Positions 1 to 33,119 of a DNA stretch of 33,119 nt are shown here, one piece after another. The notes under the pieces are model-generated. The model saw only the letters and a program-made list of their open reading frames with translations. It made no database searches and had not been told where the DNA came from. The translations under genes were made by a program, and so were the position numbers. Source of the DNA: Thermoplasmata archaeon (GTDB taxonomy: Archaea > Thermoplasmatota > Thermoplasmata > Thermoplasmatales > Thermoplasmataceae); NCBI GenBank assembly GCA_021806295.1, contig JAJZXS010000014.1, positions 1-33,119 on the forward strand. Direction: 5' to 3'. Position 1 is the stretch's first letter. Each line of letters opens with the position of its first letter.

Positions 1-913
1 TATCACCCACCAGGGAAAAATACATTGATATCATGGCACCACCAAAAAATCCTATGAATACTATGGCAAAGAGATATTCATGTAGTATCAGGAACACTGA
101 ACCAAGTATAAGGAAAAGATCTATGACCATAACCACCTTTATCCTTCCTATCACATCAGATACATAACCCAGTATTGGCCTGCTAACGCCGCTGAGTAGT
201 GGGAACATGGATACCAGCACTGTGAATTCAAACAGTGGCAATGTTTCCCCGAGATATCCAAAGGAAGCCGATACAACTATGAGAGGGACACTTCCCAGGA
301 TGAATGATATATACAGAATCCAGAATCTTTTGTTTCTAAGGTTTTTTGATGTTTTCTCTCCGGTCATGGTACCTGATTCCGGGTATTTTGCCATTATGAG
401 AAGTGCCGGCAGCAGAATTATTTCTGCCACGCCAATAATAAGCATGGGAGTTCTGAATGAAACAGCACGGGCTATAAATATGTTGGCAATCGCAGCACCA
501 AGGCCGAATCCAAGAGAAACAAACCCCACAGCAAATCCCCTGCGGCCGCGGAACCATTTTACTGCCAGATTTGTGGCTATACCGTAAAGAATGCCTTCGC
601 CTATACTGCCGAGAGACCATAATATATAGAAGAGGTACAGACTATGTATGAAAGAAGTCCCTATAAAGCCGGTTGCCGAAAGCAGGGCAGATAATATACC
701 TATATTCCTTGGCCCGTTTCTGTCAGCAAAGTATCCGCCTATACCCTGAAATCCTGTTGAGAAGATTGCAAATAATGTAAAGGCGAGTTCAATCTGTACT
801 AACGACACGTTCAATCCGGTCTTTAGGAGTGGTTCAAAAACATTCCATGAATACTGGTACAGTGAATTGAAAGACATGATAACTATTCCGATTACCAGAT
901 AGCCCCCTCTCAC
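1..913 (-). CDS. MFS transporter, oxalate/formate antiporter (OFA)-like, 3' end cut by window
   Basis: Membrane carrier of the major facilitator superfamily; substrate unknown, probably a small organic acid. The reading frame is open from the left edge to about 913, giving about 304 residues, so the C-terminal part lies outside. Seen: alternating hydrophobic helices, a loop with ADRNGPRN after helix 2 (the MFS A-motif position), and KWFRGRRGFAVGF followed by GFGLGAA, the pattern typical of OFA-type carriers. Start: GTG at 913-911 reads VRGGYLVIG and lies 25 bases after a TATA element at 935-942, fitting a leaderless transcript; an ATG at 877-875 is the alternative but would cut into helix 1. 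An ATG at 933 is out of frame and stops after seven codons. Sure of MFS, moderately sure of the OFA subgroup, no claim on substrate. Confidence 0.8.
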   Translation of the reverse strand, partial: MRGGYLVIGIVIMSFNSLYQYSWNVFEPLLKTGLNVSLVQIELAFTLFAIFSTGFQGIGGYFADRNGPRNIGILSALLSATGFIGTSFIHSLYLFYILWSLGSIGEGILYGIATNLAVKWFRGRRGFAVGFVSLGFGLGAAIANIFIARAVSFRTPMLIIGVAEIILLPALLIMAKYPESGTMTGEKTSKNLRNKRFWILYISFILGSVPLIVVSASFGYLGETLPLFEFTVLVSMFPLLSGVSRPILGYVSDVIGRIKVVMVIDLFLILGSVFLILHEYLFAIVFIGFFGGAMISMYFSLVGD

Positions 914-934
914 AGCAAGAAATTTAATAACATG

Positions 935-942
935 ATATAAAT
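935..942 (-). promoter_or_regulatory. TATA element of the OFA-like MFS gene
   Basis: ATTTATAT on the minus strand, centred about 25 bases before the GTG at 913. This is the spacing expected when transcription starts at the start codon, and it decides the start choice. Confidence 0.5.
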
Positions 943-954
943 GTTATTGGTATT

Positions 955-1197
955 CTACTGAGCCTTAAGTTTTCTCCTCCTCTGGATGAATCTGTGAACT
1001 GAGAATATGCCCCATATGGTTTCTATAACTCCGAATGGGTACACACCTGCCAGCGTTCCGTACACTGCTGAACAGAAACACATAATTGCAAAAAAGAGGG
1101 AATAAACAGGGGACCGTGATTCAAGGAGATAAAATACCATCATCATGGCAAGAACCGTAGAGCCGTAAACTGTCAAAGCTGTAACTAACACAGCCAT
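955..1197 (-). CDS. small membrane protein, unknown function
   Basis: An 80-residue protein not recognised as a named family. Seen: a hydrophobic N-terminal segment (about residues 2-22), a second hydrophobic stretch (about 28-60, rich in Ala, Gly, Val and Phe and probably two helices), then a strongly basic tail with RRRKLK. The tail suggests a cytoplasmic C terminus by the positive-inside rule. It starts at ATG 1197 with an AT-rich box (AATTTAAAAA, about 1225-1234) at promoter distance. It lies just downstream of the NicO-like gene on the same strand, 31 bases after its stop, so it may also be read from that transcript. Composition matches the neighbours. Function unknown. Confidence 0.7.
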   Translation of the reverse strand: MAVLVTALTVYGSTVLAMMMVFYLLESRSPVYSLFFAIMCFCSAVYGTLAGVYPFGVIETIWGIFSVHRFIQRRRKLKAQ

Positions 1198-1228
1198 ATA
1201 TTTTAATGGTGTAAAAATAATTATGTTT

Positions 1229-1831
1229 TTAAATTATTATAAAAATTGTTGTTCCAAGCAATATGGCTGCCACGAGGTAATCAATTCTTTTCGGTGTCAG
1301 GGTTGCAAGCCTCTTTATTAATATTCTGCTCAATGCAATAGTCACAATTAAAAGAGCAAGTGCCGATGCAACTACAAAAACTGACAGGGTAAAATAAACA
1401 AAATGCATACCGTAAACAACTGCAATCAGTATAATCGGGACTATTGCAGGGTCAGGTATAATGCTCACGAACAGTATTGACTTTTCTATTTCTCTACTTT
1501 TTTCGGCTTTTTCTTCGTGCCTCGCATTCAATATTATATAAAGGGCAACAAAAACAAGAAGAGAAATAGCGAATAATTTTAATTCCAGTTCGGGAAAGAA
1601 GTACATTCCAACAATTGCTATTGCGAATGAAAGCATGGCGGAAAATATTCCATGAACCAGGCCAAGACTGAATGAAATAAAACCTGTTTTTCTTGTTTGG
1701 AGCTTCCTGCTTATTGAATATGACAAAATCGGGGTCCAGTGATCCGGTGCAATCATATGTAGGGAGGCTATCAGAATCGATAGACCAATTACAGCAACAG
1801 GAAGAATGAGATATAGTTCGATCATAGCCAT
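1229..1831 (-). CDS. NicO/RcnA-like HX4DH membrane protein, putative metal transporter
   Basis: A 200-residue integral membrane protein with about six hydrophobic segments. Residues 25-31 read HMIAPDH, matching the HX4DH signature of NiCoT/NicO nickel-cobalt transporters, and a second conserved-looking GLVHG sits at residues 56-60, as in NicO/UreH-type proteins. A charged loop (HEEKAEKSREIEKS, about residues 104-117) splits two three-helix halves, as in that superfamily. Known for the family: the HX4DH histidines and aspartate bind the metal. Inferred: transport of Ni2+ or Co2+, or a relative with another substrate; no urease or hydrogenase gene is nearby to support nickel. Starts at ATG 1831 (or ATG 1825) behind an AT-rich region with overlapping TATA-like boxes. 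Confidence 0.65.
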   Translation of the reverse strand: MAMIELYLILPVAVIGLSILIASLHMIAPDHWTPILSYSISRKLQTRKTGFISFSLGLVHGIFSAMLSFAIAIVGMYFFPELELKLFAISLLVFVALYIILNARHEEKAEKSREIEKSILFVSIIPDPAIVPIILIAVVYGMHFVYFTLSVFVVASALALLIVTIALSRILIKRLATLTPKRIDYLVAAILLGTTIFIII

Positions 1832-1906
1832 AGAATAAATATATCGTATATATTATTATTGCCGTTAGAACTTTATGATAAACCCAAAAATTATTTTAAA
1901 AAATTG

Positions 1907-1914
1907 TTAAATAT
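1907..1914 (+). promoter_or_regulatory. TATA element of the molybdoprotein gene
   Basis: TTAAATAT centred about 25 bases before ATG 1935, inside the short divergent region 1832-1934. Confidence 0.45.
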
Positions 1915-1934
1915 CATGTAGATATGGTTAAACA

Positions 1935-2543
1935 ATGGAAAAAATTGAGGTAAAAAATCCGGGCCAGTATTATGTCAACAACTGGATAATTTACGATGCA
2001 CTGGATGGTCCCGCAATAGATGAAAACAAATGGTCACTCAGGGTTACTGGCCTTGTGGCAAAACCTGCTGAGTATACCTATAAAGACCTAAACAAAATGA
2101 AGGGGGTCGAATATATATCCGATTTCAACTGTGTAACAAAATGGTCAATAAAGGAGGCAAAATTTACCGGGCCATCATTGAGGGACCTCATAATGAAATC
2201 GGGCCCGGCACCAGAGGCTGAATGGGTTATGTTTGTTTGCGCAGATGGATATGATACTCCTGTTCCCTTTGATGATGCCGTGGATGAAAAAAGCATACTG
2301 GCACTGAGAATCGATGATAAACCACTTGGAATCAAACACGGGTTTCCGGCCAGACCTTTTATACCATCTTTATATGGATGGAAGAGTGCAAAATGGATAA
2401 CAGAAATCAGGCTGATGGAGAAATATGAGGATGGTTACTGGGAAGCCTATGGTTACCATGAAAGAGGAAAAGTCGAGGACCAGGAAAGATTTAAGGGATT
2501 TGCCTGGAAGAAAATAAGAAGACATTCAGAAATAGATAAATAA
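1935..2543 (+). CDS. sulfite oxidase-like molybdopterin-binding oxidoreductase (cytoplasmic)
   Basis: A 202-residue single-domain member of the Oxidored_molyb (sulfite oxidase/YedY fold) family. Seen: WSLRVTGLVAKPAEYTYKDL near residue 35, the start of the fold; FNCVTKWS with Cys66, the expected molybdenum-ligating cysteine; then GFPARPFIPSLYGWKSAKW and GYWEAYGYHERG, the characteristic C-terminal block. There is no twin-arginine or Sec signal and no dimerisation or haem domain, so the enzyme is probably cytoplasmic and uses an unknown redox partner. Physiological substrate unknown; known family members oxidise sulfite or reduce sulfoxides and methionine sulfoxide. It is transcribed alone and meets exonuclease III tail to tail with a 4-base gap. 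Family sure, substrate open. Confidence 0.88.
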   Translation: MEKIEVKNPGQYYVNNWIIYDALDGPAIDENKWSLRVTGLVAKPAEYTYKDLNKMKGVEYISDFNCVTKWSIKEAKFTGPSLRDLIMKSGPAPEAEWVMFVCADGYDTPVPFDDAVDEKSILALRIDDKPLGIKHGFPARPFIPSLYGWKSAKWITEIRLMEKYEDGYWEAYGYHERGKVEDQERFKGFAWKKIRRHSEIDK

Positions 2544-2547
2544 TGTA

Positions 2548-3303
2548 TTATTTTATGAGAAGTTCCAGGGGCGCGTGATCAGAACCGGTGACACTTTCCA
2601 GTATCCTTGAATCCTCGACGTGCCCTATAAAATCCTCACTGACAACAAAATAATCTATACGCCATCCTATGTTCTTTTCTCTGGCGTTGAATCTGTATGA
2701 CCACCACGAATAATGCCCTGGCTCTTTATGAAAATACCTGTATGTATCAACATATCCATGTGATAACATTTCAGTCATTGAATTCCTTTCCTCATCTGTG
2801 AACCCTGGATTTCTTTCATTCCCCCTGGGCCTTGCAATATCAATTTCCTCGTGTGCAACATTGAAATCCCCGGTAATTATTACCGGTTTTTTCTCCTTTA
2901 ACCTGTCCATATATGCCAGAATCTCCTTATTGAATTTGATCTTGAAATCAAGCCTCGGTAGCCCATGCTGGGAATTGGGGAAATATGAATTTATCACATA
3001 AAAATCGTTATATTCCAGTGTCTGGACCCTTCCCTCTGAGTCAAACTCGGGATTGCCGATGCCTTCCATGTAGTTCAATGGTTCCTCCGTGGTCAGGACC
3101 ATTGTTCCGCTGTATCCCTTTTTATCTGCGGAATTGATATATACTTTGTACCCGAGATGATGTGTTTCCTCGGGAATATTGAGTTTGTCCACCTTGACCT
3201 CCTGCATGAGCACTATATCCGGATTTTCACTTTTAATTGTATCTATAATTCCGTTTTTTATTGCAGCCCTCAACCCGTTGACATTCCATGACATAATTTT
3301 CAT
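2548..3303 (-). CDS. xth: exodeoxyribonuclease III / AP endonuclease
   Basis: A 251-residue ExoIII-type base-excision-repair nuclease that cuts DNA 5' to abasic sites and removes 3' blocking groups. Seen: WNVNGLRA at residues 6-13, catalytic metal-binding Glu35 in LMQEVKVD, GYSGTMVL, GDFNVAHEEIDIARP with the catalytic Asp-x-Asn, GWRIDYF, and the terminal SDHAPLEL containing the catalytic Asp-His pair. Length is normal for the family and no motif is missing. The start at ATG 3303 lies 23 bases after a strong TATA element (3321-3330), so the transcript is probably leaderless. It is convergent with the molybdoprotein gene. Confidence 0.95.
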   Translation of the reverse strand: MKIMSWNVNGLRAAIKNGIIDTIKSENPDIVLMQEVKVDKLNIPEETHHLGYKVYINSADKKGYSGTMVLTTEEPLNYMEGIGNPEFDSEGRVQTLEYNDFYVINSYFPNSQHGLPRLDFKIKFNKEILAYMDRLKEKKPVIITGDFNVAHEEIDIARPRGNERNPGFTDEERNSMTEMLSHGYVDTYRYFHKEPGHYSWWSYRFNAREKNIGWRIDYFVVSEDFIGHVEDSRILESVTGSDHAPLELLIK

Positions 3304-3320
3304 GCATTAGAATTGTTACT

Positions 3321-3330
3321 TTATATATAA
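3321..3330 (-). promoter_or_regulatory. TATA element of xth
   Basis: TTATATATAA, a near-consensus archaeal TATA box, centred 23 bases before ATG 3303 on the minus strand. Confidence 0.6.
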
Positions 3331-3410
3331 AAGCCAATGATGCACTGAAACTTCAAACATAAATGATTTAACAATTTAATAAAAATAGGTATTATAAAAA
3401 CAGGAAGGGA

Positions 3411-4943
3411 CTATTGTTTTTCTCCATATGCTGCTCCTCCAGGAGTTTCTACCACAACCTCATCATTTTCTTCCAGCACAGTAGAAAACTTGCTAGGCAT
3501 GGATTTCTTCTTTCCGTTGCTGATTATGTATAGCTTCCCTGTTTTCCCCGGGAATCCGCCCCTGAGACCCCATGGAGGTATTATAAACCTGTCTGCAATT
3601 ACAGATATGTATGTCCTGCTTCTTACCCTGAATGACCTTACTATTCCCTCACCGCCGTGGTATTTCCCCTTACCATAGCTGTTCTTTCTCAGGTTGTTTC
3701 TTGTGAAGAAGAAGGGGTATTCCTTTTCGGCGATTTCCACGGGAGTATTTAATGTATTTGTCATATTGCTGTGTATTCCTGATTCTCCATTGGAATCATA
3801 CCTCCCACCATTTCCTCCGCCTATAGTTTCATAATAAGACCAGTATTTATTTCCAATCTTGCCGCCCAGCATCATATTCATCATTGTACCCGAGGAGGCA
3901 GCAGGGATGTAATCCAGGAATTCACTCAATGCCCTCAGTGTAACATCTGCTATTCTCTGTGTGGTTTCAACATTTCCTCCGGAAACCGGGTAATTATTCT
4001 CCGGGTTTACCAGGGATCTGTGTGGCGCTTTTATTGTAATAATAGAATAGAAACCATCGTTTGTTGGTATGGAATAGCGCATTGCACTTCTTATGGCATA
4101 TGCCACAGCAGAAAATGTCACACCCTCTACTGCATTCAGCGGGTATTCTATTTCGCCATGTGTACCATTAAAATCAGCTATAACGCCATCTTCACTAATT
4201 TTTAAATTTATATCTATATTGATCTTTTCAATTCCCTTTTCAAGATAGTCCTCAGCAGAATACTCTCCGGGCTGCCATGATTTTAATGCCATCAGGGAAA
4301 GCTCCCGTGAATGGGACAGAAGGGAATTCCATGACGAGAGAATCTCATCTGCGCCGTATTTTGACTTTAATTCATTTATCCTGTTTATACCCATCTTGTT
4401 TGCAGATATCTGTGCATTCAGATCCCCTCTTGCAGTTTCAGGGTCCTTGAAATTTGCCAGGATCATTTTAATTATATCATCTGTAATGATCACTGGCGGT
4501 ATTATGAGACCTTCCTGGTAGAGATTTCTTGCATCTGGATTTAGGCTTCCGAAAACCGGTCCACCAACATCAACATTGTGTGCCTTGTTTATTACATAGC
4601 AGAATATTTTGCCATGGTGGTAAACAGGTGCTATGATGGTGACATCGTTGAGATGTGTTCCTGATATGTAAGGGTCGTTTGTTATGAGCATATCATTTTC
4701 CCTCAACGTTATACCATGGTCATGCATGTAATTGATAATATTTCTGGACCCAATTTTAAATGACCCGAGATGTACAGGTATGTGTTCTGCCTGTGCAATG
4801 ATCCTGCCATCAGAATCTAGAACAGCGCAACTATGGTCCATTCTCTCCCTTATATTGGGAGAAATGGCCGATCTCTTCAGTGCAACGCCCATTTCCTCTG
4901 CTATAAACTGTGTAGCCTTTCCTATTATTTCCCAGTCAGTCAT
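3411..4943 (-). CDS. hyuB: hydantoinase B / oxoprolinase C-terminal-type subunit (HyuB)
   Basis: A 510-residue HyuB-family subunit (N-methylhydantoinase B, 5-oxoprolinase C-terminal half, acetone carboxylase alpha relatives). Seen: an N-terminal block with NIRERMDHSCAVLDSDGRIIAQAEHIPVHLGS (residues about 30-62), ITNDPYISGTHLNDV (about 87-101), PVSGGNVETTQRIADV in the middle, and the glycine-rich tail VETPGGAAYG. These are the family hallmarks. The start ATG overlaps the last bases of hyuA by 4 (ATGA), implying translational coupling and a two-subunit enzyme that opens a cyclic amide with ATP. No hydantoin racemase, carbamoylase or acetone carboxylase gamma subunit is nearby, so the substrate (5-oxoproline, hydantoin or another) cannot be decided. 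Confidence 0.92.
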   Translation of the reverse strand: MTDWEIIGKATQFIAEEMGVALKRSAISPNIRERMDHSCAVLDSDGRIIAQAEHIPVHLGSFKIGSRNIINYMHDHGITLRENDMLITNDPYISGTHLNDVTIIAPVYHHGKIFCYVINKAHNVDVGGPVFGSLNPDARNLYQEGLIIPPVIITDDIIKMILANFKDPETARGDLNAQISANKMGINRINELKSKYGADEILSSWNSLLSHSRELSLMALKSWQPGEYSAEDYLEKGIEKINIDINLKISEDGVIADFNGTHGEIEYPLNAVEGVTFSAVAYAIRSAMRYSIPTNDGFYSIITIKAPHRSLVNPENNYPVSGGNVETTQRIADVTLRALSEFLDYIPAASSGTMMNMMLGGKIGNKYWSYYETIGGGNGGRYDSNGESGIHSNMTNTLNTPVEIAEKEYPFFFTRNNLRKNSYGKGKYHGGEGIVRSFRVRSRTYISVIADRFIIPPWGLRGGFPGKTGKLYIISNGKKKSMPSKFSTVLEENDEVVVETPGGAAYGEKQ

Positions 4944-6895
4944 AATTTCACCGCCCTTAGTTCATTATTTTCCCCGCGGAATATCTTCCATTTAGGAGGT
5001 ACAAAGGTGCTTGATCCGTCCTCCTCTATAACGGCAGGCCCTGTAATTTCCTTCCCTACAGGCAGACCGTTCCTCTGGTATACATTAACATTTTCCCATT
5101 TCCCGTTTATATAGACTTTTCTCTCAACAGGTTTGCTTTCTATATTTTTACCGGATTTTATGTCAGGTTTTATCCTCTTTTTAACAGCAAAAACCCTTAT
5201 TGTGAGTATTTCAACGGGCCTGTCAAGGGTAAACCCAAATGTCCTGTTATGCGTACCGGTAAAATCTCTGATTATACGTTCCCTGTCAGGCACTTCAACA
5301 GGAATGGTCAGCTCAGAACCCTGACCTACATACCTGCAATCCGCATATCTCAGAAACTCAGGTTCCTTTATCTGATATTTCAGCTTCTGTTCCAGCTCTG
5401 TAAATCCGGCCTCCAGATCTTCGGGGTATGACATCCTTGCCTCGTATTTTATATCAGCAAGCATCAATCCCAGGGCACTGAATACCCCTGGCTCAGGCGG
5501 TATTATTACATTCTTTATGCCCAGTTCATCTGCCACTGGCATTGTAACCTGTGGCCCGGCGCCACCGAAGCCGAAAAGGGTGAATTCTGCGGGATCAAGA
5601 CCCCTCTCCACTGTGACGAGCCGGATTGCCCTTGCCATTTCTAGATTTGCAAGCTTTATGGCTGATTCTGCAACTTCATATGGATTTCCCAGTTTTTCCA
5701 GAGCCTTCAGGGCAAGATCCTTCCTTAGTATCTTATCGGATCCGGACATTTTATCATTTATAATCCCCATTACAAGATTTGAATCGGTAAGCGTAGGTTC
5801 CTTTCCACCACGGTTGTATGCAACAGGCCCAGGTTCTGATCCTGCACTCATTGGCCCGATATTCAGGGCACCGGTTTTATCCTTCCATATTACAGTGCCT
5901 CCCCCGGAGGATACCTCAGAGAGATCTATAAAGGGGAATCTGACAGGATAGCCAGAACCCTTAACTATCCTGCCGTGATGCGATGACCCGCCGACCTCAT
6001 ATTCTGCGGTAATGTCCACGTTATGATTTATTACAGTTCCTGCCTTGGAAGTTGTTCCCCCCATGTCAAAGCTGATAACCTTGTCTATACCCAGTATGGA
6101 AGAGAATTCACTGGCCGCTATGACACCGGCGGCAGGCCCGGATTCTATTATATTAACTGGTTTCTTAATTACCTCATCTACAGATACCAGGCCGCCTGCA
6201 TTCGACATCATATTTATTTCCGGAGACCCGAATTTATCCAGGACTGATTTTAATCTTTTAAGGTACCCCGACACAACAGGCATAAGGACTGAATTGACAA
6301 CAGTAGTTGATGTCCTTTCATACTCTCTGGGCTCGGGAGATACGCCATATGATATTGATATATTATCAAAATATTCTGAAAGGTAATTTTTCAGGTTAAC
6401 CTCATTTTCAGGGTTCATGTATGAATGTAAAAAGCATATCGCAACGGATTTTACCTTATTTTTTATAAGAGAATTTTTAACGTTTTCCATACTATCAGTA
6501 TCCAGCTTCGTAATGATGTGCCCGTTGACATCTGTACGCTCATCTGCCTCGTACCTGAATTTTGAAGGTATGAGTGTTTTTGGCCTGTGGAAGTCAAGAT
6601 TGTATAATTCAGGCCGGTTCTGCCTGCCTATCTCAATCACGTCCCTGAAACCTTTTGTTGTAATAAGTGCGGTTCTTGGAAGCTCAAGCCCGTACTGGCC
6701 CAGAAGAGAATTTGTGGCAATCGTCGTGGCATGTATAAACTCATCAATATTCTTATGGAGGTATTTGCTCAGCCCGTCCATAACTGCCTGTTCAGGATTG
6801 GCGGGTGTTGTCGGCACCTTATAATAGTGTATTTCCCCATCTATTATTATGATATCAGTAAATGTCCCGCCAATATCTATAGATACTGTAACCAT
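4940..6895 (-). CDS. hyuA: hydantoinase A / oxoprolinase N-terminal-type ATPase subunit (HyuA)
   Basis: A 651-residue HyuA subunit, the ATP-binding partner of HyuB. Seen: SIDIGGTFTD at residues 5-14, the phosphate-binding motif of the acetate/sugar kinase-Hsp70-actin-like fold; ESGPAAGVIA at 251-260; SFDMGGTTSK at 275-284, the second phosphate loop; then GGAGP near residue 450 and a beta-rich C-terminal domain with GPAVIEEDGSSTFVPP, typical of this family. Length is in the usual 650-700 range. ATG 6895 begins the conserved domain almost at once. It is first in a two-gene operon and overlaps hyuB by 4 bases. Reaction type follows from the family; the actual substrate is not shown by the sequence. 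Confidence 0.93.
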   Translation of the reverse strand: MVTVSIDIGGTFTDIIIIDGEIHYYKVPTTPANPEQAVMDGLSKYLHKNIDEFIHATTIATNSLLGQYGLELPRTALITTKGFRDVIEIGRQNRPELYNLDFHRPKTLIPSKFRYEADERTDVNGHIITKLDTDSMENVKNSLIKNKVKSVAICFLHSYMNPENEVNLKNYLSEYFDNISISYGVSPEPREYERTSTTVVNSVLMPVVSGYLKRLKSVLDKFGSPEINMMSNAGGLVSVDEVIKKPVNIIESGPAAGVIAASEFSSILGIDKVISFDMGGTTSKAGTVINHNVDITAEYEVGGSSHHGRIVKGSGYPVRFPFIDLSEVSSGGGTVIWKDKTGALNIGPMSAGSEPGPVAYNRGGKEPTLTDSNLVMGIINDKMSGSDKILRKDLALKALEKLGNPYEVAESAIKLANLEMARAIRLVTVERGLDPAEFTLFGFGGAGPQVTMPVADELGIKNVIIPPEPGVFSALGLMLADIKYEARMSYPEDLEAGFTELEQKLKYQIKEPEFLRYADCRYVGQGSELTIPVEVPDRERIIRDFTGTHNRTFGFTLDRPVEILTIRVFAVKKRIKPDIKSGKNIESKPVERKVYINGKWENVNVYQRNGLPVGKEITGPAVIEEDGSSTFVPPKWKIFRGENNELRAVKL

Positions 6896-7003
6896 GCTAT
6901 TGGGATTGGTTTTTATGTTATTAACATTTTCCCGAAAACCTAAGAATTTTTGCGGCTGTGGATGGAGTTTCCTATAAATGCTATCCCCGCCTGTAATTAA
7001 TTA

Positions 7004-8062
7004 TTATCTTGGTGAACCTTCATGGTTAATTTTTGCCAGCCTCTTTGATACTTCTTCATAATACCGGTTCCCCTGCAGAATTTCCCTGTAGAAATTTATA
7101 ACCGTATCATAATCATGGACATTTACCGGCTTTGGCACACCATCCTTCCCGCCGAGGCAGAATGAATATTTTACAGGATCTGCAAATGATGGCGCATCAC
7201 CGTATATAATCTCTGAGAGGTAGGAAAGGGCCCGTATAGTGGACTTTTCCAGTCCAGGAATAGCCATCAACTCCTGAAAAGTCCCGGGATTATACTCATA
7301 AAGTTCTCTCATCCTGTTCCAGTCAATTCTATAATTCAAATCCAGTGCAGGTGCAGATTCCATAAAATTGTCCAGCGACCTCTGTCTGCTGTATTTTAGG
7401 GGATTATCCTTTATTATATCAATAATGCCCGACCTATTTTCCTCACTTTTTCTTGTGGACAGGTCCAGTTTTATCAAGTTCTCAAATCCAGAAATACCGT
7501 TTCTGGCATCGTTGTACAGGTCCATATTGCTGTTCTTCCAGTGGTATCTTCTCGCCAGGCGTGATTCTGAATTCATCCCCTGATTTACTATGGTATAATT
7601 CCCATGATAATCCATTATTATGAACTGCATATACAGATTGAATCCATCCTGCAGGAGCTTTTCATCAACCCTTCCTATCAATTTTGCATCCTTTCTTATT
7701 CTATCTATTTTTCCGGCTGGTATGTTTCCTTCGGCTTCAATGGAATCAAATTCCTCCTTTATTCCTCCCATATGCCTGCCTTTCCCGCCCAGTATTTTCA
7801 GGCTGTCCCCCTTATTTATGTATTCCTTCAGGGCACCCAGCGTTGCAGTGGTGGTTCCGCTGGAATTCCAGTCAAATCCAATGGCCAGTGACAGGGAATG
7901 GAACCAGAATGGATCTGCAAGCCGGTTCAGATAAAAATCCTCACCGTAATTCCCGATTATTATGTCGGAAATTAGGCCTCCCAGCTTTATCATTCTTTTG
8001 TACAGGTATTCAGGAGGATGGCCGTAATGCAGGGGCATTATAGAAGAACCATGGTTTTCCAC
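7004..8062 (-). CDS. DUF763 family protein
   Basis: A 352-residue member of DUF763, widespread in archaea and thermophilic bacteria and without an established function. Seen: the family's N-terminal pattern HGSSIMPLHYGHPPEYLYKRM, then DPFWFHSLSLAIGFDWNSSGTTT and LGGKGRHMG, all conserved-looking blocks, and later FQELMAIPGLEKSTIRALSYL, which resembles a helix-hairpin-helix DNA-binding element, followed by GGKDGVPKPV. The start is GTG 8062, 25 bases after a TATA box at 8083-8090; ATG codons just upstream are out of frame, and ATG 8038 would remove the first conserved residues. Transcribed alone. A nucleic-acid role is suggested only by the HhH-like segment. Confidence 0.88.
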   Translation of the reverse strand: MENHGSSIMPLHYGHPPEYLYKRMIKLGGLISDIIIGNYGEDFYLNRLADPFWFHSLSLAIGFDWNSSGTTTATLGALKEYINKGDSLKILGGKGRHMGGIKEEFDSIEAEGNIPAGKIDRIRKDAKLIGRVDEKLLQDGFNLYMQFIIMDYHGNYTIVNQGMNSESRLARRYHWKNSNMDLYNDARNGISGFENLIKLDLSTRKSEENRSGIIDIIKDNPLKYSRQRSLDNFMESAPALDLNYRIDWNRMRELYEYNPGTFQELMAIPGLEKSTIRALSYLSEIIYGDAPSFADPVKYSFCLGGKDGVPKPVNVHDYDTVINFYREILQGNRYYEEVSKRLAKINHEGSPR

Positions 8063-8082
8063 ATCATGATATTTTAAGAAAG

Positions 8083-8090
8083 ATATATAT
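8083..8090 (-). promoter_or_regulatory. TATA element of the DUF763 gene
   Basis: ATATATAT centred 25 bases before the GTG start at 8062 on the minus strand; supports GTG as the true start. Confidence 0.55.
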
Positions 8091-8123
8091 GTTTTTCTCC
8101 CAAATGGCTGCTGTACAGTGCAA

Positions 8124-8474
8124 TTAGAGTAAACCGTAATCTCCGGTTATCTGGTCCAGGAGATCATCCTCGTCGGGGCCAAGGCCTATACATGTAACAG
8201 TTCCCGGAATAATCTGTGTAAATCCGGCGTCCGTTATTATTTCACTGACAACCCCGCGGATTTTGCATTCCTCCTTTATTTTATATATCTCCTGCAGGCT
8301 ATCCACCTTCACGACAACCTTCTTCTGACCGGTTGCATACCATTCATTGAATATTTTCTTATTTTTTTTCATTGAAATAAGGGTGCATGCAACTGCAGCA
8401 TGTGCTACCTGTGCGGCAATTTTCCCCTTGCCCATTGAAACGTCCTTTCTTACAGCAATAACCATTTTTACCAT
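8124..8474 (-). CDS. pth2: peptidyl-tRNA hydrolase, archaeal/eukaryal type (Pth2)
   Basis: A 116-residue Pth2 enzyme that releases tRNA from prematurely dropped peptidyl-tRNA. Seen: MVIAVRKDVSMGKGKIAAQVAHAA at the N terminus with the expected catalytic-site residues Lys18, Gln22 and His25, the TDAGFTQIIPGTVTCIGLGP strand-turn block, and the acidic end DEDDLLDQITGDYGLL. Length is normal (about 115-120). Last gene of the HTH-CBS/carS/pth2 operon: its ATG overlaps the carS stop codon (ATGGTAA), implying coupled translation. Confidence 0.95.
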   Translation of the reverse strand: MVKMVIAVRKDVSMGKGKIAAQVAHAAVACTLISMKKNKKIFNEWYATGQKKVVVKVDSLQEIYKIKEECKIRGVVSEIITDAGFTQIIPGTVTCIGLGPDEDDLLDQITGDYGLL

Positions 8475-9025
8475 GGAACATCCTTCATTTTAAATTTGTA
8501 CGCCAGTATATTTACACCCCTGTGTATTGGCGGGGTTATAACAAGTATTACGATAACTGGCAGTAGATCACCGTAAACAGACATGAAAAAAGGCCTTGCA
8601 AATATAAAGACCATGAGAAATGATACCAAAACAAATGGCCACTGGTCCAGTATAGAACCTTTGGCACCGCGTTTCATGCCTATCCTTCTTTTCACAAATG
8701 ACCCTGTTATATCACCAAGAAGTGACCCGAAACTCATTGGTATGAGAACCAGCACGGCATCAAGGAGATTTTTGCCATAATCGGGATATGGTATATTCAG
8801 AAAATGGACGGCATAGTAAATTATAATGCCTGATAGAACCCCTATAAGGGAACCACCGATAAATCCGGACCAGGATTTTCCATCTCCAAGAATCCGCTTT
8901 CCCCTGTATGTTTTGCCCATGTCCATTACAAAATGTCCGCCGGTAATCACTGCCCCAGGATTTGCTATAAATGCCGGAGCAAAAAGTATTATCCCGTATA
9001 TTGTGAACAGTACGATATTACCCAT
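8468..9025 (-). CDS. carS: CDP-archaeol synthase
   Basis: An integral membrane enzyme that attaches CTP to unsaturated archaeol phosphate in archaeal ether-lipid synthesis. Seen: about five hydrophobic segments; FVMDMGKTYRGKRILGDGKSWSGFIGG (about residues 35-60), a conserved loop of the CarS/CdsA group; LGDITGSFVKRRIGMKRGAKGSILDQWPF (about 105-133), the C-terminal catalytic-site block with Asp and Lys/Arg residues. The frame extends to a TTG at 9034, but ATG 9025 is preferred because it overlaps the stop codon of the upstream gene (ATGGGTAA), as pth2 does downstream. This gives 185 residues. Its operon with Pth2 and a regulator is mixed in function. Confidence 0.92.
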   Translation of the reverse strand: MGNIVLFTIYGIILFAPAFIANPGAVITGGHFVMDMGKTYRGKRILGDGKSWSGFIGGSLIGVLSGIIIYYAVHFLNIPYPDYGKNLLDAVLVLIPMSFGSLLGDITGSFVKRRIGMKRGAKGSILDQWPFVLVSFLMVFIFARPFFMSVYGDLLPVIVILVITPPIHRGVNILAYKFKMKDVPW

Positions 9026-9596
9026 AAGTTTCAACTGCCTTTAGTACATCAGCCTTTGTAATTATTCCCTTGAGTTCTGCACCGTCAACTATCAACACAG
9101 CGTTGGAGTATTTTAAAAGTGGATATATCATTGATATGGGGCTATTTTTATCCAGCTGCGGCAGGACCTTCCCCATTACCTTTTTCACTGTCAAAAGTTT
9201 CAGGGATTCTATGCTTGTACCCTTTATCAGCATATCATTGATATCAGACTCCGTAATTGTCCCGATGATCCGTTTATCAGATGTTACAACCGGTAGCTGT
9301 GAATAGCCTTTTTCCCTCATTTTATTCAATGCGGATATGATAGAATCGTTCATTTCGCAAGTATCAACATCCTTTGTCATTATAAATTCAGCTTTAATAT
9401 CTATATCCCTTGCGCGGTTTCCGGAGGTGTTCAGATATTCAAATATCTTCCTGACCTTATCATAGGCAGGGTTGATCTCTCCCTTTTCCAGCCTGGCAAT
9501 ATATGACTGGCTTACACCACTGATGCGTGCCAGTTCCTTCTGGCTAATACCCAGTGATTTGCGCATTTTCCTCAATTCCTCAATACTAGGAAGCAT
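9018..9596 (-). CDS. HTH-XRE DNA-binding protein with CBS domain pair
   Basis: A 192-residue predicted transcription regulator. Seen: an N-terminal Xre-type helix-turn-helix (about residues 6-55) with LGISQKELARISGVSQSYIARLEKGE, followed by two CBS domains (about 68-130 and 132-190) containing GYSQLPVVTSDKRIIGTITESDI and AVLIVDGAELKGIITKADVL. CBS pairs bind adenine nucleotides or similar ligands, so DNA binding is probably tuned by cell energy state or a nucleotide; this is inference. It is first in the operon with carS and pth2 and divergent from thymidylate kinase, with an AT-rich 94-base region between. Autoregulation is plausible. Confidence 0.92.
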   Translation of the reverse strand: MLPSIEELRKMRKSLGISQKELARISGVSQSYIARLEKGEINPAYDKVRKIFEYLNTSGNRARDIDIKAEFIMTKDVDTCEMNDSIISALNKMREKGYSQLPVVTSDKRIIGTITESDINDMLIKGTSIESLKLLTVKKVMGKVLPQLDKNSPISMIYPLLKYSNAVLIVDGAELKGIITKADVLKAVETYG

Positions 9597-9662
9597 TTAA
9601 TTGATATAATTAATTACTATTAATAATTATTTAAATTCCAGATTCAATTATCATAAATAATA

Positions 9663-9670
9663 ATTTATAA
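9663..9670 (+). promoter_or_regulatory. TATA element of tmk
   Basis: ATTTATAA centred 25 bases before ATG 9691. It lies within the 94-base divergent region shared with the HTH-CBS operon, whose minus-strand promoter is probably the ATTTAAATAATTATTA stretch near 9621-9636. Confidence 0.55.
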
Positions 9671-9690
9671 GCCTTGAATATACCCATACA

Positions 9691-10302
9691 ATGTTCATAA
9701 CCATGGAAGGAATAGATGGGTCAGGAAAGACCACACTGATAAACTCACTGAAGCCTGTATTCCCTGATTTTCATTACACAAAAGAACCTACAGATGCGTT
9801 CCAATTCGGTGACCTCAAAAAACTCAGCAGCCCGGAGAATTCCTTTTATAACTTCTTTCTTTTTACCTATGACAGGCTAAACCACCAGGGAGAACTTAGA
9901 AGCAATAAAAAAATAATATGTGATCGCTACCTTGCCTCATCCATAGCCTATGAGGGACCAATGATCGAAAAGTTACTGGGTGACCAAAATGCAACGGTAC
10001 GCTGGATGGTGAATGTATCTAAAATAATGTTGATGCCTGATATTATTATTTATCTGGATGTTGATATAAACACAGCTGTGGATCGTATAACGGCCAGCAG
10101 GAAGGATCTTAATTTCAGAGGGAGGCAGTTATCAATACTGGAGGAAAGGCATGGGCTTTCCTGCATAAAAAAATATTACGACTATTTTCTGGATAATATT
10201 TCAGAATTTATTGAAAAACCGGTTGATGTAATAAAAATAAATGCAAATGATCCAGCATCTTTTGTTCTCGAAAAGGTGCAGAAAATAATAAAATCCCTTT
10301 AG
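9691..10302 (+). CDS. tmk: thymidylate kinase
   Basis: A 203-residue P-loop kinase that converts dTMP to dTDP. Seen: the Walker A loop GIDGSGKTT at residues 7-15, the TKEPTD segment (30-35) that follows the P-loop in this family, DRLNH at 61-65, the nucleotide-site DRY at 78-80, and YLDVD (about 119-123). The LID-like region has RKDLNFRGRQ. Length is normal. Leaderless start at ATG 9691 behind a good TATA box. Ends directly against the stop codon of the methionine aminopeptidase gene (zero bases between). Confidence 0.93.
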   Translation: MFITMEGIDGSGKTTLINSLKPVFPDFHYTKEPTDAFQFGDLKKLSSPENSFYNFFLFTYDRLNHQGELRSNKKIICDRYLASSIAYEGPMIEKLLGDQNATVRWMVNVSKIMLMPDIIIYLDVDINTAVDRITASRKDLNFRGRQLSILEERHGLSCIKKYYDYFLDNISEFIEKPVDVIKINANDPASFVLEKVQKIIKSL

Positions 10303-11187
10303 TCAGGCTGTTGTCACAATTATTTCGTCGCCCAGTACCATTATTGTATGCTCTGACTGTGCGATCATTGCCTTGCTATGCTCTTTCAGCACTGCGAATC
10401 CGGATATGTATTTGCTTGACATTTTCTTTCTTAAATATTCCTGGTCATTATCCATTATCTTTGATACCCATCGTTCAGCGAATGGGGCAGTGTTGAAGTT
10501 TTTATAGAGGATTTCTTCCCTGTCCTGCTTTCTGGGCTGGTCGATTATGTATATATTTCCGAGCTGGCCGTTGTGGATCATCCCTAAGCCGGTGCTGGCA
10601 AATGGCTCTATTGCTATTACCTTATCTGTTTGTATAGTTTCTCCATTGCCATCATCGTAATTCGGTATGAAAATTTCTGAATGAAGGTCATAACGGTTAA
10701 TTCCATGTCCCCCCAGATTTTTTACAGGTTTGAATCCATGTGATGTGATGACGTTGCCTATTTCCTGCCCTATTCTATAAATGCTGATCATGGGCCTCAG
10801 TATTTTTATAGCAGCATTGAGTGCCTCCCTTGTTGCGCCTATTAAATCACTGTAATTTCCAGTATTGCCAACCTCCATGGTGGCGGCATTATCTGACATA
10901 TACCCATCTACCATGGCGCCCAGGTCTACCTTGACAAGGTCTCCTGTATGGAATTTCTTTTTATCGCCCTCAAAGGGGGTGTAATGGGCTGCCTCGTTAT
11001 TGATAGATAAATTGACCGGAAATGATGGCAGTGCTCCCCTGTCCCGTATATACTGCTCTGCCTTTTCAGCAACATCGTAAAAAAGGGCCCCTGGTTCTAT
11101 AAGTGTTTGTGCATATTCCAGTGCATCCCTTCCGATTTTTCCGGCAAGCATGTACTTTTCCTTTATTTCGTGATCCATAAATATCAT
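10303..11187 (-). CDS. map: methionine aminopeptidase, type II
   Basis: A 294-residue type II enzyme (archaeal/eukaryal class) that removes the initiator methionine. Seen: FPVNLSINNEAAHYTP with the substrate-site His (about residue 73), VDLGAMVDGYMSDNAATM with two metal-binding aspartates, LGGHGINRYDLH with a metal-binding histidine, IAIEPFAST with a metal-binding glutamate, and AQSEHTIMV with the last glutamate. The insert that separates type II from type I enzymes is present. Start could be ATG 11187 or ATG 11178 (MDHEIKEKY); the second fits relatives slightly better, but neither has a clear promoter match. Confidence 0.95.
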   Translation of the reverse strand: MIFMDHEIKEKYMLAGKIGRDALEYAQTLIEPGALFYDVAEKAEQYIRDRGALPSFPVNLSINNEAAHYTPFEGDKKKFHTGDLVKVDLGAMVDGYMSDNAATMEVGNTGNYSDLIGATREALNAAIKILRPMISIYRIGQEIGNVITSHGFKPVKNLGGHGINRYDLHSEIFIPNYDDGNGETIQTDKVIAIEPFASTGLGMIHNGQLGNIYIIDQPRKQDREEILYKNFNTAPFAERWVSKIMDNDQEYLRKKMSSKYISGFAVLKEHSKAMIAQSEHTIMVLGDEIIVTTA

Positions 11188-11235
11188 ACATTTATTTCTT
11201 CATTTAACATTAACTTAACCTAAAAGTTAGAATAT

Positions 11236-11763
11236 TTATAATTTTCCTGCATTGAACTGTTCATCGGTCATTGGTGTTTCTTTCTCTGCCCATCTGCTAT
11301 AGAGAGTCCCAAGCAGGTAACCGAATACCAGAAGTGAGATTATGCCAAGTCCCAGTGTGGCCACATAGTAAATAATCCCGTAAGAACTTATATCTATGGC
11401 ACCGATAAGGACGTCGAATATTAACCAGAGAATTAGCCCGAACATCTCACCCTTTACTATCATGTTTTTGCCCGGCAGTTTTCCATGCACATATGCAAAT
11501 ATTATTCCAAGAATCAGCCCGACGATCAAACCGCCTATTATGCCCTCGGCAATGGAAAGATCAACAGCTGTTACGTATAATTCAGCTGCAGTGATGTGAA
11601 TACTGGAATTTATTGCTGATTCTGCTGCCGCCTCTTTTGAGAGGATTTTCATCACATCAGCCTTGAAAATTGTAAGTGTTATATAACTAAAAATACCTGA
11701 AAATATGCCATACACCAATCCTCCAACAAGTCCTGCCTTTGCTCCTGTACCTGCCTTCCCCAT
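11236..11763 (-). CDS. membrane protein with four predicted helices, unknown function
   Basis: A 175-residue integral membrane protein not recognised as a named family. Seen: a glycine-rich first helix (GAKAGLVGGLVYGIFSGIFSYI, about residues 8-29), an alpha-helical extracytoplasmic stretch, a second glycine-rich helix (about 73-93), a third (about 105-125) and a fourth (about 128-152), then a soluble tail. The repeated small-residue patterns (GxxxG) suggest tightly packed helices. Start ATG 11763 lies behind ATTTAAATAC (about 11783-11792) at TATA distance. Divergent from the ThiF-like gene. Function unknown; a lineage-specific protein is likely. Confidence 0.75.
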   Translation of the reverse strand: MGKAGTGAKAGLVGGLVYGIFSGIFSYITLTIFKADVMKILSKEAAAESAINSSIHITAAELYVTAVDLSIAEGIIGGLIVGLILGIIFAYVHGKLPGKNMIVKGEMFGLILWLIFDVLIGAIDISSYGIIYYVATLGLGIISLLVFGYLLGTLYSRWAEKETPMTDEQFNAGKL

Positions 11764-11847
11764 AAAAAAGGATACTGCAGTTGTATTTAAATTTTGTTCT
11801 AATCAAACTATAACAATCAGGAATTCTCTTATGAAAATGCAGGATAA

Positions 11848-11857
11848 AATTATTTTA
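11848..11857 (+). promoter_or_regulatory. TATA element of the ThiF-like gene
   Basis: AATTATTTTA centred about 27-28 bases before ATG 11881. Confidence 0.4.
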
Positions 11858-11880
11858 ACCATGCTGCAGATATACATATC

Positions 11881-12654
11881 ATGGACATGGCCAGATATGC
11901 CAGGCAGATTGCACTGAAACAGATCGGGAAGGAAAACCAGGAGAAATTGCTGGAAAAATCGGTGCTGATTATAGGACTTGGGGGTACAGGCAGCGCGGCC
12001 GCTGAAATGTTTTCCCGCCTTGGTGTAAAAAAATTAATTTTGATAGACAGGGATAAAATAGAGATAACAAACCTGAACAGGCAGATCCTTTATGGCATGG
12101 ATGACCTGAAAAAATATAAGGCTGAAACGGCTGCAGCCAAAATAAGGGAAATTAACCCGGACATCGATGTTGAATTTTATAACAGGGCTTTTGATGCGGA
12201 TATGGCATATCTCACCGGCACAGTAGACCTTGTTTTCGACGGGACAGATAATATGACAACCCGGTTTATAATAAATGATGCCTGCGACAAATATGGAATA
12301 CCGTGGATATTTACATCTGCAATAGAGACCTACGGGGAGTTCAAGGCAGTAGTCCCGGGAAAAACCTCGTGCTATGCATGTTTCAATAGAGACCCGGCAG
12401 ATCTGCCATCCTGTGAAGTTTCCGGTGTCATGAGCACAATTCCTGCAATTATTGCAATGTACGGGGTAAACCTGGCAGTCAAGGTGCTTCTTAATTATGA
12501 AATAGACGGAAGCATGTATTTCATTGATGGTTTTGCTTTTGAAATAAACAGAATAGGCATAGAAAAAAACATGAGCTGCAGATGCTGCCATGATAAAAAT
12601 TATGTGTACCTCGGCAGGGAGTATTCTGGGATTGGAAAATCAATTTTATTATAA
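11881..12654 (+). CDS. E1-like adenylyltransferase, ThiF/MoeB/UbaA family
   Basis: A 257-residue enzyme that adenylates the C-terminal glycine of a ubiquitin-like or sulfur-carrier protein (SAMP/MoaD/ThiS type). Seen: ARYARQIALKQIG at the start, nucleotide-binding GLGGTG at residues 32-37, DRDKIEITNLNRQ around 56-68 (ATP site), DGTDN at 120-124, zinc ligands Cys164/Cys167 and Cys233/Cys236 (two CxxC pairs), and Cys178 in SCEVSGV at the position of the active-site thiol. No rhodanese domain is fused. It probably serves molybdopterin synthesis, tRNA thiolation or SAMP conjugation; one archaeal E1 often does all. Its last 6 bases overlap the convergent TauE-like gene. Confidence 0.93.
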   Translation: MDMARYARQIALKQIGKENQEKLLEKSVLIIGLGGTGSAAAEMFSRLGVKKLILIDRDKIEITNLNRQILYGMDDLKKYKAETAAAKIREINPDIDVEFYNRAFDADMAYLTGTVDLVFDGTDNMTTRFIINDACDKYGIPWIFTSAIETYGEFKAVVPGKTSCYACFNRDPADLPSCEVSGVMSTIPAIIAMYGVNLAVKVLLNYEIDGSMYFIDGFAFEINRIGIEKNMSCRCCHDKNYVYLGREYSGIGKSILL

Positions 12655-13437
12655 TACAGTGATTTTCACTATTTCACTGATTACCACTATTATGAAAACT
12701 ACCCCGAGGAAACGGTAGATAATCTTCTGATCCACCTTATGGGCCAGTATAGAAAAATAGTATCCTGAGATAAGTGCTATCAATCCTATTACAATTGCAG
12801 CCAAAAAGTCTATATGCCCTATCCTGAAGTAGCCAACAGAACCACTGAAGGCAGAAAGGAACATCGCCAGTGTGGCTGTACCTACCATATTCTGTGCCTT
12901 CATGGAGAAAAGCAGAATAATGACAAGGATAAACATTATTCCCCCGCTGGTGCCAATTATCCCGGTCAATGTCCCTATGGGTATACTAAGGAGGAAGCCA
13001 ATGAGAAGTGCAATGGGCCTTTTGAGATTGATTTTCCTGATCCCCTTTTCTTCTGTCCTGTATGATTTTTTTATGACATAATAACTCATATATGCAGCCA
13101 TGGCCGTGAAAGCGATCTCCAGTGGAAGTACGGGCACTATATGTGCAACGAAGGCCCCTATCTGGGCACCAACTATGGCACCCATGCCAAGGATCAATCC
13201 AATTCCTATATCAAGCGTCTTCTTCTTAAGGTAAACGTAGATGACTATGGTTGTCGTAATAACATCAACCAGCAGGCTTGTTCCTATTGATGTTTTAAAA
13301 TCTATGCCCATATATGATAAAACCGGAACAACAACAAGGACACCACTGCTGCCTGTTATGCCTGTAAGGGTTCCAACAGCGATTCCGACAATTAGTAGTA
13401 TTAAGAGAAGCAGGTACATACTGGTGAATTGCGGCAT
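12649..13437 (-). CDS. TauE/SafE family membrane permease
   Basis: A 262-residue carrier of the TauE/SafE family (sulfite, sulfoacetate or similar anion export). Seen: about eight hydrophobic helices and two repeated family motifs, GTLTGITGSSGVLVVVPVLSYMG near residue 22 and PIGTLTGIIGTSGGIMFILV near residue 152, which mark the internal duplication of this fold. Start ATG 13437. Substrate not shown; the sulfur-carrier E1 gene overlapping its 3' end and the distant sulfite oxidase-like gene make a sulfur anion conceivable, but this is weak context. Confidence 0.88.
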   Translation of the reverse strand: MPQFTSMYLLLLILLIVGIAVGTLTGITGSSGVLVVVPVLSYMGIDFKTSIGTSLLVDVITTTIVIYVYLKKKTLDIGIGLILGMGAIVGAQIGAFVAHIVPVLPLEIAFTAMAAYMSYYVIKKSYRTEEKGIRKINLKRPIALLIGFLLSIPIGTLTGIIGTSGGIMFILVIILLFSMKAQNMVGTATLAMFLSAFSGSVGYFRIGHIDFLAAIVIGLIALISGYYFSILAHKVDQKIIYRFLGVVFIIVVISEIVKITVL

Positions 13438-13508
13438 CCCTAAAATATCATATCAAAAATGGCAATATCTTTATATTAATCCAGTTACGTTTATTACTGT
13501 TAATAATA

Positions 13509-13991
13509 TTGGACCATGTGGATAATGTCAAAAAGTATATAATAGATACATCGGCAATCCTGTCCGGAAGAATTAACATTTCAACCAGCAATTATATTTA
13601 CCCGGATTCCGTAATAAATGAAATCAAAAATGGTTCCCTGGAAAAGATTCTTGATGTGGCGGATATAAATATCCAGAATCCTGAGAAAAAATATGTGGAA
13701 ATGGCGGTAAATGCTGCAATGAAAACCGGGGATTACAGTGTCCTCAGCAAGACAGATATTGATGTGCTTGCACTTGCAATAGAATACGATGGAACAATAG
13801 TTACTGATGACTATGCCATCCAGAATGTGGCCAGGCAATGCGGCATAGAATATTCTGGAAGCGGCATAGAACCAATAAAGAAGAGCATAGTATGGAAGTA
13901 CAGGTGCACTGGATGCCATAGAATATATGACAAATACATAGAAATATGCCCCGTTTGCGGCCATACAGTAAAACGTTATTCCAGGAAGTGA
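13509..13991 (+). CDS. nob1: NOB1-type endoribonuclease (PIN domain plus zinc ribbon)
   Basis: A protein of about 160 residues: an N-terminal PIN nuclease domain and a C-terminal zinc ribbon, the layout of archaeal NOB1, which trims the 3' end of 16S rRNA. Seen: YIIDTSAIL with Asp13, INEIK with Glu38, KTDIDVLALA with Asp83/Asp85, VTDDYAIQNVA with Asp100/Asp101 (all PIN metal-site residues), then zinc ligands Cys133/Cys136 and Cys147/Cys150. There is no ATG: TTG 13509 gives this length and GTG 13518 would give DNVKKYIIDTS; GTTTATTAC near 13489-13497 is at TATA distance from the GTG. Start uncertain, function well supported. Confidence 0.9.
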   Translation: MDHVDNVKKYIIDTSAILSGRINISTSNYIYPDSVINEIKNGSLEKILDVADINIQNPEKKYVEMAVNAAMKTGDYSVLSKTDIDVLALAIEYDGTIVTDDYAIQNVARQCGIEYSGSGIEPIKKSIVWKYRCTGCHRIYDKYIEICPVCGHTVKRYSRK

Positions 13992-13992
13992 C

Positions 13993-14574
13993 CTATCTCC
14001 TGTGAAGCTCGTAATCCAGCATATCTATGATTTCCCTGATATTTTCCTTATACCTGGACAGGCTATCGTAGAGATTTACAACCACAGGCATCCATTCAAT
14101 GAGATTTTCAGGTGGCACCAGTGTAATTTCATAATTGCTTTTGAATTCCTTTACTGTTTTTCCAGAAGGCCCGTACATTACCCTGAACTGTTTGTATATA
14201 TTTTTATAAAAATCAAATGGCTCATAAACTGAGGGCTGTATAATAAAGAGATGCTCGAAATACTTTCTGGATATTTCAATATGGGCGAATATTTTACTGT
14301 ATTTTTCACCGTTGCTGAAAAGCCTTAAATGTAGTTCCCAGGGGAATGATATTTCCTTTGCAAGGCTGAATACCTCTCCCTTGAAAAAACTGGGTGTTGC
14401 GTCATGGAAGCCGTGCTTTATCAGGGCAACTGCGATATTATCTGTATATTTTTCAGGATATAAAAGTGAAAATAATGACTCATCCGAAATTTTATCCTTA
14501 TTAACTGTAATTTTACTTCCGTCCTCAAGAACTATTTCCTTCGGGAATTTTACAGTTATACTATTAACCTCCAT
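13993..14574 (-). CDS. hypothetical soluble protein, unknown function
   Basis: A 193-residue protein I do not recognise. Seen: a beta-rich start (SITVKFPKEIVLEDGSKITV), a helical middle, GFHDATPSFFKGEVFSLAKEI, a mixed segment IFAHIEISRKYFEHLFIIQPS that could be a beta-sheet edge, YGPSGKTV, and a helical C terminus ending ELHRR. No membrane segment, signal peptide or cysteine pair. Own promoter likely: AAATATAATTT at about 14597-14607 is 26-28 bases before ATG 14574. It lies 40 bases after the ETF gene on the same strand and is convergent with nob1 with one base between stops. Composition matches the neighbours. Confidence 0.7.
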   Translation of the reverse strand: MEVNSITVKFPKEIVLEDGSKITVNKDKISDESLFSLLYPEKYTDNIAVALIKHGFHDATPSFFKGEVFSLAKEISFPWELHLRLFSNGEKYSKIFAHIEISRKYFEHLFIIQPSVYEPFDFYKNIYKQFRVMYGPSGKTVKEFKSNYEITLVPPENLIEWMPVVVNLYDSLSRYKENIREIIDMLDYELHRR

Positions 14575-14614
14575 TATAGATTATATAAAGGTAGTAAATT
14601 ATATTTTTCACAGA

Positions 14615-16288
14615 TTAATGGTTAATATGGGTGCATAATTCACCTATAAATTCATGTGAGTCCATAACTATACCGAAATCAGAGTGCCTGAATATTGGTG
14701 CTTCAGGATTTTTATTTATTGCTATAACCCTGCCTGCATACCTTATTCCAACAATATGGTTATCAGATCCGGAGATGCCTACAGCAATATAAAGGTCAGG
14801 AGATACTGAAACACCAGTAAGTCCAATCTGGAACTGCCTGGGAATTCTTCCCATATCTACCACCCTTCTTGTTGCTCCCACTGATGCCCCGATCTTTTCT
14901 GCTATGCCGTATATTTTTGGAATGTCATCTGCCATGACTCCTGTTCCTATGCCGAATATCACAGGGGTGTCCAGTGGCCGCAGTGTGCTGTCCAGCGTCT
15001 TTCTTTCAATAATTCTGTATTCTGGAGAAGCCCTGGACCTTATTTTCGTTGTTTCGAAGGATCTGCTAATAAACCTAACCTGAAACATGCCTTTCCTCAC
15101 AGTGGCCATATCCGGGTCTGTTTTTGATTTTATAACAGCTATTATTCCGCCTCCGAATGATGGCTTGTACTGTATCATTTTTCCATTTTCCATTTTTATG
15201 TCAACACAGTCAGCAGTTAAACCCAGCCCCAGGGATGCCGCGACAAATGACATTATGTCACGCCCGTTCAGATTGGATGGGGCGAGAACATGCCTTACAG
15301 GGTTTTCTTTTATATATTTTGCCACATATTTCGCCATAGAAACATTGCTATAATCCTCCAGGTATATATACTGATGGCAGGCCATCCCCTGAAGCTTTAC
15401 TGGATCGATGTTCCCTATCACTGTAATTTTATCATGCGTGCTTTCGGCTATTTTGGAAGAGATCTCCATGGAGATTTTAGGGTCATCCACTGCAAGCCCC
15501 AGGAATACATCTCCAGTTTCCGGTTCACCGATATAGTCCCTGTGTGTGCCTGAAGAGCCGTGACCTGCCTCATGCAGAATCTCTATAAATTTATTGAAAT
15601 CTATGAATTTATTATCTCTGGAGCTGTTGAGCGGAAAGGTATCTGCTACCTCAGTGGGCGATTGGCTTCCTTTCCATGGTGTAATATCTGAATCATATAC
15701 CTCAACATCCTCTATTTTAACTGAAGGGTCTATCTGCCTTGCCCTGTTGATCTTTTCGCTGACTGAAAAAAATGCCGGAAGTGGTACCTCATATTTTGAG
15801 ATGCCATCATCCTCATCCCGGGTTACCTCAACACTTTTTTCCATAATCTCTATTCCTGATACACCCGAGAGAAAATTATAGCCGGACATCCATGCAGTTT
15901 CAGGCGGTACCTGTGATGTTTCTCCATCCAGTGAAGATTTTCCCGTGAGCACAATATCGGGATTTATAATGTTGACAAGGGCCGATAGTATATGCGATGT
16001 TACGAATGTATCAGATCCGGCGAAATTGCGGTCGCTTAATAAAATTCCATGGTTTATTCCCATACGCATCGAATCTTTAAGTATTTCAGCGGCATCTGGT
16101 GGACCCATGGATGCAGCATAGGTTTCATATCCATATTTTTCAGATAACTGCACAGCAGCCTCAACCGCCTTTTTGTCATACGAATTAAATAAGAGCTTTA
16201 CCCCACTCCTTATTATTCTCTTGGTTTTTTCATCAAATTTAATTGCGCTTATATCCGGAATTTGCTTAACAAGAACCAGAATTTTCAT
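14615..16288 (-). CDS. electron transfer flavoprotein, fused beta and alpha subunits
   Basis: A 557-residue fusion of the two ETF subunits in the order beta-alpha. Residues 1 to about 200 match ETF beta (KILVLVKQIPD at the start, MGPPDAAEILKDSMRMGINHGILLSD, LTGKSSLDGETSQVPPETAW). After a linker at about 200-240, ETF alpha follows with HVLAPSNLNGRDIMSFVAASLGLGLTADC and the C-terminal FAD site QIGLTGVSVSPDLYIAVGISG followed by HIVGIRYAGRVIAINKNPEAPIFRHSDFGIV. It accepts electrons from dehydrogenases such as acyl-CoA dehydrogenase and passes them to a membrane quinone reductase; neither partner is in the window. Its ATG overlaps the stop of the Rieske gene by 4 bases. Fusion is known in related acidophilic archaea. 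Confidence 0.95.
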   Translation of the reverse strand: MKILVLVKQIPDISAIKFDEKTKRIIRSGVKLLFNSYDKKAVEAAVQLSEKYGYETYAASMGPPDAAEILKDSMRMGINHGILLSDRNFAGSDTFVTSHILSALVNIINPDIVLTGKSSLDGETSQVPPETAWMSGYNFLSGVSGIEIMEKSVEVTRDEDDGISKYEVPLPAFFSVSEKINRARQIDPSVKIEDVEVYDSDITPWKGSQSPTEVADTFPLNSSRDNKFIDFNKFIEILHEAGHGSSGTHRDYIGEPETGDVFLGLAVDDPKISMEISSKIAESTHDKITVIGNIDPVKLQGMACHQYIYLEDYSNVSMAKYVAKYIKENPVRHVLAPSNLNGRDIMSFVAASLGLGLTADCVDIKMENGKMIQYKPSFGGGIIAVIKSKTDPDMATVRKGMFQVRFISRSFETTKIRSRASPEYRIIERKTLDSTLRPLDTPVIFGIGTGVMADDIPKIYGIAEKIGASVGATRRVVDMGRIPRQFQIGLTGVSVSPDLYIAVGISGSDNHIVGIRYAGRVIAINKNPEAPIFRHSDFGIVMDSHEFIGELCTHINH

Positions 16289-16605
16289 GGAAGTTCCACC
16301 AGTATCATTCCGTTTTCTACCTTTGCAGGATAGGATTTAAGATTGTCAATGGGCGCGCTCTCGTCTTCTGGCCCTGAAACAACATGACCTGTCTGTATAT
16401 CAAAGGATGCAAAATGTGCAGGGCATATTACGTTGCACTTTTCTATAAAACCTTCTGATAGATCTGTCTGTTCATGGGTACAGTAAAGGCCGGTTGCGTA
16501 TATTTTCCCTTTTATATTTGCAATAAGCAGGGGCGTGCCCTTAACTGTAACGGCCTTCAGAGAATTGTCATCAATTTTATCTATTTTAAACACAGCTTCC
16601 CACAT
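16285..16605 (-). CDS. Rieske-type [2Fe-2S] ferredoxin
   Basis: A 106-residue soluble single-domain Rieske protein. Seen: Cys42-x-His44 and Cys61-x-x-His64, the two halves of the cluster-binding motif (CTH and CPAH), followed by FASFDIQTGHVVSGP. No membrane anchor and no oxygenase domain, so it is an electron carrier like the ferredoxins of dioxygenase systems or NirD-type proteins. It precedes the fused ETF with a 4-base ATGA overlap, so the two are probably made in fixed ratio and may exchange electrons. This takes the place that FixX-like ferredoxin has in fix operons. TATA at 16626-16634 fits a leaderless start at ATG 16605. Confidence 0.93.
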   Translation of the reverse strand: MWEAVFKIDKIDDNSLKAVTVKGTPLLIANIKGKIYATGLYCTHEQTDLSEGFIEKCNVICPAHFASFDIQTGHVVSGPEDESAPIDNLKSYPAKVENGMILVELP

Positions 16606-16625
16606 GGTTATAAATATTTAATCTG

Positions 16626-16634
16626 ATTATAAAT
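16626..16634 (-). promoter_or_regulatory. TATA element of the Rieske-ETF operon
   Basis: ATTTATAAT on the minus strand centred 25 bases before ATG 16605. Confidence 0.55.
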
Positions 16635-16911
16635 ATTGTGCATCGGGAATTTCCATAAAATCCTGTATAATATTGTGACTTAACACATTTTAACAACTAA
16701 GAGTTTTCATTATTTTTATTGTTATTGGTTATAACCCCGGGTTCAATAATCCAGAATTAGCATGTGGGTAAATAATGTCACATAATTTCAGAATTCATTA
16801 TAAAATGTAGAACAAGCTAAGGTTAGATATGCAATATGTGATTTCCTCCTCGAGATAAATTGCCGGTATCAGCCCTATCAAAATAGTGTTTAAACAGTAT
16901 CGATTAGCAAC

Positions 16912-16921
16912 TTATATATAT
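16912..16921 (+). promoter_or_regulatory. TATA element of the SMP-30-like gene
   Basis: TTATATATAT centred 26 bases before ATG 16942; a near-consensus box supporting a leaderless start. Confidence 0.6.
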
Positions 16922-16941
16922 GTATAAACTAATAATTATAG

Positions 16942-17772
16942 ATGAAGGCTAAACTAATAAGGTCGTCCACACAGTTAAAACTTGGGGAATCCCCGGTATG
17001 GCTGAACGGGGTGCTGTACTACGTTGATATACTGGGTGGCAAAATCCACTCCTACAGTGGGTCAGTGAAAACGCTTTACAGTGATAAGATTATACCGTTT
17101 ATAGTACCGTGCAATGACGGGCTGGTGTTTGGAACAAGGGATTCAATCAGGCATCTATCATTAACCCGGATGGAGGTTGAAACACTGTTTACATTACAGC
17201 TCCCTGAAAATGTGAGGTTTAACGATGGGAAATGCGACAAAAATGGTTTTCTTTTTGCAGGAACAATGGATATGAATGAAAAAATGCCTTCAGGAAAACT
17301 GTACAGATTCGGATCAGACGGGGAAACAGTGCTGGATAGCATAACAATTTCTAACGGGACAATATGGGATCCTGATATAGAAACTATGTATTATATAGAT
17401 TCGCCCCCAAGGAAGATCAGGGTTTTTGATTATGATATGAATAAATCTACAATAATTTCAGAAAGGAAAAGCTTTGACGTTTCATCCTTTGCAGGAGTCC
17501 CGGATGGGATGACCATTGACTCCCAGGGGAATCTATATGTTGCCTTTTATGGTGGCAATGGAATAATAAAATTCAACAGGTCCGGTGAGGCTGTCAAAAA
17601 AATTTTTGTGGGAACAAAAAATGTAACATCGTGCATATTTGGAGATGATGACATGAAAACACTTTACATAACCACCGCAAGTGACAGAATTAACAGGGGT
17701 GGTCATTTATACAAGTTCAGAAATGATGTGCCTGGCCTTCCATCCGATGAATTTAAATTCCTGAGGAAATGA
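16942..17772 (+). CDS. SMP-30/gluconolactonase-like lactonase
   Basis: A 276-residue six-bladed beta-propeller of the SMP-30/gluconolaconase/LRE family, which hydrolyses sugar lactones with a divalent metal. Seen: LGESPVW with metal ligand Glu16, RFNDGKCD with Asn94, ISNG with Asn138, and GVPDGMTID with Asp188; these are the expected metal-site positions. Repeated blade-like GxLYxF and NLYVAFYGGNGI strands follow. No signal peptide, so cytoplasmic. It lies 83 bases before an MFS carrier on the same strand. Together they suggest uptake and oxidation of a sugar by the non-phosphorylated Entner-Doudoroff route used in this order, with this enzyme opening the aldonolactone; the exact sugar is unknown. 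Confidence 0.88.
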   Translation: MKAKLIRSSTQLKLGESPVWLNGVLYYVDILGGKIHSYSGSVKTLYSDKIIPFIVPCNDGLVFGTRDSIRHLSLTRMEVETLFTLQLPENVRFNDGKCDKNGFLFAGTMDMNEKMPSGKLYRFGSDGETVLDSITISNGTIWDPDIETMYYIDSPPRKIRVFDYDMNKSTIISERKSFDVSSFAGVPDGMTIDSQGNLYVAFYGGNGIIKFNRSGEAVKKIFVGTKNVTSCIFGDDDMKTLYITTASDRINRGGHLYKFRNDVPGLPSDEFKFLRK

Positions 17773-17778
17773 ATATTT

Positions 17779-17807
17779 CTATATATTTTATATATTAAAA
17801 TATATAG
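17779..17807. repeat. perfect 12-bp inverted repeat with 5-base spacer
   Basis: CTATATATTTTA (17779-17790), TATAT, then TAAAATATATAG (17796-17807): both arms are exact reverse complements. It begins six bases after the SMP-30 gene stop and lies just before the TATA element of the MFS gene. It could be a terminator hairpin or an operator. Confidence 0.7.
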
Positions 17808-17816
17808 TATATCGAT

Positions 17817-17834
17817 TAATTATATATATAATTA
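17817..17834 (+). promoter_or_regulatory. palindromic TATA region of the MFS gene
   Basis: TAATTATATATATAATTA is a perfect 18-base palindrome and contains the TATA element, about 26-30 bases before ATG 17856. A GAGG at 17849-17852 sits close to the start codon, so a short Shine-Dalgarno is also possible. Confidence 0.5.
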
Positions 17835-17855
17835 CATTATAATTTTCTGAGGATA

Positions 17856-19253
17856 ATGGGAGATATATTTGAAGATCTTGATAAGCAGAAATTTGGACGG
17901 TTTCATGCAAGGTCGGTTCTAACAACTGGCATGGGTGTTTTTACCGATGGTTACGACCTTTCATCGGTGGGAATAGTTCTTGCGATAATACTTAGTGCCT
18001 ATGGAATTACAAAAAGCAACCCCAATTATGTACTCTTTACCAGCCTTATAGCTGGCTCTGCACTGATCGGGGCAGCAGTGGGTGCAATAATTTTCGGCGA
18101 ACTGGCAAAAAGAGGGAGAAAAAAATTCTACGGTGTAGATGTATTAATACTTGGACTTGCTGCCATAATGCAGATCTTTGCCGTAAATGTCTATCTGCTT
18201 ATAGCAATAAGGCTGATACTTGGAATCGGTGTGGGTGCCGATTATGTAATGTCGCCAATGATAATGGGTGAGCATTCAAATGCAAAGGACAGAGGAAAGA
18301 CCATAGGCTTTGGATTCGGCATGATGTGGGGTTTCGGTGCAATTCTGGCCGCTTTTACTTATATGATTTTTGGTCCCGTACTGGGAGTTTCCGATGCAAT
18401 ACTCTGGAGGGTAGTCCTTGCAATGGGTGCAGTACCGGCACTGACTGTGGTGTACCTCAGGAGGAAAATGCCAGAAACACCAAGGTTCATAGCAAGGATA
18501 GCTGGCGATAAAAAGAGTTTCGAGGACGAGGTAAAATACGTTGCGCATAAAAGTGTAAGAATACAGGGGGATATACAGGATAAGCACAATTTCAAATATT
18601 ATTTTCATAAATACAGGAGAGAGTACATTTCCGCAATGGTTCTATGGTTCTTCTATGACCAGGTAGCATATGCTGGCATACTATTCGGGCCAACCCTGAT
18701 TGCTTCCAAGATGGGGCTTTCTCCTGATGCATGGACATATCTTATGGAGGTATTTACAATAGCAGGGGGAATTGTCATGCTTGCCCTTATTGACAGAAAG
18801 GGCAGAAAACTGCTCCAGATTGTGGGGTTCCTTGGAATGGGCATATTCCTTCTCATATTCGATGGAATCAGCAGGGTTGGAATTGTTGCTGTGCTTCCCA
18901 TAGCTGGAATGATGGTATATGGAATAGGAATGCAGTTTTTCAACCAGGCAGGTCCGGGTTCCATTACTGCCTCGGGAATGTACGGGGTTGAACTCGCCCC
19001 GACCAAGATAAGATCACAGATACAATCATATACAGTGGCAGCCGGAAGAAGCGGCGCCGCCCTTTCATCATTTGTGTTCCCGGCTCTTTTCCTGGTACTG
19101 GGCGAGTCTTTTGCCTTTTATTACCTTGCAGGCCTCGCAATAGCCGCATCTGTAGTAACCCTGATATTCATACCGGAAACAAAAGGATCGCTGGAAAAGG
19201 CCGCCGGTGAGATAGGGGAAATGGGAGATATTACTGTTGCGGGTGGCAAATAA
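17856..19253 (+). CDS. MFS transporter, sugar porter/phosphate-type
   Basis: A 465-residue carrier with twelve predicted membrane helices. Seen: GVFTDGYDLSSVG in helix 1, a pattern shared by sugar porter and phosphate:H+ symporter groups; GELAKRGRKKFYG in loop 2-3 (A-motif); RLILGIGVGADYVMSPMIMGEHS in helix 4; a repeat A-motif DRKGRKLLQ after helix 8; and PETKGSLEKA at the C terminus, a sugar-porter signature. It follows the SMP-30-like lactonase on the same strand but has its own TATA. Proton-coupled uptake of a sugar or organic acid is most likely; substrate not decided. Confidence 0.88.
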   Translation: MGDIFEDLDKQKFGRFHARSVLTTGMGVFTDGYDLSSVGIVLAIILSAYGITKSNPNYVLFTSLIAGSALIGAAVGAIIFGELAKRGRKKFYGVDVLILGLAAIMQIFAVNVYLLIAIRLILGIGVGADYVMSPMIMGEHSNAKDRGKTIGFGFGMMWGFGAILAAFTYMIFGPVLGVSDAILWRVVLAMGAVPALTVVYLRRKMPETPRFIARIAGDKKSFEDEVKYVAHKSVRIQGDIQDKHNFKYYFHKYRREYISAMVLWFFYDQVAYAGILFGPTLIASKMGLSPDAWTYLMEVFTIAGGIVMLALIDRKGRKLLQIVGFLGMGIFLLIFDGISRVGIVAVLPIAGMMVYGIGMQFFNQAGPGSITASGMYGVELAPTKIRSQIQSYTVAAGRSGAALSSFVFPALFLVLGESFAFYYLAGLAIAASVVTLIFIPETKGSLEKAAGEIGEMGDITVAGGK

Positions 19254-19264
19254 TTTTTAATATT

Positions 19265-19837
19265 TTAAACCCTTCCATGACTTTCTTTATTTATTATTGC
19301 AGTTGCTATTAAATGGGCTATTCTTACAGGTTCCGGTATATTACCTGTACTGGCAGTATTTCTTATAAGTGTTGCAGCATCATTCAATTCGATGCCAGCC
19401 CTGTTTATATACAGTGTTTTGTTCCCGTATACTATTTCATCCACAGGGGTTTTTCTTATAATTTTTATTCTTTCCTCACTATCCTTGAAATGAAGTAAAA
19501 GTGCACGGGAAATGTTTTCAATTGATGGGTTTTTTCTTGTTATTGCTATAACAGGTATGCCAGTTTTCCGGTATATTTCCTGAATGTCAAGTATATTGAA
19601 GCCTGCAAATGTAATTCCGTTTGACATTACAAAATCTATATCATCCCGGAACCTGCCCTGGATCATAGACATTGCGATTTCAGTAGAATCCATGCCATCT
19701 ACAGTAATTTCCCTTACGGAGATACCCTCAACAGGGTAATTCATACGCATGATTACCCCAACAATAACTGTTTTAATATCTGTAAATTTATTAAACGGGC
19801 CATCGTCAAGACCCAGGACCCTGAGTCCGTGTTTCAT
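19265..19837 (-). CDS. DUF99 family protein
   Basis: A 190-residue member of DUF99 (UPF0215), an archaeal family of unproven function. Seen: LRVLGLDDGPF at the start, the typical N-terminal motif, then VDGMDSTEIAMSMI, VMSNGITFAGFNILDI, GIPVIAITRKNPS, and a C-terminal PEPVRIAHLIATAI. Some proteins of this family resemble endonuclease V in fold, but the match here is too weak for a catalytic claim. It overlaps the upstream PRPP synthetase gene by 4 bases and so forms an operon with it. A link to nucleotide metabolism is inference from this overlap only. Confidence 0.88.
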   Translation of the reverse strand: MKHGLRVLGLDDGPFNKFTDIKTVIVGVIMRMNYPVEGISVREITVDGMDSTEIAMSMIQGRFRDDIDFVMSNGITFAGFNILDIQEIYRKTGIPVIAITRKNPSIENISRALLLHFKDSEERIKIIRKTPVDEIVYGNKTLYINRAGIELNDAATLIRNTASTGNIPEPVRIAHLIATAIINKESHGRV

Positions 19838-20697
19838 ATGCTTATCTTGCTTTTCAGTGAAGCTGCTATTTCTTCTGAAACTGTAATATTGCTGTATTTT
19901 GTTTCTATTGTATCTGTAACGGTAAGTTCGTTTACATATCTCTCTATTTTTTCATTGCTGTTATTGGCGAACACACCATGTATTGCACATGCATATATGT
20001 TCCTCGCACCGTGTTCCCTTATGAGGTTGGATGCTTTTATGATTGTCCCGCCGGTGGATATTATATCATCAAGTATTAGAACATTTTTATTCTCATAATC
20101 TTCTTCCGGGAGGATCATTTTAACCGTTGTTGAGTCTATTCTCTTTTTATCTATATAATACGCCGGAATGCCGAGCTTATTACCCATTATTTTGGCGCGT
20201 TCATAACCTCCATCATCAGGCGACATTACAAAGTCGATATTTTTGTTTTTAAAATAATTGTATACAGGATTGATTATTTTTATATTTTCAAATTGCACGT
20301 CTGAATAATCAAGTGTCTGCTCATCATGCAACTCCACTGTAATAATCCTGTCCGCATACTGATTTATTGCCTTTGTGAATACCTTTGATGATACGGGCTC
20401 GCCGTTATTATATCTCATATGCTGCCTTGCATATCCGAAAAATGGTATGATGGCGGTTATGCTCTTGGGGTCTTCTTCCTTGATAGCATCCAGAAGCAGG
20501 AGGTACTCTATAATATCAGAATCGCTTCTTGTATTGCCAACCAGAAGAACGTCCTCTCCATGGACGTCATCAATTATTTTAAGGTACATTTCATTATCTG
20601 GAAATCTCTTTCTGACCACACCGGAAACATTGCATGAAAAAATACTTGCCAGCTTCCTTGACACATTATAAGCGGTAGATGAGGGAACAATATACAT
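19834..20697 (-). CDS. prs: ribose-phosphate pyrophosphokinase (PRPP synthetase)
   Basis: A 287-residue enzyme making PRPP from ribose 5-phosphate and ATP, the entry to nucleotide, histidine and tryptophan synthesis. Seen: RFPDNEMYLKI (about residues 31-41), IPFFGYARQHMRYNNGEPVSSK (about 104-125, the ATP/flexible-loop region), VELHDEQ, SPDDGGYERAK (about 158-168) and the PRPP-binding loop LILDDIISTGGTI (about 207-219). The length is the short archaeal class. It is first of the prs-DUF99 operon. A TTTTAAAAGTT box near 20721-20731 is at promoter distance from ATG 20697. Confidence 0.95.
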   Translation of the reverse strand: MYIVPSSTAYNVSRKLASIFSCNVSGVVRKRFPDNEMYLKIIDDVHGEDVLLVGNTRSDSDIIEYLLLLDAIKEEDPKSITAIIPFFGYARQHMRYNNGEPVSSKVFTKAINQYADRIITVELHDEQTLDYSDVQFENIKIINPVYNYFKNKNIDFVMSPDDGGYERAKIMGNKLGIPAYYIDKKRIDSTTVKMILPEEDYENKNVLILDDIISTGGTIIKASNLIREHGARNIYACAIHGVFANNSNEKIERYVNELTVTDTIETKYSNITVSEEIAASLKSKISI

Positions 20698-20790
20698 TTT
20701 TATATCTATTCTTTATTATTAACTTTTAAAAAAGGTTTTTGTTTATTTTAGATTTAATATTGCAATATGGCATCATTAAAATAAATTAAA

Positions 20791-21804
20791 TTACTTATAT
20801 TTTATTAATATCCTTCCAAGTACCTTTCTTTCCAGCATTTCCCTGTAGCCATCATTTATGGATTCCAGGTAAATTTTTGCCCCTATTTCCGGGTGTATTT
20901 TTGACTGTAACAGGTCAAGCCCCATTTTTAGATCATCACGGGTTGAACTGATACTGCCCTTTATACTGTTTCCCTTGAGTATTATCAACCCCAGGGGCAA
21001 TTCTACAGGTTCAGGTTTAAGGTTCCCTATTACAACCATTCTTCCACCTGTTTTAATACTCCTCAAACTTTTTGAAAAAGTAGCTATGCCAACATCTTCC
21101 AGAACTATATCAGCACCGCCACCGGTAATTTCCTTAACCTCTTTGCTGTAATCGTTTTCTGGGCTTACAATATGCTCTGCACCGAGGCGGTACAGTTCCT
21201 CCTCCTTCCATTTTGACCCTGATTCTGCAATTGGGTGGCCTCCCAACGCCCTGACCATTTGAATTGCGTGCACGCCGACACCCCCTCCGGCTCCGGTAAT
21301 TAGAACGTAATCACCTTTTTGTATCTTCCCCATTTTTGCTATGGCATGGTAGAGCATCCCTATAACACAGGCAGCTATTGGTACTGCCTCCTCAGGAACT
21401 TCTGATGGAACCTTTACAAGTGACCGCTCACTTACGTTTACATAACGGGAATAACCGCCGTTTATTTTCTCACCGTATGAAATTTTATTAATGCACAGGT
21501 TTTCATTTCCGGAAAGGCAGTAATTGCATTTGCCACATGGTATATATATCAGGCTTGATACCCGGTCACCGACATGAAAATTTTGGACGCTTTTACCGGT
21601 TTTAATAATTTTTCCACCGATCTCGTGCCCGGGTATTATTGGTAATGAAACCCTTGGAAAAAATCCCTGCTGCGTAAGTATGTCACGAAAACAAACCCCG
21701 GTGTAAGTTTGATCTACTGTAACCTCATCATCGTCTGGTTCTGGTGGATTATAATCCCTGAATACAATATCTGAATTTAGCTTATCTAAAAATCCGGCTT
21801 CCAT
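20791..21804 (-). CDS. zinc-dependent alcohol dehydrogenase (MDR family)
   Basis: A 337-residue medium-chain dehydrogenase. Seen: catalytic-zinc residues Cys38 and His60-Glu61 (GHEIGG), structural zinc cysteines 90, 93, 96 and 104 (CGKCNYC then C), and the NAD(P) fold GAGGGVGVHA near residue 164. An acidic or hydrophilic residue deciding NAD versus NADP cannot be assigned with confidence. The catalytic Cys is followed by Phe-Arg-Asp, close to the usual C-R-T/S/H-D pattern. Substrate unknown; alcohol or polyol oxidation likely. TATA TTTTTAAATA near 21824-21833 precedes ATG 21804. Stands next to an MFS carrier on the same strand. Confidence 0.93.
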   Translation of the reverse strand: MEAGFLDKLNSDIVFRDYNPPEPDDDEVTVDQTYTGVCFRDILTQQGFFPRVSLPIIPGHEIGGKIIKTGKSVQNFHVGDRVSSLIYIPCGKCNYCLSGNENLCINKISYGEKINGGYSRYVNVSERSLVKVPSEVPEEAVPIAACVIGMLYHAIAKMGKIQKGDYVLITGAGGGVGVHAIQMVRALGGHPIAESGSKWKEEELYRLGAEHIVSPENDYSKEVKEITGGGADIVLEDVGIATFSKSLRSIKTGGRMVVIGNLKPEPVELPLGLIILKGNSIKGSISSTRDDLKMGLDLLQSKIHPEIGAKIYLESINDGYREMLERKVLGRILIKYK

Positions 21805-21823
21805 TCATAAAAATATCTAATCT

Positions 21824-21833
21824 GTATTTAAAA
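21824..21833 (-). promoter_or_regulatory. TATA element of the alcohol dehydrogenase gene
   Basis: TTTTTAAATA on the minus strand, about 25 bases before ATG 21804. Confidence 0.45.
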
Positions 21834-21851
21834 ATTATCAAAGTTAAAAAA

Positions 21852-23261
21852 TTATTCAGCCTTCTTAGTTTCTTCCATTCCCCTTGGTGCCTGTCCTTCA
21901 GCTTTTATTTTTCTCTCAGCACGCATTGCATTTGCCTCCAGTGATTTGTCTTTTGTCTCGAAGGATAGCAGGTAAAGCACTATTCCACCTATTATGACCA
22001 TTATTGTATCATATATAAAGGAATAGAATAGGCCTATATATGCATAAAGTGTAAGGGCAGGCAGTGCAAGCCCGAATTCAAAGAGTTTTTCCCATCCAAC
22101 TGATAGGCCTCTGGATTTTGTGGTAGATACCTCGGCAGCCGGAAGATACTGCAGTGTTCCAACAAGGCCCACATTTATGAAGAAGAATAACCCGAACATA
22201 GATATTACAAGAGGTATGCTCATTGCATGATATATATCTGCAATTATCAGTACAATAAGTGGTATAGCGCCAAGCACAAATCCAAGAAGTCCCATTAAAC
22301 GTCTACCTATTCTATCCACAACAATCAATGTTAGTACAACGCCGAATGTTCCAACTATATCAATTATCAGGGTTCCCTCCTCTGCAAAGAAAGATGTTGC
22401 CCCGAGTCCCTCCAGGACAGTACTTGCATATACACTTACAAGGTTTACAGTCAGTGCATATGCTGCACCTATCCAGAATATATAGGCAACTGTCCTTTTA
22501 TTCCTTGCATTGAAAAATTCATGTATATTTTCTTTTATGGACTGCGGCTTATCAACTTTTACGGTTTCCGGATCTATTTCTATACCCTCCTTATGGAGTT
22601 TCTTCAGTATCTTAGGGATAAGATCCTTTCTTCCAGATGCCTTTGCCCATCTTAGTGAAGCGGGCATATCGAACCTCAAACCGAACAGAATTATTGCGGG
22701 TACTGCAGCTATAAGGAAATCATACCTCCATGCAAGCAGTACTCCCACGTAATATGTGAATGCCATTCCTATTATAACTGTGGCAATTGTCCCGAACATA
22801 AAAAACAGTTTTTCTGTAGATAAAAGGCCACCTCTTCTCTTGGATGGAGAGTATTCTGATAGCAACGGAACAGCTGCTGCATAGTCCATTCCTATAAATA
22901 CTCCAAGTGCTAGCCTCGTAAGAAAGTAAGTTATATATCCAGTAGAGACAGCACTGAGAACTGCAAACAAGGCCATACCGATAGTATCGTACAAAAATAT
23001 CTGTTTTCTGCCTATTGCATCAGATGCTATGCCACCGAATATTGCCCCACCTGCAACCCCTACCCAGTATGCTGCTGTTGCGGCAGCCACCAGAACTGGA
23101 GGAAGATGAAACAGTATTCCCACAGCTATAAGTGATATGGATGCGCCGAATTCATTGAATGCATCCGTAAATGGACCCAGTGCGGCGGTTACAGCAAGCC
23201 TCCTCTGGAATTTTCCTACCTTTGCATTATCCAGAACTGAAAATGTATCACTGCCCATCAT
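21852..23261 (-). CDS. MFS transporter, sugar porter-like
   Basis: A 469-residue carrier with twelve predicted helices. Seen: ALGPFTDAFNEFG in helix 1, GGIASDAIGRKQIF (A-motif, loop 2-3), RLALGVFIGMDYAAAVPLLSEYSPSKRRG in helix 4 and the following loop, VVDRIGRRLMG (repeated A-motif after helix 8), and LSFETKDKSLEA at the C terminus resembling the sugar-porter PETKG motif. The C-terminal tail is charged and cytoplasmic. ATG 23261 or 23258; TATA-like stretch 23281-23292. It is paralogous to the carrier at 17856-19253. Substrate unknown. Confidence 0.88.
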   Translation of the reverse strand: MMGSDTFSVLDNAKVGKFQRRLAVTAALGPFTDAFNEFGASISLIAVGILFHLPPVLVAAATAAYWVGVAGGAIFGGIASDAIGRKQIFLYDTIGMALFAVLSAVSTGYITYFLTRLALGVFIGMDYAAAVPLLSEYSPSKRRGGLLSTEKLFFMFGTIATVIIGMAFTYYVGVLLAWRYDFLIAAVPAIILFGLRFDMPASLRWAKASGRKDLIPKILKKLHKEGIEIDPETVKVDKPQSIKENIHEFFNARNKRTVAYIFWIGAAYALTVNLVSVYASTVLEGLGATSFFAEEGTLIIDIVGTFGVVLTLIVVDRIGRRLMGLLGFVLGAIPLIVLIIADIYHAMSIPLVISMFGLFFFINVGLVGTLQYLPAAEVSTTKSRGLSVGWEKLFEFGLALPALTLYAYIGLFYSFIYDTIMVIIGGIVLYLLSFETKDKSLEANAMRAERKIKAEGQAPRGMEETKKAE

Positions 23262-23280
23262 AATTTTATATTACGTTATT

Positions 23281-23292
23281 ATATTTATATTT
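23281..23292 (-). promoter_or_regulatory. TATA element of the MFS gene at 21852-23261
   Basis: TAAATATAAATA on the minus strand, about 25 bases before the ATG pair at 23258-23261. Confidence 0.5.
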
Positions 23293-23466
23293 AACTCATA
23301 TTAATAGATAGTTTTTAAATATTAGATTATATACAATCGTATATTTTTAGTAATTTGTTCATATAATGTTATAACGTTTATGGTAAATAGAATAATTTTT
23401 TGTTCAAATATATAATATTAAATTATAATGCATTGCTGTAACCAGTGCATAGCCATTTGTGGAAAA

Positions 23467-23475
23467 CTATATTAT
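23467..23475 (+). promoter_or_regulatory. TATA element of the cyclophilin gene
   Basis: ACTATATTA centred 25 bases before ATG 23496. It shows that the upstream in-frame GTG at 23445 is not the start. Confidence 0.5.
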
Positions 23476-23495
23476 TGTCTATAATATCCAAGAGT

Positions 23496-23951
23496 ATGAC
23501 AACAGCAGTACTGGAAACAAGTATGGGAACCATAGAAATAGAGCTATTTGATAAGGATATGCCTGTTACTGCAGGCAATTTTAAGAAACTGGTTGAACAG
23601 GGGTTTTATAACAACACCATATTCCACAGGGTAATACCGGATTTCATGATACAGGGTGGCGATCCAACTGGGACCGGCATGGGTGGCCCAGGGTATAAAA
23701 TTAAGGATGAATTCACAAAAAATAACAAAAACAGCAGGGGTACCATAGCAATGGCAAATGCAGGCCCAAACACTGGTGGATCACAGTTTTTCATAAATGT
23801 GGTTGATAATAATTACCTCGACAAAATGCACCCTGTTTTCGGAAGGGTCGTTAGCGGAATGGAAGTTGCAGACAAAATCAGCAAGGTAAAAAGGGACAGA
23901 AACGATAAGCCCCTGGAAAAAATCATAATAAAGAAAGCTTTTATAAAATAA
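23496..23951 (+). CDS. peptidyl-prolyl cis-trans isomerase, cyclophilin type
   Basis: A 151-residue cytoplasmic cyclophilin that speeds proline isomerisation in protein folding. Seen: TAVLETSMGTIEIELFDKDMPVTAGNF at the start, the active-site block FHRVIPDFMIQGGDPTGTG with the catalytic Arg, GTIAMANAGPNTGGSQFFI with the substrate-binding Gln-Phe-Phe, and HPVFGRVVSGMEV near the end. The frame continues upstream to a GTG at 23445, but ATG 23496 matches the normal beginning of the family and has a TATA box 25 bases before it. Length is normal for small single-domain forms. Confidence 0.95.
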   Translation: MTTAVLETSMGTIEIELFDKDMPVTAGNFKKLVEQGFYNNTIFHRVIPDFMIQGGDPTGTGMGGPGYKIKDEFTKNNKNSRGTIAMANAGPNTGGSQFFINVVDNNYLDKMHPVFGRVVSGMEVADKISKVKRDRNDKPLEKIIIKKAFIK

Positions 23952-24025
23952 TATTATTTTCATTAAGTATATTTATCATAACCTGTACCATTAATTAATT
24001 TTTCATTTTCTCATTTTATCAGCAA

Positions 24026-24415
24026 ATGCCAAAACTATTTTTCAGTAAATATTATTTTTGCCTTATGAGATATTTTAGGACAATAAACAGGAAAAGCATA
24101 GACATAAATGAGGAAATTGAGAAATACGATGCAACAAGAATACTAATATCAGATGGCATAAGAATTTCCCGTGGAATTTTACAATACAGCGTAAAAATTC
24201 AGCGTATTTTAACGCCGTACCAGCTGGAAAGGATAATAGCGGAAAATAGCATGGAACGGTACGTTATAGTAATATCCTCACTTATATTTGACTCCTGGAG
24301 TCTAAATGTTATGGATGACCTGCATACAGTTATTAAGAAATCTGTACACAATGGCAGCACTATAATACTGGAAATTGTTGGGAAAGAAACGGTCAATGGA
24401 ACCATCATGGTGTAA
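24026..24415 (+). CDS. hypothetical protein, first gene of the polymerase cassette
   Basis: A protein of up to 129 residues, not recognised. Start may be ATG 24026 or ATG 24065 (MRYFRTINRK); the second removes an unusual Phe/Lys-rich leader. Seen: ATRILISDGIRISRG, a beta strand and turn; LTPYQLERII, a helix; YVIVISSLIFDSWSL, a hydrophobic strand ending in an acidic residue like a Walker B strand; DDLHTVIKKSVHNGSTIILEIVGK, a helix then a strand. This alternating pattern is compatible with part of a RecA-like or Rossmann-like fold lacking a Walker A loop, but this is only an impression. It stands 3 bases before the next gene on the same strand and so is probably co-transcribed with the polymerase. 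Confidence 0.7.
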   Translation: MPKLFFSKYYFCLMRYFRTINRKSIDINEEIEKYDATRILISDGIRISRGILQYSVKIQRILTPYQLERIIAENSMERYVIVISSLIFDSWSLNVMDDLHTVIKKSVHNGSTIILEIVGKETVNGTIMV

Positions 24416-24418
24416 TCT

Positions 24419-24655
24419 ATGGGTAGAAACACTCAGTCCTCCCGTGAATATGTGAAATCTATTGAAGAAGAAATACTTAATATGCGTACGTACATGAGAA
24501 AAGAGGATATTGAAACGCTTAAAACTATACTTTCCATGGCAGAGAAGTATTCAAATAACATAAACAGCAGAGACCAGTTTTTGGTGGCCATTATTATTGG
24601 GCTTTACAGAAAGATGGAGGAATATGGACAGGATAATAAACGCCACTGGTTCTGA
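24419..24655 (+). CDS. small helical protein, second gene of the polymerase cassette
   Basis: A 78-residue protein, not recognised. It is predicted to be almost wholly alpha-helical and charged: REYVKSIEEEILNMRTYMRKEDIETLKTILSMAEKY, then RDQFLVAIIIGLYRKMEEYG. The first half has a heptad-like pattern that could form a coiled coil. It starts 3 bases after the stop of the upstream gene, and its 3' end overlaps the polymerase start by 32 bases, with a GGAGG inside its last codons serving the polymerase. Tight coupling to the polymerase argues for a role as its binding partner or subunit; that is inference. Confidence 0.72.
   Translation: MGRNTQSSREYVKSIEEEILNMRTYMRKEDIETLKTILSMAEKYSNNINSRDQFLVAIIIGLYRKMEEYGQDNKRHWF
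24616..24620 (+). promoter_or_regulatory. Shine-Dalgarno GGAGG for the polymerase gene
   Basis: GGAGG four bases before ATG 24624, within the end of the upstream gene. It selects ATG 24624 over the in-frame TTG 24597. Such a site is unusual in this window, where most starts look leaderless, and marks an internal gene of an operon. Confidence 0.6.
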
Positions 24656-26537
24656 TACTGTATATCTATGGTATTATAGGTCCGGAAAGATAGTGAAAAA
24701 ATCTTTCAATAACCGCACATGGATATTTGTTTCAGGAGACGACTATGATTTAGGCATACTTGAAAAGAGCCTGGATGCAACCAGCTATATTTACAGATAT
24801 ACACAAATGAGTGACATTTATGGAACAAATACTGGTATACAGATATATATGAGGCCTTCCAGGATTCCCGATCTTGTGTCCAGAATAGAGCATTCATTTG
24901 GCTACAGGCTAAGGATATACAATGCTGATATAAACGTTATTTTACGGTTTATGGCAACAAGGAATCTGGAATTTTACAGGCTGAAAAATTTATATGAAGA
25001 GGATGTAAATGTAAACAGTGTGGAGATATACCCTGTGGCAGCCAATGGGAAAATTAAATCTGTTGCAATTAATGGAAAAAAATATAGTAATGATTTGTAC
25101 GGTGCGGTTTACAGATCCATAGAAGAGAATGATATTATTGTATACAGAAATTATTCCGGAGAGTTCATAACACTGCTCCGTGAGATGAAAAAATATGGCT
25201 ACGTAATCAATACAGTATTCGGCCATGAAAGGTCTATCGAATCCTATGGCAGGCATTCGTATATACCGGGGACTGTAAAAATTAAAAACAAAATATGCAT
25301 AAATGCCGATTCTTTTATTTACAGTGAATCTGGACTTTCGGGCATATTTGAACTGTCCAGGGTATCGTCAATGCCAGCCGAGATCGTATCTTCAATAACC
25401 CCTGGAACGGTGGTATCTGCAGTTGAAGTGAAAGAGGCTTTGAAAAGGAAAATACTGGTTCCATTCAGAAAGGATGATTATGAAATAGCAAAGACGCCCC
25501 GTGAATTTTTCGGTGCAGATGTTGGGGGCATTGTTTTTAACCCTGAACCCGGTGTGTATAGAAATGTCTATGAAATAGATTTTTCATCAATGTATCCCGG
25601 CATAATAGTCAATTACGGTATATCCCCTGAAAATATCTCAGGGCAAAAAACCTCTTACCTTTCATCATTTTTGAGGGATTTACTGGAAAGAAGATTGTTT
25701 TACAAAGCGATAAGTGGCAGGGCTGATCTGTATTCAAGAAGGAATATAGCACTGAAAACACTTTTACTCAACTCTTTCGGATATACAGGCTACAAAAATG
25801 CCAAATTCGGCAGGATAGATGTGCATGAAAAAATCACATATACCGGGAGGATGATAATAGAAACTGCCATGAGGATTGCAGAGAAGAATAATTTCAGGGT
25901 TTTGCATGGGGTTGTGGATTCTCTCTGGCTCTCTGGCAATGGCAACATAATAAAAACTATAAATGAGATAAAGGAAAAAACAGGAATACCCATTGTTGTG
26001 GACTCACATTATAAATGGATTGCGTTCATGCCCCAGAATAATGGGATAGGGTCTGCAAACAGGTATATAGGTTTGCGCACTGATAACACCTTCAAGGTCA
26101 GAGGTATAGAAATGCGCAGAATAGATTCACCGGAACTGGTAAAAAAATTCCAGAGAGATGCATTGAATATTTTAAAATGCGATTTTCACCAGCTAAATGG
26201 TAAATCCGGGGAACTTGACAGACTGAAAAGGACATATATGAAAATGGATGGATTTCCCATTGATGATTTCAGGATACAGCTGGGCATAAACAGGCATATT
26301 GAGGAATACAGTGTGAAGAATATTACGTATTACCTCATGAAAACTGCAGGATATGGGCGTGGATTATGCCCTGGCATGTCTGTTTCAGGAATTGTAATGG
26401 ACAAAGGCCACAATATTATACTTGAAAATACAGAATTTTTTGACAGGAAATATTATTCCAAACTTCTTGAAAGGGCATTCAAACCCTTTGATTTTATTGT
26501 TTCACATTCTTTCTATAATATCCCTTATTTTAATTGA
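24624..26537 (+). CDS. divergent family-B DNA polymerase, PolB2-like, with altered motif C
   Basis: A 637-residue family-B polymerase, shorter than replicative archaeal PolB (about 780). Numbering from ATG 24624. N-terminal and exonuclease-like domain at about 1-285: a DxE-like position reads SVE near 132-134 and the ExoII aspartate cannot be found, so proofreading is probably lost. Motif A: GGIVFNPEP then EIDFSSMYPGII, with Asp319 kept. Motif B: KTLLLNSFGYTGY with Lys378 and Asn383 kept. Motif C: canonical YGDTDS reads HGVVDS (429-433), so the first Asp is Val430 (GTT at 25911-25913) while Asp432 is kept. Then NRYIGL replaces KKRYxGL. The pattern fits the PolB2 group, long described as inactivated but linked to damage-induced mutagenesis in Sulfolobales. 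Reduced or specialised synthesis is likely. Its 3' end overlaps the Orc1/Cdc6 gene by 36 bases. Confidence 0.88.
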   Translation: MDRIINATGSDTVYLWYYRSGKIVKKSFNNRTWIFVSGDDYDLGILEKSLDATSYIYRYTQMSDIYGTNTGIQIYMRPSRIPDLVSRIEHSFGYRLRIYNADINVILRFMATRNLEFYRLKNLYEEDVNVNSVEIYPVAANGKIKSVAINGKKYSNDLYGAVYRSIEENDIIVYRNYSGEFITLLREMKKYGYVINTVFGHERSIESYGRHSYIPGTVKIKNKICINADSFIYSESGLSGIFELSRVSSMPAEIVSSITPGTVVSAVEVKEALKRKILVPFRKDDYEIAKTPREFFGADVGGIVFNPEPGVYRNVYEIDFSSMYPGIIVNYGISPENISGQKTSYLSSFLRDLLERRLFYKAISGRADLYSRRNIALKTLLLNSFGYTGYKNAKFGRIDVHEKITYTGRMIIETAMRIAEKNNFRVLHGVVDSLWLSGNGNIIKTINEIKEKTGIPIVVDSHYKWIAFMPQNNGIGSANRYIGLRTDNTFKVRGIEMRRIDSPELVKKFQRDALNILKCDFHQLNGKSGELDRLKRTYMKMDGFPIDDFRIQLGINRHIEEYSVKNITYYLMKTAGYGRGLCPGMSVSGIVMDKGHNIILENTEFFDRKYYSKLLERAFKPFDFIVSHSFYNIPYFN

Positions 26538-27590
26538 AAGTATGGAAACAGGCACGTCGTTTATTGATATATGCTTTGAAACCCCAGACCGGTTGCCACG
26601 ACTTTGAAGGGATGAAGATATTATATCCAGGCTTTCCAGTTTACGGATTACCCGGTATATTTCAGGCCTGTTGAGCGTCATGCCGTATGATTCAGCGGTT
26701 AACCTTACCTGATTTTCAACTGCATGCATATCCACAAAAAGTTTATCTCCAAGAATGCTGCATATTGATAAAAGAACAAGAAGTTCCCTTTTATCAAGCA
26801 GCGACAATTTACTTTCTGTTATATATGGATTTATGAGAGAAACAGCCGAGCGTACATCGTCATTATTTATAGATTCAGATAATCTGTATTCTGCCATGTA
26901 AGATGCCTTCTGTAAAAGTTCTATGGCAAATCTTGCACTGCCGACTGGGGCAGATATATCTGAAATATATTTTATTATTGAATCATTATATGTACCCTGC
27001 CCGAGTGATAATGCAGCCCTTTCCGATATGATTCTGTATATTTCACTGCCACTGTATTTATTGAATTTTAGCTCAACTATGGTTCCATATTTCTTTTCCA
27101 TATAGCTGAATGGATTTTCCATGGATATTAATATACTGCTTAGTTTAGTTCCATAAATTTCAGATGCACGGAATAAATTATATAATCCATCTGTATCATT
27201 TTTCAACAGAGTAGTTGCCTCGTCTATTACAAGCACAGTGCTTCCACGAAAAGATATTATTGAATTTAATGTGGAAAAAATATCCAGGAAAGAGAGACCC
27301 CGATATGATACTGGCCTTCCAAGTCTGGATAGGACATGTTCAAGCAGTGCCTTAATATTTTTGAATGAAAGTGCATTCTCATAAATAATAGATTTATTAT
27401 CCCTCATAAGGAATTTTACTGTTGATGTCTTTCCTGTTCCAGAATCCCCATGTATTATTATATTATTTGAAATTCCACTTCTGGCCGGATTTAAAATGGA
27501 TGACTGTATGGTTGCTATTTTATCATCTCTGAAAAATAATTTTTCCGGGACATAGGATGTATCCAGAGGAGCAGGATTCACAACAATCAT
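26502..27590 (-). CDS. Orc1/Cdc6 family AAA+ ATPase
   Basis: A 362-residue archaeal Orc1/Cdc6 protein. Seen: YVPEKLFFRDDKI at residues 13-25 (the family's entry motif), Walker A GDSGTGKTST at 48-57, Walker B VLVIDEATTLL at 119-129 with Asp123/Glu124, sensor-1 region SILISMENP, sensor-2 GSARFAIELL, and a C-terminal winged helix with PEIYRVIRKLESLDIISS. All ATPase residues are present. It may be an origin-binding initiator or a paralogue acting as transcription regulator, like Orc1-2 of Sulfolobus in the DNA-damage response. Convergent with and overlapping the PolB2-like gene. Leaderless start at ATG 27590 with a TATA box at 27612-27621. Confidence 0.93.
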   Translation of the reverse strand: MIVVNPAPLDTSYVPEKLFFRDDKIATIQSSILNPARSGISNNIIIHGDSGTGKTSTVKFLMRDNKSIIYENALSFKNIKALLEHVLSRLGRPVSYRGLSFLDIFSTLNSIISFRGSTVLVIDEATTLLKNDTDGLYNLFRASEIYGTKLSSILISMENPFSYMEKKYGTIVELKFNKYSGSEIYRIISERAALSLGQGTYNDSIIKYISDISAPVGSARFAIELLQKASYMAEYRLSESINNDDVRSAVSLINPYITESKLSLLDKRELLVLLSICSILGDKLFVDMHAVENQVRLTAESYGMTLNRPEIYRVIRKLESLDIISSSLQSRGNRSGVSKHISINDVPVSILSIKIRDIIERM

Positions 27591-27611
27591 GATAAATGAG
27601 TTTTAAACAGA

Positions 27612-27621
27612 TTATAAATTT
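27612..27621 (-). promoter_or_regulatory. TATA element of the orc1/cdc6 gene
   Basis: AATTTATAAT on the minus strand centred 26 bases before ATG 27590. Confidence 0.55.
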
Positions 27622-27840
27622 TTCCTGTTATAGATATACTGAAAAATACTGGGTTTATTTGTACACGGTTTTTCCAGAATTCGTAAAGCAAAGAATAGGC
27701 ATATAAATAAATATATTTATTATCATAATAGTATATATACCCATATTATTATCGCCAATGTATATCAATTTATAATAAATAAGGCACAAAATTTATGTAT
27801 ATAGAATATTTATATTAATATATTATGTTTTATATTAGAT

Positions 27841-27850
27841 AAATATTTAA
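27841..27850 (+). promoter_or_regulatory. TATA element of the NCS1 permease gene
   Basis: AAATATTTAA centred about 29 bases before ATG 27875. Confidence 0.45.
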
Positions 27851-27874
27851 GTATTTTGGTAATCTTATCATTCA

Positions 27875-29311
27875 ATGCCAGGAGAAAATAACGATAAGGT
27901 AATAATGGATGGTTTTGAAGTAGTGGGTGTCAATCCAATACCTAAAAAAGAAAGAAACATGACTTCGTGGAAATTTTTTATATTCTGGGCAATGGCAAGT
28001 GGTGCGGCCCTTGTTCCCATAGCCGGTGAAAAACTTTACAATATGGGGTTAATATATGCAATTATAGCTATTCTCCTGGCAACAGGGATAGGATTGATAC
28101 CTGCAGGCCTTATATCTGATATGGGAAGGCAGATACCGGTACCATCTCTGGTAGTGGCCAGGAAAACATACGGATATATGTCGTCCGGTGGTTATTCACT
28201 TATATTCACATTTTTGAATCTTGGGTATTTCGGACTTAACGATAGTGTGGGGGCGCTTATAATTAGCAGCCTCACCCATACATCAATAATTGACTGGTAC
28301 ATTATTATGGGCGGCATACAGATACTTCTTGTTCTGCTGGGAGCCAGATGGCTAGAATATTTTTTCAGGTACACCGCACCCCTTCTAATAATTAGCTTCG
28401 GAATACTGACATATTTCCTCTTCACAACATACAGGATAAATACGGCATCATTGCTTACCCCTATAGGGCCATTTACCTGGGGTGCAGCGCTGGATTTTCT
28501 ACTGGGCTTTTCCATACTGGCATGGACATATAAAATATCTACGCAGACCAGATTCGGAGTTCCGTTCTCAGGCAGGGAAAAAAGAAAGACAAGGACAGGC
28601 TACTTTGTTGCAAGCCCGATCGGGATAATGCTGCCTGTTCTTCTTATGGGAATAGTTGGATTTTTCGGCAACAGCGTTGATCCTGGAACAGGATGGAATG
28701 TGGCTGTACTGGCATTTCCGGGCGTTCATGGGATATATAGGATTGTGATTATTATAGCTGCTGTACTGCTTGCACTTTCACTGATACATCCAAATGCCAT
28801 GAATCTTTATCCCGCAACGGCGGATCTTCTGACGTCCCTTCAACCGCTATTCGGGAAAAGCGTACATGAAAAATGGGCACAGCCAGTGGCAACACTTCTT
28901 CTTGGAATAGGCGGAATAGTGCTGGCAATAGCAGGTATTCTAGCACGCATATCATCTTTTATAGATATACTGGAAGCCATTATATTCCCGTTCACGTTCA
29001 TACTAATTTTTGACTGGTTTATGCGACTGAGACACACAACAAAAATAAATGATTATTATAAAATACCTGGGACTTTGAAAAATAACGTAAGAGCGGGTGC
29101 ATTGATTCCAGCTATAATAGGTACAGTTATAGCAATATTCGGGATAGGCCCATACGATTATATATTTGCATATTTCCCTGAAGCCCTTTTCGGATCGCTT
29201 GTGGGGCTGCTGCTTTACGCAGTTATTTACCATTTCAGTGCCAGTGAAACTGAAAAACAAAACATTGAAAAAATGGTAGATTATGATAAATTTGACATGG
29301 AATCAGAATAG
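27875..29311 (+). CDS. NCS1 family permease (cytosine/purine/hydantoin type)
   Basis: A 478-residue carrier of the nucleobase:cation symporter-1 family with about twelve helices. Seen: FEVVGVNPIPKKERNMTSWKFFIFWAMASG at residues 14-43, the NCS1 entry sequence of a short cytoplasmic leader and first helix; GLIPAGLISDMGRQIPVPSLVVARKTYG (about 72-98), the loop and helix 3 pattern of CodB/Mhp1-like proteins; and a charged C-terminal tail. Substrates in the family are cytosine, purines, allantoin, hydantoins and thiamine. The hydantoinase-like pair at 3411-6895 makes a hydantoin conceivable, but the two are 20 kb apart, so this is weak. Monocistronic. Confidence 0.88.
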   Translation: MPGENNDKVIMDGFEVVGVNPIPKKERNMTSWKFFIFWAMASGAALVPIAGEKLYNMGLIYAIIAILLATGIGLIPAGLISDMGRQIPVPSLVVARKTYGYMSSGGYSLIFTFLNLGYFGLNDSVGALIISSLTHTSIIDWYIIMGGIQILLVLLGARWLEYFFRYTAPLLIISFGILTYFLFTTYRINTASLLTPIGPFTWGAALDFLLGFSILAWTYKISTQTRFGVPFSGREKRKTRTGYFVASPIGIMLPVLLMGIVGFFGNSVDPGTGWNVAVLAFPGVHGIYRIVIIIAAVLLALSLIHPNAMNLYPATADLLTSLQPLFGKSVHEKWAQPVATLLLGIGGIVLAIAGILARISSFIDILEAIIFPFTFILIFDWFMRLRHTTKINDYYKIPGTLKNNVRAGALIPAIIGTVIAIFGIGPYDYIFAYFPEALFGSLVGLLLYAVIYHFSASETEKQNIEKMVDYDKFDMESE

Positions 29312-29445
29312 TTCTATAATATCAAGAATTGAGAAGTCCATAGCATGGTTTCATTTAAACGGTTTTTATCAACTATTCCCTAAAAATTTTTTATAAAGTG
29401 CTGTTTTTAATATATCCCTGTGCCGTATTAATAAAAAATAAATTG

Positions 29446-30960
29446 TTATTTCTGGTTAATGAGGCTTTCTATACGGTTGACAACATAGCTTTTATCCATG
29501 CTGGAAAGGAAATAGCCAAGTCTCGGTCCCCTATCTTTATCTATGAAAATCCTGTAAAACATTGTAAATATATCCTTGGGAGTTAGATTTCTTTCACCTA
29601 TTATACTGTAAATTATAGAGTGTATAGACTCAGATGTCCATTCAGACCTGTTTATTTTATCGAGGAATTCCTGCATTATAGATTTCTGAGCCTCGGTGAG
29701 AAGGAATTCCTTATCTGTGAGCGCGAACTTTATGTTATCAGGTGCGTATTTGGACAGCCAGTATTTTGCTATTGCTATTTCATTTTTAAGATAATCGTCT
29801 ATTTCGTCCTTGTCATAACCACTTCTTTTCAGGGCAGATAGCAGGGAGGATTCATTACTGTATATCTGAACCAGTGTTACAATATGCCTGAAATTTATTT
29901 TCTCAGGGGCATCCAGGATTTTTATTCTGGACATTTCATAGATACGTTTAAAATTCTCGTTATTGGATTCGTCTAGTCCAAAGTATGCCCGCTCCATTTT
30001 TTCATAATCATCGATAAGGTTAAGCAACCCCATCCCCGGGTCAAAGTCTATATGCCTGCCCGGGTCATTCTTTGCGATCAGAAACCTTAATATTTCAGGT
30101 GGTGCGAAGGTTGTTACTTCTGAGGCAGTTATTGCCACGCCAGTAGATGAGTGCATTACCCCAACGCCCTTTAGAAGTATCCTCTCATACATGAGCGGGA
30201 CAGGTGGCGAAATTTTATAGACCTTTCCCGCTATTTCCTTTCCTGTATCGTATGACCCACCTGCCGCAGCATGATCTTTTCCGAAGGGCTCTACAGTTAC
30301 TCCAAGGGTGAACCACTTTGCAGGCCATTCAACACGCCATGGCATTTTCCCATCATCCTTCCTTATGTCAGCCCTATCTTCGTTGCCGCATGCACGGCAC
30401 CGGTAATAGGCGTATGGTTCTTCATATTTTGTGACAGTTGATGAGTTAATTTTACCGCACTTTGAACATCTGGGTTCGTATGGATACCAGTTTTCATCCA
30501 GGTCATAGCCGGCAATGTCATGCATAATTTTTGCGATTTCCTGCCTCTGGTTCATTGCCATATTTATTGCATTTGCAAGTTTTCCATCCCGGTAAAGCCC
30601 TGTTGTGCTTATTACCTCAACATTGACATTTATTTTTGCCAGGGTCTCCAGGAATGGTTTCAAAAAGTAATCTGAGTATTTCCCGTTGCCGTCGGGAGCC
30701 GGTATATAGCTGAGTGGCATTCCAACATACTGGGAATAACTGCTGTCAAGAAACGGGTATACCTTTCTCAAAGGATCAAGGTCATCGCACAGGTAGATAA
30801 ATCTTGTTTCCAGTTTTTTATCCTGCAATGCCCTGTTTATTATGTCACCTGTCAGGATTTCCCTCATATTTCCCACATGAATTGGGCCTGAGGGTGATAT
30901 CCCTGTTGATACCGTCTGCTTTCCCTTCAGGTTTTCAACCAAGGCGTCCGCCCAGTACAT
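29446..30960 (-). CDS. lysS: lysyl-tRNA synthetase, class I
   Basis: A 504-residue class I LysRS, the form found in most archaea and a few bacteria. Seen: the HIGH-type motif PSGPIHVGN at residues 23-31; a zinc-binding insertion with CSKCGK and CRACGN near residues 164-196; EPFGKDHAAAGGSYDTG; the KMSKS region reading VMHSSTG (about 268-274), where the usual lysines are absent; and a C-terminal helical anticodon-binding domain. Charges tRNA-Lys. It is last in the operon HIT-gfcR-lysS with 2 bases between gfcR and lysS. Length is normal for the class. Confidence 0.95.
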   Translation of the reverse strand: MYWADALVENLKGKQTVSTGISPSGPIHVGNMREILTGDIINRALQDKKLETRFIYLCDDLDPLRKVYPFLDSSYSQYVGMPLSYIPAPDGNGKYSDYFLKPFLETLAKINVNVEVISTTGLYRDGKLANAINMAMNQRQEIAKIMHDIAGYDLDENWYPYEPRCSKCGKINSSTVTKYEEPYAYYRCRACGNEDRADIRKDDGKMPWRVEWPAKWFTLGVTVEPFGKDHAAAGGSYDTGKEIAGKVYKISPPVPLMYERILLKGVGVMHSSTGVAITASEVTTFAPPEILRFLIAKNDPGRHIDFDPGMGLLNLIDDYEKMERAYFGLDESNNENFKRIYEMSRIKILDAPEKINFRHIVTLVQIYSNESSLLSALKRSGYDKDEIDDYLKNEIAIAKYWLSKYAPDNIKFALTDKEFLLTEAQKSIMQEFLDKINRSEWTSESIHSIIYSIIGERNLTPKDIFTMFYRIFIDKDRGPRLGYFLSSMDKSYVVNRIESLINQK

Positions 30961-30962
30961 TA

Positions 30963-31544
30963 TTATCCCACCATGGTGGCCCTTATGAGAGACCTTACAC
31001 GAACACCGTTGATTTCATCGGTACTCAATTTTGAAACAAGTACAACGCATAATGATACCTCTCCGCCCTTATTCCTTACATCGTCAATGGTTCTTTTCAT
31101 AGTTTCGCCGGTACTGATTACATCGTCCACAATGACGATTTTCTTTCCACTTACGCCTGCAAAATTACTGCTGAAAAGGCCCTCCTTTCTTGATGGGTGT
31201 GGCCTGTATACTATTAACTCCCTCTCCAGAAGATCTGACATCATTGTGGCATATGGAATCCCATTTATTGTAATTCCCATAATTGATGTAAATTCATCAT
31301 CCGGCACTTCCTCCGTGACTATATCAGACATAATCTCTGCAATTTTTTCTATCCTGTTGCCGAATACGCCAATGCTTCTCCATCCTATCTTTGTATCAGA
31401 TATTCTGCTGCCCTTAAGATCCTTGCTTAAAAGCCACGTTATTGTATTCACTGAAAGGTGAAGCTCTGTAGAGATTTCCTTATCCGACATGCCCTTATTC
31501 TTCAATTCCATTGCCCGGCTGTATAATTCTTCAAGACTTTTCAT
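30963..31544 (-). CDS. gfcR: GfcR-like regulator: HTH fused to PyrE-like phosphoribosyltransferase domain
   Basis: A 193-residue protein with an N-terminal helix-turn-helix (about residues 19-41, [22 protein letters not shown]) and a C-terminal orotate-phosphoribosyltransferase-like domain with the PRPP loop [12 protein letters not shown] at 137-148. This architecture is that of the archaeal PyrE-like transcription regulators; the haloarchaeal one, GfcR, activates sugar-breakdown genes. Inferred role: DNA-binding regulator sensing PRPP or a nucleotide. It overlaps the HIT gene stop by 4 bases and precedes lysS by 2. Targets cannot be told from this window. Confidence 0.9.
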
Positions 31545-31966
31545 AATTTTACCCCTTTAATGCCTTCCCTTATTCTGGCTGCGACAATTTCAAGGTCGCC
31601 AATGCTTGCAGTTTCTCTTTCCCAGTTTATCTTTTTTCTGTAATATCTCGGTATGATGTGTACATGGTAATGCATCACTACCTGGTTTGCAACCCGGCCG
31701 TTATTTTGACCTATATTCAGGCCGTCTGTTTTCAGTGTTTCCTTTACGGCTATTGCTATACGTTTAACCACAAGCTGCAATTCCATATATATTTCCTTAT
31801 CAATATCAAATATATTTTCATAATGGTTTCTTGGTATTACAAGAACATGCCCTTCCTCAATGGGGGCGTTATCCATAAAGGCCAGTATGTTTGGACTTCT
31901 GTAAACAAATGCAGCGTTTTCCTTGACCGCTATTTCCCTGCAGAAAATGCATGTTTCATCGTACAT
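31541..31966 (-). CDS. HIT family nucleotide hydrolase
   Basis: A 141-residue histidine-triad protein. Seen: zinc cysteines CIFC at 6-9, [18 protein letters not shown] (about 39-56), and the catalytic triad HYHVHIIPR with His99, His101 and His103. HIT proteins hydrolyse dinucleoside polyphosphates or nucleoside phosphoramidates such as AMP-lysine; the lysyl-adenylate link is notable because lysS is in the same operon. First gene of the HIT-gfcR-lysS operon; the promoter lies between this gene and the TnpB element. Confidence 0.93.
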
Positions 31967-31986
31967 TTAAAGTATATTATATACAC

Positions 31987-31994
31987 TATAAAAA
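31987..31994 (-). promoter_or_regulatory. TATA element of the HIT-gfcR-lysS operon
   Basis: TTTTTATA on the minus strand centred 25 bases before ATG 31966. It lies about 20 bases from the presumed end of the TnpB element. Confidence 0.5.
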
Positions 31995-32031
31995 ATATTT
32001 CCGTTTACGTATCGATTGAGCCTGTGAGCTA

Positions 32032-32052
32032 CCTCATGCTAAAACATTGAGG
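32032..32052 (-). repeat. imperfect hairpin at the IS605-type right end
   Basis: Arms CCTCATG (32032-32038) and CATTGAGG (32045-32052) pair as seven base pairs with one bulged T at 32048 and a six-base loop. It spans the tnpB stop codon. Bulged hairpins of this kind are bound by TnpA at IS605 ends, and the same end encodes the 3' part of the TnpB guide RNA. Confidence 0.65.
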
Positions 32053-33119
32053 CTTCCTGATTCATGGACAAAGCTTGCCCTGACATACGGACCTATATTC
32101 AGTCCTTCCAGGGTATTGGCATTCATCTCCACAGGCGTATATTCCCTTAGGCGCTCCACAGGTATATTTATTTTATATTTTTTATTTATTTTTTTAATTC
32201 CATAGTATATATCGTTTAATGCAGAATTATAATCTCTATCTATAATAAAACCACACTCAGGGCATTTATATATTCTATCTTTCAGTTTGATATCATATTT
32301 ATTATGGCAGTTAGAGCATTCCCTTGTAGTGGCCATGAATCTGTCAAGAAGTATAAATGTTGAGGCCTTATGCTTAAGTGCCTCCTTTATTCCACCTATC
32401 CCTGTTGACTCTATTCTTTTTCCGAATAGCCTCTGCCATCCACTAATGTCATCATCCTGTGTTATTACTATATCATAGCTTGAGGATAGATAATGTACTA
32501 TCTTGTTTACAGTGTCCTTTCTCTTATTGGTTGTTTTTGTTTGTTCTGCATTTAGTCTATTTTTTAATTTATAGTAGTTGTTTGAGTGTTTTATTTTTTT
32601 AGATAACCTTCTCTGTATTCTCCTTTCTTTTTTGGATTTTGGAATATTGAAGTTTAATACTAATCCATTGGAGCAGGTTAGCTGGTTTTTGATTCCAAGG
32701 TCAAAGGAAACCATTGACTGCTGTTCCAATGGCACTGTTGTTTTCTCTTTATTCCTGTATGCAGTTATATTCACATAGTAGCTGTTATTCTTATGAATTA
32801 ACAGAGCACTTGCCGGGTCAAAGGATGAATCTAAATTTTCAAGGCCATAAACCCTGATATGCTGTTTTATTCCCTGAATTTTAATATAGTTACTGTCGAT
32901 AATCCTGTATGTAATATTATACTGCTTTAAAGGTATAGATGATACCTTATGCTTATACTTTAATCTTCCCACAGGGAATCCTTTATTTTTTAATTCATGC
33001 AATCCCTTTATGTTGTCTATGGCCCTGTCAATAATACCCTGCTTCATCTGTGATGGTATATATTTTAATTCCCTTATCTCATAATGGTCCTTTACATACA
33101 CTGGTACTTCATTTATCTT
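32034..33119 (-). CDS. tnpB: TnpB (OrfB) RNA-guided nuclease-like protein, 5' end cut by window
   Basis: At least 355 residues; a GTG at 33101 is the first in-window start, but the frame (KINEVPVYVK) stays open to the edge, so the true start is probably outside. Numbering from GTG 33101. Seen: RuvC-I FDLGIKN with Asp134; a basic helical segment (about 154-195); RuvC-II region DIVITQDDDISGW, where Gln215 stands at the usual Glu place and no Glu is present; LLDRFMATTRECSNC; zinc cysteines 262, 265, 280, 283; RuvC-III IIDRDYNSA with Asp288/Asp290. TnpB uses a guide RNA from the element's right end to cut DNA and retain the element. The missing Glu may reduce or abolish cutting. Confidence 0.9.
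   Translation of the reverse strand, partial: KINEVPVYVKDHYEIRELKYIPSQMKQGIIDRAIDNIKGLHELKNKGFPVGRLKYKHKVSSIPLKQYNITYRIIDSNYIKIQGIKQHIRVYGLENLDSSFDPASALLIHKNNSYYVNITAYRNKEKTTVPLEQQSMVSFDLGIKNQLTCSNGLVLNFNIPKSKKERRIQRRLSKKIKHSNNYYKLKNRLNAEQTKTTNKRKDTVNKIVHYLSSSYDIVITQDDDISGWQRLFGKRIESTGIGGIKEALKHKASTFILLDRFMATTRECSNCHNKYDIKLKDRIYKCPECGFIIDRDYNSALNDIYYGIKKINKKYKINIPVERLREYTPVEMNANTLEGLNIGPYVRASFVHESGSLNVLA

Follow-up and report, generated by a model that had tools for sequence, protein, structure and literature searches.

A PolB2 mutasome operon of Thermoplasmatales with a convergent Orc1/Cdc6 paralogue and a conserved upstream box: a candidate for damage-responsive control

How the response to DNA damage is switched on in archaea beyond Sulfolobales is an open question; no LexA system operates there. 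One locus bearing on it lies in a 33,119-nucleotide stretch of DNA (hereafter, the window) from a Ferroplasma-type genome, in which a gene coding for an Orc1/Cdc6 protein lies tail to tail with a group of genes for a PolB2 polymerase and two small proteins. Is this Orc1/Cdc6 protein a regulator of its neighbors, a replication initiator, or neither?

Layout and conservation of the operon

The operon comprises three adjacent genes in one orientation, coding for an iRadA-like protein (gene 1), PPB2, and PolB2, with the Orc1/Cdc6 gene convergent to them (Table 1). Gene 1 and PPB2 are separated by a 3-base gap, PPB2 and PolB2 overlap by 32 bases, and PolB2 and Orc1 overlap by 36 bases at their tails. 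The open reading frames, the gap and the overlaps given in a preliminary description of the window were reproduced, save for the start of gene 1. The latter is most likely at position 24065 (yielding 116 aa) rather than at 24026, because the ATG at 24065 is preceded, at a distance of ~29 bases, by a TATA-like box, and the proteins and promoters of the relatives align to this start. Such a spacing also suggests a leaderless transcript, as far as can be judged from the sequence.

Table 1. Features of the PolB2 cassette (positions refer to the window)
Feature	Position	Strand	Remarks
Tandem operator-like box TCATTTTCTCATTTT	24003..24017	+	contains ATTTTC at 24005-24010, matching Sulfolobales ANTTTC
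Gene 1, longest ORF	24026-24415	+	129 aa
TATA-like A/T-rich box AAAACTATTTTT	24031..24042	+	from aligned Ferroplasma/Acidiplasma upstream regions
Gene 1	24065..24415	+	minimal RecA-fold protein, probably reduced iRadA, 116 aa
PPB2 (partner of PolB2, arCOG07300 type)	24419..24655	+	78 aa; N-terminus MGRN; conserved Arg3, Arg9
PolB2 family-B polymerase	24624..26537	+	637 aa; ATG at 24624
Orc1/Cdc6 paralogue	26502..27590	-	362 aa; AAA+, lid, C-terminal winged helix

This layout is not a matter of chance, because the order iRadA-like, PPB2, PolB2 is kept in 55/55 complete (non-truncated) Thermoplasmatales loci (with two of the genes fused in one locus), and a convergent Orc1 gene stands beside PolB2 in all 43 loci of the window's family. 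The small genes thus stay beside PolB2 elsewhere, as was anticipated, and a profile built from the Thermoplasmatales members also found the proteins occupying the PPB2 position in methanogens and haloarchaea. The combination of PolB2, arCOG07300 (PPB2), and an inactivated RadA, often accompanied by arORC2 in euryarchaea, has already been described (PMC4104785; PMC11791011). Hence, the cassette is the known PolB2 mutasome operon and is not new, contrary to the preliminary description, in which such a cassette was considered worth describing; the view of a PolB2-type polymerase forming a mutasome operon with two partners agrees with the known operon in the identities and the order of the genes.

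Products of the operon

Pfam scans returned no match for gene 1 or its family, and the Walker motifs are absent from gene 1. Its AlphaFold model (mean pLDDT 89.5) has RecA-fold structures among the best Foldseek matches, including FlaH, KaiC, phage P4, RecA, and RadA. With the iRadA of methanogens and haloarchaea, gene 1 has in common its position and a V-x-R-x-x-T-x-x-Q-L stretch; the hhalign comparisons with either group gave a probability of at most 15%, the alignment being confined to this short motif. The iRadA of two loci (L126 and L128) matches RadA at 95% probability, and a merged HMM of all iRadA did not find RadA. Gene 1 thus codes for a drastically reduced RecA-fold protein, which, judging by the fold, the position, and the short motif, is probably an iRadA. 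If so, this 116-aa partner illustrates the extent to which a Rad51 homologue can shrink and still be retained.

The second small protein, PPB2, begins with MGRN in the window and with MGR[NTS] in its relatives, R9 being conserved, and its predicted structure is a three-helix model. The two small proteins, initially likened to ImuA and ImuB, turn out to be PPB2 and a reduced RecA-fold protein, and the likeness is at most an analogy. An ImuA/ImuB/DnaE2 mutasome was rejected as an identity for the cassette: its polymerase belongs to family B, and the partners lack the matching Pfam domains.

In PolB2, motif A (DFSSMYP) and motif B (NSFGYTGYKNAKFG) are intact; motif C reads HGVVDS, i.e., its first Asp is replaced. 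DNA_pol_B was the sole domain found by Pfam, with no exonuclease domain detected. The altered motif C and the missing exonuclease would fit a catalytically dead PolB2 residing in a complex with a structural or regulatory role, and PolB2 was termed inactivated in early papers (PMC4104785). Still, this is improbable in view of the intact motifs A and B and of Sulfolobales PolB2, which carries a comparable motif-C replacement (IID), retains polymerase activity, and is required for targeted mutagenesis (PMC11791011).

The convergent Orc1/Cdc6 paralogue

The cassette Orc1 displays the Pfam domains AAA_22, Cdc6_lid, and Cdc6_C and the Walker A motif GDSGTGKTS. PolB2 and the cassette-type Orc1 occur together or not at all in the 77 genomes of a single family: 64 have the pair, and 13 have neither. 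These 13, four of them at 99% completeness, still contain a match, albeit a weaker one, to the other type of Orc1. A second Orc1 was found in the window's own genome and in most of the others. In the phylogenetic tree, the non-cassette Orc1 of the window's genome groups (100/96) with the methanogen ~430-aa Orc1, a clade taken as the initiator type, and the cassette Orc1 falls outside it. The cassette Orc1 therefore is not the single Orc1 of its genome, as its proposed regulatory role presupposed, and its placement characterizes it as a putative non-initiator paralogue beside a separate initiator-type Orc1.

One could nevertheless conceive of Orc1 and PolB2 as a replication module, i.e., a second origin or a captured plasmid where Orc1 initiates replication and PolB2 assists in it. 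Haloarchaeal PolB2 operons are often located on plasmids, some with Cdc6 nearby, and a link of PolB2 with replication initiation has been considered (PMC4104785). The joint loss of both genes from the 13 genomes with retention of another Orc1 argues against such a module, as do the motif C of PolB2 lacking one Asp, the gene upstream of the operon, which is the same one in Ferroplasma and Acidiplasma, and a promoter-proximal box with constant spacing to the ATG (see below), so this explanation seems quite improbable.

The upstream box and the proposed control

The exact 15-mer upstream of gene 1 shows no variation among the nine Ferroplasma/Acidiplasma loci compared, occurs in one copy in its own genome, and is lacking in the three Ferroplasma genomes without PolB2. 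Other near-matches in Ferroplasma are mostly situated within coding sequence; therefore, no wider Ferroplasma regulon is claimed. The box is mentioned neither in the text of PMC11791011 nor in that of PMC4104785, and a literature search conducted largely outside the subscription journals found no report of it; as far as the literature covered shows, the conserved tandem box is new. This operator-like element, the strongest clue at the locus, was absent from the preliminary description.

A general form of the box is present at -75..-40 of the first gene in 48 of 51 loci vs. 0/417 control promoters of the same loci, and a box ACTTTCRC (AYTTTCRC) lies upstream of the methanogen PolB2 operons in 16 of 17 cases vs. 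0/123 controls, although neither enrichment is made up of independent counts, the loci being related. The distance from the box to the ATG is fixed although the upstream genes vary between the genera, and the box is an exact direct repeat. Archaeal terminators are T-rich, and the genome is A/T-rich, so the element might be taken for a terminator belonging to the upstream gene or for an effect of composition; however, its fixed spacing irrespective of the upstream gene, its repeat structure, and its absence from the control promoters make this very improbable.

The Thermoplasmatales and methanogen boxes both contain ANTTTC. In methanogens, the box is also found ahead of radA, RPA, a radical-SAM DNA repair protein, and nuclease genes, and it precedes three second-type cdc6 genes. 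The sequence upstream of the haloarchaeal PolB2 operons differs from the box. In Sulfolobales, where PolB2/Dpo2 is damage-inducible (PMC7390963; PMC11791011), Orc1-2 binds ANTTTC, including that in its own promoter (PMC9738581). The motif is short, and the likeness to the Sulfolobales element could be a coincidence.

Taken together, these findings are best accommodated, with a probability of roughly 60%, by a PolB2 translesion mutasome operon activated after damage by the convergent dedicated Orc1 paralogue via the box. The genes of the iRadA-like protein, PPB2, and PolB2 would form a single transcription unit, with its promoter immediately ahead of 24065. The cassette Orc1/Cdc6 paralogue most likely represents a DNA-damage-responsive transcription activator of the operon; its binding site would be the tandem CATTTTC-type box immediately preceding the TATA region, in parallel to Orc1-2 and ANTTTC in Sulfolobales. 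Upon damage, the three proteins might assemble into a complex that carries extension beyond lesions at the price of mutations. The earlier idea of the neighboring Orc1/Cdc6 as a regulator has gained plausibility from the 64/13 co-occurrence and from ANTTTC in the conserved box; the control itself we infer.

Alternatively, the box may be a mutasome operator bound by another factor (e.g., a TFB paralogue or a small HTH protein), with Orc1 linked to the operon otherwise, e.g., by restraining replication during repair. In the sister family (L095-L109), a T-rich variant of the box, in most members without strict ANTTTC, occurs with no adjacent Orc1, and the methanogen box likewise lacks an Orc1 neighbor. 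Moreover, a box (CATTTACTCATTT) precedes the cassette orc1 in 3/43 loci only (L061, L073, and L074, belonging to two Thermoplasmatales genera), and none was found before the window's own orc1 when the Ferroplasma/Acidiplasma upstream regions were compared. Nonetheless, another factor appears somewhat unlikely given the perfect co-occurrence of the cassette-type Orc1 with PolB2, convergent and adjacent, within the family, and the box on orc1 in the two genera and on the methanogen cdc6 paralogues, along with the known affinity of Orc1-2 for ANTTTC.

The box common to the Thermoplasmatales and methanogen PolB2 operons and to methanogen radA and RPA offers a concrete, testable regulator–target pair. 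If Orc1-driven activation is true, the gene-neighborhood link of Orc1/Cdc6 and PolB2 becomes a defined mechanism. A broader, more tentative possibility is that Orc1/Cdc6 paralogues acting at ANTTTC-core boxes form the archaeal equivalent of LexA/SOS, ancient and spread across all archaea: in Thermoplasmatales a switch for PolB2 at a single promoter, and in methanogens a wider regulon (radA, RPA, nucleases, the PolB2 operon, and the cdc6 paralogue).

Comparison with known systems

The cassette resembles the PolB2 mutasome operon (PMC11791011; PMC4104785) in its three genes in a described order, the orc1/cdc6 neighbor, the MGR arm of PPB2 with Arg3/Arg9, and the PolB2 with a replaced motif-C Asp and no exonuclease. 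It differs in that the Ferroplasma/Acidiplasma iRadA-like protein has only 116-118 aa, without the C-terminal tail of the other members, and in that the PPB2 of the window begins with MGRN, whereas the described arm is MGRT.

With the Orc1-2/DDRE (ANTTTC) damage response of Sulfolobales (PMC9738581; PMC6934391), it shares a putative non-initiator Orc1 paralogue with AAA+ and winged-helix domains and an element with an ANTTTC core that precedes the TATA region at the PolB2 operon and, in some genera, is found on orc1 itself. By contrast, the cassette orc1 adjoins the operon that it presumably controls, the box is repeated in tandem, and the exact Ferroplasma 15-mer stands in promoter position at the PolB2 operon only. 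The cassette Orc1 may, by analogy, work like Orc1-2; it is not filed as Orc1-2 because the promoter of the window's orc1 is devoid of the ANTTTC box.

The LexA/SOS control of ImuA-ImuB-DnaE2 and of bacterial PolB2 operons is similar in its damage-type control and multi-protein mutagenic polymerase. ImuA is, furthermore, a RecA-like inactive partner, which likens it to the iRadA-like gene 1. Unlike these systems, the cassette has no family-C polymerase, ImuB, or LexA, and its proposed regulator is an Orc1 AAA+ protein.

The PolB2 cassette and its two small partners

The genome carrying the window as contig C47 (1.47 Mb, 96% complete) is from the same genus as Ferroplasma acidarmanus, which has a PolB2 with 68% identity to the polymerase considered here. 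A preliminary description had outlined a polymerase cassette with two small partners facing an Orc1/Cdc6 gene and interpreted it as a Thermoplasmatales mutasome. Its coordinates proved correct on re-checking the ORFs; the cassette is real and the reading largely right, although it is of a known kind, since the operon, the partners, and the orc1 neighbourhood have already been published. The start of the first gene is probably 24065, not 24026: a TATA-like box precedes this ATG by about 29 bases, and the alignment of homologues and of their promoters points to the same position.

Features of the PolB2 cassette in the window
Feature	Position	Strand
Tandem box	24003-24017	+
ATTTTC within the box	24005-24010	
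Gene 1 (iRadA-like)	24065-24415	+
PPB2	24419-24655	+
PolB2	24624-26537	+
Orc1/Cdc6	26502-27590	-

Judged by its sequence, the polymerase is PolB2, since motifs A (DFSSMYP) and B are intact, the first Asp of motif C (HGVVDS) is replaced, and the domain scan detected no exonuclease domain. The 78-aa protein is PPB2, as follows from its MGRN N-terminus, the retained Arg3 and Arg9, the three helices of its structure model, and a profile directly retrieving the proteins in the PPB2 position of methanogens and haloarchaea. The order gene 1–PPB2–PolB2 is kept in all 55 loci uncut by a contig end (L054-L110), with gene 1 and PPB2 fused in L069. In two less complete genomes (G096, contig C7; G109, contigs C39 and C148), PolB2 is apparently in pieces, owing to pseudogenization or assembly error.

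The 116-aa product of gene 1, lacking a Pfam match, is probably a reduced iRadA. It occupies the iRadA position and shares a V/I-x-R-x-x-T-x-x-Q-L stretch with iRadA of methanogens and haloarchaea; the size series descends from 243-251 aa (L126 and L128, matching RadA with 95% probability) through 150-180 aa to 116 aa. Its structure model (pLDDT 89.5) matched RecA-fold proteins, e.g., FlaH, KaiC, and RecA, in Foldseek, with all E-values above 0.001 and AAA+ proteins also among the matches. Methanogen iRadA (L117, L121, L125, L130, L133, and others) have C-terminal tails of the QTTLEVF/QATLGAF type that resemble PCNA-binding motifs; the Ferroplasma protein has no such tail.

Promoter boxes in Thermoplasmatales and methanogens

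Upstream of gene 1, TCATTTTCTCATTTT is exactly identical in nine Ferroplasma and Acidiplasma loci, while the surrounding sequence has changed. Within the genus, this 15-mer is carried by all seven PolB2-containing genomes and is missing from the three that lack PolB2. The window's own genome has a single copy; G060 has a second copy overlapping the end of an ORF, and in G067, where the PolB2 contig is cut, the copy found does not precede gene 1. In G067, a box (L174; contig C133, position 1170) has TCTCAAAA/TTTTGAGA repeats nearby and no ORF directly after.

More generally, the repeat CAHTT-n3-4-CAHTT occurs at -75 to -40 in 48/51 Thermoplasmatales loci (five with unsure starts or a fusion omitted) vs. 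0/417 control promoters of the same loci (one, L109's own promoter under another start, excluded), and AYTTTCRC at -80 to -45 of the iRadA gene in 16/17 loci of methanogens and other euryarchaea vs. 0/123 controls, both counts coming from related loci and hence measuring strength, not true probability.

The extended box, as found in three methanogen genomes, lies upstream of radA (L210, L214), the iRadA operon (L207, L211), and genes for RPA (L199), a radical-SAM DNA modification/repair protein (L209), an RNase H-like exonuclease (L201), Rpn nuclease (L208, L216), and a cytosine methylase (L203). A stricter pattern, with 20 matches in 14 genomes vs. 1 for the reversed pattern, adds an HNH nuclease, a second PPB2-like protein, and an uncharacterised 137-aa family. 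This family, a candidate new member of the damage regulon, lies about 77 bases after a CACTTTCRC box in five methanogen genomes (L213/L262, L248, L249, L252, L258); its L249 member has no NCBIfam or Pfam match. The genome of L112 encodes a stand-alone second PPB2-like protein (L254:1523-1771, 83 aa) without the MGR arm and with a box of its own directly upstream. Haloarchaeal PolB2 operons on plasmids (L134-L138) share a different, GGAAACGACACGCC-like sequence at about -50 of iRadA.

The cassette Orc1 as putative regulator

The cassette is accompanied by a convergent Orc1 in 43/43 loci of its family, compared with 0/14 in the sister group (L095-L106, L108, L109). Of the 77 family genomes, 64 combine PolB2 with a strong match to the cassette Orc1 and 13 lack both, including G063, G064, G066, and G094 (99% completeness). 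The weak match left in these 13 fits the other, ~430-aa Orc1, which in the tree groups, for the window's own genome, with the methanogen ~430-aa Orc1 (100/96), the cassette Orc1 being placed elsewhere. Therefore, genomes can do without the cassette Orc1, whose presence is tied to that of PolB2. In the literature, as far as our incomplete coverage extends, we found no description of the promoter box and no earlier account of its position before methanogen repair genes or of the 64/13 co-occurrence.

Boxes also precede orc1 genes: CATTTACTCATTT lies before the cassette orc1 in three Thermoplasmatales loci (at -61 relative to the conserved start in both L073 and L074, in a similar place in L061), and AYTTTCRC upstream of three second-type cdc6 genes (L240, -53; L243, -56 from the 377-aa start; L233, about -97).

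From the pairing between box and Orc1, together with the Sulfolobales precedent, we infer that the cassette Orc1 would bind the tandem box, which directly precedes the TATA region, and activate the operon after damage. By homology, PolB2, PPB2, and the iRadA-like protein may then assemble into a translesion complex, as modelled by Timinskas 2025. The control element is the point of interest, since with it Orc1-based damage control outside Sulfolobales becomes directly testable. In Sulfolobales, Orc1-2 binds ANTTTC, also in its own promoter (PMC9738581; PMC6934391); compared with this element, the window's box contains ATTTTC and the methanogen box ACTTTC.
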